Below are positions 1 to 64,000 of a stretch of DNA of 64,000 nucleotides, piece after piece. Numbering within the stretch: position 1 is the stretch's first letter; every line of letters begins with the position of its first letter. The notes below the pieces were generated by a model. It was not told the DNA's origin, ran no database searches, and was given only the letters and a program-made list of their open reading frames with translations. The DNA comes from Alphaproteobacteria bacterium (GTDB lineage Bacteria > Pseudomonadota > Alphaproteobacteria > Caulobacterales > Caulobacteraceae), in contig JANYET010000026.1 in assembly GCA_025359785.1 (NCBI GenBank), positions 143,767 through 207,766 of the forward strand, written 5' to 3'. The translations under genes and the position numbers were made by a program.

Positions 1-234
1 GTCCCAGGTGCTGCAATCCTGCAGCTTTCCGGTCGTCGCGACGCCGCAGGACAGGATGACCCGCCCGCTTAGGCCGAGCTGCGCCGCGAGCCGCGGGTAG
101 GCGTTGGCCATGTCCTCGCCATTGGGCATGGTCAGCCAATCGGGTTGGGTGATGACCGCCGGCGCGGCGGCGGCGGAGCCCGCCAGCCCAAGCGCCAGGA
201 TCGCCGCCGCAAGGCCACGTCTTCGGTCTTTCAT
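1..234 (-). CDS. TonB C-terminal-domain-like secreted protein, truncated at window edge
   Basis: Reverse-strand reading from cat at 232-234 gives MKDRRRGLAAAILALGLAGSAAAAPAVITQPDWLTMPNGEDMANAYPRLAAQLGLSGRVILSCGVATTGKLQDCSTWD: signal peptide plus an energy-transducer-like GxxxxxCxVxxxGxLxxC pattern. Confidence 0.6.
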   Translation of the reverse strand, partial: MKDRRRGLAAAILALGLAGSAAAAPAVITQPDWLTMPNGEDMANAYPRLAAQLGLSGRVILSCGVATTGKLQDCSTWD

Positions 235-408
235 CCGCCCATCCCCAGCTCACCGTCAGCTTAGCGGACGCCGCCAGGACGCCAAGGCCCGCCGCGCCGC
301 AAAAGGATGCAGAATCAGCGGTTAGCCCCTATATAGACGCCTGTGAAATTGTCGGCGGTTTCCCTGCGATTCGGGACGTCGGCGCCGGGCGCGCGGGCCG
401 CGCCGTGA

Positions 409-2922
<2,514 letters not shown>

Positions 2923-2998
2923 GCCGACCGGCTGGCGCGGCGTTTGCGACGGGGTTCCCGAAAACGGCGCGCGGTGCGTCAAGTTGGGACACATTCAC

Positions 2999-3535
2999 AT
3001 GCGCCTTCGCTCAATGCTTATCGCGTCCGCCGTCGTCGGCGCGCTTGCCGCCGGTGCGGCGACCTCGGCCATGGCCGACACCTACACCTACGTCGGCTCC
3101 TGGTTCGTCGACGCCGGGCCGAACTGGTACGACGACAATCCGCCGGTGTTCTCCGGTCAGGAAGCTGCGGCCTACATCTTCGGTGGCGCGGCCGCCGACT
3201 ACGCGATCTCCACCAACGGTCGCGAGACCGCCGGGATCAACTTCTCGGCCTTCTACGACGCCTGGGGCGACCCCACCACCTGCGGCTACGCCGGCCCCTG
3301 CGCCCAGGATATGCACATCGACGTGGGCAACGACGGCTATCGCCAGCCGTTCCAGCTGGATGGGTCCTTCTCGGCCTACGTCTCCGACCACAGCCTGCAC
3401 CTGCAAAACTTCGCCTTCCACGTCACCCCCGACGTCGGCGGCGGCGTGCCGGAACCGGCGAGCTGGGCGCTGATGATCTCGGGCTTCGGCTTGGCCGGCG
3501 CTTCGCTGCGCCGCCGCCGCGCGATCGCCGCCTAG
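2999..3535 (+). CDS. PEPxxWA-CTERM sorting-domain protein
   Basis: N-terminal signal peptide (MRLRSMLIASAVVGALAAGAATSAMA) and C-terminal VPEPASWALMISGFGLAGASLRRRRAIAA. Confidence 0.85.
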   Translation: MRLRSMLIASAVVGALAAGAATSAMADTYTYVGSWFVDAGPNWYDDNPPVFSGQEAAAYIFGGAAADYAISTNGRETAGINFSAFYDAWGDPTTCGYAGPCAQDMHIDVGNDGYRQPFQLDGSFSAYVSDHSLHLQNFAFHVTPDVGGGVPEPASWALMISGFGLAGASLRRRRAIAA

Positions 3536-3558
3536 TCTCGCATCGCGACCCGCGAATT

Positions 3559-3590
3559 CGCCCGCCCGGTTCCGACCGGGCGGGCGTTTT
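3559..3590 (+). terminator. Rho-independent terminator after the PEP-CTERM gene
   Basis: cgcccgcccggt-tccg-accgggcgggcg followed by TTTT. Confidence 0.8.
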
Positions 3591-3622
3591 GCGTTCCGCC
3601 GCCTCTGCGCGCCGACCCCAAC

Positions 3623-3650
3623 GAAAACGGCCCGAAGCTGAGCTTCGGGC
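3623..3650 (-). terminator. Rho-independent terminator for the minus-strand PA14-like PEP-CTERM gene
   Basis: gcccgaagct-g-agcttcgggc dyad with an A-run on the + strand (U-run on the minus transcript). Confidence 0.65.
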
Positions 3651-3677
3651 TGTCTCGCCGATCCGTCACGTCTGCGA

Positions 3678-4250
3678 TCAGGTGGTCGCGGTCTTCGCCT
3701 TGCGGGCATGGCGCAGCGCGCCGCCGAGGCCGAAGAAGCCGGTGAGCATCAGCGCCCAGGAGGCCGGCTCGGGAACGCCGCCGCCGATCACCACGCCGTT
3801 CGCCAGGTCGAAATCGAGGCCCGACGGCCCGCCGCAGCATTCGAAGAACTGCACCTCGAACGCGTGAACGCCCGCGCTCAGGAAGATGGTGCCGCTCGTG
3901 CTGTCAGGGCCATGCGGGCCAGGCCGGCTGATGAACGAATTGCCATCGATGAACACCTGCGAGCCGTCGTCGGACGACAGATCGAAGGTATAGATTCCAT
4001 CCGCCGCCACGACCACGGTCCCGAAGGAATCCGTCCCGAAGTCAAACAGGCCGAAAGGGTGCCAATTGAAGCCGGTGTCGGTGCCGAAGGAAATCCCGGG
4101 CGTGTTCAGCACTCCGACGAGATCCGAAAACGGCGCGCCGCCGCCGACCTGGGTGTGGCCGTTGTAGACGTAGGTCGTGACCCCCGCCTGGGCGGCGCCG
4201 GCCGCGAGCAGGACGAGCGACGCCGCGGCGCCGAGCAGGGAATTACGCAT
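3678..4250 (-). CDS. PA14-like domain PEPxxWA-CTERM protein
   Basis: MRNSLLGAAASLVLLAAGAAQA signal; GIYTFDLSSDDGSQVFIDGNSF..AGVHAFEVQFFE resembles PA14; C-terminal VPEPASWALMLTGFFGLGGALRHARK. Confidence 0.82.
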   Translation of the reverse strand: MRNSLLGAAASLVLLAAGAAQAGVTTYVYNGHTQVGGGAPFSDLVGVLNTPGISFGTDTGFNWHPFGLFDFGTDSFGTVVVAADGIYTFDLSSDDGSQVFIDGNSFISRPGPHGPDSTSGTIFLSAGVHAFEVQFFECCGGPSGLDFDLANGVVIGGGVPEPASWALMLTGFFGLGGALRHARKAKTATT

Positions 4251-4511
4251 TGTTCCAACCCCAAAAGACTTCGGCCTTTGAGTCCAAGCCTGATCCATCC
4301 GAAACCCTTGTTCGCCGACGAGTCAACCTGTTGTTAACCATCAGGATCGGTTTCGCCGCGCGGCATTCCCCGACAGGGGAATAACTCCCGCGAGAGGGGA
4401 ACGTGCGCGGCCGCGGCCAGGCATTGGGCGCGACGATGCGTCCGGCGCGCGCTTTCGCTCGTTGTTATAGTAACGCGGATGATCGCTCGCTTGCTGGAAG
4501 GCGCTGACGCC

Positions 4512-5201
4512 ATGAGACTTTCAATTGCGGCCACGGCGCTCGCCGCGTTGCTCGCCGGCGGATCGGCGCAGGCGGCCATCACCGTGGTCAGCGGTAGCTT
4601 CATCGGCGCGCCCACCGCGTTCAACGGGTTCGAAAACCTGCCGGCCAACTTCGGCGTTCCCTACGTCGAGCAGGGCATCGCCGTGCGCTATGTGACCGAC
4701 GAAGACTACAACATCTTCAGCACGATCCAGGCCTACGAGGGGACGCACAGCTTCTTCGCCGAGGGCGTCACCGGCGGGACCGCCCACCTGGCGCACGGCT
4801 ATGCCGACATCACGCTGAGCGGCGGCGGCGACTTCCCGGCTATCCAGTTTGCGATGGGCAGCGCCTTCGACGACGCCGGCGCGCGGCTCAACTATCAGCT
4901 GTTGAACGACGGCGTCGTGGTGCAGACCGGCGTGGCCGGACCGGTCCCGGCCTATGGCGGCTTCAACGTCTATGGATTCTACGGCGCGCCCTTCGACGAG
5001 GTGCGGCTGCAGGTCAATTTCGATGGCGTGTTCGATCCCACGGCCATCGAAGCCGGCGATCTCGACGCGGTCAGCGTCGGGGCGGTGGTTCCCGAGCCCG
5101 GCGCATGGGCCCTGCTGATCGTGGGCTTCGGCCTGACCGGCGCGGCCTTGCGCGGTCGCCGGGTCGCCGCCCCAGTCCGCCTCCCGATCCGCGCCCGATA
5201 G
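4512..5201 (+). CDS. PEPxxWA-CTERM sorting-domain protein
   Basis: MRLSIAATALAALLAGGSAQA signal; C-terminal VPEPGAWALLIVGFGLTGAALRGRR. Confidence 0.82.
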   Translation: MRLSIAATALAALLAGGSAQAAITVVSGSFIGAPTAFNGFENLPANFGVPYVEQGIAVRYVTDEDYNIFSTIQAYEGTHSFFAEGVTGGTAHLAHGYADITLSGGGDFPAIQFAMGSAFDDAGARLNYQLLNDGVVVQTGVAGPVPAYGGFNVYGFYGAPFDEVRLQVNFDGVFDPTAIEAGDLDAVSVGAVVPEPGAWALLIVGFGLTGAALRGRRVAAPVRLPIRAR

Positions 5202-5202
5202 A

Positions 5203-7062
5203 TCAGCCGGCGAAGCCTGCGACGACCCCCAGCACCGCGGCCCCATAGCGGGCCAGCTTGCCTTCGCCGACCCCGTTGATCTGCTCCAGCGCCGCGCGGC
5301 TTCCCGGTTTCGCCTGAGCGATCTCGGTGAGCGTGCGGTCGTGGAAGATCACGTAGGGCGGCACATGCTGGCTCTTGGCCTCCGCCGAGCGCCACGCCCG
5401 CAGCGCCTCGAACAGCGGCTGGTCGGCGGGCGAGGCGGTGACCGTCTCGCGACCTTTACGGGTCTTGCGGGTGGCCTTCTCGGGCGCCTCGTGGCGGGTC
5501 TGGACCATCACCTTGCGCTCGCCGCGGAACACCGCGCGCACGGCGTCGGCATCGCCCACGCCCACCAGCGGGCGGCCGTCGTTGGGGTCCTCGCGCAACA
5601 GGCCCTCGAACAGCAGCTGTTCCACCAGGTCGCGCCAGGCGTTGGCCGACAGCTCCTGGCCGATGCCCCAGGTGGAGAGCGCAGCCTCGTGGTCGCTGAC
5701 GTCCTTGGTCTTGCCCAGCAGGTGGTCGACCAGCCGGCCGCGGCCATAGCGTCCGGCCAGCCGATGGGCCGCCGACAGCGCCTTCTGGGCCGCCTGGGAC
5801 GCGTCGCTCAGGTCCACCTGGCCGGTGCACAGGTCGCACTGACCGCAGGCCTCGACCCCCTCCTCGCCGAAATAGCGCCGCACGGTCGCCGCGCGGCAGC
5901 CGGCGCCGTCCAGCAGGGCGTAGAGCTGGCGGACCTTGTGCGCCTGCACCTGCTTGACCGCCGGATCGACGTCGCGCTCGCCGGTGCGGCGCAACGCCCA
6001 GCTCATGTCGGCGGCGCCATAGAGGGTGATGCCCTCGGCCGGGTCGCCGTCACGCCCGGCGCGGCCGATCTCCTGCCAATAGGCCTCGATGGAGCCCGGC
6101 GGATCGGCGTGGATCACGAAGCGGACGTCGGGCTTGTCCACGCCCATGCCGAAGGCGATGGTCGCCACCATCACCGCCTCGTCGGCCTGCAGGAACTGCT
6201 CCAGCCGGTCGATGCGCACCTGGCGGTCGAGGCCGGCGTGGTAGGCCAGCGCCGGCACGCCCGCGTCGCGCAGCGCCTGGGCGAGCTTTTCGGTGTTGTC
6301 GCGGCTGCCGGCATAGACCACGCCGGAGCGGCCGGACCGGGCGGTGACCAGCTCGACCACCCGCTTGTGCGCCGCGCCGCGCTTGCGTTCCGCCGACAGG
6401 ATCAGCTCGGGCCGCGCGAAGCTCGCGACGAACTCGGCCGACTGCTCCAGCCGCAGCTCGCGCCGGATATCCTCGCGCGTGCGCTCGTCGGCCGTCGCGG
6501 TCACCGCCAGCCGTGGAACCCCCGGGAACAGGTCGGCCAGCCGGCCCAGCATCCGGTAGTCGGGGCGGAAGTCATGGCCCCACTGGCTGACGCAGTGGGC
6601 CTCGTCGATGGCGATCAGGGCGAGCGGGACCTGGCTCAGCCGCTCCAGCATCCAAGGCTGCATCAGGCCTTCCGGCGAGACATAGAGCAGGTCCAGTTCG
6701 CCCGCCTCGATCCGCCGCCAGATCTCGCCCTTCTCGGCCGGGTCGATGTTGGAATCCAGCCGGGCGGCCGCCACGCCCGACTGCTGCATGGCCGCCACCT
6801 GGTCGGTCATCAGCGCGATCAACGGCGAGACCACCAGCCCCAGGCCCGGCCGCAGGATCGAGGGAATCTGGTAGCAGAGGCTCTTGCCGCCGCCGGTCGG
6901 CAGCACCGCCATGGCGCTGCGCCCGGCCAGCACCTCGGCGATCACCTCGCCCTGCAGGCCGCGGAACTCCTGGTGCCCGAAGGTGCGGCGCAGGATCTCG
7001 CGGGCCCCGACAAGGCCATCGTGCAAGGTATCGGGATCGCGCTCGGCGACGGCGGAAGGCAT
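5203..7062 (-). CDS. recQ: ATP-dependent DNA helicase RecQ
   Basis: PTGGGKSLCYQIP, DEAHCVSQWGHDFRPDY, ATIAFGMGVDKPDVRFVIH, EIGRAGRDG, zinc cysteines CGQCDLC, C-terminal HRDC-like region. Confidence 0.95.
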   Translation of the reverse strand: MPSAVAERDPDTLHDGLVGAREILRRTFGHQEFRGLQGEVIAEVLAGRSAMAVLPTGGGKSLCYQIPSILRPGLGLVVSPLIALMTDQVAAMQQSGVAAARLDSNIDPAEKGEIWRRIEAGELDLLYVSPEGLMQPWMLERLSQVPLALIAIDEAHCVSQWGHDFRPDYRMLGRLADLFPGVPRLAVTATADERTREDIRRELRLEQSAEFVASFARPELILSAERKRGAAHKRVVELVTARSGRSGVVYAGSRDNTEKLAQALRDAGVPALAYHAGLDRQVRIDRLEQFLQADEAVMVATIAFGMGVDKPDVRFVIHADPPGSIEAYWQEIGRAGRDGDPAEGITLYGAADMSWALRRTGERDVDPAVKQVQAHKVRQLYALLDGAGCRAATVRRYFGEEGVEACGQCDLCTGQVDLSDASQAAQKALSAAHRLAGRYGRGRLVDHLLGKTKDVSDHEAALSTWGIGQELSANAWRDLVEQLLFEGLLREDPNDGRPLVGVGDADAVRAVFRGERKVMVQTRHEAPEKATRKTRKGRETVTASPADQPLFEALRAWRSAEAKSQHVPPYVIFHDRTLTEIAQAKPGSRAALEQINGVGEGKLARYGAAVLGVVAGFAG

Positions 7063-7100
7063 GCCTGTCTTATGGGGGTGACTCGGGCGCCGCGCCAGGG

Positions 7101-7577
7101 CTAGCGCATGGCGCGAAGCTGCGTGCGCTCCTGGATGCCGCGGACCGCCTGCAGCAATCGAAGGGCTGAGCCTGGCTCGAGCCTCTGGGGCTCGAATTTG
7201 CTCCGCATCTCCAGGGTATCCAGGATGGCGTCGTCGGCGGCCGTGACGCGCCGGGCGCACATGTTCCAGTCGGCGAAGGATCGCGCATCGGCCGGGCCGG
7301 CCCCCAGCACCTTGGCGTCGACGTGGCGCGGGTCGTCACAGATGCGGCCATAGGTGGTCAGCACCGCCTCGGCCGGCCCCTCCAGCGCCTGCAGAAACCA
7401 GCCGTCGTGGACCAGCAGCAGCCCGGTCACCGCGACCTCGCGGTTCCGGCGGATCGAGGTCCGGATGATCTCTCCGACCTCGGCCTGCAGGTCGATCGGC
7501 GGAATGGTGATCCGGCTCATGTAGATCAGCCGGTGCAGCGTGCGGCTGCTGGAAATCGTACTCATCGCGAACTCCAC
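7101..7577 (-). CDS. Stand-alone BLUF-domain blue-light photoreceptor
   Basis: LHRLIYMSR, EIIRTSIRRNREVAVTGLLLVHDGWFLQALEGP, ICDDPRH, RSFADWNM: canonical BLUF Tyr, Asn, Gln and Trp positions; start may be an internal ATG. Confidence 0.88.
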   Translation of the reverse strand: MEFAMSTISSSRTLHRLIYMSRITIPPIDLQAEVGEIIRTSIRRNREVAVTGLLLVHDGWFLQALEGPAEAVLTTYGRICDDPRHVDAKVLGAGPADARSFADWNMCARRVTAADDAILDTLEMRSKFEPQRLEPGSALRLLQAVRGIQERTQLRAMR

Positions 7578-7653
7578 GTCTGCGGGAGTCCTATCGGCAG
7601 GCGGTTGAAAAAATTCTAACCGCGTCCGGCTGGGGGGTTAGAGCGGTCCCGCT

Positions 7654-8694
7654 CTAGGTCGCCGCGTCCATCCGGCTGATCGAGGCCGACTTCGCCCAGT
7701 GGCTGCCCATGCGGTTGCGGAACAGCTCCGGGCGGTCGGCCAGGACGTCGGTTTCCAGCCACAGGCGCTTCAGGTGCCGCACCTTGCCCGTGGCGCGGTC
7801 ATCCTCATAGGCGCCGCGGCCGTGCAGCACGTGGTAGTTGTTGATGAACTGCATGTCTCCCGGCTCGAAATCCATCATCACCGAATAGCCGCCGCCCTCG
7901 GCCTGGTCCTGCATCCAGGTCAGCGCCTCGATGGCCACCGCCGTCAGGCGCGGCGCGTCGGCGTGCCGCTGCGAGGCCAGGATGTAGGGGCGGATCAGGC
8001 GGGTGAAGATGCGCTCGCCGTGACGGGTGAACACCGGCATCAGGTACCAGCCGGGTTTGCCGGGCGCCTGTTCGCCCCGGTAGTCGAAGGGCTGGGGCTT
8101 ATACAGCTCGGCCGCCAGGTCCGGCCGTTCGCGGACCAGCCGGTTGTGCAGCGCGACCGAATTGCAGACCGCCGAAAGTCCGCCGCTGATCCCGGTCTGC
8201 AGGCACATCAGGCCCACCAGGTCTGAGCCGTCGCAGTGGAAGTCGAGGCCGACGAGGCCGATCTCGTTGCCGCGTGAGGTCGGATCGCCGACCGGCTTGC
8301 CATGGTCGGTGACATCGCCCAGCAGGTGGCCCTTGGCGTTCTGCGGCCAGGGCCGGCCCAGATGCGCGCCGATCCCCCAGTAGGCCATGCTCATCTCGTC
8401 GTTCGACCAGCGCTCGCGCGGCAGGCCGCGCAGGCGGACAAAGCCACGTCCGTCGATCAGTTCGCGCTCGATGGCTTTCAGGCGGAGGCCGAGCGTCGGC
8501 AGCGGGAACTGCGCCTTGCCGATCGCCAGGAAGTCGTCGGAGACTCCGAAGGCGTGGGCCACGGCCGCTTCCAGCTCATCGATCTCGGCGGCGGACAGCG
8601 GCTCGGTCCACAGCGCCGGGTCGGCCACGTCCTTGGCCGTCCACTCGCAGTGGGTCTCCAGGACCCGAGGCGCGACGTTTGCGATGTTGTTCAT
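7654..8694 (-). CDS. TauD/TfdA-family Fe(II)/2-oxoglutarate dioxygenase
   Basis: DFHCDGSDLVGLMCLQ (HxD), MDFEPGDMQFINNYHVLHGRGAYEDDRATGKVRHLKRLWL (distal His / Arg). Confidence 0.85.
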   Translation of the reverse strand: MNNIANVAPRVLETHCEWTAKDVADPALWTEPLSAAEIDELEAAVAHAFGVSDDFLAIGKAQFPLPTLGLRLKAIERELIDGRGFVRLRGLPRERWSNDEMSMAYWGIGAHLGRPWPQNAKGHLLGDVTDHGKPVGDPTSRGNEIGLVGLDFHCDGSDLVGLMCLQTGISGGLSAVCNSVALHNRLVRERPDLAAELYKPQPFDYRGEQAPGKPGWYLMPVFTRHGERIFTRLIRPYILASQRHADAPRLTAVAIEALTWMQDQAEGGGYSVMMDFEPGDMQFINNYHVLHGRGAYEDDRATGKVRHLKRLWLETDVLADRPELFRNRMGSHWAKSASISRMDAAT

Positions 8695-8705
8695 GGCGTC
8701 GTCTC

Positions 8706-10496
8706 CTATTCCGCGGCCATGGCGACCGGCGCGCTCCGGGCGCCGCGCAGCAGGCGGCCCGGCAGGGCGTCGGTGGGCTCGCCGTCACGATAGGTGACCT
8801 GGCCGGCGACGATGGTGGCGGTATAGCCCGACGCCCGCTGGACCAAGCGACGCCCTCCCGCCGGCAGGTCATAGGCGACGCCGGGAGCCTTCAGGGTCAG
8901 CCGATCGTAGTCGATGACGTTGAGGTCGGCGCGATATCCCGGCGCGATCAGGCCACGGTCGAACAGGCCGACCGTCTCGGCGGTGTCGCGGCACTGGGCC
9001 TTGATCATATATTCCAGCGGCAGCTTCGGCCCCCGCGTGCGGTCCCGCGTCCAGTGGACCAGATTGGTGGTCGGGAAACTCCCGTCGCAGATCATGCCGA
9101 CATGCGCCCCGCCGTCGGAGAGCCCGGGAACAACGCAGTCGTGCTGCAGCATCTGGTAGGCCGGATCGAGGCTGTTCTGGGCATAGTTCAGCAGCGGCAG
9201 ATAGAGCATGCCGCGCCCACCGCCGCCGTCTTCGGTGTCTGGTCCGCCGTCCAGCATGTGATCCAGCGCGATCTCGCGGGGATCGAGCCCGCGCGCCGCG
9301 GCGATGGCCGCGATGGAGGTCTCCGTCGTGGGCTCATAGTCCGGGCTCTCAAGCCCCATCGGATAGATCTTCTCCCAGGCCCGCGCAGGCGACAGGCCGG
9401 GCGCACGGCCGCTGTCCGGCTCTTCCGCCAACAGCCGGGCGCGGAAGGCCGGGTCGCGCAGGCGCGCGATGCGCTCGGCGAACGGCAGGTCCTTGATCTC
9501 GCGGTAGGCCGGATAGGTGCTGAACGGGTTGGCGGTCAGTTCGAAGCCGAACAGCACGCCGACCGGCCGGGTCGCGACCTGCGCCCGCATGGTCAGGCCC
9601 GCCGCCTTGGCCGCGGTCATCCGCTGCAACATGTAGCGCCACTGTTCCGGATCGCGCGGGCTCTGCAGCAGAGAAAACGAGAGCGGACGGCCGGACTTGG
9701 CGACGATCCGCTGCAACATGTCGAACTCGGCTTCCGGATCGTTGAAGTCGGAGACCACCTGCAAGACGCCCTGGCCGGCGCCGTTGTTGGCGGCGGCCAT
9801 GCCCATGGCGATGCCGGTCAGCTCGTCCTCGCCCGCGCTCAGCGTGGCGATCGGCGAGCCGTCGGAGGATCGGTGGTTGAGCGTGCGCGAGGTGCCGAAG
9901 CCGATGGCCCCGGCCTCCATGGCCCGCTTGGCGATGGCGGCCATGGCGTGGATGTCGGCCTGCGTGGCGGGCTCGCGATTGACCCCGCGCTCACCCATCA
10001 CAAAGACCCTCAGCGCGGCGTGCGGCAGCTGGCTCGCCACGTCGATGTCGAAGCGGCGGCTGGCCAGGGCGTCCAGGTACTCAGGATAGCTCTCCCAGTT
10101 CCACGGCAGACCTTCGGACAGCACCGGGAAGGGAATGTCCTCGACGCCTTCCATCAGCTGGATCAGCCGGTCGTGGTCGGCGGCCTTGCAGGGTGCGAAG
10201 CCCACGCCGCAGTTGCCCATGACCACGGTGGTCACCCCGTGCCACGACGAGGGCTGCAGCCGTTCGTCCCAGGTGGCCTGGCCGTCATAGTGGGTGTGGA
10301 TATCGACAAAGCCCGGCGTCACGATCTGGCCGCGCGCGTCGATCTCCTGCGACCCGGCGCCGGCGATCCGGCCGCCCTTGGCGCTGATGGCGGCGATCGC
10401 GCCATTCCGCACCGCCACGTCGGCCTCGAAGGGCGCCGCGCCCGTGCCGTCGACGACGACACCGCCTCGGATCACCAGGTCGTAAGCCTTTTCCAT
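8706..10496 (-). CDS. N-acyl-D-amino-acid deacylase / D-aminoacylase-type amidohydrolase
   Basis: [73 protein letters not shown]-terminal [15 protein letters not shown]. Confidence 0.88.
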
Positions 10497-10938
10497 GGTC
10501 CGCTCCCTCAAGCCCGCGGTCTTCGTCAGGCCCGCAATCTTCCGCCCGCAGCCTTCGCTGTCTCTCGGCGCATTTTGCCGCCCAGGAGGGGCTCCCGGTC
10601 AAGCGGCTTCGGCGCCGCGCCCTTGAGTTGACCCACCGAAAGCTCGTCATGGCCGGCCCCCGGCGCCGGCCGTCCAGATACGCCGACGCGCGCCATGGGA
10701 ATTGCGGCGGCGCCGAGCCTCGTCTTGCACCGGCAGTGTCTCTGGGGTCCCGGCACGGCGTCGCTGCGCTCCTGGGCCGAGAATGACGGCCCAGCATTTA
10801 CAGATATCTCGCGATCCAACTCAGTCGCGGAAGGCTCTGGCCGAGACGGTCACAAAGGATTCAGCACGTCTGTTCCGTGAGAATTAAGCGCCGTCCGCTA
10901 GATGGGGCGCTCGCGTGACGTTGGCTGAGGGGCCCATC

Positions 10939-11079
10939 ATGACGCTTAGGCTGACGCTGGCCGCCTTCGGGGCGGCCGCGATCGTGGCGGGCTTTTGCCT
11001 GCCCACGACGCACCATCGGGCCGGCCCGACGCCCGAGCCCAAGTCGCAGATCCAGCAGATCGAACTCGGACGCGGCTAA
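10939..11079 (+). CDS. Small putative membrane/secreted protein (46 aa)
   Basis: ATG ORF MTLRLTLAAFGAAAIVAGFCLPTTHHRAGPTPEPKSQIQQIELGRG with hydrophobic N-terminus. Confidence 0.4.
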   Translation: MTLRLTLAAFGAAAIVAGFCLPTTHHRAGPTPEPKSQIQQIELGRG

Positions 11080-11291
11080 GGGGAATGCGGCCTCCTCCCC
11101 TTGCGGGCGGAGGTGGCCCGCGGAGCGGGTCGGAGGTGGGGTTTCTCAGACTCTCAGCTTCGCCCGAAGCTCCGTATCGCGCCGAGCAGGGCGTGCGACC
11201 CCAGCTCCGTCGGCCCTCCGCCGACACCTCCTCCCACAAGCGGAGGAGGACCCCAGATGCGCGCACCGGAAAGATCGACGTCTGATTGACC

Positions 11292-11732
11292 CTACGGCTT
11301 GCCCGCCACCGCGCTGGCCGGCTTGCCCGCGCAGCCGTTCAGCGGCGCGGCGGCCGGCAACAGCACCTCTGCCGTGAACGGATAGGTCGCCAGGCGCGCG
11401 GCGTCGGCGCAGGGGCTGGCGTAGAGATTGATCTTCATGGTCTGGCCGTTGGCCAGCGTCGCGCTCCAGGCGGCCGAGTGCGCGGTCAGCGTCGCGCCGG
11501 GCGCGGTGGCGACCACATCCGGCTGGTTCGGCCGCTGCAGCGTGAACTGCAGGCCGCGGATTTTCAGCCCCCAGGCGGGATCGGCGCCGCGCGCATCGAT
11601 CGGCTGGCTGAAGTTGGCCGCCACGTCCGGCGCCGCCACCGGCGCGTTGGGGTTGGTGTCCGAGCCCCCGCAGGCCGACAGCGCGCCCGCGCCGACCAGC
11701 AGGACGGCCGAAACCACGATCAACCGGCGCAT
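11292..11732 (-). CDS. Putative lipoprotein of unknown function
   Basis: MRRLIVVSAVLLVGAGALSACGGSDTNPN: signal peptide with lipobox LSAC. Confidence 0.7.
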   Translation of the reverse strand: MRRLIVVSAVLLVGAGALSACGGSDTNPNAPVAAPDVAANFSQPIDARGADPAWGLKIRGLQFTLQRPNQPDVVATAPGATLTAHSAAWSATLANGQTMKINLYASPCADAARLATYPFTAEVLLPAAAPLNGCAGKPASAVAGKP

Positions 11733-11779
11733 GCATGCATCCTTTGGGATTGGGCGGCGCACGATAGACTGAAACCGCG

Positions 11780-12928
11780 ATGAGTCGGGCGCCCTTCTCC
11801 TTCTATGAGTTCTTCGCCGGCGGCGGCATGGCGCGGCTGGGTCTGGGCGCGGCCTGGGACTGCACGTTCGCCAACGACTTCGACGCCGTGAAGGCTGCCG
11901 CCTATCGGGCGAATTTTCCGCAACAGCCGGGCGCCGCCGCCGAGCATTTCCACGAAGGCGACGTCTGGAAGCTCAATACTGGCGATCTGCCGGGCCGGGC
12001 CGACCTCGCCTGGGCGTCGAGCCCCTGCCAGGATTTCAGCCTGGCCGGCGCGCGGGCCGGGCTGGCGGGCGGGCGATCCTCGGCCTTCTTCGGCTTCTGG
12101 CGGCTGATCGAGGGCCTGGCGGCGGAGGGGCGCGCGCCCCGCGCCATCGTCATCGAAAACGTCAGCGGCCTGTTGACCTCTCACGGCGGGCGGGATTTCG
12201 CGGCGCTGGGCGCGGCGCTGGCCGCCCAGGGCTACAGCTTCGGCGCCCTGGAAATCGACGCCGCGGGGTTTCTGCCGCAGTCGCGGCCGAGGGTCTTCGT
12301 GATTGGCACGCGTGAGCCCGCGCCGGCCGACCTTATCGGGACCAGCCCGTTCCACACCCGCGCGGTGAAGGCCGCCCACGCCGCGCTGCCGTCGGTGCTG
12401 GCGGAGCGCTGGATCTGGTGGCGGGCCGCCGCGCCGGCGCCGCGCAACACCGACCTCGCCGCCCTGCTGGAGCCGGACGCCGCCGTCGCCTGGCATTCGC
12501 CGGAACGGACGGCGCGGTGGCTCGACCTGATGGCGCCGCTGCATCGCGCGCGGCTGGCGGCGATCGGCGATCGGGCAGACCGCTCGGTGGGCGCCGTCTA
12601 TCGCCGGATGCGCCTGGAAGACGGCCGCAAGGTGCAGCGCGCGGAAGTCCGCTTCGACGGCGTCGCCGGATGCCTGCGCACCCCGCGCGGTGGCTCCTCG
12701 CGCCAGGTGATCGTGGTGGTGGAGGCCGGTCAGGTGCGAACCCGACTGCTCACCGCCCGCGAGGCCGCGCGGCTGATGGGCCTGCCGGAGGGCTACCGCC
12801 TGCCAAAGGCCGCGACCTCGGCCCTGCACGTGACCGGCGACGGCGTGGCCGTGCCGGTGGTCCGATGGCTGGGCCAGCAGATCCTGGAGCCGCTGCTCGC
12901 CGCCGCCGCGGCGATGGCCGCCGAATAG
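11780..12928 (+). CDS. DNA (cytosine-5-)-methyltransferase
   Basis: FYEFFAGGGMARLGLG (motif I), SSPCQDFSLAGARAGL (motif IV), AIVIENVSGLL (motif VI), C-terminal LTAREAARLMGLPEGY (motif IX/X region). Confidence 0.92.
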   Translation: MSRAPFSFYEFFAGGGMARLGLGAAWDCTFANDFDAVKAAAYRANFPQQPGAAAEHFHEGDVWKLNTGDLPGRADLAWASSPCQDFSLAGARAGLAGGRSSAFFGFWRLIEGLAAEGRAPRAIVIENVSGLLTSHGGRDFAALGAALAAQGYSFGALEIDAAGFLPQSRPRVFVIGTREPAPADLIGTSPFHTRAVKAAHAALPSVLAERWIWWRAAAPAPRNTDLAALLEPDAAVAWHSPERTARWLDLMAPLHRARLAAIGDRADRSVGAVYRRMRLEDGRKVQRAEVRFDGVAGCLRTPRGGSSRQVIVVVEAGQVRTRLLTAREAARLMGLPEGYRLPKAATSALHVTGDGVAVPVVRWLGQQILEPLLAAAAAMAAE

Positions 12929-13005
12929 CGGCCCCTTCCAATCCTTCCCGGAAGTCTTAGGTTCGCGAAAGCTCCTGGCAGCCCTTCTCGCGAAAGACCG
13001 TTCCC

Positions 13006-13998
13006 ATGGCCGACGCCACCCCCGACAAGCTCTACGACGCCGCCCGCTATCACCGCGCCGGACGGGGCAAGATTTTCGACTCGATCCTCGACACCATCGG
13101 CGACACCCCGCTGGTGCGCCTGCCGCGCCTGACCGCGGCGCTGAAGCCCAAGGGCGAGGTGGTCGCCAAGCTGGAGTTCTTCAACCCGATCTCCTCGGTC
13201 AAGGACCGCATCGGCGTGGCCATGGTGGAGTATCTGGAGGCCAAGGGCGTGCTGAAGCCCGGCGGCATGATCGTCGAGCCGACCAGCGGCAACACCGGCA
13301 TCGCGCTGGCCTTCGTGGCCGCCGCCAAGGGCTATCGTCTGACCCTGGTCATGCCGGAAAGCATGTCCATGGAGCGGCGCAAGATGTTGCTGATCCTGGG
13401 TGCGAAACTGGAACTCACGCCCGCCGAGCGCGGCATGGCCGGGGCCGTGGCCCGGGCCCGCGAGATCGTCGAGGCGACACCCGGCGCGGTGATGCCCCAG
13501 CAGTTCGACAATGTCGCCAACCCGCTGATCCACCGGGTCTCGACGGCGCAGGAGATCTGGAACGACACCGAGGGCCGCGTTGACGCCGTCATCTCCGGTG
13601 TGGGGACCGGCGGCACCATCACCGGCATCGGCCAGGTGCTGAAGGCCCGCAAGCCCTCGGTCCGGATGATCGCGGTCGAGCCAGAGGGCTCGCCGATCCT
13701 GTCGGGCGGCGCGCCGGGGCCGCACAAGATCCAGGGCATCGGCGCGGGCTTCGTCCCCTCGATCCTCGACCGCCAGATCATCGACGAGGTGGTGCAGGTC
13801 TCCAACGACGACAGCTTCGCCATGGCTAGGCGCGTGGCCGCCGAGGAAGGCATCCCGGTCGGCATCTCGTCGGGCGCGGCGCTGACCGCCGCCTTCGACG
13901 TCGCCGGTCGCGACGACATGGCCGGCAAGCTGATCGTCGCGATCATCCCGAGCTTCGCCGAGCGCTACGTCTCCACCGCGTTGTTCGAAGGGCTCTGA
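13006..13998 (+). CDS. cysK: Cysteine synthase A (O-acetylserine sulfhydrylase)
   Basis: DTPLVRLPRL, FFNPISSVKDRIG (PLP Lys), EPTSGNTGIALAFVAA, SGVGTGGTITGIGQVLK. Confidence 0.95.
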   Translation: MADATPDKLYDAARYHRAGRGKIFDSILDTIGDTPLVRLPRLTAALKPKGEVVAKLEFFNPISSVKDRIGVAMVEYLEAKGVLKPGGMIVEPTSGNTGIALAFVAAAKGYRLTLVMPESMSMERRKMLLILGAKLELTPAERGMAGAVARAREIVEATPGAVMPQQFDNVANPLIHRVSTAQEIWNDTEGRVDAVISGVGTGGTITGIGQVLKARKPSVRMIAVEPEGSPILSGGAPGPHKIQGIGAGFVPSILDRQIIDEVVQVSNDDSFAMARRVAAEEGIPVGISSGAALTAAFDVAGRDDMAGKLIVAIIPSFAERYVSTALFEGL

Positions 13999-14008
13999 CC
14001 GGAACCGG

Positions 14009-14419
14009 TCATCCCACGCTCGCCTCGATCCGGTCGATGTCGGCGTCGGACAGGCCCATGTGGTGGCCGATCTCGTGGACCAGGACGTGGGTGACCAGCT
14101 CCTCCAGCGTGATCTCGCCGTGCTCGCACCATTCGTCGAGGATCGGGCGGCGGTAGAGGAAGATCATCGAGGGGCCCGGCGCGGGTCCGCCCGCGTCGCG
14201 GTGGCCGATGTCGACGCCCTGATAGAGCCCGGTCAGGCCGAACGGGTCCTCGATCCCGAGTTCGTCCAGCACCTCGTCGGACGGGAAATCGTCGACCCGG
14301 AAGACCACGTCGCCGGCCAGCTTGCGGAACCCCGCCGGCAGGGCCTGGAACGCCGCCGCGGCCAGCGCCGCCAGGTCGTCGAGCGATGGCGCCTTGCCGA
14401 ACGATACGGTCTCACTCAT
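14009..14419 (-). CDS. Minimal zincin-like metallopeptidase family protein
   Basis: HVLVHEIGHHMGLSD HExxH motif in a ~136-aa protein, with IFLYRRPILDEW. Confidence 0.8.
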   Translation of the reverse strand: MSETVSFGKAPSLDDLAALAAAAFQALPAGFRKLAGDVVFRVDDFPSDEVLDELGIEDPFGLTGLYQGVDIGHRDAGGPAPGPSMIFLYRRPILDEWCEHGEITLEELVTHVLVHEIGHHMGLSDADIDRIEASVG

Positions 14420-14960
14420 CGGGCATGACGATATGCGGCGCGTCCGGCGGGCGGACCTCGAACAGGCCGATGTCCAGCGCCTGCTGCGGCGCGATGGGGC
14501 GCAGCGGCTGGCGGGCCATGGCGCGCAGGGTCTCGCTGTCCGGCGCCTCGCTGTCGAGAGTCGGGCGCGCGCGCCGCGCCTTGCGGGCCTGCGGCGTTTC
14601 CAGCGGCCGCGCGGCGGTGGCGATGCGCCAGTAGGAGACCATCAGCCGCCAGGCGGTTCGCGGCGGCGACGGCGGGACCGCGGGCCAGCGCCGGCCGCCT
14701 TCGAAGGTGGGCTGCACCCGGAGCGGCGCCTGGCCGGGCAGGATCTGTTCGGCGAGCCGCGCCCAGGCCTCGCCGACCGGTCCGGCATAGGCCTCCAGCG
14801 CCGCCTCGCGCGTCGCGAAGGCCGGTCCGGTGGGTTCGCTGGTGAAGATCACCGCCTGGTCGGCGACGCCCTGCGCCTCGCGCGCCCGCGCCGCCCGGCC
14901 CAGGGGGCCCGCCAGCGCCAGCTCGGCGTTCGCCGCCACGGGATAGAGGATTGCCGTCAT
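14412..14960 (-). CDS. Conserved hypothetical protein
   Basis: ORF overlapping the metallopeptidase gene start by 8 bp; consistent GC3 codon bias. Confidence 0.6.
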   Translation of the reverse strand: MTAILYPVAANAELALAGPLGRAARAREAQGVADQAVIFTSEPTGPAFATREAALEAYAGPVGEAWARLAEQILPGQAPLRVQPTFEGGRRWPAVPPSPPRTAWRLMVSYWRIATAARPLETPQARKARRARPTLDSEAPDSETLRAMARQPLRPIAPQQALDIGLFEVRPPDAPHIVMPDE

Positions 14961-15076
14961 CGTTCCGATCATGCCGGGTTTCAGGTTAGCATTTCAAACG
15001 CGGCGCGGATGCGGCGAGGTCCGCCGCGGCTTACTGTGCCAGTCAGGTGATTCGCCGGAGCGGGACCGAAGCCGGG

Positions 15077-17410
15077 ATGACCTCCCACCAACTGATCCTT
15101 GCAGCGGCGGCGGGCGCGGTCAGCCTGGCGATCTGCGCGGTGCTCTGGGCGCTGGCCCAGCGACGCCAGGCGCAGGACCGCGTGGACGCCTATGCCACCC
15201 GCCTGGTGCTCATCGAGGCCCGCGCCGACGCCGCCCAGGCCTCGGCCGAGGCCTTCGATTCCGCGCTGCTGGCGGTGGAGGACGGCCGCGCCCTGCTGGC
15301 CTCGGGCGAGGAAGCCCTGGCGGCCTGCGCCGCGGCCCTGGGCCTGTCCGAACCCGACCCGCAGGGTGTCGTCAACGCCCTGATGCGCGCCGATCCCGAT
15401 CACGCACGGCGCCTGCGCGCGCTGTTCGAGCGTGGCGAGGCCTGCGCCTTCGAGGTGCAGGGCCCGGCTGGGGCTGGCGGCCTGGTGGCCGTGGAGGGCC
15501 GCGCGGCCGGCGCGCTGGCCTGGCTCAGGCTCTCGGCGGCGGTGGGCGAGGAGGCGGGCCTGCCCACGGCGCCGCGCTTCGCCGCCCTGCTCAACGCGCG
15601 CGCCACGCCGGCCTGGATCGCCGCGGCGGACGGCTCGCCCGTCTGGGTCAACGCCGCCTGGCTGAAGGCGGTCGATGCGGCGAGCCTGGACGAGGCCGCC
15701 ACGCGCGGCGTCGCCTTCGACCGGTCCGCCGACGCCCTGGCCAGCGAGGCCGCCAACCTCGGACAGCGGCGCGAGGCTCTCCTGTGGGCCACCGTCGCCG
15801 GCAAGCGCCGCGCCTTCCACATCACCGCCCAGCCGCTGGACGGCGGCGGCGTCGGCGTCTGGACCGACGACGTCAGCGAACAGGAGAGCCTGCGCGAGCT
15901 GCTGCAACGCAATGTCGCGGCCCATGACGAGACGCTCAACCACATCGCCGAGGCCGTCGCGGTCTTCGACAAGTCCAAGAAGCTGATGTTCCACAACACC
16001 GCCTTCGCCGACCTCTGGGGCCTGGAACCAGCCTGGCTGGCCGAACAGCCCAGCCACTCCGAGGTGCTGGACCGCCTGCGCCAGCGGCGGCGGCTGCCGG
16101 AGACGGCGGACTACGGCAAGTGGAAGGCCGCCGAGCTCGACCGCTACGAACAGTTGGCCGGCGGGCCGGACGAGATGTGGAGCCTGCCGGACGGGCGCAC
16201 CCTGAAGGTGGTCCGCCAGCCGCACCCGATGGGCGGCATCCTGCTGCTCTATTCCGACATCACCGACGAGCTGAAGCTGACCAGTCAGTACAACGCCTTG
16301 ATCCAGGTGCAGCAGGCGACGCTCGACAAGCTCTCCGACGCCGTCACCGTGTTCGGCTCCGACGGCCGCCTGCGGCTGCACAACGAGAGCTTCGCGCGGT
16401 TCTGGAACGTCACGCCGGAACGGGTGGAGGCGGCCGGCGACTTCGAGGGCGTCGTCGAGCTCTGCATCCCCAAGCTGCACGACAAGACCTTCTGGGCCGA
16501 GCTGAAGGGCCGCGTCGCCGATCCCGACCCGCAGGCCAGGGCCCCCACGACCGGCGAGGTGAAAACCTCCGACAGCCGCATCGTGGTCTATCAGTCCCGG
16601 CCCCTGCCGGACGGCGCGACCCTGATCGCGTTCACCGACGTCACCGACGCGCGCAAGCTCGAGGGCGCGCTGGCCGCCAAGGAACAGGCCCTGGCCGACG
16701 CCGAGCGGCTGAAGCGGGATTTCGTCGGCAACGTCTCCTACGAACTGCGCACCCCGCTGACCACGATCATCGGCTATTCGGAACTGCTGGAGCGCTCCGG
16801 CGAGGCGCTGTCGGAGCGTGGCCGGTCCCATGCCGCGGCCGTCAAGTCCGCCGCCACCCAGCTGGCCCGGTCGATCGACGACGTGCTCGACATGGCCCAG
16901 ATCGACGCCGACGAGATGGCGCTCGACCTGGAGGACGTGCGCGTCGCCGACCTGCTCGCCGCCCAGGCCGAGCGTTGGGCCGAGGTCGCCCAGGCGGCCA
17001 ATGTCGCGCTGGTGGTCGAGGTCGCCCCGGACATCGGCCTGATCCGCGGCGACGCCCGCCGGCTGGGCCAGATCCTGGAACATCTGGTGGAAAACGCGCT
17101 CGGCCAGACGCCGGCCGACGGCGTGGTGACCATCGGGGCCAAGAAGGCGCTGGGAGAAATCCAGCTGCGGGTCTCCGACACCGGCCGGGGCATCCCGTTC
17201 CACGTCCAGGCGCATATCTTCGACCGCTTCATCGGCCGCGAGCGCGGCGGGCCGGGCCTCGGCCTGGCCCTGGTCAAGGCGCTGACCGAGCTGCACGGCG
17301 GCTGGGTGGCCCTGGAAAGCGAGCCCGGGGCCGGCGCTGCGTTCACCTGCCACCTGCCCGAGGAAGCGCAAGGCTCCGCCGCCCAGCCCGAGCTGGGGCT
17401 GCGGGGCTGA
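15077..17410 (+). CDS. divL: DivL-like PAS histidine (pseudo)kinase homologue
   Basis: N-terminal TM helix, PAS regions, KRDFVGNVSYELRTPLTTIIGYSELLERSG (Tyr replacing the phospho-acceptor His), N-box LVENALGQTP, DTGRGIP, GGPGLGLALVKAL; Tyr is residue 555 from this ATG. Confidence 0.9.
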   Translation: MTSHQLILAAAAGAVSLAICAVLWALAQRRQAQDRVDAYATRLVLIEARADAAQASAEAFDSALLAVEDGRALLASGEEALAACAAALGLSEPDPQGVVNALMRADPDHARRLRALFERGEACAFEVQGPAGAGGLVAVEGRAAGALAWLRLSAAVGEEAGLPTAPRFAALLNARATPAWIAAADGSPVWVNAAWLKAVDAASLDEAATRGVAFDRSADALASEAANLGQRREALLWATVAGKRRAFHITAQPLDGGGVGVWTDDVSEQESLRELLQRNVAAHDETLNHIAEAVAVFDKSKKLMFHNTAFADLWGLEPAWLAEQPSHSEVLDRLRQRRRLPETADYGKWKAAELDRYEQLAGGPDEMWSLPDGRTLKVVRQPHPMGGILLLYSDITDELKLTSQYNALIQVQQATLDKLSDAVTVFGSDGRLRLHNESFARFWNVTPERVEAAGDFEGVVELCIPKLHDKTFWAELKGRVADPDPQARAPTTGEVKTSDSRIVVYQSRPLPDGATLIAFTDVTDARKLEGALAAKEQALADAERLKRDFVGNVSYELRTPLTTIIGYSELLERSGEALSERGRSHAAAVKSAATQLARSIDDVLDMAQIDADEMALDLEDVRVADLLAAQAERWAEVAQAANVALVVEVAPDIGLIRGDARRLGQILEHLVENALGQTPADGVVTIGAKKALGEIQLRVSDTGRGIPFHVQAHIFDRFIGRERGGPGLGLALVKALTELHGGWVALESEPGAGAAFTCHLPEEAQGSAAQPELGLRG

Positions 17411-17413
17411 GCC

Positions 17414-18835
17414 ATGGCCGAAATCGCCCCATGGCCGGCCGACCTCGACGCGATCTACGCGGCCTACGCCGAGCGCGTCCACGCGCCGGGTGTCGTCGCG
17501 GGCGTGGTGCGCGACGGCGGCCTGGCCCACCTGTTCACCCACGGCGTCGCCGATCTGGAGTCTGGCGCGCCGGTCACCGCCGACACCGGCTTCCGCATCG
17601 CCTCGATGACCAAGAACATCACGGCGCTGACCATCCTGATGCTGCGCGACGAGGGCCTGATCTCCCTGGAGGCGCCGGCCTCGGCCTATGTGCCAGAGCT
17701 CGCCGCCCTGCCGCGGCCCACCGCCGACAGCCCGGCGATCACCATCCGCGACCTGCTCAGCCACACCGAAGGCTTCGTCACCGACGACCCCTGGGCCGAC
17801 CGCGCCATGCGCATGACGCCGGACGAATTCTCGGCCTTCCTGCGCGACGGCGGCCTGTCCGTCCGCGCGCCGGGCGTGGCCTTCGAATATTCCAACCTCG
17901 GCTACGGCATCCTCGGCCGGGCGATCAGCAACCTCTGCGGCAAGCCGTTCCAGCGCGCGATCGGCGAGCGGATCCTTGAGCCGCTGGGCATGAGCGCCAC
18001 CACCTTCGATCCCGCCGCCGTGCCGGACGCCCGCCGCGCGCGCGGCTACTGGTTCCGCGACGGCGTCCACGGCGAGGAGCCGCCGGAGCCGGATGGCGAG
18101 ATCGGCGCGATGGGCGGCATCGTCACCACGGCGGCAGACTACGCCCGCTACGTGGCCTTCCTGCTGGACGCCTGGCCACCGCGCGACGACGCCGAGACCG
18201 GCCCGGTGCGCCGCGCCACCCGCCGCGAACTGGCGACCTGCCACGCCATGCCGGGCGAGGCGCGCACCCGGGTCGTGGACGGCGCCACGCTGCCGGTCGC
18301 CATCGCCTATGGCTACGGTCTGGCCAGCGCCGCCGACCCACAGCTGGGCCGCGTGCTCGGCCATTCCGGCGGCCTGCCGGGCTTCGGCTCCAACGTGATC
18401 TTCGCGCCCGACGCCGGCGTCGGCCTGTTCGCCTTCGCCAATGTCACCTACGCCAGCCCCGAGCCCACCAACATAGAAGCGGCGAGCCGGCTCCACGCCC
18501 ACGGGCTCTGGCGTCCACGGAACGTGGCGGTCTCCCACGTCCTGCGGGCCGCCGCCGAGGCCGTGGCGAGCGCCTATGCGGCCGGGGACCTGGCCGCCGC
18601 CCAGGCTCACTTCGCCCCGAACCTGCTGGCCGACAGTCCGCTGGCCGCGCGCAACGCCGCGCTGACCGCTCTGAAGGCCCAGGTCGGCGACGGCATCCTC
18701 GACCGCATCGAGGCCCAGCACCGCCTGGCCGGGCGGCTGCGCCTGACCTGCGCGCGCGGCGACGCCGTCTGCGATCTGACACTGACACCCGGCCGCGACC
18801 CGAAAATCCAGGGCCTACGCTTCGCGCCCACCTGA
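17414..18835 (+). CDS. Serine hydrolase, beta-lactamase / class C family
   Basis: GFRIASMTKNITALTIL (SxxK), FEYSNLGYGILGRAI (YxN), GHSGGLPGFGSNV. Confidence 0.88.
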   Translation: MAEIAPWPADLDAIYAAYAERVHAPGVVAGVVRDGGLAHLFTHGVADLESGAPVTADTGFRIASMTKNITALTILMLRDEGLISLEAPASAYVPELAALPRPTADSPAITIRDLLSHTEGFVTDDPWADRAMRMTPDEFSAFLRDGGLSVRAPGVAFEYSNLGYGILGRAISNLCGKPFQRAIGERILEPLGMSATTFDPAAVPDARRARGYWFRDGVHGEEPPEPDGEIGAMGGIVTTAADYARYVAFLLDAWPPRDDAETGPVRRATRRELATCHAMPGEARTRVVDGATLPVAIAYGYGLASAADPQLGRVLGHSGGLPGFGSNVIFAPDAGVGLFAFANVTYASPEPTNIEAASRLHAHGLWRPRNVAVSHVLRAAAEAVASAYAAGDLAAAQAHFAPNLLADSPLAARNAALTALKAQVGDGILDRIEAQHRLAGRLRLTCARGDAVCDLTLTPGRDPKIQGLRFAPT

Positions 18836-18899
18836 GTCCCGGCCTGAGCGAAGGCCTGAGCCCCGGCCGTCCTGCCCGTGCCGTCCTGCCCCTGCCGCC

Positions 18900-19844
18900 T
18901 CAGTCCGATCCCCGCGGCTTGCGCCCACCGTGCAGCTGTCCGAACCGCCGGCGCATCGTGGCGAAGCGCCCCGCGTCGCCCGCCGCCGTCGCGCGCGTCG
19001 CCCTGCCGCCCAGTTCCAGCACCGCGTCCATCATCCGGTCGTCGCGCATCCGCTTGGCCCAGGCCACGTCCACGGCGAAGGCGCGGTCGGCCTTCAGCCA
19101 TTGCCGCAGGTTGGAGATATTCGGCGCGCCCGGCACGGTCATCGCCGCGCTGCGCACCGAGCCGCCGTCCTGGATATGGGCGACGATCGCGGCCAGCAAC
19201 GCCGGCGTCCGCCGCCGGGCCCGCCCCCGCACCCGAAAGCCGCTCCGATGCGCCAGCCGCAGCGCGCCGGCGAACTCCGGGTGGTCGCGGCGCCAGCGGG
19301 CCAGCGCGTCCTTGCCCGGCATGTCGGGGTCGGCCATCACCGCCGGCAGCACCTCGCCGCGCAGGACGCGAAGCACGATCAGGTCGGCGACCGCCTCGTC
19401 ATAGGGCCAACCCTTCTGGCGGCCCCAACCCTTCCGGCGTCCATGGAAACCCCGCGCCGACCACGCCGCCACCTTCAGGGCCGCATCGAAGTCCGGCCGC
19501 TCCCGTCGCCAGCGGTTCAACAACAGCCGCGTTGGCCCGGCCGGCCGTTTCACCAGGTCCTTCAGCGCCCCGCCCAGCCTGACCTTCACCAGCAAGGCCT
19601 CGGCCCGGTCCGCGTCGAACACCGGCCCCGCCGTCGCCGAGACCCGTATCCCCTTGCCCCAGGCCCGCGCGCGCGCCAGCCGCCGCGCGAACTCCGGATC
19701 GGCCTTGCCCCAGCTGTGCAACGTCTGCCGCTTCGGAAACCCTGGCTCCCGATCCAGCCCGCGCAACCCACACCCCGCCTCCAGCCGCGCGATCACCCGG
19801 TCCTGCATCTCGGCGCGCGGATAGGCGAACGGTGGAAAGCGCAT
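18900..19844 (-). CDS. Protein with four tandem helix-turn-helix-like (small-terminase-like) repeats
   Basis: Four ~58-aa units each ending in W-x3-[DR]-x-[EA]-F-x3-[LV]-x2-A: LHSWGKADPEFARRLARA, LNRWRRERPDFDAALKVA, LARWRRDHPEFAGALRLA, LRQWLKADRAFAVDVAWA. Confidence 0.6.
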   Translation of the reverse strand: MRFPPFAYPRAEMQDRVIARLEAGCGLRGLDREPGFPKRQTLHSWGKADPEFARRLARARAWGKGIRVSATAGPVFDADRAEALLVKVRLGGALKDLVKRPAGPTRLLLNRWRRERPDFDAALKVAAWSARGFHGRRKGWGRQKGWPYDEAVADLIVLRVLRGEVLPAVMADPDMPGKDALARWRRDHPEFAGALRLAHRSGFRVRGRARRRTPALLAAIVAHIQDGGSVRSAAMTVPGAPNISNLRQWLKADRAFAVDVAWAKRMRDDRMMDAVLELGGRATRATAAGDAGRFATMRRRFGQLHGGRKPRGSD

Positions 19845-19962
19845 CGCAGGATTGTACCGCCTTGACAGCAAAAGAACAAATAAAGAACATACGGTCTTGC
19901 GGCTCACGGCCAAATGTAAGGACTAACTTGACATACCGTAAGCTGATACCTTACATTCTTCC
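19845..19962. promoter_or_regulatory. Divergent promoter/operator region of higBA and the repeat protein
   Basis: Perfect 9-bp inverted repeat aatgtaagg (19913-19921) / ccttacatt (19949-19957); ttgaca at 19928-19933; minus-strand TACAAT (19851-19856) just before the 19844 start. Confidence 0.5.
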
Positions 19963-20241
19963 ATGATCCGGTCGTTCCGAAACAAAGGACTGGAGCGGTT
20001 CGCGACGACGGGAGACCCATCGCGCCTGAGTGTGCCGAACGCCGCTCGCGTGCGGCGCATCCTGGGCGCCCTCGATGTCGCCGGGACGCCGCAGCAGATG
20101 AATGTGCCGGGTTGGCGCTTCCATGCGCTGCAGGGTCAGGCCAAGGGCCGCTTCGCTGTCGATGCGAGCGGCAATTGGCGGATCACCTTCGGGTGGGACG
20201 AACACGACGCGATCGACGTCGATCTGGAAGACTATCACTGA
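19963..20241 (+). CDS. higB: HigB-type (RelE/ParE superfamily) toxin
   Basis: IRSFRNKGLERFATTGDPSRL..NAARVRRILGALDVAGTPQQMNVPGWRFHALQGQAKGRFAVDASGNWRITFGWDEHDAIDVDLEDYH. Confidence 0.9.
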   Translation: MIRSFRNKGLERFATTGDPSRLSVPNAARVRRILGALDVAGTPQQMNVPGWRFHALQGQAKGRFAVDASGNWRITFGWDEHDAIDVDLEDYH

Positions 20242-20254
20242 GAAAGCCCACCCC

Positions 20255-20566
20255 ATGACCGCCCCCACGCTCTTGACCGGCCTCGCCCCTGTCCATCCGG
20301 GAGAAATCCTCCGTGAAGATGTCCTGCCCGCCCTTGGCAAGTCCAAGGCCGAGATCGCCCGCGTCTTGGGAACCTCGCGCCAGAGCCTCTACGATCTGCT
20401 GGCCGAGAAACAGGGCGTGACGATCCCCATGGCGCTTCGCCTGGGAAAGATGTGCGGCAACGGCGGCCCGTTCTGGTTCGCGCTGCAAACCGCTTACGAC
20501 ATGCGCAAGGCGGAGACCGAACTGGCCGACGCCTTGGCGCGGATTCCAACGCTGACGGCGGCGTAG
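20255..20566 (+). CDS. higA: HigA-type XRE antitoxin
   Basis: VHPGEILREDVLPALGKSKAEIARVLGTSRQSLYDLLAEKQGVTIPMALRLGKMCGNGGPFWFALQTAYD. Confidence 0.92.
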   Translation: MTAPTLLTGLAPVHPGEILREDVLPALGKSKAEIARVLGTSRQSLYDLLAEKQGVTIPMALRLGKMCGNGGPFWFALQTAYDMRKAETELADALARIPTLTAA

Positions 20567-20598
20567 GCACCGCTATTCGCTCGTCAACCGCACTCGCT

Positions 20599-20711
20599 CG
20601 TCATCCCCGGCCTTGTGCCGGGGGTCCAGACGCACCGGCCTGGCAGGCAAATCCCCGACGCCGGCGCGTCTGGATGACCCCCGGGTCGTGACGCTACGCG
20701 ACCCGCCCGAG
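20599..20711. repeat. Dispersed palindromic intergenic element (REP-like)
   Basis: gtcatccccggccttgtgccgggggtccagacgc ... gcgtctggatgacccccgggtcgtgacgctacgcgacccgccc; tccagacgc (20625-20633) pairs with gcgtctgga (20666-20674). Confidence 0.6.
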
Positions 20712-20829
20712 GGCAGGCTTCCAAGCCCAGGCCCCAAGGCTCGCATCATCCATGAGAAATAAGGCGCGGTGGCATCTGGGAGATGCAAACAGCAAACTTG
20801 GTAAGGGCGGCTCTTTGTCTCAGTTCGGC

Positions 20830-21282
20830 TTAGGGCTTGCGGAACACGAACGGCACAAGGACATCGACGGTCTCTTCGGCAAGAGGATGACCTTCGGCGA
20901 TTGTGGGTTTGGCCGTCATCCAACGCGACTCAGCCATTTTGAGTGAGGCGTCGCCAAAACCGGAGCCCGGGGGCTTTTCGACCAAGACTCGGCATTTGGT
21001 GAGCGCGCCATTCGCCAGCAAAAGGCACTCCAAGGCGGCCCCGCCTTGAAGCCCCATGCGGGCCGCGCGCTCAGGATAGTAGGGTCCGGCAACGCCGTTC
21101 TGCCGATAGTCGTCCATCTTCTTGAAGTTGGGTTCCGCACGCCGGATGGTGGGTTGTGCCGTCGTCGCGACCGGTGATTCCGTCGCCGGCTCGGATTGAA
21201 AGCTCCCGGAGGCAGAGGCGCGACCACTTAGAAGCGCGACAGTCAGCAAGGCCAAAATGACTTGAGACGGCGAACTGTTCAC
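20830..21282 (-). CDS. TonB C-terminal-domain-like secreted protein
   Basis: Probable GTG start VNSSPSQVILALLTVALLSGRASA; YYPERAARMGLQGGAALECLLLANGALTKCRVLVEKP. Confidence 0.6.
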   Translation of the reverse strand: MNSSPSQVILALLTVALLSGRASASGSFQSEPATESPVATTAQPTIRRAEPNFKKMDDYRQNGVAGPYYPERAARMGLQGGAALECLLLANGALTKCRVLVEKPPGSGFGDASLKMAESRWMTAKPTIAEGHPLAEETVDVLVPFVFRKP

Positions 21283-21293
21283 CCACCAACCCG

Positions 21294-22860
<1,567 letters not shown>

Positions 22861-22882
22861 CTCAGTTCCCGATGCCCAAAAA

Positions 22883-22896
22883 TGACACTAGCGTCA
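22883..22896. promoter_or_regulatory. Palindromic operator candidate upstream of the ferredoxin reductase gene
   Basis: TGACaCTAGcGTCA, near-perfect dyad 22 bp upstream of the start codon. Confidence 0.4.
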
Positions 22897-22944
22897 ACTT
22901 TCCTCTTCCCTCGCGCTGCGCGTCGGCGAAGAGGAAGTCCGCCG

Positions 22945-24840
22945 CTACTTCTGGCTCGCGATCCAGTCGTCGACGCTGCGTTCCAGGACGACCAGCGGCA
23001 CGGAGCCTTCGCCGACCACCAGGTCGTCATAGGCCTTGAGGTCGAACTTCGGCCCCAGCGCCGCCTCGGCCTTGTGGCGCAGTTCCATGATCTTCAGCAT
23101 GCCGATCTTGTAGCCCGTCGCCTGGCCCGGCAGGGTGATGTAGCGGCGGACCTCGGAGCGCGCCTGGTTGGGCGGCCGGCGGCCGGTCTTGATCATGTAG
23201 TCGACCGCCTGATCCTCGGTCCAACCCTTGGCGTGGATGCCGGTGTCGGTGACCAGGCGCGCGGCGCGGAACAGTTCGGCGTCGAGGCGGAAGAAGTCTG
23301 ACGCCACGTCCGGATAGGCCCCCATCTCCTTGCACAGCGCCTCGGTGTAGAGCGCCCAGCCCTCGCCATAGGCCACATAGCGATAGGCCTGCCGGAACTT
23401 CGGATTGCCCTTCTGGCGCGCCTGGATATCGCCCTGCATCACGTGGCCGGGGATGCCCTCGTGGCACATCAGGTCGGTGATGTTGGCCGGGTCGTCGGTG
23501 ACGCCCAGCATGTGGATGTAGACGCGCCCGGGCCGCGCGCCGTCCGGACTGGGCCCCGAAGCGTGGGCCGCGCCGCCGGCCACTTCGCTGAACGCCGGCT
23601 CGCGGACCACTTCGGCCTTGTAGACCGGCAGGATGTTGAAATAGCCCGGCAGCAGGCTGCGGTTATGGGCGACGGCGGCATTGTAGCGGACCAGATAGTC
23701 GGCGCGGATCGCGTCGGTCCAGGGCGTCGGCGGGAACAGCCGGGCGCGCTCGTCATAGTACGCTTGGCGGTCCTTGAACCCGGCCGAGCGGGCGAGCTTG
23801 TCCTGTTCCGCCTCGATGCGGGTGACCTCGGACAGGCCGATCTGGCGTACCTGCTCCGGCGTCAGGTCGGTGGTGGTGTTGAGCGTCAGCGCCGCGGCGT
23901 ACCAGGTCGCGCCGCCGGGCAGGGAGATCGCCCCGGTGCGGCCGGACGGCGCCTTCGGCAGCTCGCCTCGCGCCCAGGCGATCACCCGGCCGTAGGGCGC
24001 CTCCAGGCCGCGAATCGCGGCCTTGGCGTCGGCCAGCAGCGCCTCGGCTTCGGCGGGCGTCACCTTGCCGGCCGCGGCCAGCTTGCCGACCTTGGCCTTG
24101 GCGTCGGCCCACAGCGGAGAGTCTTTCCCGCCCTTTTCGCCATCTGGGGTGTCGAACGGCTGGCCGGACGTCATCAGCTGGCTGCCGTCGATCACCCGCT
24201 CGATTTCGAAACGCGGGGCGCGCACGCCCTGGGCGCTCGACAGCCGGCTCTGCGCGATCGCCGTGTCCAGCACCTTTGGGATGCCCCGCAGGCGGGCATT
24301 ATAGGCGGCCATATCCGAGGCCGCGCTGACCCCATGGGTGTTGATCAGGAAGTTCGGCAGCTCGGAATGCACCGAATAGAGGAACGAATAGAACGGCGGC
24401 TGGAAGCGGCGGAACTTGTAGCTGAGCTCCGCCCGGTCGAGCTCCAGAGCCCACATGTCATAGCTGGCCTGGGCGTGCGGCGTCAGCTTGGCGCGGTCGA
24501 ACTGGGCCTTCATCCGGGCCACGCTGCCGCGCCGCCATTCGAGCAGCTTAAGCTGGCCCGCGTCGCTGATGTCGTTCAGCCGGTCCATGCCGTCCTTGCG
24601 CCCGAGCGCCGTGGCCAGCTGCGGCTTAAGCGCCACCTCCTGCTCGAACTCCCGGTCGAGGAAGATACGCAGCTGTTCCGAGTCGGCGACGTTATGGGCC
24701 GCCATCGACGCGACCCGTTCGGCCTCGGCCGCGCTGCTGAACTGGGCGGCGGCCGGCACCGGAGCGATCGCAGACAAGAATGCCAGCCCCATCGCCGCGA
24801 GGGCGGCCGATCTTCGCGTGCCCAAGTTCCTGAACGCCAT
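22945..24840 (-). CDS. DUF885 family secreted protein (zinc-dependent peptidase-like)
   Basis: Signal peptide; MCHEGIPGHVMQGDIQARQ HExxxGH-type motif and YGEGWALYTE, typical of DUF885. Confidence 0.88.
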   Translation of the reverse strand: MAFRNLGTRRSAALAAMGLAFLSAIAPVPAAAQFSSAAEAERVASMAAHNVADSEQLRIFLDREFEQEVALKPQLATALGRKDGMDRLNDISDAGQLKLLEWRRGSVARMKAQFDRAKLTPHAQASYDMWALELDRAELSYKFRRFQPPFYSFLYSVHSELPNFLINTHGVSAASDMAAYNARLRGIPKVLDTAIAQSRLSSAQGVRAPRFEIERVIDGSQLMTSGQPFDTPDGEKGGKDSPLWADAKAKVGKLAAAGKVTPAEAEALLADAKAAIRGLEAPYGRVIAWARGELPKAPSGRTGAISLPGGATWYAAALTLNTTTDLTPEQVRQIGLSEVTRIEAEQDKLARSAGFKDRQAYYDERARLFPPTPWTDAIRADYLVRYNAAVAHNRSLLPGYFNILPVYKAEVVREPAFSEVAGGAAHASGPSPDGARPGRVYIHMLGVTDDPANITDLMCHEGIPGHVMQGDIQARQKGNPKFRQAYRYVAYGEGWALYTEALCKEMGAYPDVASDFFRLDAELFRAARLVTDTGIHAKGWTEDQAVDYMIKTGRRPPNQARSEVRRYITLPGQATGYKIGMLKIMELRHKAEAALGPKFDLKAYDDLVVGEGSVPLVVLERSVDDWIASQK

Positions 24841-24848
24841 CCCACCCT

Positions 24849-24951
24849 CCGCTCATCCCCGCGCAGGCGGGGACCCAAGCCGACTTAAATATTCCCGCGA
24901 TCACTCACCCGCGGACCCCGAATGGGTCCCCGCCTTCGCGGGGATGAGCGG
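24849..24951. repeat. Intergenic inverted-repeat element, 29-bp arms
   Basis: ccgctcatccccgcgcaggcggggaccca (24849-24877) vs tgggtccccgccttcgcggggatgagcgg (24923-24951): reverse complements with one mismatch. Confidence 0.75.
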
Positions 24952-24958
24952 TGCTTAA

Positions 24959-25741
24959 CTAAACCACCCGGTCCACCAGCATCTTCTTCACCTCGGCGAT
25001 GGCCTTGGCGGGGTTCAACCCCTTCGGGCAGACCTGGGCGCAGTTCATGATCGTGTGGCAGCGGTAGAGCTTGAAGGGATCTTCCAGCGCGTCCAGCCGC
25101 TCGCCCGTCGCCTCGTCGCGGCTGTCGATCAGCCAGCGGTAGGATTGCAGCAGGGTCGCGGGGCCCAGGTACTTGTCGGCATTCCACCAGTAGCTGGGGC
25201 ACGAGGTGGTGCAGCAGGCGCACAGGATGCACTCGTAGAGCCCGTCCAGTTTCTCGCGGTCCTCGGGGCTTTGCAGCCACTCCTTCTGCGGCTCCGGCGT
25301 CTCGGTGTGCAGCCAGGGCTCGATGGAGGCGTACTGGGCGTAGAATTGCGTCAGGTCCGGGATCAGGTCCTTGAGCACCGGCATCGACGGCAAGGGGCTC
25401 ACCTGCACGTCCTTGCCGGGAACCTCGCTCCAGCCGTGGGTGCAGGCCAGCGTGTTGCGCCCGCCGATGTTCATGGCGCACGAGCCGCAGACGCCCTCGC
25501 GGCAGGAGCGGCGGAAGGCCAGGCCAGGGTCCATGGTGTTCTTGATGTGGATCAGCACGTCCAGCACCATCGGGCCGCAGGCGTCCACGTCGACGTCATA
25601 GGTGTCCCAGCGCGGGTTCTCGGTCCCCTCGGGGTCGTAGCGGTAGACCTTGAAGGTCTTGACCGTCTTGGCGCCGTCGGGCGCGGGATGGTGCCGCCCC
25701 TTCTGGACCCGCGAATTCTTCGGCATGACGAGTTCGACCAT
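24959..25741 (-). CDS. sdhB: Succinate dehydrogenase iron-sulfur subunit
   Basis: [59 protein letters not shown]. Confidence 0.97.
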
Positions 25742-25752
25742 GAGCGCGGTCC

Positions 25753-26499
25753 TTAAGCGGGGCTTGTCTGGGCAGGGGCGGTCTTGCGACCGAAGATGAT
25801 GACGCCATGGTGGCCGTCGTGGTCGGTGGAGACGAGCTTCATCTCCTCCATCCCGGCCAGGTTGAGAACGCGCAGGACCTTCGACAGGTCGTAGTCGTAC
25901 ATCCAGATCTGGCCGACCGGCAGGGTCCTGACCCACTGCTGGTAGCGGCGGTCGGCGACCAGCCGGCGGAGGCCCGTGGCGGTGGGCCGCTCATGCCGCG
26001 CGTCCCGCCAGGCGGTGAGCTGGATACTGATCATGCCGCCGGGCGCGAGCCGGGCCAGCAGGTCCCTCAGGATCTCCATCCCACGCTCGGGCGGAATGTG
26101 CTGGAAGACGATGAAGCTGTTGATCCAGCCGAACGGCCCGGCCGGCAGGGTGTCGGTATAGGTCGCCTTGCCGCCGCGCTCGCGGGCCAGCGCCAACATA
26201 CCGGGCGAGATGTCGAGGCCGGTGGTCGCCGCGTGCTCGGCCATGGCCTCGGCCAGGCGCCCCACGCCGCAGCCGAAGTCCAGCGCCGGCCCCCGCGGCG
26301 CCTCGCCGGTCAGGCCCGTGAGCGTCGCGACCATCTGAGCGATATAGTCGCGGCCGGAAGCGTAAAAGGTCTCGATGCCCTCAGGTGTGATAGTCTCCGT
26401 CCGGAAGTCCGGGTGGCTGAGCACGCCCCAATAGGGCTGGCTGGCGCCGAGCTCGCGCCAGTCCGCATCGGTATCGCGGGCGTCGAGGGGCGGGCTCAT
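25753..26499 (-). CDS. Class I SAM-dependent methyltransferase
   Basis: [38 protein letters not shown] (motif I and following acidic residue); lies between sdhA and sdhB. Confidence 0.85.
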
Positions 26500-26503
26500 C
26501 GCC

Positions 26504-28294
26504 CTAGTAGACCCGGGCTTTTGGCGGGATCGGAGCGATGTCGTTGGTCATCGTAAAATCGTGGACCGGGCGGTAGTCGATCTTCACCTTGCCGGTCGCG
26601 TCGTCGAACCAGGTCAGCGTGTGCTTCATCCAGGTCTTGTCGTCGCGGGCCGCGAAGTCCTCGCGGGCATGGGCTCCGCGGCTCTCCTGGCGGTTCGCCG
26701 CGCCGACCACGGTGACCACCGCCTGGCCGATCAGGTTGTCGAGCTCCAGCGTCTCCATCAGGTCGGTGTTCCAGACCATGCCCCGGTCGGAGACGGCCAG
26801 ATCCTTGCGGGCCTTCTGCACGACTTCCAGCCGCTTGACGCCCGAGGTCAGGCTCTTGCCGTCCCGAAACACCGCGGCGTCCTCCTGCATCGCCTGCTGC
26901 ATCTCCAGACGCAGCGCCGCGGTCGAGGTCTTGCCGGCCGCGGTACGGAAGCGGTCGAAGCGCGCCAGGTGGCCGTCGGTCATCGCGGGCTTCAGCTCGA
27001 CCTGCGTCGCGCCGGCCTTGATCGTGTCGGCGCAGCGAAGCGCCGCCGAGCGGCCGAACACCACCAGGTCGATCAGCGAGTTGGAGCCCAGCCGATTGGC
27101 CCCATGCACCGAAACGCAAGCCGCCTCACCCACCGCCATCAGGCCGGGCACCACCTTGTCAGGGTTCTTGCCGGCTATGGTCACGACCTCGGAGTAGAAG
27201 TTCGTGGGTATGCCGCCCATGTTGTAATGCACCGTCGGGAGCACCGGGATCGGCTCCTTGGTGACGTCCACGCCGGCGAAAATCCGCGCGCTTTCCGAGA
27301 TGCCGGGCAGGCGCTCGTGCAGCACCTTCGGGTCCAGGTGATCCAGGTGCAGATTGATGTGGTCCTTCTTCGGACCGACGCCGCGCCCTTCACGGATCTC
27401 GATGGTCATGGCGCGGGAGACCATGTCGCGCGGCGCCAGGTCCTTCACGGACGGCGCATAGCGCTCCATGAACCGCTCGCCCTCGGAATTGGTCAGATAG
27501 CCGCCCTCGCCGCGCGCGCCTTCGGTGATCAGGCAGCCAGCGCCATAGATGCCGGTCGGGTGGAACTGCACGAACTCCATGTCCTGCAGCGGCAGGCCGG
27601 CGCGCAGCGCCATGCCGCCGCCGTCGCCGGTGCAGGTGTGGGCCGAGGTGCAGGAGAAGTAGGCACGGCCGTAGCCGCCGGTCGCCAGGATCACCTGCTG
27701 GGCCTGGAAGCGGTGCAGGGTGCCATCGTCCAGCTTCCACGCCGTGACGCCCCGGCAGGCCCCCTCATCCATGATCAGGTCGAGGGCGAAGTATTCGATG
27801 AAGAACTCGGTCTTCTTGGCCAGCGCCTGGCCGTACATGGTGTGCAGCATGGCGTGGCCGGTGCGGTCGGCCGCCGCGCAGGTGCGCTGGATCGGCGCCT
27901 CGCCGTAGTTGCGGGTCATGCCGCCAAAGGCCCGCTGGTAGATCTTGCCTTCCGGGGTCCGCGAGAACGGCACGCCCCAGTGCTCCAGCTCGTAGACGGC
28001 GGCCGGCGCATTGCGGACCAGGTATTCGATGGCGTCCTGGTCGCCCAGCCAGTCCGATCCCTTGACGGTGTCGTACATGTGCCAGCGCCAGTCATCCTCG
28101 CTCATGTTGCCCAAAGAGGCCGAAATGCCCCCTTGAGCGGCAACCGTGTGCGACCGTGTCGGGAAGACCTTGGAGATGCAGGCCGTCTTCAGCCCGGCCG
28201 CCGCGCAGCCGAGCGCCGCGCGCAGGCCCGAGCCGCCCGCGCCCACGACGACGACGTCGTACTTGTGGTCGATGAAATCGTAGGTGTTCGCCAT
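26504..28294 (-). CDS. sdhA: Succinate dehydrogenase flavoprotein subunit
   Basis: [83 protein letters not shown]. Confidence 0.98.
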
Positions 28295-28302
28295 GGGTGA
28301 GC

Positions 28303-28704
28303 TCACGCGCCGACCGGAATGCCGGCGTCGAGGGCGACCTTGAGGATCGAAAAGATCGCCAAGGCGCCTGCGAGGCCGCAGATGAAGAGGTTGAGTAGCA
28401 GGAGCGCGGTCTTGGTGAGGGTCTTGTGGATGTAATCCTCGACCACGACGCGAAGGCCGGCGTGCATGTGCCAGAAGCTGATGGCGAGCGTGATGACCGC
28501 CAATGTCGCGTTCAGCGGGGACTGGACCCAGTGGACCGCGAAGCCGTAGTCGCCGGCGGCGAGCCGCAGGACGCCGTAGATCGCCCAGATCGTCAGCGGC
28601 ACGAGCGCGATGGCGCTGACCCGTTCGGAGACCCAGTGGCTGGCGCCGTGCTTGGCCGAGCCCAGGCCGCGGGCGCGGCCGAGCGGCGTGCGGTAGCTGA
28701 CCAT
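28303..28704 (-). CDS. sdhD: Succinate dehydrogenase membrane anchor subunit
   Basis: [43 protein letters not shown]. Confidence 0.92.
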
Positions 28705-29135
28705 CAGAGGGCTCCGGTCTGGCTGGCGATCGCCCAGATGGCGAGCGTGGCGGCGGCGGCGAAGGCGAAGACCACGACGGCCGAGGCGTTGGCCGACTTG
28801 ACGTCCAGGCCGTGCCCGGTGTCCCACACGAGGTGCCGGATCCCGTTGCCCAGGTGGTAGAAGATGCTCAGCGTAAGGCCGAACATCACCACCTTGCCCG
28901 GGATCGAGCCCAGCAGGGCCTTGAAGCCGGCGTAGGTCTCCGGCCCCGAGGCCAGCGACACGGCCCAGGCCGCGACGATCAAGGCGCCGACATAGAGCGC
29001 CACACCCGTCGCCCGATGCAGGATCGAGGTCCACATGGTGATGTGCCAGCGCCAGAGCAGCGGCGAACCGAGGCCGCCGGTGACCAGGTGTGGCGATTTG
29101 GGCGGTTCGCGGCGTTTGATGGGGGCGTCTGTCAT
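28704..29135 (-). CDS. sdhC: Succinate dehydrogenase cytochrome b556 subunit
   Basis: [35 protein letters not shown].. and [19 protein letters not shown]. Confidence 0.93.
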
Positions 29136-29238
29136 GCGTTTCGAGCCGCTTTTCCCTGTCCGGAGGTGCGTCCGCTTTTAAGCGCCGCGCTAGGGGTGTC
29201 AACGAAGGGCGATCGATGCCTCGCGCGAGCTCTACTCA

Positions 29239-29323
29239 CCCTTCGCGAGAGCCGAAGCTTGAGCCAAGTCTGTTTGCCTCGCAATCTGCAATTGCTATAG
29301 TCTTCCTTCGCGAAAGGCGAAGG
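29239..29323. promoter_or_regulatory. Two repeated dyads upstream of the LysR gene
   Basis: ccttcgcgagagccgaag (29240-29257) and ccttcgcgaaaggcgaag (29305-29322), 16/18 identical; second copy is a perfect 7+5+7 dyad (29305-29323) abutting the ATG. Confidence 0.45.
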
Positions 29324-30205
29324 ATGCGGTTCGATCTCACCGACCTGAAACTGTTCTGCGAGGTGGCCGACGCGGGCTCGATCACCGCCGGCGCTGAGCG
29401 CAGCGCGCTGGCGCTCGCCGCCGCCTCGACTCGCATTCGCGGCATGGAAGACGCGCTGGGCGCGCCGCTGCTGATCCGCTCGCGCCAGGGGGTGACGCCC
29501 ACGGAGGCCGGCCGCACCCTGTTGAAACACGCCCGGACCCTGCTGGCCCAATCGGCGCGGCTGCGCGAAGACCTTTCGGCCTTCGCCGGCGGGATGTCGG
29601 GCGAGGTGCGGCTGCTGGCCAACACCAATGCGCTCACCGAATTTCTGCCCGAGGTGCTGTCGGCCTTCCTGGCGGCCCATCCGCAGATCAGCGTCGATCT
29701 GGAGGAGCGGCTTTCCGATGAGATCGTGGGCCTGATCGCCGAAGGGGTGGCTGACGTGGGCATTGTGGCCGGCACGGTCGATGTGGGCGCGCTGACCACC
29801 TATCCGTTCCGCTCCGACCGCTTCGTTGTGGTCACGCCGACGGACCATGCGCTGGCGCAACGCCGGGCGGCCAGCTTCGCCGAGGTGTTGGACTACGACC
29901 TCGTCGGCCTGGAGCGGTCCAGCTCCCTGCAGCGGTTCCTGGTGGGCAAGGCGGCGCGGGAGGGCAAGCCCTTGCGCCTGCGGGTCCAGTTGCGCAGCTT
30001 CGACGCGGTCTGCCGGCTGGTGGAGTGCGGCGTCGGCGTGGGCGTCGTGCCCGCCACCACCGCGGCGCGAGCCGCTAAGACCATGGCGCTGGCCATCACC
30101 GACCTCGCCGATGACTGGGCCTTACGAGAACTGACTATCGTGGTCCGCGCGACGGGCGAACTGCGCCCCTACGCCAAGGCGCTGGTGGAGAGCCTGCGGG
30201 CCTGA
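29324..30205 (+). CDS. LysR family transcriptional regulator
   Basis: DLTDLKLFCEVADAGSITAGAERSALALAAASTRIRGMEDALGAPLLIRSRQGVTPTEAG. Confidence 0.93.
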   Translation: MRFDLTDLKLFCEVADAGSITAGAERSALALAAASTRIRGMEDALGAPLLIRSRQGVTPTEAGRTLLKHARTLLAQSARLREDLSAFAGGMSGEVRLLANTNALTEFLPEVLSAFLAAHPQISVDLEERLSDEIVGLIAEGVADVGIVAGTVDVGALTTYPFRSDRFVVVTPTDHALAQRRAASFAEVLDYDLVGLERSSSLQRFLVGKAAREGKPLRLRVQLRSFDAVCRLVECGVGVGVVPATTAARAAKTMALAITDLADDWALRELTIVVRATGELRPYAKALVESLRA

Positions 30206-30443
30206 ACCGCGGCCCGGCGACACCTCGCGCGAACTGCGTATCGAACGGCGTGCCGAACTGCCGGGCAAGGGCGTCCCGAGCCTGACCGGCTTGGGCGATA
30301 TCAAGCGCTGATCCGACCGGAAACCATCCGCCGACGGACCCCACGAGCCCGGTCATCCCAGGCCTCTGGTAGCCAGTGTAGGCGTCCTGTCGCTGAACCC
30401 TTGTGCGGCCCGCCTTAACGCGGTCATCTGCCCCGAGCCCGCC

Positions 30444-31790
30444 ATGAGAACGGGCCATCGGGGAGGGCCAGTCTTGAGCAACATCAGTCCCGGCGCGCCT
30501 GCGCCCGCCGCCAGCCTGCGCAAGGTGGTGCTGGCCTCGATGATCGGGACCACCATCGAGTGGTACGACTTCTTCCTCTATGGCTCGGCGGCCGCCCTGG
30601 TGTTCGGCAAGCTGTTCTTCCCGAGGTCGGACCCGGTGACCGGGACCATGCTGGCCTTCGCCACGTACGCGCTGGGGTTCGTCGCCCGGCCGCTGGGCGG
30701 GGTGATTTTCGGCCACTTCGGCGACCGGATCGGCCGTAAGCAGCTCCTGATGCTGAGCCTGCTGCTGATGGGCGGCTCGTCAATGCTGATCGGAGTCCTA
30801 CCGACCTTCCATCAGGTCGGAATCCTGGCGCCGCTGGGCCTGGTGCTGCTGAGGCTCGTGCAGGGCTTCGCGGTCGGCGGCGAGTGGGGCGGCGCGGTGC
30901 TGATGGTCACCGAATATGGCGATGCCAAACGCCGCGGCTTCTGGGCCGGCTGGCCACAGGCCGGCGTCCCGGCCGGCAACCTGCTGGCGGCGGGCGTGCT
31001 GGCCATCATGTCGGCGCTGCAGTCCAACGCGGACTTCCTGGCCTGGGGCTGGCGCGTGCCCTTCCTGCTCTCCGGCGTTCTGGTGGCGATCGGCTATTGG
31101 GTGCGGGTGAGCCTGGCCGAGAGCCCGCTCTTTCAGCAGGCGCTGGCCGACGCGGGCCAGCCCAAGGCGCCGGTGCTCGACGCGATCCGAGAGCGGCCGG
31201 GCGGCATCGCCATCGGCGCGGGCCTGCGGGTGGCCGAGAACATCAGCTTCTATCTTCTGACCACCTACGCGATCTCCTACATGACCGAGGTGGTCCACCT
31301 GAGCCGCACCTTCGCGCTCAACTGCATGCTGGTGGCCACCGCCGTCGAGGTGATGCTGATCCCGGTCTTCGCGACCCTGTCGGACAGGATCGGACGCCGG
31401 CCGGTCTATTTCGTGGGCGCCGCGGGGATCGCCATCTGGGGCTTTGCCTTCTTCCGGATGATCGACACCGGCCTGACCCTCAATGTGCTGATCGCCATGA
31501 TCGTTGGCTTGGCCTGCCACGGCGCCATGTACGGCCCGCAGGCCGCCTTCATCGCCGAGCTGTTTCCCACGCGCATGCGCTATTCCGGCGCGTCGCTGGC
31601 CTATCAGGCGACGTCGATCTTCGCGGGCTCGCTCGCGCCGATCATCGCGCTGGCGCTCTTCAACCACTACAAGTCCTGGCTGCCGATCTCGATCTATCTG
31701 GCCATCGCCGGCGCGATCAGCGCGTTCTCGGCGTGGAAGGCCCGCGAGACCAAGGGGCTGACCTTCGCTGAGATCGACGCCGCGGTATGA
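30444..31790 (+). CDS. MFS transporter, metabolite:H+ symporter (MHS) family
   Basis: GTTIEWYDFFLYGSAAALVFGKLFFP, ARPLGGVIFGHFGDRIGRKQLL, RLVQGFAVGGEWGGA. Confidence 0.92.
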   Translation: MRTGHRGGPVLSNISPGAPAPAASLRKVVLASMIGTTIEWYDFFLYGSAAALVFGKLFFPRSDPVTGTMLAFATYALGFVARPLGGVIFGHFGDRIGRKQLLMLSLLLMGGSSMLIGVLPTFHQVGILAPLGLVLLRLVQGFAVGGEWGGAVLMVTEYGDAKRRGFWAGWPQAGVPAGNLLAAGVLAIMSALQSNADFLAWGWRVPFLLSGVLVAIGYWVRVSLAESPLFQQALADAGQPKAPVLDAIRERPGGIAIGAGLRVAENISFYLLTTYAISYMTEVVHLSRTFALNCMLVATAVEVMLIPVFATLSDRIGRRPVYFVGAAGIAIWGFAFFRMIDTGLTLNVLIAMIVGLACHGAMYGPQAAFIAELFPTRMRYSGASLAYQATSIFAGSLAPIIALALFNHYKSWLPISIYLAIAGAISAFSAWKARETKGLTFAEIDAAV

Positions 31791-33127
31791 GCGTCTCCGC
31801 CCCAATAGCCAAAACAACCGAACGCCGCCCGCCGCCGGCCGCGCTACGCGCCCGGGTCATCGCCGCCAGCGCCATCGGCACCACCGTCGAATGGTACGAT
31901 TTCCTGCTCTACGGCACCGCCGCGGCGCTGGTGTTTGGCAAGGTGTTCTTCCCGAAGTCCGACCCGCTGACCGGGACCATGTTCGCCTTCGCCACCTACG
32001 GCGTGGGGTTCCTGGCCCGGCCGGTGGGCGGCATCATCTTCGGTCACTACGGCGACCGGATCGGGCGCAAGCAACTGTTGATGCTCAGCATGCTGATCAT
32101 GGGGACCGCGACCTTCCTGATCGGCGTCCTGCCGACCTTCAACCAGGTGGGCGTGCTGGCTCCGATCCTGCTGGTGACGCTCAGGCTGGCCCAGGGCTTC
32201 GGGCTCGGCGGCCAGTGGGGTGGGGCGATCCTGATGTCGGCGGAATATGGCGACGCCCGGCGGCGCGGCCTCTGGACCGGCCTGACCCAGGCCGGCGGCG
32301 GATTCGGCAACTTCCTGGCGACGGCGGTGCTGGCGGTGCTGGCCGCGACGCTCAGCCCGGCGGATTTCCTGGCCTGGGGCTGGCGCATCCCCTTTCTGCT
32401 CAGCGTCGTGCTGATCGGTATCGGCCTGTGGGTGCGCGTCAGCCTGGCCGAGAGCCCGGTCTTTGAGCAAGCCCTGGAACAGGCGGAGGAGGGCGCCCAC
32501 GACGCGCCGGTGCTGGAGACCTTGCGCACCTTGCCCTGGCAGGTGGTCCTGGGCGGAGCGCTGAAGATCGGGGAAAACATCTCCTTCTACCTGATGACCG
32601 CGTTCGCCATCACCTACGTCACCGAAATGCTGCACCTGTCGCGCAGCGTGGCACTGAACGGCGTTCTGGCCGGGGCGCTGGTCGCCACCGTCTCCATGCC
32701 GCTGTGGGCCGCGCTGTCGGACCGGATCGGACGCCGGCCGGTCTACGCCTTTGGGGCTGCTGGCCTGGTGGTCTGGGCGTTCTGCTTCTACCCTATGCTG
32801 GATACCCGCAATCCCGCGCTTATCGCCGCGGCCGTGGTCGTGGGTCTCCTGGTCCACAGCGCCATGAACGGGCCACAGGGCGCGATCATCGCCGAGCTGT
32901 TCCCCACCCGCGTCCGCTATTCCGGCGCCTCGCTCTGCTACCAGGTGACCAGCATCGTCGGTGGTTCCTGGGCCCCGATCGTCTCGCTGGCGCTCTACAG
33001 ACACTTCCACTCCACCCTGCCGATCTCGCTCTACCTGGCCGGCGCCTGCGCGATCAGTTTCGTGGCGGCGCTACTGGCCAAGGAGACCAAGGGGCTGACG
33101 TTCGCGCAGATTGATGGGGAGGCGTGA
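31787..33127 (+). CDS. MFS transporter, MHS family (tandem paralogue)
   Basis: GTTVEWYDFLLYGTAAALVFGKVFFP, ARPVGGIIFGHYGDRIGRKQLL; 4-bp ATGA overlap with the preceding gene. Confidence 0.92.
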   Translation: MSVSAPIAKTTERRPPPAALRARVIAASAIGTTVEWYDFLLYGTAAALVFGKVFFPKSDPLTGTMFAFATYGVGFLARPVGGIIFGHYGDRIGRKQLLMLSMLIMGTATFLIGVLPTFNQVGVLAPILLVTLRLAQGFGLGGQWGGAILMSAEYGDARRRGLWTGLTQAGGGFGNFLATAVLAVLAATLSPADFLAWGWRIPFLLSVVLIGIGLWVRVSLAESPVFEQALEQAEEGAHDAPVLETLRTLPWQVVLGGALKIGENISFYLMTAFAITYVTEMLHLSRSVALNGVLAGALVATVSMPLWAALSDRIGRRPVYAFGAAGLVVWAFCFYPMLDTRNPALIAAAVVVGLLVHSAMNGPQGAIIAELFPTRVRYSGASLCYQVTSIVGGSWAPIVSLALYRHFHSTLPISLYLAGACAISFVAALLAKETKGLTFAQIDGEA

Positions 33128-33417
33128 TGAGAGCCTATCTGGTGCTCGACTTCGCCGTTCGCGACCTGCAGGGCTTCTTGCCCTATGTCGAGGCGATCCC
33201 GCATTTCATCGAGAAGTACGGCGGTCGCTACGTCGTCCGGGGCGAATCGCCGACCGTGATGGAGGGCGACTGGGCGCCGGAGCGGATGGTCATCCTTGAA
33301 TTTCCATCGCGGGAAAACGCCCAAGGCTTCCTTGCCGATCCAGCGGCCCAGGCGTTGTTCGCCATCCGGCATCGGACGACGGTGAGCAAGCTGGTCCTGA
33401 TCGAAGGGTGTACCTAG
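33127..33417 (+). CDS. DUF1330 family protein
   Basis: RAYLVLDFAVRDLQGFLPYVEAIPHFIEKYGGRYVVRGESPTVMEGDWAPERMVILEFPSRENA. Confidence 0.85.
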   Translation: MRAYLVLDFAVRDLQGFLPYVEAIPHFIEKYGGRYVVRGESPTVMEGDWAPERMVILEFPSRENAQGFLADPAAQALFAIRHRTTVSKLVLIEGCT

Positions 33418-33527
33418 CTCGTCCGTCGGACGGACCGAGCCTTGGATCTCATGGCGGCCAGTTTTCCCTCCGGATCGGCCGTGAGATTTAGAGCGGGGAA
33501 CGCGTTTGAGGCGCGCCCTGTGTCCAC

Positions 33528-33555
33528 GAAAAGGGCCGCCCTCGCGAGCGGCCCT
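33528..33555 (-). terminator. Rho-independent terminator after thiolase gene
   Basis: agggccgc (33532-33539) / gcggccct (33548-33555) with A-run on + strand. Confidence 0.65.
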
Positions 33556-33579
33556 GATCGCTGTGATGGTGATTGAAAG

Positions 33580-34785
33580 CTAGAAAATTTCGAACAGGCC
33601 CGCCGCGCCCATGCCGCCGCCGATGCACATGGTGACGACGCCGTACTTGGCGCCGCGGCGCTTGCCTTCGTACAGCAGGTGCGCGGTGCAGCGGGCGCCG
33701 GTCATGCCGTAGGGGTGGCCGATGGAGATCGAGCCACCGGAGACGTTGTACTTCGCCGGATCGATGCCGAGCTTGTCGCGGCAATAGAGCGCCTGGGAGG
33801 CGAAGGCCTCGTTCAGCTCCCAGATGTCGATGTCGTCGATGGTCAGGCCGTTGCGCTCAAGCAGCTTGGGAATCGCGAACACCGGGCCAATGCCCATTTC
33901 CTCCGGGCCGCAGCCGGCGACCGCCATGCCGCGATAGGCGCCCAGCGCCTGCATCCCGCGCCGCTCGGCTTCCTTGCCTTCCATCATCAACACGGCGGCC
34001 GCGCCATCGGAGAGTTGGCTGGCGTTGCCGGCGGTGATGTATTTGCCTTCCTGCACATAGCGGCCGCCCTTGAACACCGGGGTGAGCTTCTGCAGGTCGG
34101 CGAGCGTGGTCTGCGGGCGGTTGCCCTCGTCGGCGCCGATGGTGATTTCCTTGTCGGCGGTCTCGCCGGTTTCCTTGTTGACCAGCACCTTCATGACCGT
34201 GGTCATCGGCGCGATCTCGCGGTCGAAGCGGCCCTCGGCCTGGGCCTGGGCGGTACGCTGCTGCGACTGCAGGGCGTATTCATCCTGCGCCTCGCGGCTG
34301 ACGCCATAGCGTTCGGCGACCACCTCGGCGGTCTCCAGCATCGAGGTGCCGAGCTCCGGCACGTGCTCTTTCAACCAGGGATCGACGGCCATGAAGCCAT
34401 TGATATGGCCGTTCTGGACCAGGCTGATCGACTCGATGCCGGCGCCCATCGCTACCGGTGCGCCGTCGTTGATGATGTATTTGGCCGCCGTCGCCACGCC
34501 CATCAGGCCCGAGGAGCACTGGCGGTCTATGGTCATGCCCGAGACGGTGTTGGGCAGGCCGGCGCGCAGTGCGGCCTGACGGGCGATGTTGTTGCCCGTC
34601 GAGCCCTGCTGCAGGGCGCAGCCCATGGCAATGTCGTCGATCTCGCCGGGGTCGATTCCGGCTTGCGCGACCGCCGCCGAGATGGCGTGCGCGCCAAGCG
34701 TCGCGCCGTAGGTGTTGTTGAACGCGCCGCGATAGGCCTTGCCGATGGCGGTCCGGCGGGCGGCGACGATGATGGCTTCACGCAT
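33580..34785 (-). CDS. Acetyl-CoA C-acyltransferase (thiolase)
   Basis: [15 protein letters not shown] active-site Cys, [45 protein letters not shown]. Confidence 0.95.
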
Positions 34786-34837
34786 GGGTCAGTTCCTTCG
34801 TTCGTTACCTCCCGCCGCTTCGCGGGGGAGGTTAAAG

Positions 34838-36916
<2,079 letters not shown>

Positions 36917-37078
36917 GGCCTTGGCATCCCTATGGCTGGCGGGCCGCTCATTTATCTGGGGTGGCGGCCCCGAAATTCAAACGCTTGTTACAGGCCACGC
37001 TGGACCCCTCCAAGTCAAATGTGCGAGGGGAATAGAGCGGCGTTCAGCCGCCAAAACAACAATTGGGGGAGGCCCGCA

Positions 37079-37855
37079 ATGGCGCTCGATCTGTTCTCAC
37101 TGCAGGGCCGCGTGGCGCTGATCACCGGCGGCTCGCGCGGCATTGGTAAGATGATCGCCAAGGGCTTCATCGACCAGGGCGCCAAAGTCTACATCTCCTC
37201 GCGCAAGGCGCCCGCCTGCCTGGAGACCGCCGAGGAGCTTGGCCCCAACTGCATCGCCCTGCCGCAGGACGTCTCAACGGTCGAGGGCGTGAAGGCGCTA
37301 GCCGCCGCCTACATGGCCAAGGAGTCCAAACTCGACATTCTGGTCAACAACGCCGGCGCCGCCTGGGGCGCGCCCTTCGACGAGTTCCCGGAGAGCGGCT
37401 GGGACAAGGTCATGGACCTGAACCTGAAGTCGCCGTTCTTCCTGACCCAGGCCCTGCACGGCGCGCTGAAGGCCGCCGCCAGCCGCGACCAGCCGGCCAA
37501 GGTGATCAACATCGCCTCGATCGACGGCATCCGGTTAAACCCGCAGGACACCTTCAGCTATCACGCGTCCAAGTCGGGCCTGATCTACCTGACCCGCCGG
37601 ATGGCCGCGGCGCTGATCGCCGACGCCATCAACGTCACCGCTATCGCGCCCGGCGCCTTCGCCTCGGAGATGAACCGGGTCGCCCGCGACCAGGGCGACG
37701 AGATCGCCAAGCGCATCCCCTCGCGCCGGATCGGCCGCGATGAGGACATGGCGGCCGCCGCCATCTACCTGGCCAGCCGCGCCGGCGACTATGTGGTGGG
37801 CGAAACCATCGCGGTCGACGGCGGCGTTGCGCTCGCCAGCTTCGGCAGCCTCTAA
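37079..37855 (+). CDS. SDR family oxidoreductase
   Basis: GRVALITGGSRGIGKMIAKGF, LDILVNNAGAAWG, SYHASKSGLIYLTRRMA (YxxxK), VDGGVAL. Confidence 0.93.
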   Translation: MALDLFSLQGRVALITGGSRGIGKMIAKGFIDQGAKVYISSRKAPACLETAEELGPNCIALPQDVSTVEGVKALAAAYMAKESKLDILVNNAGAAWGAPFDEFPESGWDKVMDLNLKSPFFLTQALHGALKAAASRDQPAKVINIASIDGIRLNPQDTFSYHASKSGLIYLTRRMAAALIADAINVTAIAPGAFASEMNRVARDQGDEIAKRIPSRRIGRDEDMAAAAIYLASRAGDYVVGETIAVDGGVALASFGSL

Positions 37856-37927
37856 AAAGCGCGCCGGCGCCACGGTTTCGCGCGGATTGGTCTATGACCT
37901 GTCTGTCGTGAGCCCGGTTGTCCGCCC

Positions 37928-40900
37928 TTGACCGACCCCAGCACGCCCGCGCCGCGCCGCCGGTCGCGACGGGTTGTGGCCGTCGTGGGCGTAGCCGTTC
38001 TGCTGGTCCTGCTGGCGCTCTATACCGCCCGCAAGGTGATCGCCCGCGAGGTGCTGACCGGCTGGCTGCGCGCCCATGGGGTGGCCGCGCAGTTGGAGGT
38101 CGATGGCCTGGGCCTGGGCGCGTTCGGGGGCCGGTTGCGGCTTGGCGACCCGCGCGCGCCGGACGCCACCGTGGACGACGTCCGCATCACCTACGGGCTA
38201 CGCGGACTTAGCTTCGAGGTTCGCTCGGTCACCTTGCGCGCGCCGGTGCTGCGGGCCCGGCTGCATGGCGGCAAGCTCAGCCTGGGCGCCCTCGACCCGC
38301 TGATCGAGGAACTGCGGCGCCGGCCGCCGCAGCCGGACACCGGCCAGCCGCGCATCGCCATCGAAGGCGGCGTGCTGCTGCTGACGACCGACTATGGGCC
38401 GCTGCGGCTGGCGGGCGATGCAACGCTCGAAGACGGCCGCCTGACGCGGCTGGCGGTCCGCGCCGACCCTGCCCGCCTGCACGGCGCGGGTTTCGACGTG
38501 GCGACCGGAGCCGCCACGGCGAGCGTTCGCACGACGGGCCCACGGTTGGCGCTCGCTCTTGAGGCCCCCCTGAACCGCTTGCAGGCCGGCCGCGTCACCG
38601 CCACCGGCGCGCGGCTGACGCTGACGGCGACCGCCCCCTATCCGGACCTCAAGCGCCAGCGCCTGGACGGCGCCGTGACGCTGCGGGCCGGGCTCGCCGG
38701 CGGTCAGCTGGATCTCGCAGGCGATAGCCTGGCGGGGTTGCAACTCAACGCCACCGTCGATGGCCAGGCTGCTGGCGGGATCGGCGATTTCGCGCTCAAC
38801 GGCCTGGCGACCGTCGATCTGCGGAGCTCGGGCGGGACCGTGCGCGGCGCCCGGATCGGTGGCCTGCGGGCTAGCGTCAAGGCGTCCGACCTCCGGTGGA
38901 CGCGCCCCGGCGGCGACGCCGTCGCCGCCACGCCCCGGGCTAGCCTGCTCGTCCAGACAGTAGACGCCGGCGATCTGCGGCTGGCCCAGATCCGCACACA
39001 GGTTCAGGGTCCGGTCAGCTTCGGCTCGGGCGTCCTGCGCGCCGCTCTGACGGGTGGGCTTGACGGACGCGGCGCGTGGCGGGGCCTGGGTGCGGTCGCG
39101 CCGGCCGATGACCCCACTGTCGCAGCGGCCAAGCGCGCGGCGCAAGGGTTCCGATTTGTCACGACGGACGCGCGGGTCGATCTCGCGGCCGGCGTTGTCC
39201 GTGTGGCCCTGCCGAGGCCGGCGCGGGTCCTGGCCGACAGCGGCGGTGTCCTGACAGTGAGTGGGCGGAGCGGAGGCCCGGTGGTCGGTCCGGACGGTGG
39301 CAGGCTCAGCCTCGCGCTGAAGGGTGGCGGCCTGCCGATGCTCAATGCCGATCTGCGCCGCCTGGCAATCGCCGCCGGTGGCGTCACCGCTGAGGGCGTG
39401 GCGAGTGTCGCGGGCAGCTTCGGCCCGGCGCGGGAGGCGACCCTGAACGCTTCCGGGACCCTCAGTGCGCAGGCCGGCATCCTGCGCTTTACCGCCGCCC
39501 GCTGCGCGCCGTTCACCGCGCGTAAGCTGGCGTTCGGGGCGAATGACGTGGAGGGACTGGCGGGCCGCTTTTGCCCGTGGGACGGACCGGTCTTCATACT
39601 CGCCAAGGGCGACTGGCGACTGCGGGGACAGGTCGAGGGCCTCAATGGCGAGACGCCCTTCCTGCAAGCCCGGCTTGCCGGCGGTGCGGCCCGCGTGACG
39701 GCGGCGCAGACCTCCGGCCGCCTGGCGGTGACCGCCGTTCTGGACGCGGCCAAGGTCTCGGACACCGCCCGTCAGACGCGGTTCAACGCTCTGCGGATGG
39801 GCGGAACCGCGGGGCTCGCCGACGCGGTCTGGACCGCCGACCTCGCCTTCACCACGCCAGGCGGTAAGTCTCTGGGCGACGCGCGCCTGCGGCAGAACAC
39901 CCGCGACGGCCGGGGCGGCCTGACCCTCGACACCGGGGCGCTGGTGTTTGCCGACGGCGGCCTCCAGCCTTTGCAGCTCTCACCCTTGGCCGTCGTGATC
40001 GCCTCACCGGCCGAGGGTCAGGCGCGGTTCGCAGGCCACGTGGACTGGACGCCAGGCGGGACGACCAGCGGCGGAACGCTCAGCGTGCCGAGCCTGGATT
40101 TCCAGAGCGCCGCCGGCAAGGTGAGCGGCCTGAAGGGCGAGATCGTGTTCAGTAGTCTGGCGCCGCTGATCGCCGCGCCGGGCCAGATGTTGCGGGTCGA
40201 GTCCATCGCCGCCCTCGTGCCGATCACCGGCGTGACCGCGGGCGTCAGCCTCGACGACAAGGCGCTGACCATCACCGGCGGCGAGGCGGCAGTCGGCGGC
40301 GGCCGTGTGCGGATCGAAAGCCTCAGCGTCCCGCTGGCCCCCGACGCGGCGATGACCGGGGTCCTGGTGCTGGAAGGCGTGCAGCTGCACGACCTGGTGG
40401 AGGCTTCGCCGTTCGGCGACCGGGTCGACCTGGACGCCAAGGTCAGCGGCCGCGTGCCGTTCCAGAGCCTGGCCGGGAAGGTGCGGGTCACGGGCGCCGA
40501 GGTTCACGCCATTCAGCCGGGCCGCCTGTCCATCGCCCGCCAGGCCCTGACCGGCGTGGCGGCTGGCGGCGCGCTCAGCGCGGCCCTCGGTCCGGGGGGC
40601 GCCGCCGCCGCCGCTGCGGTCGCGGCCAACGACACCTTCACCGACTTCGCCTACCAGGCCATGGAGAACTTGGCTTTTGACAAACTGGACGCGGCCATCA
40701 CCAGCCGCGACGACGGCCGCCTGGGTGTGCTGGCCCACATCGTCGGCCGCCACGATCCGCCGAAGCATCAGGAAATCCGGCTCTCGCTCTTCGATCTGAT
40801 TGGGCGCAAGTTCCTGACCAAGCCGCTGCCTTTGCCCTCCGACACCGGCGTCGACCTGACGCTGGACACCACGCTTAACCTCGACGACCTGCTGGCGGAC

Positions 40901-40990
40901 TATGCGGCCTACCGCGATCTTCGCGGTTCACCGCCGGTTCAGCCGCCCGCGCCGATAACCGCCGTCAAGCCCCCGGAGACGCCCAAATGA
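37928..40990 (+). CDS. YdbH-family AsmA-like (intermembrane transport) protein
   Basis: Long N-terminally anchored beta-rich protein; C-terminal YQAMENLAFDKLDAAITSRDDGRLGVLAHIVGRHDPP; followed by YnbE- and YdbL-like ORFs. Confidence 0.82.
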   Translation: MTDPSTPAPRRRSRRVVAVVGVAVLLVLLALYTARKVIAREVLTGWLRAHGVAAQLEVDGLGLGAFGGRLRLGDPRAPDATVDDVRITYGLRGLSFEVRSVTLRAPVLRARLHGGKLSLGALDPLIEELRRRPPQPDTGQPRIAIEGGVLLLTTDYGPLRLAGDATLEDGRLTRLAVRADPARLHGAGFDVATGAATASVRTTGPRLALALEAPLNRLQAGRVTATGARLTLTATAPYPDLKRQRLDGAVTLRAGLAGGQLDLAGDSLAGLQLNATVDGQAAGGIGDFALNGLATVDLRSSGGTVRGARIGGLRASVKASDLRWTRPGGDAVAATPRASLLVQTVDAGDLRLAQIRTQVQGPVSFGSGVLRAALTGGLDGRGAWRGLGAVAPADDPTVAAAKRAAQGFRFVTTDARVDLAAGVVRVALPRPARVLADSGGVLTVSGRSGGPVVGPDGGRLSLALKGGGLPMLNADLRRLAIAAGGVTAEGVASVAGSFGPAREATLNASGTLSAQAGILRFTAARCAPFTARKLAFGANDVEGLAGRFCPWDGPVFILAKGDWRLRGQVEGLNGETPFLQARLAGGAARVTAAQTSGRLAVTAVLDAAKVSDTARQTRFNALRMGGTAGLADAVWTADLAFTTPGGKSLGDARLRQNTRDGRGGLTLDTGALVFADGGLQPLQLSPLAVVIASPAEGQARFAGHVDWTPGGTTSGGTLSVPSLDFQSAAGKVSGLKGEIVFSSLAPLIAAPGQMLRVESIAALVPITGVTAGVSLDDKALTITGGEAAVGGGRVRIESLSVPLAPDAAMTGVLVLEGVQLHDLVEASPFGDRVDLDAKVSGRVPFQSLAGKVRVTGAEVHAIQPGRLSIARQALTGVAAGGALSAALGPGGAAAAAAVAANDTFTDFAYQAMENLAFDKLDAAITSRDDGRLGVLAHIVGRHDPPKHQEIRLSLFDLIGRKFLTKPLPLPSDTGVDLTLDTTLNLDDLLADYAAYRDLRGSPPVQPPAPITAVKPPETPK

Positions 40991-41193
40991 CCGCGCCGCC
41001 TCGACCGACCGCCGCCGCCCTCGCCGGCATGGCCCTCTCTGGCGTGGTCCTGGCGGCGCTCGCCGCCTGCGCGCCCACCGTTCACGTCAAGGTCGATCCG
41101 ATCACCATCTACGCCAAGCTGGACGCCAATGTCCGGCTCAGCCTGGATGCTGACGTGAAGGCCCTGATCCAAAAGAACCCGAACCTCTTCTGA
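40987..41193 (+). CDS. YnbE-like lipoprotein
   Basis: Lipobox LAAC; PTVHVKVDPITIYAKLDANVRLSLDADVKALIQKNPNLF. Confidence 0.88.
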   Translation: MTAPPRPTAAALAGMALSGVVLAALAACAPTVHVKVDPITIYAKLDANVRLSLDADVKALIQKNPNLF

Positions 41194-41204
41194 GGAAGCT
41201 GACC

Positions 41205-41561
41205 ATGCAGACCAAAACGATTTTCGCCCTCGGCTTCGCCGCCGCCCTGGCGCTCCCGGTCGTCGCCGTCGCCCAGTCGGCGCAGACCAAGGCCACGGTG
41301 GATTCCGCCAAGTCGGCCGGCATCGTCGGCGAGCAGGCCGACGGCTTCCTAGGTTTCGTGACCGCCGCCGCCGATCCGGCGATTAAGGCCGCGGTGGCCG
41401 AGACCAACGCCGGGCGCGCCCAGCTCTACAGCCAGGCTGCGGCCAAGAACGGCGTCACGCCCGCGGCGGCCGGCGCCGCGGCCTACACCGGCGTGGTGCA
41501 GGCCAAGCTCCACCCCGGCGACTACTTCCGGCCGGCCGGCGGGGGCTGGACGCGCAAGTAG
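41205..41561 (+). CDS. YdbL / DUF1318 family periplasmic protein
   Basis: Signal peptide; KSAGIVGEQADGFLGFV..VAETNAGRAQLYSQAAAKNGVTPAAAGAAAYT. Confidence 0.88.
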   Translation: MQTKTIFALGFAAALALPVVAVAQSAQTKATVDSAKSAGIVGEQADGFLGFVTAAADPAIKAAVAETNAGRAQLYSQAAAKNGVTPAAAGAAAYTGVVQAKLHPGDYFRPAGGGWTRK

Positions 41562-43709
41562 CTACCCCGCCAGCTGGGCTTTCCGCTCGCGGCGCCGCGA
41601 GCTGAGGATGTGCTCAGTGTAGCCGTTGGGCTGTTCGCGCCCCTGGAACACCAGGTCGAGCGCCGCCTGGAAGGCGAGGCTTGAGGCCGGGTCCGGGCTC
41701 ATCGGCGCATAGCCCGGATCGCCCGCGTTCTGGCCGTCCACCACCTTGGCCATCCGCAGCAGGGTCTCGCGCACCTGGGCCTCGGTACACACGCCGTGAT
41801 GCAGCCAGTTGGCGATGTGCTGGCTGGAGATCCGCAGGGTCGCGCGGTCCTCCATAAGGCCCACGTCGTGGATATCCGGCACCTTGGAGCAGCCGATGCC
41901 CTGGTCGATCCAGCGGACCACATAGCCCAGGATGCCCTGCGCGTTGTTGTCCAGCTCCTCGGCGACGTCGGCGGCATTCCAGTTGGAGCGGGCCAGCGGC
42001 GGGGTGAGGAGCGCGTCGGTCCCGGTCTTCTCGCCAGACTTCGCCATGGTCGCCTGCAGCCCCGGCACATCGACCTCGTGATAGTGCAGGGCGTGCAGCA
42101 CGGCGGCGGTGGGCGAGGGCACCCAGGCGGTGTTGGCCCCGGCCTTGGGGTGGCCGATCTTGGCGGCCAGCATGGCGGCCATCATGTCGGGCGCGGCCCA
42201 CATGCCCTTGCCGATCTGGGCGCGGCCAGGGAAGCCGGTGGCCAGGCCGATCTCGACGTTGCGCTTCTCGTAGGCCGGCAGCCACGGCTCGGCCTTGATG
42301 GCGTCCTTGCGGACCACCGGGCCGGCTTCCATCGCGGTGTGGATCTCGTCGCCGGTGCGATCGAGAAAGCCGGTGTTGATGAACACGATCCGTTCGCGGG
42401 CGGCATGGATGCAGGCCGCCAGGTTGGCGCTGGTGCGGCGCTCCTCATCCATGACGCCGAGCTTGACGGTGTTGCGGGCCAGGCCGAGCGCGTCTTCGAC
42501 GAGGTCGAACAGGCGAACCGCCAAGGCCACTTCGTCGGGTCCGTGCATCTTCGGCTTCACGATGTAGACCGAGCCGGCGGGACTGTTGCGGTGCGCGCCG
42601 TTCAGGTCGTGCAGGGCGGCGGTGACGGTGATCAGGGCGTCGACGACGGTCTCGAACACCGGCTGGCCCCGATAGCGCACGGCCTCGCTCAGCATGTGGT
42701 GGCCGACGTTGCGGACCAGCATCAGGCTGCGGCCGGGCAAGGTCACATCGCCCTGGGCGGTCGTGTAGGTGCGGTCATCGGCCAGCGCGCGGGTCTCGGT
42801 CCTGCCGCCCTTGGCGAAGCTGGCCGTCAGGTCGCCGCGCATCAGGCCCAGCCAGTTCCTGTAGACGCCCACCTTGTCCTCGGCGTCCACGGCCGCGACG
42901 GAGTCCTCGCAGTCCTGGATGGTGGTGAGTGCGGCCTCCATCAGCACGTCGGCGACGCCCGCGGCGTCGTCCTTGCCGATGTTATGGGTGCGGTCGATCT
43001 GGATTTCCAGGTGCAGGCTATTGTGGCGCAGCAGCACCCCCCGCGGTGCGTCCGCGGCGCCCTGCCAGCCGATGAGCTGGCCCGGCGTGGCCAGGGCGGC
43101 CGTCCCGCCGCCGCTCAGGCTGACGACAAGTTGGCCGTCCTGGATCGCGTAGCCGGCAGCCTCCGTGTGACTGGCGTCCTTGAGCGGTGCGGCCTTGTCG
43201 AGGAAGGCTCGGGCATAGGCGATGACCTGGGCGCCGCGTTCCGGATCGTAGCCCTTGGCGCCGGTCGGTGGCGCGAGCGCGTCGGTGCCGTAGAGCGCGT
43301 CATAGAGGCTGCCCCAACGCGCGTTGGCGGCGTTCAGCGCGAAGCGGCCGTTGGAGACCGGCACCACAAGCTGCGGGCCGGCCAGCTGGGCGATCTCCGG
43401 ATCGACGTTTCGGGTAGCGATTTCAAAGGCCGGCGGTTCGGGCAGCAGGTAGCCGATCTCGCGCAGGAACGCGGTCTCCTCGGCCACGTCGAAGGCCTTG
43501 CCGCGGTGTGCGCGCCACCAGGCGTCGATCTGCGCCTGCAGGTCGTCGCGGCGGGCCAGCAGGGCGGCGTTGCGCGGGGTGAAATCCGCCAGGATCGCGT
43601 CGAGCGCGGCCCAGAAAGTCCGGGGCTCGAGGCCGGTCCCCGGCAGCAGCTCGTCAGCCACGAAGGCCGCCAGGATGTCGTCGACCGATAGGCTAGGGGT
43701 GATGTCCAT
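41562..43709 (-). CDS. glcB: Malate synthase G
   Basis: [107 protein letters not shown]. Confidence 0.96.
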
Positions 43710-43823
43710 GGCGTGACCGCAGGTGTTGGGAGACGGGCCGCTAAAGCAAGCAGGGTGGCCGCGGAAAAGAAAGGCCCCCGCCGTGAGACGGGAGCCAGGT
43801 CTCGGTGAGCGAGCCCGCGTGTC

Positions 43824-45416
43824 TTACGCGAACTGGTTCATGGTGTTGTGGGCGCCGCCGGCCTTCAGCGCGGCCTCGCCGGCGAAGTATTCCTTGTGGT
43901 CATCGCCCAGGTCGGAGCCCGACATGTTCTGGTGCCTCACGCAGGCGATGCCCTGGCGGATTTCCTGGCGCTGGACGCCCAGCACGTAGCCCAGCATGCC
44001 CTGGTCGCCGAAATACGCCTTGGCCAGGTTGTCGGTCGAGAGCGCGGCCGTGTGATAGGTCGGCAGCGTGATCAGGTGGTGGAAGATGCCCGAGCGCTTG
44101 GCGCTGTCGGCCTGGAAGGTGCGGATCTTCTCGTCCGCCTCGATGGCCAGCGCGGTCGCGTCGTAGTCAATGCTCATCAGCTTTTCGCGGTCGTAGGCTG
44201 AGACATCCTTCCCGGCCTTGGACCAGGCGTCGTAGATCTGCTGACGGAAGTTGAGCGTCCAGTTGAAGGACGGCGAGTTGTTGTAGGCGAGCTTGGCGTT
44301 CGGGACGACCGCGCGGATGCGGTCCATCATGCCAGCGATCTGCTCGATGTGCGGCTTCTCGGTTTCGATCCACAGCAGGTCCGCGCCGTTCTGCAGCGAG
44401 GTGATGCTGTCGAGGACGCAGCGGTCCTCACCGGTGCCGGCGCGGAACTGGAACAGGTTCGACGGCAGGCGCTTGGGCCGCAGCAGCTTGCCGCCACGGT
44501 TCAGCACCACGTCGCCGTTCTTCATGTCGGCCGGCGAAATCTCCTCGCAGTCGAGGAAGGAATTGTACTGGTCGCCGAGGTCGCCGGGCTCATGGCTGAC
44601 GGCGATCTGCTTGGTCAGGCCGGCGCCGAGCGAGTCGGTGCGGGTGACGACCACGCCGTTGTCGACGCCCAGTTCCAGGAAGGCGTAGCGGCAGGCGCGC
44701 ACCTTCGCCAGGAAGTCCTCGTGCGGCACCGTGACCTTGCCGTCCTGGTGGCCGCACTGCTTTTCGTCGGAGACTTGGTTTTCGATCTGCAGGGCGCAGG
44801 CGCCCGCCTCGATCATCTTCTTGGCCAGCAGATAGGTGGCTTCCGCGTTGCCGAAGCCAGCGTCGATGTCGGCGATGATCGGAACCACGTGGGTCTCGAA
44901 GTTGTCGACCGCGTCGAGCAGCGTCTGTTCCTTGGCGGCGTCGCCGGCCGCGCGGGCCGCGTCGAGGTCGCGGAACAGCAGGGAAAGCTCGCGGGCGTCG
45001 GCCTGCTTCAGGAAGGTATAGATTTCCTCGATCAGCGCCGGGACCGAGGTCTTCTCGTGCATCGACTGGTCGGGCAGCGGCCCGAAGTCGGAGCGTAGCG
45101 CCGCCACCATCCAGCCGGAGAGATAGATGTAGCGGCCCTTGGTCGAGCCGAAGTGCTTCTTGATCGAGATGATCTTCTGCTGGGCGACGAAGCCGTGCCA
45201 GCAGCCCAGCGACTGGGTGTAGTTCGCGGGATCGGCGTCATAGGCCGCCATGTCCTCGCGCATGATCCCGGCGGTGAACTTGGCGATCTCCAGACCGGTC
45301 TTGAAGCGGTTCTGCAAGCGCATCCGGGCCACGCCCTCGGCGTTGATCCCATCCCACGCGCCGCTCTTGCTCTGGATGAGCTGGCTCATCTCGATGATGT
45401 GGTCCTGATACGCCAT
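43824..45416 (-). CDS. aceA: Isocitrate lyase
   Basis: DEKQCGHQDGKVTVPHEDFLAKVRACRYAF (KxCGH signature variant), ADIDAGFGNAEATYLLAKKMIEAGA, LAYNNSPSFNW. Confidence 0.95.
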   Translation of the reverse strand: MAYQDHIIEMSQLIQSKSGAWDGINAEGVARMRLQNRFKTGLEIAKFTAGIMREDMAAYDADPANYTQSLGCWHGFVAQQKIISIKKHFGSTKGRYIYLSGWMVAALRSDFGPLPDQSMHEKTSVPALIEEIYTFLKQADARELSLLFRDLDAARAAGDAAKEQTLLDAVDNFETHVVPIIADIDAGFGNAEATYLLAKKMIEAGACALQIENQVSDEKQCGHQDGKVTVPHEDFLAKVRACRYAFLELGVDNGVVVTRTDSLGAGLTKQIAVSHEPGDLGDQYNSFLDCEEISPADMKNGDVVLNRGGKLLRPKRLPSNLFQFRAGTGEDRCVLDSITSLQNGADLLWIETEKPHIEQIAGMMDRIRAVVPNAKLAYNNSPSFNWTLNFRQQIYDAWSKAGKDVSAYDREKLMSIDYDATALAIEADEKIRTFQADSAKRSGIFHHLITLPTYHTAALSTDNLAKAYFGDQGMLGYVLGVQRQEIRQGIACVRHQNMSGSDLGDDHKEYFAGEAALKAGGAHNTMNQFA

Positions 45417-45518
45417 GGGCCTCGTCCAAGTTGGGGAGACGAGCCTTCTAGGCCCGCCATGCTTGACGCTCCCGTAACGGCAATGAGCCACGTTTGAGGA
45501 GAGGCCTCGCGGTCGCGC

Positions 45519-45534
45519 TGTAAAACTTTACAAA
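45519..45534. promoter_or_regulatory. Candidate ScfR/RamB-type operator in the aceA-regulator divergent region
   Basis: tgtaaaactttaca dyad at 45519-45532, containing AAAACTTTACAAA (45522-45534). Confidence 0.5.
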
Positions 45535-45574
45535 TATATGCTGTAATGTTGTCAAGTTGGCAGTGGACAAACCC

Positions 45575-46984
45575 ATGGCGATGCAACGCGGACTTTATGT
45601 CGGCCCCCGGCTGCGGCGGATGCGGCGCGATCTGGGGCTGACCCAGGCCGACATGGCCGCGGCGCTGGACGTCTCGGCGTCCTACATCGCGCTGCTGGAG
45701 CGCAACAACCGGCCGCTGACCGCGGGGCTGCTGCTGAAGCTGGCGCAGACCTACAAGGTCGACATGGCCGCGCTCGGCAGCGGGGCGGCGGAGGACAGCC
45801 AGCGACTGCAGGCGGTGCTGAAGGATCCGGTGTTCGCCGGCATCGACTGGGGCGCGGGCGAGCTCACCGACATGGCGACCAACTCGCCGGGGGTCACCGA
45901 GGCGCTGCTGCGGCTCTACACCACCTATCAGGAGGGCCAGCTGGCCTTCGCCGACCGAGGTGCGGCGGCCGGCGCGGGCGGCGAGGCCGACGATGCGTCC
46001 GATCCGGTGGCGGAGTCCCGGCGCTTCCTGGCCGCGCGGCGCAACAGCTTCCCGACGCTCGACGACGCCGCCGAACGGCTGGTCCAGGCGGTGGCGACCC
46101 ACGACACCGTCACCGGCTATCTGCGGGCCCGCCACGACCTGAAGGTCCGGCGCGTGCCGGCGAGCTTCATGGTGGGCTCGACGCGGAGGCTCGACCGACA
46201 CCGCCAGGAAGTGCTGCTGGACGACAGCCTCGACGCCGCCAGCCAGGCGTTCCAGCTGGCCTTGCAGCTCTGCTACCTGGAGCTTGGCCCTGAGATCGAC
46301 GCGGTGCTGGAGGGCGTCCGTTTCGCCAGCGAGAGCGGCGAGCGCCTGACCCGCCGCGCGCTGGCCAGCTATGCCGCCGCCGCGCTCCTGATGCCCTATG
46401 GCGCCTTCGCCCGCGCCGTCGAGGCGCGCCGCTATGACGTCGAGGCGCTGGCCCGCCAGTTCGGCTGCAGCTTCGAACAGACCGCGCACCGGCTCACGAC
46501 CCTGCAAAAACCGGGCGCCCAGCGGGTGCCGTTCTTCTTCATCCGCGTCGATCCGGCCGGCAACGTCTCCAAGCGGTTGGACGGCGCGGGATTTCCCTTC
46601 GCCCGCCACGGCGGCGGCTGTCCGCTGTGGTCGATCCACCATGCCTTCCGCACGCCGCGCGAGGTCGTCACCCAGTGGCTGGAGCTCCCCGACGGCCAGC
46701 GGTTCTTCTCCATCGCCCGCACAGTCACCGCCGGCGGCGGGGGCTTCGGCGCGCCCCGCGTGGAGCGGGCCATCGCGCTCGGCTGCGCGGCGGAGCACGC
46801 GGATCGGCTGATCTATACCCAGGACCAGCCAACGGGCGGCGCCGCGGCCACGCCCATCGGCGTCACCTGCCGCCTGTGCCAGCGCACCGAGTGCACAGCC
46901 CGCTCGGAGCCGCCGATCGGACGCCAGATCCTGCCCGACGATATCCGCCGGACCAGCCTGCCCTTCGGCTTTTCGGACACCTGA
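45575..46984 (+). CDS. XRE / short-chain fatty acyl transcriptional regulator family (ScfR/RamB-like, DUF2083)
   Basis: YVGPRLRRMRRDLGLTQADMAAALDVSASYIALLERNNRPLTAGLLLKLAQTYKVD HTH; conserved cysteines in the C-terminal half (GGGCPLW, GVTCRLCQRTECTAR). Confidence 0.9.
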   Translation: MAMQRGLYVGPRLRRMRRDLGLTQADMAAALDVSASYIALLERNNRPLTAGLLLKLAQTYKVDMAALGSGAAEDSQRLQAVLKDPVFAGIDWGAGELTDMATNSPGVTEALLRLYTTYQEGQLAFADRGAAAGAGGEADDASDPVAESRRFLAARRNSFPTLDDAAERLVQAVATHDTVTGYLRARHDLKVRRVPASFMVGSTRRLDRHRQEVLLDDSLDAASQAFQLALQLCYLELGPEIDAVLEGVRFASESGERLTRRALASYAAAALLMPYGAFARAVEARRYDVEALARQFGCSFEQTAHRLTTLQKPGAQRVPFFFIRVDPAGNVSKRLDGAGFPFARHGGGCPLWSIHHAFRTPREVVTQWLELPDGQRFFSIARTVTAGGGGFGAPRVERAIALGCAAEHADRLIYTQDQPTGGAAATPIGVTCRLCQRTECTARSEPPIGRQILPDDIRRTSLPFGFSDT

Positions 46985-47143
46985 GCGGGGCGGGCCGCGG
47001 CGCGCGCAACGTGACCGGCGATTACTTGGTCGGCCGGCGGGTTCCCATGCGGCAAGCCGCTGGCGCGGTCGCGATTTCCATGCGCAAAATCAGGGAAATA
47101 GCGGGGATGCGCCACGTTCCCGAATAAAAGCTGGGAACGAAAC

Positions 47144-48415
47144 ATGGCTCAGGTTGCGGTCCAGTCCACGGACCGGTTCGAGCGTAAGCGCGAGGCGATC
47201 CTCGATGCGGCGACGGACCTGCTGAACACCCGTGGCGTCAAGGGCCTGACGCTGAGCGTCGCGGCGGCGGCCGTCGATCTGTCGACCACCAGCGTGACCT
47301 ACTATTTCAAGCGCAAGGACGATCTGGCGGCGGCCTGCATGCTGCGCGGCATCGCGGCGATGATGCAGATCGTCCAGACCGCGATGGCTGAGAGCACGCC
47401 CCAGGCCCGGCTGCACGCGCTGCTGTCGCGGTATCTCGACCGTGTGCGCCGCGCAGCGATCGGTGAGGCCCCGGCCCTGCCGTCGCTCTCCGACCTGCGG
47501 GCGCTGAACCTGCCGCAGCGCGACGAGGTGGCCGCCGCCTACCTGAAGATGTTCCGGCGCCTGCGGCAGATCTTCGAGGTCCCGGAGTTGGCCTGGCTGT
47601 CGCGCGGCCGGCGCACGGCGCGCACCCAGATGCTGTTCGAGCAGCTGTTCTGGGCCAACGCCTGGCTGCCGAAATACGACCCGGAAGACTACGGCCGGGT
47701 CTGCGAGCGGATGTACGACATCCTGGTGGGCGGGCTCGCCGCGCCGCAGTCCCGCTGGGCGCCGCTGGCCGTGCCGATGGCCGACCTCGCGCCGCGCGCC
47801 CGTCAGCAGGTGGGCCGCCACGAGACGGGCCGACAGGAGGTGGGCCGCCAGGAGATGGGCCGCGAGACCTTCCTGGTGGCGGCCACCCGGCTGATCAACG
47901 CCCGCGGCTATCGCGGCGCCTCGGTGGACAAGATCTCCGCCGAGCTCAACGTCACCAAGGGCAGTTTCTATCACCACAACGAAGCCAAGGACGACCTGGT
48001 CGTGGCCTGCTTCGACCGAACCTTCGAGGTGATGACCCACGTCCAGCGGCTGGCCATGACGCTGCCCGGCGACGAGTGGCTGCGGCTGAGCAGCGCGGCC
48101 GCCGCGCTGGCGGAATACCAGCTCTCCGACCACGGTCCGCTGTTGCGCACCTCGGCGCTGGCCGCCCTGCCGGAGAAAATCCGTCGCGAGATGGTCAAGC
48201 ACTCCGACCGGGTCTCCGACCGCTTCGCCGCGATGATCTCCGACGGCATCGCCGAGGGCTCGCTGCGCGCCGTCGACCCGTTCCTGGCCGCCCAGATGCT
48301 GAACGCCACCCTGAACGCCGCCGCCGAACTCGGCCACTGGGTTCCCGGCGTCAGTCAGAAGGCCGCGCCCGCGGTCTTCGTCCGCCCCCTGCTGATGGGG
48401 GTTTTTGAGCGCTAG
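47144..48415 (+). CDS. Fused double-TetR transcriptional regulator
   Basis: Two TetR HTH domains: AILDAATDLLNTRGVKGLTLSVAAAAVDLSTTSVTYYFKRKDDL and TFLVAATRLINARGYRGASVDKISAELNVTKGSFYHHNEAKDDL. Confidence 0.92.
   Translation: MAQVAVQSTDRFERKREAILDAATDLLNTRGVKGLTLSVAAAAVDLSTTSVTYYFKRKDDLAAACMLRGIAAMMQIVQTAMAESTPQARLHALLSRYLDRVRRAAIGEAPALPSLSDLRALNLPQRDEVAAAYLKMFRRLRQIFEVPELAWLSRGRRTARTQMLFEQLFWANAWLPKYDPEDYGRVCERMYDILVGGLAAPQSRWAPLAVPMADLAPRARQQVGRHETGRQEVGRQEMGRETFLVAATRLINARGYRGASVDKISAELNVTKGSFYHHNEAKDDLVVACFDRTFEVMTHVQRLAMTLPGDEWLRLSSAAAALAEYQLSDHGPLLRTSALAALPEKIRREMVKHSDRVSDRFAAMISDGIAEGSLRAVDPFLAAQMLNATLNAAAELGHWVPGVSQKAAPAVFVRPLLMGVFER
47801..47860 (+). repeat. 4 x 15-bp tandem repeat in the inter-TetR linker
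   Basis: cgtcagcaggtgggc / cgccacgagacgggc / cgacaggaggtgggc / cgccaggagatgggc encoding RQQVG-RHETG-RQEVG-RQEMG. Confidence 0.85.
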
Positions 48416-48418
48416 GGC

Positions 48419-50017
48419 CTAGCCGGCCTTTTCCGCGGCGGCGGCCTCGCGCAGCCGGGCGATGTTGCTCTCATGGGCCGCGCGATCGATGCGGTAGAAC
48501 TGCAGGACGACCACCGAGCCGCCGTTGAAGATCAGGACGCAGGGCAGGTAGAACATCGCCAACCGCCGCACGATGTCGGGATCGACCGTGCCCGGCACGG
48601 CGTGGACCGGGAAACCCACTGCCGAGATCAGGATGCCGGCGATAAAGGCGCCCAGCCCCAGGGTGAACTTGCCCACCAGGCCGTTGGCGGCGAACAGCAC
48701 ACCCTCGGACCGCGCGCCGCTCTTCACCGCCTGGTCTTCGGCCACGTCGGCGACCATCGAAGCGATGATCACGAAGCCCATCAGGCCCAGAGCCGCGGTG
48801 ATCACCACGTCGCCGAACAGCAGCCCATAAAGCAGGCCGGACCCGTTCGGGGGCATGATCCCGATCAGGCGGCCGCCGATCGGCAGCATCGAGGTGAAGA
48901 CCGAGGTCGAGAACAGACCGATCATCGCCTGCTTCTTGCCGAACCGCTTGGCCAGGAACGGGGCCAGGAAGACGCCGACGACAGAGGCCAGGAGTCCGCC
49001 GGCGGCCAGGGGACCGATGGCCTGCGACTTCAGGCCCCACAGGTGCAGGTAGAAGTAGTTGGAGAGTGTCGTGGTGATCCCGACGCCTGTGCCGCCGAGC
49101 AGGCTGGAGGCCATCACCACCACCAGCGCCGGGTTGGCGAAGGTCGAGGCGATCTGGCGGAAGGTGTCGGCCACGGTCGCGCGTTTGGCCGGCGGCTTGT
49201 GCAGGTACGGGATGCGGCTGTGCGTCGCGACCGCAGAGACCAGGATACAGACCACGATCAGGATCGCGGCCATCGCGCCGAACTGGGCGTAGCGCTCCGG
49301 ATTGAGCACGCCCAGCGGGTTGGCCGCGTCTTGCCGCAGGAAGACCGTGTAGAGGACCAGCTGCATGACGCCGATGGCGCCGAAGGCGAAGAACGAGCGG
49401 AAGGCCATCAACGACGTGCGCTGGTCGTAGTCGGGCGCCAGTTCCGGCGCGAGCGCGGCGGAGGGAATCTCATAGCTCGCCACCGCGACCCGCAGCGCGA
49501 TCATGGTGACGACCGCAAGGCCCAGCAACTCCGTCGGCTGCAGGCCCCGCGGCGCGTGCCACAGGAAATAGGAAAGCGCCGCAGCCGGAATGGCCGAGGC
49601 GTACATGAAGGGATGGCGGCGGCCCCATCGGGACCGGAAATGGTCCGACCACTGGCCGATGAGCGGGTCCAGGATCAGGTCGGCGAGCAGCGAGACCAGG
49701 ATCGCCGCCCCCACCCAGACAGCGGGAATGCCGAGCACCTGGTTGAAGTAGATCTGCAGAACGGCCGACGACAGGATCACATAGGCGACGCCATAGGCCA
49801 CCGATCCCAGGCCGTAGGTGATCTTGAGCGGAAAGCCGAGCGGTGGCGGCGTGGAGACCAGCGGGCTCAAGACCGCCCACCCTGCCGGGACTTGCTGCCT
49901 GCCGCCATGACGTCCTCCTGCCGCATCGCCGCGGCGTTCGTCGGACTTGTCAGGCCGTGAGGGCCTGCGCCCGCTCCTATGTCCGGTGACCGTGCGGGAG
50001 GCCTCTGGGGCCGTCAA
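48419..50017 (-). CDS. MFS transporter, GPH (glycoside-pentoside-hexuronide) type; start uncertain
   Basis: PLKITYGLGSVAYGVAYVILSSAVLQIYFNQVLGIPAVWVGAAILVSLLADLILDPLIGQWSDHFRSRWGRRHPFMYA; the N-terminal ~50 residues of the longest ORF look non-coding. Confidence 0.85.
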   Translation of the reverse strand: MTAPEASRTVTGHRSGRRPSRPDKSDERRGDAAGGRHGGRQQVPAGWAVLSPLVSTPPPLGFPLKITYGLGSVAYGVAYVILSSAVLQIYFNQVLGIPAVWVGAAILVSLLADLILDPLIGQWSDHFRSRWGRRHPFMYASAIPAAALSYFLWHAPRGLQPTELLGLAVVTMIALRVAVASYEIPSAALAPELAPDYDQRTSLMAFRSFFAFGAIGVMQLVLYTVFLRQDAANPLGVLNPERYAQFGAMAAILIVVCILVSAVATHSRIPYLHKPPAKRATVADTFRQIASTFANPALVVVMASSLLGGTGVGITTTLSNYFYLHLWGLKSQAIGPLAAGGLLASVVGVFLAPFLAKRFGKKQAMIGLFSTSVFTSMLPIGGRLIGIMPPNGSGLLYGLLFGDVVITAALGLMGFVIIASMVADVAEDQAVKSGARSEGVLFAANGLVGKFTLGLGAFIAGILISAVGFPVHAVPGTVDPDIVRRLAMFYLPCVLIFNGGSVVVLQFYRIDRAAHESNIARLREAAAAEKAG

Positions 50018-50082
50018 CGGGTTTGATCTTACAGTGTAGACACGTTCGAAAGACCGGGATGCGGATGGTCGAAATCATCCGC

Positions 50083-50115
50083 AAAAACAAAGGGCGCGTC
50101 CCTGCGGACGCGCCC
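50083..50115 (-). terminator. Rho-independent terminator of first TBDR
   Basis: gggcgcgtcc-ctgc-ggacgcgccc with A-rich flank on + strand. Confidence 0.8.
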
Positions 50116-50151
50116 CCTGCCTTGATCGTATGAACCGGAGAACCGGGTCGT

Positions 50152-53004
50152 TTAGAAGCGGTACTGGAACTCCACCCCGAAGGTGCGGGGCGGGGTCAGC
50201 GCGTAGCCGACACCGATGCCGCCGGGCAGCAGACCGGCGCCCGACAGAACCCCGTTGGTCGCGTTGGCGCCCGAGGCGAGACCCGGAACAACCTTGACCG
50301 GGCCAGCCTGGGAGGCCGTGACCGTCGCATTCGGATAGGCGCCCGAGAGACGGGCGGCGGTGGAGCCGCCGTCGTAGCCCAGACGATCGAACGCGTTCTT
50401 CACGTAGGCGATGATCGTGTATTTGTTGTCCTTACCCTTCCAGGTGACCCGGCCGTCGACCTGATCCCACGAAGGCGAGGCGTAGTAGTTGCGCTCGAAC
50501 ACGCTCGAGTACTCCTTGTCGCGCCAGACGTAGCTGACCGACGGCGTCAGGGAGCCCTTCTCGAAGTCCCAGGTATAGAGGACGTTCAGCGCGATCTTGT
50601 TGCGAGGCTGCTGCGGCAACGCGTTGCCGCTCAGGTCCTGCGCCCGTTGAACGAAGCCGGTGTTGACGTCGCAGAGCGCGTTGCCACCCGGCAGGGCCGC
50701 GTTCGTGCCGGTGCAGGCCGTGAGCGCCGACAGCGGCTTAGCGCCGGACTGCAAGGCTAGCGGATCGACCGGGTCGATGATGTTGGTGAGCGTCTTCACC
50801 TTGGTCGGATTGAACGAGTAGTTGAACAGAATCCGCAGGTTATCGATCGGAGCCCAGGTGGTCTCGAGTTCGAAGCCCTCGGAAACCGATTTCGGGATGT
50901 TCAGGTAGCGGCTTTCGCTCACCGCGATCGCACCGGTCAGGTTGGCGACCGCCAGCGGAGCCTGATAGTTCGAGAAGTCATAGTAGAAGATGGCCAGGTT
51001 GGTCTGCAGCTTGCGGCCGAAGTCCTTCTTGATGCCGATCTCGTAGTCGTTGATGAACTCCGGCGCGGTGTAGGGGAACTTGCCGAGGCTGGACGTCACG
51101 CCCGAGTTGATACCGCCGCCGAGATAGCCGCGGCCGTAGCGGGCGTAGATCATGGTGTCCCGATCCGGCTCCCACTGCAGGCCGAGCGTGCCGGTCGTCG
51201 CCGTCGAGGTGATGTCGTAGGACCGGTGCGCAAAGCCGTCGGGCGTAAAGCTTACGCCGCCCGGCTTGCCGTTGGCGACGACACCTTGCGGCGGAGCGAC
51301 TGCCGCGCCGCCGGCGAGGAGGCTCTGCAACGGGCCGTACACCTGGGACGAGGTGATATCGACGACCGGGGTAAAGCTGCCCAGCGATTCCGGCGTGGTG
51401 CCGCAGGGCGTCGTGGCGAAGCAGAGCAGGCGGACGTCTTCCCGACCGGCCAGGTGGTCGTGGTTCCAGCGCAGGCCAACCGTCAGTTTCCACTGATCGG
51501 CGAACTTCCAGTCGACCTGGCCGAAGGCGGCGTAGGAGTCCTGGTAGAAGTCGGTGCGGTCGTCATAAATGCGGCTGCGGAACGGTTGTCCTACCGCGCC
51601 GGTCAGCGACGCCACGCCGGGCGTGACCGCCGAGCCGTTGGAGAATTGCGGCTGGTTCGGCTCGGTCGTGTAGACCGGCTGGGTGTAGTTTTCACGATAG
51701 TAGTAGATGCCGCCCAGCCACTGGAGGGGACCGTTGCCGCTCGAGGACAGGTCGAACTCGTGGCTGATGTTGGAATAGGTCTCCTGATAGGTGGAGGACT
51801 TGGTCGGGAAGATCGTCAGCGATGAGCAGACGCCGATGCTGACGAAGAACGCCGAGCAGGTGCCGGTGCCGCTGACCGGGATGGTGAAGGACTGCACGGC
51901 GCCGGAGTTGTCGTTCTCCGAGGTCAGGCTGTAGTGGTAATGGTTGCCACCGACGATGTACTTCAGGTCCATCCCATCGAAGTGGTAGGTCAGGTTGCCC
52001 GAGAGGATGTAGGTGTCGTCGAGCGACACCGTCTGGGCGGTGACCGAGGCGAACTTGCGCGGATCGCCCAGGGCGGGGTTGACGCAGCCGGTCGGCGAGG
52101 CGTTGACCACGTTGGTCGCCACGCCGCCGGGGGCGCAGACGAACTGAGCGTTCGGGTTCTGGCCAGCGAATTCGTTGAAGTTATAGGGCGCGGGTGAGTA
52201 GCCGGCGCGCGCGCCGGGACCGCCGGAACCGTTGTTCCAGCCGGCGATGGCGACCTTCATCCAGCCGTCCATGTGCTCGCCGAACTTCGCCTGCAGTTGG
52301 CCTTCGACGTAGAACTGATCGATGACATTGCCCTCGCTGGGCATGTTCTTGACGACGTTGGTGTAGTAGCCGTCGCGCTGCTTGTCCCAGTTGCCGGCGA
52401 GGCGGAACTGCAGGTCAGGGGTCAGCGGGCCGGAGACCGCGCCCTCGATCAGGGTGCGCTTGTAGTTGGCCACCGTGGCGCGGACTTCGGCGTAGAATTC
52501 CTCGGTCGGGTGCCGCGAGATCACGTTGATCGCGCCGCCGAGCGAGTTGCGGCCGTACAGCGTGCCTTGCGGGCCGCGCAGCACTTCCACCCGGTCGGTG
52601 AAGATCGGCGTCTTGCCGGCCGTCACCGTCGAGGTGGTGTAGATGCCGTCGTCATAGACCGCGACCGGCACCGAGACGGGGTGGGCGTTGGTCAGGCGGC
52701 CGACGCCGCGGATGCTCGCCCGGTCGTTGGCGCTGGTGTAGTTCAGGCCGGGGGTGAAATTGGTCATGTCCTGGATGGTGTTGATCCCCACCAGGTCCCG
52801 GTTCGCCGAGGTGAAGGCCGAGATCGCGACCGGCACGTCCTGCAGGCTTTGGGCGCGCTTTTCAGCGGTGACCACCAGTTCCTCGATCGTGTTGTTGGCC
52901 GCGGCCGTCACGCCGGCGCGGGATTGAGCGTGGGCCGTGGGCCCGAACGCGGCGACAGCCACCAGCAGTGCGCTGGACGCCAAAAGGCGAACCTTGTGTT
53001 GCAA
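50152..53004 (-). CDS. TonB-dependent receptor
   Basis: NTIEELVVTAEKRAQSLQDVPVAISAFT plug, VEVLRGPQGTLYGRNSLGGAINVISRHP, C-terminal GVEFQYRF; TTG start preceded by GGGGAGG. Confidence 0.94.
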   Translation of the reverse strand: MQHKVRLLASSALLVAVAAFGPTAHAQSRAGVTAAANNTIEELVVTAEKRAQSLQDVPVAISAFTSANRDLVGINTIQDMTNFTPGLNYTSANDRASIRGVGRLTNAHPVSVPVAVYDDGIYTTSTVTAGKTPIFTDRVEVLRGPQGTLYGRNSLGGAINVISRHPTEEFYAEVRATVANYKRTLIEGAVSGPLTPDLQFRLAGNWDKQRDGYYTNVVKNMPSEGNVIDQFYVEGQLQAKFGEHMDGWMKVAIAGWNNGSGGPGARAGYSPAPYNFNEFAGQNPNAQFVCAPGGVATNVVNASPTGCVNPALGDPRKFASVTAQTVSLDDTYILSGNLTYHFDGMDLKYIVGGNHYHYSLTSENDNSGAVQSFTIPVSGTGTCSAFFVSIGVCSSLTIFPTKSSTYQETYSNISHEFDLSSSGNGPLQWLGGIYYYRENYTQPVYTTEPNQPQFSNGSAVTPGVASLTGAVGQPFRSRIYDDRTDFYQDSYAAFGQVDWKFADQWKLTVGLRWNHDHLAGREDVRLLCFATTPCGTTPESLGSFTPVVDITSSQVYGPLQSLLAGGAAVAPPQGVVANGKPGGVSFTPDGFAHRSYDITSTATTGTLGLQWEPDRDTMIYARYGRGYLGGGINSGVTSSLGKFPYTAPEFINDYEIGIKKDFGRKLQTNLAIFYYDFSNYQAPLAVANLTGAIAVSESRYLNIPKSVSEGFELETTWAPIDNLRILFNYSFNPTKVKTLTNIIDPVDPLALQSGAKPLSALTACTGTNAALPGGNALCDVNTGFVQRAQDLSGNALPQQPRNKIALNVLYTWDFEKGSLTPSVSYVWRDKEYSSVFERNYYASPSWDQVDGRVTWKGKDNKYTIIAYVKNAFDRLGYDGGSTAARLSGAYPNATVTASQAGPVKVVPGLASGANATNGVLSGAGLLPGGIGVGYALTPPRTFGVEFQYRF

Positions 53005-53442
53005 ATTATCCTCCCCAGTGACCGCTAAGGCCATCGATTGAATTCAACGCGTGGAATGCTTCAGGACCACGGACCGCGGTGATCCGACCGTCAGGGCCGG
53101 GCGCTTCGATCTCGAGGGTTTGGGGAACGCGAGCATAGAGGGTTGAATAGCCACGCGAATTCGGATTCGCGCGCCCGGTCATTGACCGCCCACTTGCCCC
53201 CATTTGACGTCCTCCCTGCCGCGCGTAGGCGGCCTGCGCCGGACGTTTCAGGGGCAAAAACCCGCTGCCGTCCGGTCACCTAGTGCGGCGAACCTGCGGT
53301 AGGGCCACGAAGGCGTCAACGATTTTCGATCCTTACGGCTTCGTAACAATCGAAAAGTCGGCATGGCTGCAACAGGTGGGATGTGGCGAAAGCAGGGCGC
53401 CGACGGCAAAAAAGACGGAAAAAAGCGCGGCGAATTCAACCC

Positions 53443-53478
53443 CAAAACGAAAAGGGCGCGCCCTTGCGGACGCGCCCT
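53443..53478 (-). terminator. Rho-independent terminator of second TBDR
   Basis: agggcgcg (53453-53460) / cgcgccct (53471-53478), A-rich + flank; resembles the terminator at 50083-50115. Confidence 0.75.
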
Positions 53479-53503
53479 CCCGACCCCGAAGCTGGGTGCT
53501 GTC

Positions 53504-56302
53504 TTAGAAGCGGTACTGCAGTTCCACGCCGTAGGTGCGGGGCGGCGTCAGCGGGTAGCTCACGTCGAAGCCCGGTTGCACGGCGTTGATCTGCGGCGCG
53601 GCGATGGAGCTGCCGATGGTGGTGCCGGCCAGTCGCGAGCCGCTCGCCCCGCCGTCGTAGCCGAGGTCGTCGAACAGGTTCTTCACGTAGGCGATGACCG
53701 AGTATTTGTTGTCCTTGTCCTTCCAGGTGACGCGGGCGTCGACCTGGCTCCAGGTCGGGGACTCGTTGTAGGCGCGCTGGAAGATCGAGCCGTACTGCTT
53801 GTCGCGCCAGATGTAGCTGACCGACGGCGACAGCGAGCCCTGCTCGAGCACCCAGGTGTAGGTGGCGTTCACCGCCACCTTGTTGCGGGCCGACTGCGGC
53901 AACTGGTTGCCGCTGAGGTCCTGGCCGCGCTGCACGAAGTGGGAGAACACGTCGCAGAGCGAGTTGGGCGTCGGGTTGGTCGCCGAGACCGCGCCCGTGC
54001 CGGAGCAGGCGGTGAGCGCGCCGAGCGGCTTGGCGCCCGGCTGGACGCCGGTCGGGTCGGCCGGATCCACCACGCCCGAGAGCTTGGTGATGTGGGCGTC
54101 GTTGTAGGCGTAGCTCAGCAGGAACTGCAGGTGGTCGATCGGGGCCCAGATGGTCTCCAGCTCGACGCCGTAGCTGAGCGCCTTGGGCACGTTCAGGAAC
54201 ACGCCCTGGCTCTGGCCGATGCCGCCCGAGGTGTCGACGATGGTCACCGGCGCCTGGAAGTTGCGGTAGTCGAGGTAGAACACCGCCAGGTTGGTTTGCA
54301 GGGTGTGGCCGAAGGCGTCCTTCTTCAGGCCGATTTCGTAGGCGTTGGCGTGCTCGGCGCCGGTCGACGGGAAGCCGCCTTCCGTGGTCGAGATGCCGAC
54401 GTTGAAGCCGCCCGCCTTATACCCGCGGCTATAGCGGGCATACATCATGGTGTTGCGGTCCGGATCCCATTGCAGGCCAGCGGTGCCGGTCCAGGCGGAC
54501 CAGCTGTCGTCGTAGTGGCGATGGGCGAAACCGTCCGGGGTGAAGGTGACGCCGCTGTTGTTGAAGCCGCCGGCGGTGACGCCGGTGGGCAGGAAGCGCA
54601 GGTTGACCACCGCGGCGGTCACGTCGACCGGCGGGGTGAAGGAGCCCAGGCCTTCCGGGGTGACGATGGTGCTGCCGGCGGCGTTCAGGCACGAGGTGAC
54701 CGCGTAGCAGACCAGGCGCACGGCTTCGTCGCCGTACTTGCGGTCGTGGCTGTAGCGCAGGCCGAGCGTGGTCTTCCAATCCGGCGCGAACTTCCAGTCG
54801 ATCTGACCGAAGGCGGCGTAGGACTCGCCATGCAACTGCGGGCGGTCGTCGTAGGGCCGCAGCAGGTTGTCGGCCGAGACCGCGCCGGTCAGGGCCGGCG
54901 CGGCCGCCGAGGGCGTGTTGGCGAGCTGGACCTGATCGAACAGGGTCGTGAAGACCGGCTGCTTATAGCCTTCCTTGTAGTAGTAGGCGCCGGCCAGCCA
55001 CTGGAACGGGCCGTCGCCGCTGGAGGACAGGTTCACCTCGTGGCTGAACCACTGCTTGTCCTCCTGATAGGTCGAGGCGTAGCGCGGCAGGACGCGAACG
55101 CCCGTGCAGCCCGCGACCACCGCGCACGGGGTCACCCCGAGGCCAACCGCCAGGCCGGCCGCCGAGAAGAACGGCGCCACCGGCAGGTTGAAGCCCTGGA
55201 TCGCGGTGCGGTCTTCGTCGGCGATGAGGGTGTAGTGATAGTGGGTGCCGCCGCCGATGTACTTCAGGTCGGCGCCGTCCAGGTGGTAGGTCCACTGGGT
55301 CGCGAAGATGTAGGTGTCGTCCAGCGACACGGTGTTCTTGGTGTCCGCCGCGAACTTGCGCGGGTCGCTGTTGGCCGGGTTGACGCAGGGGCTGGGCGAC
55401 AGGTTCACCACATTGAGCGCCGCGCCCGAGCAGGCGTAGTTGGGGTTCACGAAGATCGCGCTCGGCAGATATTCCGCCGTGTTGATCGGGCCCTTGGTGT
55501 AGGTCGCCCGCGCGCCCGGACCGCCGCCGCCGTTGTTCCAGCCGGCCAGCGAGACCTTCACCCAGCCGTCCAGGTGCTCGCCGAACTTCGCCTGCAGCTG
55601 GCCCTCGATGTAGAACTGGTCGATGACGTTGCCCTCGCTGGGCATGCCCTTGACGACGTTGGTGTAGTAGCCGTCGCGCTGCTTTTCCCAGTTGCCGCCC
55701 AGGCGGAACTGCAGGTCGGGGGCCAGCGGGCCGGAGACCACGCCCTCCAGCAGGGTGCGGCCGTAGTTGGCCACCGTGGCGCGGACTTCGGCGTAGAGTT
55801 CCTCGGTCGGGCGCTTGGAGATCACGTTGATCGCGCCGCCGATCGAATTGCGGCCGTACAGCGTGCCTTGCGGGCCGCGCAGCACTTCCACCCGGTCGAC
55901 GAAGATCGGGGTCTTGCCGGCTTCCACCGTTGAGGAGGTGTAGACGCCGTCGGAGTAGGTGGCGACGCCGGGGTCGGCGGCCTGGACGTTGGTCAGGCGG
56001 CCGACGCCGCGCAGGCTGATGCGGTCCAGCTGGCTGGAATACTCCAGGCCCGGCGTGAAGTTGGTCATGTCCTGGATGGAGTTGATCCCCAGCAGGTCAC
56101 GCTTTTCGGAGGTGTAGGCCGAGATCGCCACCGGCACGTCCTGCAGGCTCTGCGAGCGCTTTTCGGCGGTGACCACCAGCTCTTCGATGGTGTTGCTGGC
56201 CGCGGCCGTGGCGGCGGGCTTGGTCTGGGCATGCGCCGAAGCGGCGAAGACGGTGACGAACAGCGCGGCGCCGGACGCCAGCAGGCGAACCTTGTTATTC
56301 AA
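53504..56302 (-). CDS. TonB-dependent receptor (tandem paralogue)
   Basis: NTIEELVVTAEKRSQSLQDVPVAISAYT, VEVLRGPQGTLYGRNSIGGAINVISKRP, GVELQYRF; TTG start preceded by GGGGAGG. Confidence 0.94.
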   Translation of the reverse strand: MNNKVRLLASGAALFVTVFAASAHAQTKPAATAAASNTIEELVVTAEKRSQSLQDVPVAISAYTSEKRDLLGINSIQDMTNFTPGLEYSSQLDRISLRGVGRLTNVQAADPGVATYSDGVYTSSTVEAGKTPIFVDRVEVLRGPQGTLYGRNSIGGAINVISKRPTEELYAEVRATVANYGRTLLEGVVSGPLAPDLQFRLGGNWEKQRDGYYTNVVKGMPSEGNVIDQFYIEGQLQAKFGEHLDGWVKVSLAGWNNGGGGPGARATYTKGPINTAEYLPSAIFVNPNYACSGAALNVVNLSPSPCVNPANSDPRKFAADTKNTVSLDDTYIFATQWTYHLDGADLKYIGGGTHYHYTLIADEDRTAIQGFNLPVAPFFSAAGLAVGLGVTPCAVVAGCTGVRVLPRYASTYQEDKQWFSHEVNLSSSGDGPFQWLAGAYYYKEGYKQPVFTTLFDQVQLANTPSAAAPALTGAVSADNLLRPYDDRPQLHGESYAAFGQIDWKFAPDWKTTLGLRYSHDRKYGDEAVRLVCYAVTSCLNAAGSTIVTPEGLGSFTPPVDVTAAVVNLRFLPTGVTAGGFNNSGVTFTPDGFAHRHYDDSWSAWTGTAGLQWDPDRNTMMYARYSRGYKAGGFNVGISTTEGGFPSTGAEHANAYEIGLKKDAFGHTLQTNLAVFYLDYRNFQAPVTIVDTSGGIGQSQGVFLNVPKALSYGVELETIWAPIDHLQFLLSYAYNDAHITKLSGVVDPADPTGVQPGAKPLGALTACSGTGAVSATNPTPNSLCDVFSHFVQRGQDLSGNQLPQSARNKVAVNATYTWVLEQGSLSPSVSYIWRDKQYGSIFQRAYNESPTWSQVDARVTWKDKDNKYSVIAYVKNLFDDLGYDGGASGSRLAGTTIGSSIAAPQINAVQPGFDVSYPLTPPRTYGVELQYRF

Positions 56303-56528
56303 GTGGACCTCCCCAATGGCCTTGTACGGCCAGGTTAGAATTGGACGATTTTTTCGCGTCCCCACTGGCTCAGCCGTTTGGCGAGGTCAACCTTCGACGT
56401 CAAAAATACAACTCATTTTCGAAAGAGTGGTTTTTTCTACACAACGGATATCATTGATTTTTACATCTCCGTTAAAAAACACGGTTCGGTATAACGTGTT
56501 ACGCCGGCGCTACATTTGCAATTCTAGG

Positions 56529-57509
56529 TTACGCATTTGTAATGAGCACGATCTTGCCGACATGATCGCCGGCCTCGAGATGGGCGTGGGCCTGCGCCGC
56601 TTGCGCCAGGGGGAAGGTCGCATCGACTTGCGGCAAAACTTTGCCGGCCTCGATCCATGGCCAGACCAGCGCCTCCACCGCCGCCGCCAGACGGGCCTTT
56701 TCGTCGGCGCCGCGCGGGCGAAGCGTCGAGCCGGTGACCACGCCGCGCTTCTGCATCAGCCGCCCGATCGATAGCGTCACGTCGCCGCCGCCCAGGCTGG
56801 CGATGAACACGATGCGGCCGTCCATCTTCAGGGCGTCCAGGTCCTTGGCGAAATAGTCGCCGCCGACCATGTCGAGCACCACGTCGGCGCCGCCCTCGCG
56901 TTTCGCCACCTCGGCGAAATCCTGGCTTTTGGCGTCGACCGCGACGTCGGCGCCGAGCTTCAGCGCGGTCGCGGCCTTCTCGGCGCCGCGGGCGGTAGCG
57001 ATCACCTTGGCGCCGTGAGCCTTGGCCATGCGGATCGCCGTCACCCCGATGCCCGAGGTGGCGCCGTGCAGCAGCAGGGTCTCGCCCGGTTGCAGGCGGC
57101 CGTGTTCGAAGACGTTGGCGAAGACGGTGAAAACCGTCTCCGGCAGGGCAGCGGCCTGGACGTAGTCGAGGCCCTTGGGGATCGGCAGCGCATGGCGCGC
57201 GTCGCAGACGGCGTACTCCGCATAGCCGCCGCCGCCCAGCAGGGCGCAGACCTTGTCCCCAGCCTTCCAGCGGCCTGAGCCCACGACAACCTCGCCGGCC
57301 ACCTCCAGACCCATGGTCTCCGGCGAGCCGGGCGGCGGCGGATAGAAGCCCATCCGCTGGATGATGTCGGGGCGATTGATCCCGGCGGCGTGGACCCGGA
57401 TCAGGATCTGGCCCTCGGCCGGCTCCGGACGGGCGATCTGGACGGCTTTCAGCGCCTCGGCGGGGCCCTTGCCCCCCTCAATAGCGATCGCGGTCATCAT
57501 CTGCGTCAT
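56529..57509 (-). CDS. NAD(P)H-quinone oxidoreductase, zinc-containing ADH superfamily (PIG3-type)
   Basis: ILIRVHAAGINRPDIIQRMGFYPPPPGSPETMGLEVAGEV, LLLHGATSGIGVTAIRMAKAHGAKVIATA. Confidence 0.92.
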   Translation of the reverse strand: MTQMMTAIAIEGGKGPAEALKAVQIARPEPAEGQILIRVHAAGINRPDIIQRMGFYPPPPGSPETMGLEVAGEVVVGSGRWKAGDKVCALLGGGGYAEYAVCDARHALPIPKGLDYVQAAALPETVFTVFANVFEHGRLQPGETLLLHGATSGIGVTAIRMAKAHGAKVIATARGAEKAATALKLGADVAVDAKSQDFAEVAKREGGADVVLDMVGGDYFAKDLDALKMDGRIVFIASLGGGDVTLSIGRLMQKRGVVTGSTLRPRGADEKARLAAAVEALVWPWIEAGKVLPQVDATFPLAQAAQAHAHLEAGDHVGKIVLITNA

Positions 57510-57584
57510 CGGGTTGGCTCCAAAGCCTGGGGCGCTGCTCACCGCAAACTTGCGCTGACGCCGCTTGCGGCGTTGGATAGCGCT

Positions 57585-57653
57585 CCGTTCGCGAACGGCA
57601 AAGGGCGCGAACGGCAAACGGCCCGAACAGCAAAGGGCGCGAACCGGCAAGGG
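57585..57653. repeat. Four tandem 16-bp repeats preceded by a perfect 14-bp palindrome
   Basis: CCGTTCGCGAACGG (57585-57598); cgcgaacggcaaaggg / cgcgaacggcaaacgg / cccgaacagcaaaggg / cgcgaaccggcaaggg (57590-57653). Confidence 0.9.
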
Positions 57654-57661
57654 AGCCCGCC

Positions 57662-57856
57662 ATGGAAGAGCCCGCGGAAGTCCGCATCGGCCGCGGCCAG
57701 CGCCTCATCGAGGCGGTGCGCGAAGACCTGGAACTGTTCGGCGTCGCCGAGCTGGAAGAGCGGATCGAGATCCTCCAGTCGGAAATCGCCCGCGCCGAAG
57801 CCCAGATCGACCGGAAAAAGGCCGGCCGCGCGGCGGCGGACGCGCTGTTCGGCTGA
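57662..57856 (+). CDS. DUF1192 family small protein
   Basis: VAELEERIEILQSEIARAEAQIDRKKAGRAAADALFG. Confidence 0.88.
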   Translation: MEEPAEVRIGRGQRLIEAVREDLELFGVAELEERIEILQSEIARAEAQIDRKKAGRAAADALFG

Positions 57857-57979
57857 TTGGCCCCAGTTCGGGTTAGCTGCAGTTTGGGGGCGCAAAATGG
57901 CCCAGATCGAGTGGCATAGGGGTTGCACAGACGGTTTTTCGCGACCGCGTGGCGGCCTTCAGTATAGGTTGATTACCGA

Positions 57980-58519
57980 ATGAGCGATCTGAACGCCCCC
58001 GCAACGCCCCCCTCGGGGCCCAAGCCCGCCGGCCCGTGGCGCGCCGAGGTCATCCAGGACTTCGCGCGGTCCGAGCTGTTCCAGCGGACCTTCCAGGAGG
58101 GCATGGACCTCGTGGAAGAAACCGCCGGCTATCTGGATGGCGCCGGACGTCAGGCCTCGAAGCTGCTCTCCCGCAACGCCGCGCTGGCCTATGCCGCCGA
58201 GAGCATGCGGCTGACCACGCGCCTGATGCAGGTGGCTTCGTGGCTGTTGGTGCAGCGCGCCGTCCGCGAGGGCGACATGCCGCCGGGCGCCGCCTGCGAG
58301 GACCGCTACCGCCTGGCCGCCGAGGACATCTGCCGCGCCACCGGCGAAGGCGCCGATGGCCTGCCGCGCGAACTGACAGCCTTTCTGGACCGCTCCGAGC
58401 GGCTCTACGAGCGCGTCCGCCACCTCGACCGGCGCATGTATGTGGAAAACGAGGCCGACGAGGCGCCGCATCCGGTGCTGTCGCAACACGATCGCCTGAA
58501 GACCGCCTTCGGGGGGTGA
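57980..58519 (+). CDS. rcdA: DUF1465 family protein, RcdA homologue
   Basis: FARSELFQRTFQEGMDLVEETAGYLDGAGRQASKLLSRNAALAYAAESMRLTTRLMQVASWLLVQRAVREGDM. Confidence 0.85.
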   Translation: MSDLNAPATPPSGPKPAGPWRAEVIQDFARSELFQRTFQEGMDLVEETAGYLDGAGRQASKLLSRNAALAYAAESMRLTTRLMQVASWLLVQRAVREGDMPPGAACEDRYRLAAEDICRATGEGADGLPRELTAFLDRSERLYERVRHLDRRMYVENEADEAPHPVLSQHDRLKTAFGG

Positions 58520-58574
58520 GGCCCTCTCCTTTGTCCTCTACCTCTCCGCTGCGCGGGGAGAGAGGGCGCAAACG

Positions 58575-58616
58575 CAGAAACGCCGCGGAGGGCAGCCTCC
58601 GCGGCGTTTCTGTTTT
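58575..58616. terminator. Strong terminator between convergent rcdA and rpmE
   Basis: 17-bp perfect arms cagaaacgccgcggagg (58575-58591) / cctccgcggcgtttctg (58596-58612), loop gcag, then TTTT. Confidence 0.9.
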
Positions 58617-58655
58617 GGGATAGCGCGTTCGGCGACGAAACTCGGCGCCAGACGG

Positions 58656-58880
58656 CTATTTGCGGGTGAAGCCGCCGAACTTGGCGTTGAAGCGCGAGAC
58701 GCGGCCGCCGCGGTCGAGCATCTGGTGTCCGCCGCCGGTCCAGGCCGGATGGGTCTTCGGATCGATGTCCAGGTTCAGGGTCGCGCCTTCTTTCCCGTAG
58801 GTGGAACGGGTCTGATAGGTCGTGCCGTCCGTCATCACCACGGTGATGAAGTGATAGTCCGGATGGGTGTCTTGTTTCAT
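58656..58880 (-). CDS. rpmE: 50S ribosomal protein L31
   Basis: [74 protein letters not shown]. Confidence 0.96.
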
Positions 58881-59022
58881 CGCGCGGTCGCCTGACGAAT
58901 TGAAGTGACGTATTGGAGCGTCGAAAGAATGAGGCCGCCCCGTCGGGTCATCGAGGGAGCGGCTTTTCAGGAAGCCGCGCGTATACGCCAAACGCCGGCC
59001 AAATTGCAAGGTGCGACCGCGT

Positions 59023-60894
59023 ATGAGTGAGCCCCCGATCACAGAGTTCGGGGCCGAGGCGGTCGCGGACGGCCGTCCGAGCTCGGGCCAGGCCCTGGCG
59101 CAGACGCTCGATGAAGCGGCGGCGCGGCGGCCGAAGAGCCGCAATTTCCGCGCGCTCGGCCATCTGATCCCTTTCGCGGCCGGCCATCGCGCAGACGCGG
59201 CGTTGGCCGCGCTGTTCCTTATGGTGGCCGCGGCCGCGACGCTGGGCATGACTGGCGCCGTTCGCCTGCTGGTGGACAAGGTCAACGCCGCACGCGCCGT
59301 CCACGCCGGCGTGTCTTCCGTGGCGCCCTGGTTCTGGGCGCTGGGCGGCGTCGCCATCGCCTTGGCGATCTCCTCGGCCTTCCGTTATTTCTTCGTCACC
59401 AAGCTCGGCGAGCGGATCGTCGCCGATCTTCGCAAGGCCACCTACGCCCATATCCTGTCGCTGGACCCTTCGTTCTTCCTGATGACCCGCACCGGCGAGG
59501 TGCTGTCGAGGCTCACCACCGACATTCAGATCGTCGAGAACCTGCTGACCACCTCGATATCGGTCTCGCTGCGCAACCTGCTGATGCTGGTGGGCGGCCT
59601 TGGCTACATGCTGGTGGTCAGCCCCAAACTCACTGGCCTGATCCTGATCACCTTCCCGTTCGTGATCGCCCCGCTGTTCCTGTTCGGCCGCCGGGTGCGC
59701 TCGCTAACGGCGTCGACCCAGGACCAGTTCGCCCGGGCTGTCGGCCATGCCGGCGAGACCCTCGACGCCCTCGAGACCGTCCAGGCCTTCGGGCGTGAGG
59801 CGGCCGGCGCCCAGCGGTTCGGCGACGCCGTGGAGGCCTCGTTCCGCACCTCCCTGCGCCGGATGAGCGCTCGCGCGGTGATGACGGCGGCGGTGATCAC
59901 CCTGGTGTTTGGCGGGATCGTCTGGATCCTGTGGCTCGGGGTCAATTTCGCCTTCAAGGGTGACCTGACCTGGGGGACCTTCTTCCAGTTCGCGCTGCTG
60001 GCGGTCCTCACGGCAAGCTCCGTCGGCGCGCTCGGCGATAGCTGGGGCGACGTCCAGAAAGCCGCCGGCGCCATGGAGCGGGTCTCCGAACTGCTGGCCG
60101 CGCGGCCGGGCATCGCCGCGCCGTCGCTGCCGATCGCCCTGCCGACCCCGTCGCGCGGCGAGATCGCGCTCGAGAACGTCACCTTCGCCTATCCCGGTCG
60201 CCCGGACATGCCGGCGGTGCGCGGCCTGACGCTGCATGTGAAGCCCGGCGAGCGGGTCGCCCTGGTCGGCCCCTCCGGCGCGGGCAAGAGCACGGTCTTC
60301 CGCCTGCTGCTGCGCTTCTACGACCCGCAGGCCGGCCGCGTGGTGCTGGACGGCATCGATATCCGCGACGCCGACCCGGTGGCGGTCCGCGCCCGCATGG
60401 CGCTGGTCTCCCAGGACTCGCCGTTGTTCTCCGGCTCGGCGCTGGAGAATGTCCGCTTCGGCCGCGAGGACGCCAGCCTCGAAGACGTGCAGTCCGCCGT
60501 CCGCGCCGCCCAGGCGCAGGGCTTCCTGGAGGCGCTGCCGCAGGGCCTCGACACCCAGATCGGGGAGCGCGCCCGCAGCCTCTCCGGCGGCCAGCGCCAG
60601 CGCCTGGCGATCGCCCGCGCCCTGGTCCGCTCAGCGCCCATCCTGCTGCTCGACGAGGCCACCAGCGCGCTCGACGCCGAGAACGAACGCCTGGTGCAAC
60701 GCGCGCTGGACGAAGCCATGGTCGGCCACACCACCCTGGTCATCGCCCACCGCCTCGCCACCGTGCTGAAAGCCGACCGCATCGTGGTGATGGACGAGGG
60801 CCGCGTGGTCGAGGAAGGCACGCACCACGAGCTGGTGGCGCGCAACGGGCTCTATGCGAGGCTGGCGGCGCTGCAGTTCGGCCAGGCGGCGTGA
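59023..60894 (+). CDS. ABC transporter, fused permease/ATPase (MsbA/ABCB type)
   Basis: [24 protein letters not shown] (Walker A), [29 protein letters not shown]. Confidence 0.95.
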
Positions 60895-60896
60895 AC

Positions 60897-61247
60897 ATGA
60901 CCCAACACCGAATCTACACCACCAGCTTCGCCAGCGTTTACCCGCGCTACCTGGCCAAGGCCGCACGCAAGGGCCGCACGAAGGCGGAGGTCGACGAGAT
61001 CATCCTTTGGCTGACCGGCTTCAGCCAGGCGGGACTCGACCGCCAGATCGCCAACAGGTCGGATTTCGAGACCTTCTTCGCCCAGGCGCCCCGGCCCAAT
61101 CCCGCTCGCGCCGCGATCACGGGCCTAATCTGTGGCATTCGCGTCGAAGAGGTCGCTGAGCCGCTGATGCGGGAGATCCGCTACCTCGACAAGCTCATCG
61201 ACGAGCTCGCCACGGGCAAGGCGATGGCGAAAATCCTGCGCGCCTGA
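60897..61247 (+). CDS. DUF2200 family protein
   Basis: [82 protein letters not shown]. Confidence 0.88.
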
Positions 61248-61274
61248 TGCCGCGTCCGAATTTAGCCGCCACCG

Positions 61275-61604
61275 TCAGCCGCCCTCCGCGTCTACCTCGA
61301 TGGTCACGGTCTTGCCCCGCGACAGCGGCTCCCAGCCGGCGGCGATAGCGGACGTAATGGCTCTCACAACCAGCGTCTTGGCGATGTGCGAGGCCTGCAA
61401 CTGCGGCGCGCCGAACCGCGGCTGCCGGCCCGCCGGGAATTCCAGCACCACCTCGCGCTGCCCCTCCGCGTGACGCACGGCCAGCGCCATGCCGCGGAAG
61501 GAATTGGTGTCGCTCGACCACTGCGGCCCGCGCTGCAGCCGCCAGACATAAGTCTCGCCGCCCACCTCGACTGTCAGTCCGGGGCTGAGTCTGGTGCGCG
61601 CCAT
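61275..61604 (-). CDS. Conserved hypothetical protein
   Basis: MARTRLSPGLTVEVGGETYVWRLQRGPQWSSDTNSFRGMALAVRHAEGQREVVLEFP. Confidence 0.65.
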   Translation of the reverse strand: MARTRLSPGLTVEVGGETYVWRLQRGPQWSSDTNSFRGMALAVRHAEGQREVVLEFPAGRQPRFGAPQLQASHIAKTLVVRAITSAIAAGWEPLSRGKTVTIEVDAEGG

Positions 61605-61713
61605 ACGACGCAATTAGCCCGCCGCCCCGCTTGAGGCCACCCCGGCCTTGCCGTCCCGAGCGGCGCAATCGAATGTCGGCGCTCCACAACCCATGCAGCC
61701 CCGAGCGCCTCAG

Positions 61714-61875
61714 ATGAAACAGTTGGCCAAGTTCACCATCGACATCCGGGAGAACGACTTCGTGCTGAGCCTGGTCGACGACGACGGCGAGGTCACCGAG
61801 TTCGCCACCTCCGTCGATCAGCTCGACCAGGTCATCGACGCCATCAACGACCTGGCTGCGTCCGGCGACGAGTGA
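61714..61875 (+). CDS. Small acidic conserved hypothetical protein (53 aa)
   Basis: MKQLAKFTIDIRENDFVLSLVDDDGEVTEFATSVDQLDQVIDAINDLAASGDE. Confidence 0.6.
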   Translation: MKQLAKFTIDIRENDFVLSLVDDDGEVTEFATSVDQLDQVIDAINDLAASGDE

Positions 61876-61929
61876 CGCGCACACCATCGCACGCAGGAGG
61901 CGGCGTCGATCCGGGGAGCAAAGTCCGGC

Positions 61930-63000
61930 TCACCCCCGCGCCTTCACCGCGAGCCCCGGAAAGTCGCTGAACAGGCCATCGACGCCGGCGGCGTAGAGGG
62001 CGTGATAGAGGGCGTCGACATTGCCGTGGACCATCGGGTCCGTCCCGTTGCGAAGCTTGGGCGGCAGGAAGGCGTTCTCGGCGCGGACGGTCCAGGGGTG
62101 GACCGCCAGGCCCACGGCGTGGGCGTCCCTGACCAGCGCCGTCGCGGGGCCGAGGTCGCCATTCACGGTGGGGATGACCATGGCGTAGTCCGGCCCGACG
62201 CCGTTGGCATAGGCCGAGATCGCCTTCAGGCCCGAGGCCGAGACCATGTCCTTGTAGGCCAGGGGCGCGTCGGTGGGACCGCCGCCGGAGGAGACGAGCT
62301 GGACGCGCGGCGCCTTGCATAGCGTCATGATGGTCTTCAGCGGCGCGACGTCGAAGCACTGGATGAACACCGGCGCGGTCGGGCTATCGAGGTCGTTGGT
62401 CTTGAGGATGTCGGCGAGACGGCGCTCCATTGGCAGGCCCAGGCCCGCGAAGTGGCTGGGGTGCTTCATCTCCGGATAGGTGCCGATCAGCCGCTTCAGC
62501 CGGGCGCTTTCGGATCTCGCGAGGTCCAGCACCTGCTGATAGGTCGGGATGGTCTCCTGGCCGTCGAACGTGGCGCTCTGCGGCCGCAGCTTCGGCAGGC
62601 GCTCGCGGCAGCGGATGGTCTTGAGCTCCGCCAGGGTGAAATCCTCGGTGAACCAACCGGTGACCGACTGGCCCTGGACGTCCTTGGTGGTCTTGCGGCC
62701 GGCGAACTCGGCGCGGCTGGCGACGTCGGTGGTCTGCGAGATATCGTTCTCGTGGCGCACCACGAAATGACCGTCCTTGGTCATCACCAGGTCTGGCTCG
62801 ATGAAGTCGGCGCCCTGCGCGATGGCCAGTCTGAAGGCCATCAGCGTGCTCTCCGGCCGCTCGCCGCTGGCGCCGCGATGACCGATGATCAGGGGCTTTT
62901 TCTTGAAGCCGCCGTACATCGGTAGGGCGGCGGCGGGCAGGGCGGAGAGCGAAGCGGCGGCCGCCGCCGTCGCGCCCAAGGTGCGGCGGGTGATGTCCAT
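61930..63000 (-). CDS. Glycerophosphodiester phosphodiesterase
   Basis: RRTLG Tat-like signal; LIIGHRGASGERPESTLMAFRLAIAQGADFIEPDLVMTKDGHFVVRHEN. Confidence 0.94.
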   Translation of the reverse strand: MDITRRTLGATAAAAASLSALPAAALPMYGGFKKKPLIIGHRGASGERPESTLMAFRLAIAQGADFIEPDLVMTKDGHFVVRHENDISQTTDVASRAEFAGRKTTKDVQGQSVTGWFTEDFTLAELKTIRCRERLPKLRPQSATFDGQETIPTYQQVLDLARSESARLKRLIGTYPEMKHPSHFAGLGLPMERRLADILKTNDLDSPTAPVFIQCFDVAPLKTIMTLCKAPRVQLVSSGGGPTDAPLAYKDMVSASGLKAISAYANGVGPDYAMVIPTVNGDLGPATALVRDAHAVGLAVHPWTVRAENAFLPPKLRNGTDPMVHGNVDALYHALYAAGVDGLFSDFPGLAVKARG

Positions 63001-63066
63001 GGTGCTCCCCCTAGTGGTGTTTGATGACAGTCAGTCACCCGACGCGGGAGCGGTCAACCGATCTGG

Positions 63067-63867
63067 CTACTTCGCCGCCTGTCGCAGGCGTTCGATGATC
63101 TGAGGGTGAATCTCCAGATTGCCGGCGCAGATGGAGCCGGCCGCCAGGGCGTCGTCATGGCCCTCGGCGTCGGTGACCTTGCCACCGGCCTCGGTGACCA
63201 GCAGCAGGCCGGCCGCCAGGTCCCAGGCGTGCAGGTCGCGCTCCCAGTAGCCATCGAACCGGCCCGCGGCGACCCAGGCGAGGTCTAGAGCGGCCGCGCC
63301 ATAGCGGCGGACGCCCGCCACCCGCTGGCTGATCTGGTGCAGCTCCTTCAGGAAGGTCGCGTGCTGGCCGTGGCCCATGAACGGGATGCCGGTGGCGAGC
63401 ACGGATTCTTCCATCTTGGTGCGGGCCGCGACCCGCAGGCGCCGGTCGTTGACGAAGGCGCCCTTGCCCTTTTCGGCCCAGAACAGCTCGTTGGTCACCG
63501 GGTTGTAGGTGACGGCCGCGACGACCGCGCCCTCACGCTGCAGCGCGATATTGATCGCGAAGTGCGGGATGGCGTGCAGGAAGTTGGTGGTGCCGTCGAG
63601 CGGGTCGACGATCCAGGTGTGGGTCTTGTCGGTGCCCTCGATCAGGCCGCGTTCTTCGCCGAGGAAGCCGTAGCCCGGGCGGGCACGGCTGAGTTCCTCG
63701 AATAGGGTCTGCTCCGACTTGAGGTCCGCCGCGCTGACATAGTCGGCGGCGCCCTTGCGGGAGACCTGCAGCTCGGTCACCTCGCCGAAATCCCGCGCCA
63801 ACGCCCGTCCGGCCTTGCGTACAGCGTCGATCATGACCTTCAGCAGAGGCGAGGTAGGTATCGCCAC
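63067..63867 (-). CDS. suhB: Inositol monophosphatase family protein
   Basis: GEERG, WIVDPLDGTTNFLHAIPHFAINIAL, WDLAAGLLLVTEAGGKVTD. Confidence 0.94.
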   Translation of the reverse strand: MAIPTSPLLKVMIDAVRKAGRALARDFGEVTELQVSRKGAADYVSAADLKSEQTLFEELSRARPGYGFLGEERGLIEGTDKTHTWIVDPLDGTTNFLHAIPHFAINIALQREGAVVAAVTYNPVTNELFWAEKGKGAFVNDRRLRVAARTKMEESVLATGIPFMGHGQHATFLKELHQISQRVAGVRRYGAAALDLAWVAAGRFDGYWERDLHAWDLAAGLLLVTEAGGKVTDAEGHDDALAAGSICAGNLEIHPQIIERLRQAAK

Positions 63868-63873
63868 CTGTCG

Positions 63874-64000
63874 TCAGTCGGCCCGGCGCATGTATTCGCC
63901 GGTTTCGGTGGAGACGAGGATGCGTTCGCCCTCGCCCATGTAGGGCGGGATCATGACACGCATGCCGTTGGACGCCTTGGCCGGCTTGTAGGACGACGAG
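63874..64000 (-). CDS. efp: Elongation factor P, C-terminal fragment (truncated at window edge)
   Basis: Reverse-strand [41 protein letters not shown]. Confidence 0.88.

Follow-up and report, generated by a model that had tools for sequence, protein, structure and literature searches.

We have analyzed a stretch of 64,000 nucleotides (the window) from a genome of the genus Phenylobacterium and found a gene whose protein is composed of four tandem HTH units of the kind present in the small terminase subunit (TerS) of phages. Judging from the sequences compared here, the gene belongs to a TerS domain family that is present in several copies per genome, is kept by purifying selection and has a conserved LexA-type box at its promoter. 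The explanation that we prefer, with a probability of about 0.5, is that a phage TerS was domesticated, had its HTH duplicated and came under LexA repression, resulting in a damage-induced multivalent binder that would act on the host chromosome.

The Pfam family PF20901 (Sf6 terminase small subunit, TerS) matched the protein over four stretches (E 6.4e-29, 100.6 bits, the curated cut-off being 27 bits) and so did PHROG 1482 (TerS), also over four stretches (E 1.3e-31). NCBIfam gave no match, and the sequence search against the PDB produced chance-level hits only (best E 0.17). An earlier note on this DNA had described four tandem repeats resembling the phage small-terminase HTH; the repeats are real and the resemblance is borne out by both families. 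Its statement that there is no recognisable catalytic domain also seems right to us, and as it said there is no named family with four units, but the domain itself is a known one (PF20901). By the profile matches and the predicted fold, what is repeated in this protein is a domain known from phages, where it binds DNA, rather than an HTH of unknown type. It is as strongly basic as had been noted (net charge +32, pI 11.6), although units 1 to 4 carry just +4, +5, -2 and +2, so that much of the charge is located in the linkers and the tail. The protein very probably binds DNA, and the multi-site binding or bridging suggested in the note is the likeliest predicted activity, bridging being the more conjectural part. 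The note gave no strand and overlooked both the multi-copy family in Phenylobacterium and, 44 nt before the ATG, the LexA box, so that its interpretation was incomplete. The coordinates of all the features are collected in Table 1.

Table 1. Features of the tandem TerS-type gene and its surroundings (positions in the window; residues of the 314 aa protein)
Feature	Position	Strand	Basis and remarks
Tandem TerS-type HTH CDS, 314 aa	18900..19844	minus	ORF, ATG at 19844, stop codon 18900-18902; PF20901 in 4 stretches
HTH unit 1, residues 11-60	19665..19814	minus	Unit profile; AF2 helices 10-22, 27-32, 39-48, 50-71
HTH unit 2, residues 76-126	19467..19619	minus	Unit profile; AF2 helices 78-89, 94-99, 106-115, 117-141
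HTH unit 3, residues 148-198	19251..19403	minus	Unit profile; best Pfam stretch 148-200; AF2 helices 150-161, 166-171, 178-187, 189-209
HTH unit 4, residues 213-264	19053..19208	minus	Unit profile; AF2 helices 214-225, 230-236, 243-252, 254-281
C-terminal helical hairpin, residues 254-305	18930..19085	minus	AF2 helices 254-281, 284-305
LexA/SOS box GTTCTTTATTTGTTC	19874..19888	minus	Motif GTTC-N7-GTTC upstream of the window gene
Proposed -35 element TTGTTC	19874..19879	minus	Read from the sequence; inside the LexA box
Proposed -10 element TACAAT	19851..19856	minus	Read from the sequence; spacer of 17 bp to the -35, 6 nt to the ATG
higB-like toxin, divergent neighbour	19963..20241	plus	PF05015, E 5.7e-12; context, no shown part in the system
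higA-like antitoxin	20255..20566	plus	HTH_31/HTH_3 matches below the Pfam cut-off; position after higB; context

The AlphaFold2 (AF2) model of the window protein, calculated from an alignment of 35 four-unit proteins (mean pLDDT 89.1, pTM 0.53), consists of four repeats sharing one four-helix plan and then a helical hairpin. The earlier note had proposed such modelling as a check, and repeated HTHs were indeed obtained rather than one globular fold without repeats. The core of each unit measures ca. 50 aa, as in the repeats quoted there, but the pitch is 64-72 aa and not the ~58 aa given for the repeat. With a pTM of 0.53, the relative placement of the four units is not fixed by the model. When the folds were searched against the PDB, the Sf6 TerS structures were the top matches of the window protein, with a weak E value (0.12) and a probability of 1.00; they also came first, here with a good E value (3.7e-5), when one of the two-unit paralogues from this genome was searched. 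Phage TerS has a single N-terminal HTH per chain, against the four units found here, and the beta stalk is a feature of the TerS of the Sf6, P22, SF6 and PaP3 type. The two-unit members retain the oligomerisation helices, followed in their model by three strands, while the model of the window protein has no beta strands at all. The PF20901 match of the latter ends at profile position 78 of 106 and the end of the protein is truncated in some orthologues. The C-terminal hairpin of the model may well be a remnant of the TerS oligomerisation core, devoid of the beta stalk.

The search of the genus gave matches to the family in at least 59 of the 75 good Phenylobacterium genomes (at least 74 of all 101), and the richest genome had at least 13 match rows. 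In a carrier genome there are usually several copies, dispersed and standing alone, of two or four units each. In the window genome there are three further multi-unit paralogues (contigs C7, C13 and C42), together with a TerS-like gene of one unit (C33) and, again on C42, a fragment. The main multi-unit forms, counting the genes with enough upstream sequence, were those with two units and a TerS core (77) and those with four units (32). About a fifth of the good Phenylobacterium genomes lack the family, which is therefore not essential. None of the 77 two-unit genes had its best relative within the same genome, where 1.3 such cases would be expected at random, which makes the paralogues look like old, separate lineages. 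In the Caulobacteraceae outside Phenylobacterium mainly single-unit ORFs were found; one genome of another genus of the family (G432) has a divergent open frame of 380 aa (L243) that contains three weak units and lacks a LexA-type box, possibly a distant multi-unit relative. A 1.8 Mb genome from another order of the class (G120) gave ten PF20901 matches, all of them in short ORFs of single-unit size. The tblastn searches of plasmids and phages with the window protein gave no matches, and the tandem plan was not found in the viral contigs searched. No phage record covered 80% of the two-unit protein, the phage TerS proteins aligning to just one unit and the core.

The box upstream of the window gene begins 44 nt before the ATG. 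It corresponds to the SOS box of Caulobacter crescentus, GTTCN7GTTC (PMC9578287), and GTTCTTTATTTGTTC together with the preceding AT also fits the LexA consensus (T/A)TGTTC(N6)TGTTC (PMC13384398). A single box carries little weight, since the motif occurs 110 times in the window genome compared to 60 for the reversed control, and it is the conservation throughout the family that decides. We searched for exact GTTCN7GTTC within 400 nt upstream of the first unit and found it in 91 of the 113 multi-unit genes (27/32 with four units, 61/77 with two, 2/3 with three and 1/1 nominally with five). The same motif was present in only 1/23 single-unit genes and 5/328 other genes of the same loci, and the reversed motif preceded 4 of the 113. 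As the family genes share an ancestry, their counts should not be read as independent events; the two-unit genes do however represent separate lineages at different loci. There was a T before the second GTTC in 89 of 92 boxes and before the first in 74 of 92, neither being required by the search pattern, and their agreement with the published LexA consensus supports LexA control. Among the four-unit genes, 23 had a start that could be assigned, and in these the distance from box to ATG was 35-49 nt, mostly 44 or 47. No box was found for five four-unit genes (L108, L121, L064, L107 and L120). This family-wide pattern makes it highly probable that the window gene is under LexA control.

The proposed promoter elements (Table 1) place the -35 within the box and the -10 close to the ATG, from which LexA bound to the box would mask the -35 and the transcript would have almost no leader. 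In many two-unit genes a TTGAC sequence, similar to a -35, directly continues the box. In the window genome a box lies immediately upstream of the one LexA gene, and there are also boxes near uvrA, an AlkZ-like glycosylase gene and a ComM-like gene. We considered whether the box could be an element of the divergent higBA pair, the higBA of C. crescentus being LexA-repressed (PMC13384398). This was rejected, as the box is upstream of the probable -35 of higB, at a distance of ~40 bp, and orthologues that have no higBA keep the same spacing between box and HTH gene. Elsewhere in the window genome, four paralogues of ~198 aa (L210, L211, L222 and L223, at C35:53078, C35:85599, C64:7278 and C64:71414) each have a LexA-type box that extends into the region of the start (GTTC..TTTTGTTCATG), and the one checked had no Pfam match; by their sequences they are apparently another SOS-controlled paralogous family. 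Two related proteins of ~200 aa (L199 and L216, at C7:15257 and C50:100415) also lie directly behind LexA-type boxes, with no Pfam match for the one checked.

The window gene is flanked on one side by a serine hydrolase gene (adjoining a PAS histidine kinase) and on the other by the higBA pair, beyond which are TonB-like, ferredoxin and FAD-reductase genes; a DUF885 gene is also among the neighbours. A higBA-like pair is found beside two different family genes of this genome (window 19963-20566 and L051:9317-9964), which may be coincidence. The neighbourhood is partly common to the orthologues in other species (L053, L055, L056 and L066), and a second four-unit lineage has a conserved neighbourhood of its own (L059 and L063). 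We found no terminase, capsid or tail among the families listed for 99 neighbour proteins of 13 family genes (the best 25 of 41 for PHROG and the best 25 of 90 for Pfam), and no large terminase or phage morphogenesis gene among those listed for the genes adjoining the window gene. Neither was an integrase or replication island seen among its neighbours. In the neighbourhoods examined the family genes are, as judged from these annotations, stand-alone and chromosomal. A single PF03237 large terminase was found in the genome; it is located on a different contig, within a phage-like stretch, and has its own small TerS-like ORF beside it. This stretch (L230, C2:80000-99999) also contains a long tape-measure-like ORF, and an integrase-like ORF opens L231. 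Other observations concern genes close to family members. The two-unit gene on C13 (L049) adjoins apparent ruvA and ruvB genes and a probable ruvC, and GTTCN7GTTC occurs twice in the stretch. SRAP (SOS-response-associated peptidase) genes are found at L052:6206-7357, near a single-unit TerS-like gene, and at L063:7829-8608, near a four-unit gene.

To judge the ancestry of the units we used the nearest unit belonging to another class. Unit 2 of the two-unit proteins was nearest to single-unit TerS in 57 of 79 cases, unit 1 of the four-unit proteins to unit 1 of the two-unit ones (23/34) and unit 4 to their unit 2 (24/34). Units 2 and 3 of the four-unit proteins were often nearest to each other (18/34 and 14/34). 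The simplest history suggested by these relationships is that the N-terminal DNA-binding domain of a TerS was duplicated and an inner pair was inserted afterwards. The median pI was 6.3 with one unit, 9.5 with two and 11.1 with four. Across species the units cluster by position, indicating that the four-unit plan is ancient and stable, and the core of the recognition helix of unit 3 (RWRR) is conserved. The dN/dS values ranged from 0.24 to 0.61 in the ten closest pairs of four-unit genes and from 0.32 to 0.88 in the ten closest of two-unit genes. All the listed pairs stayed below 1, and by this measure the multi-unit family is under purifying selection.

In our preferred scenario, a phage TerS gene would have been domesticated in Phenylobacterium, its DNA-binding domain doubled to two units, the TerS core being retained, and later increased to the four units of the window gene with loss of the beta stalk. 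LexA would block the promoter by covering the -35 region, and upon DNA damage its removal would allow the protein to be made, probably from leaderless mRNA. In the TerS of Bacillus phage SF6, single HTHs bind DNA weakly and with little sequence specificity (PMC4737164), and specificity has been proposed to arise from the ring of HTHs together (PMC4737164; review PMC9611059). Four linked and individually weak HTHs, with their basic linkers, could bind duplex DNA multivalently, the covalent chain doing the job of the TerS ring with no need for a ring. The likeliest outcome would be that the protein acts on the damaged chromosome of the host as an architectural or a regulatory factor, compacting it, bridging it or controlling its genes. 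The target would be somewhat more probably host than phage DNA, since purifying selection acts on the four-unit gene, which is retained by vertical descent and has a very basic product, and the stalk is gone. On the other hand, the two-unit proteins keep the full TerS plan, which is not demanded of a host DNA binder and weakens this reading.

That plan would suit another possibility, in which SOS-induced TerS look-alikes act as decoys that occupy phage pac/cos DNA or co-assemble with the phage TerS and spoil packaging. The two-unit members have kept the core needed for co-assembly, and the TerS descent, the several diverged paralogues per genome and a LexA timing that coincides with prophage induction all point in the same direction. 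There is even a precedent in the SaPI operon I, which bears terS, interferes with the helper phage and is LexA-controlled (PMC5052747). However, the window protein lacks the stalk and matched no PADLOC model at E 0.1, the neighbours are ordinary housekeeping genes with no defence island seen, and the hypervariable recognition helices that an arms race would leave were discarded in view of the conserved unit 3. We therefore regard decoys as unlikely, although with a real chance. It is rather improbable that they would amount to a genus-wide, LexA-switched host defence, with several TerS-derived decoys per genome sabotaging the packaging of damage-induced phages. Alternatively, the four HTHs could read one long operator and the protein be an SOS-induced, sequence-specific transcription regulator of a downstream damage regulon. 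HTH arrays are able to read long sites, and here each unit has position-specific conservation in a basic protein, but the TerS-type HTHs studied bind with little specificity (PMC4737164), there is no ligand or signalling domain, and the search for a conserved target site was without success. A regulator of this kind seems to us unlikely too.

A working packaging TerS, serving a prophage, a satellite or a gene transfer agent (GTA), would account for the membership in PF20901 and PHROG 1482 and for the TerS plan of the two-unit members. We rejected it on the neighbours, which include no listed terminase, capsid or tail family, and on the lost stalk; moreover, the only PF03237 terminase found in the genome has its own TerS-like partner on another contig, and the phage records neither match the window protein nor cover 80% of a two-unit one. 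It is very improbable, and only the decay of a functionless prophage remnant appears even more so. The patchy presence of the family and the fast evolution of the two-unit members, with dN/dS reaching 0.88, would agree with a remnant, but the frames are open and the promoter and units are conserved in many species; purifying selection and promoter conservation, as read from the alignments, largely rule it out.

By Pfam and by fold, the DNA-binding domain is the same as that of gp1, the TerS of phage Sf6 (PF20901; PDB 3HEF and 4DYQ). Gp1 has one HTH per chain, forms a ring of eight with a beta stalk and is encoded in a packaging operon with TerL, while the window protein carries four HTHs and lacks the stalk, and its gene is preceded by a LexA box with no TerL in the vicinity. 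The TerS of SaPI/PICI elements (SaPI operon I) is likewise encoded by a LexA-repressed gene outside a complete phage, but it has one HTH and belongs to a mobile satellite with integrase and replication genes, of which no counterpart was seen at the window gene. The small terminase gp1 of the Rhodobacter capsulatus GTA (PMC6854486), likened here by its description, is also a chromosomal alphaproteobacterial TerS; it serves the GTA, and no GTA genes were seen around the window gene. Both published forms of the box of the C. crescentus LexA regulon fit the window box, and no TerS-type member of that regulon was found in the accessible literature. Nor did the open-access literature yield anything on TerS-type proteins in tandem, on an alphaproteobacterial SOS regulon that includes a TerS or on the SOS regulon of Phenylobacterium. 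The domain is thus known, and what appears to be new is the combination of tandem array, LexA control and expansion throughout the genus.

The domain annotation alone would say merely "terminase small subunit-like". It appears that a packaging adaptor of phages has here become part of the SOS response of a bacterium, a case apparently not described before, in which a covalent chain would replace the terminase ring of HTHs. It raises the question of whether multi-HTH terminase proteins appearing at DNA damage protect or reorganise the chromosome, or stop the packaging of prophages. The data also suggest that the LexA regulon of the Alphaproteobacteria has been extended in a way specific to this genus.
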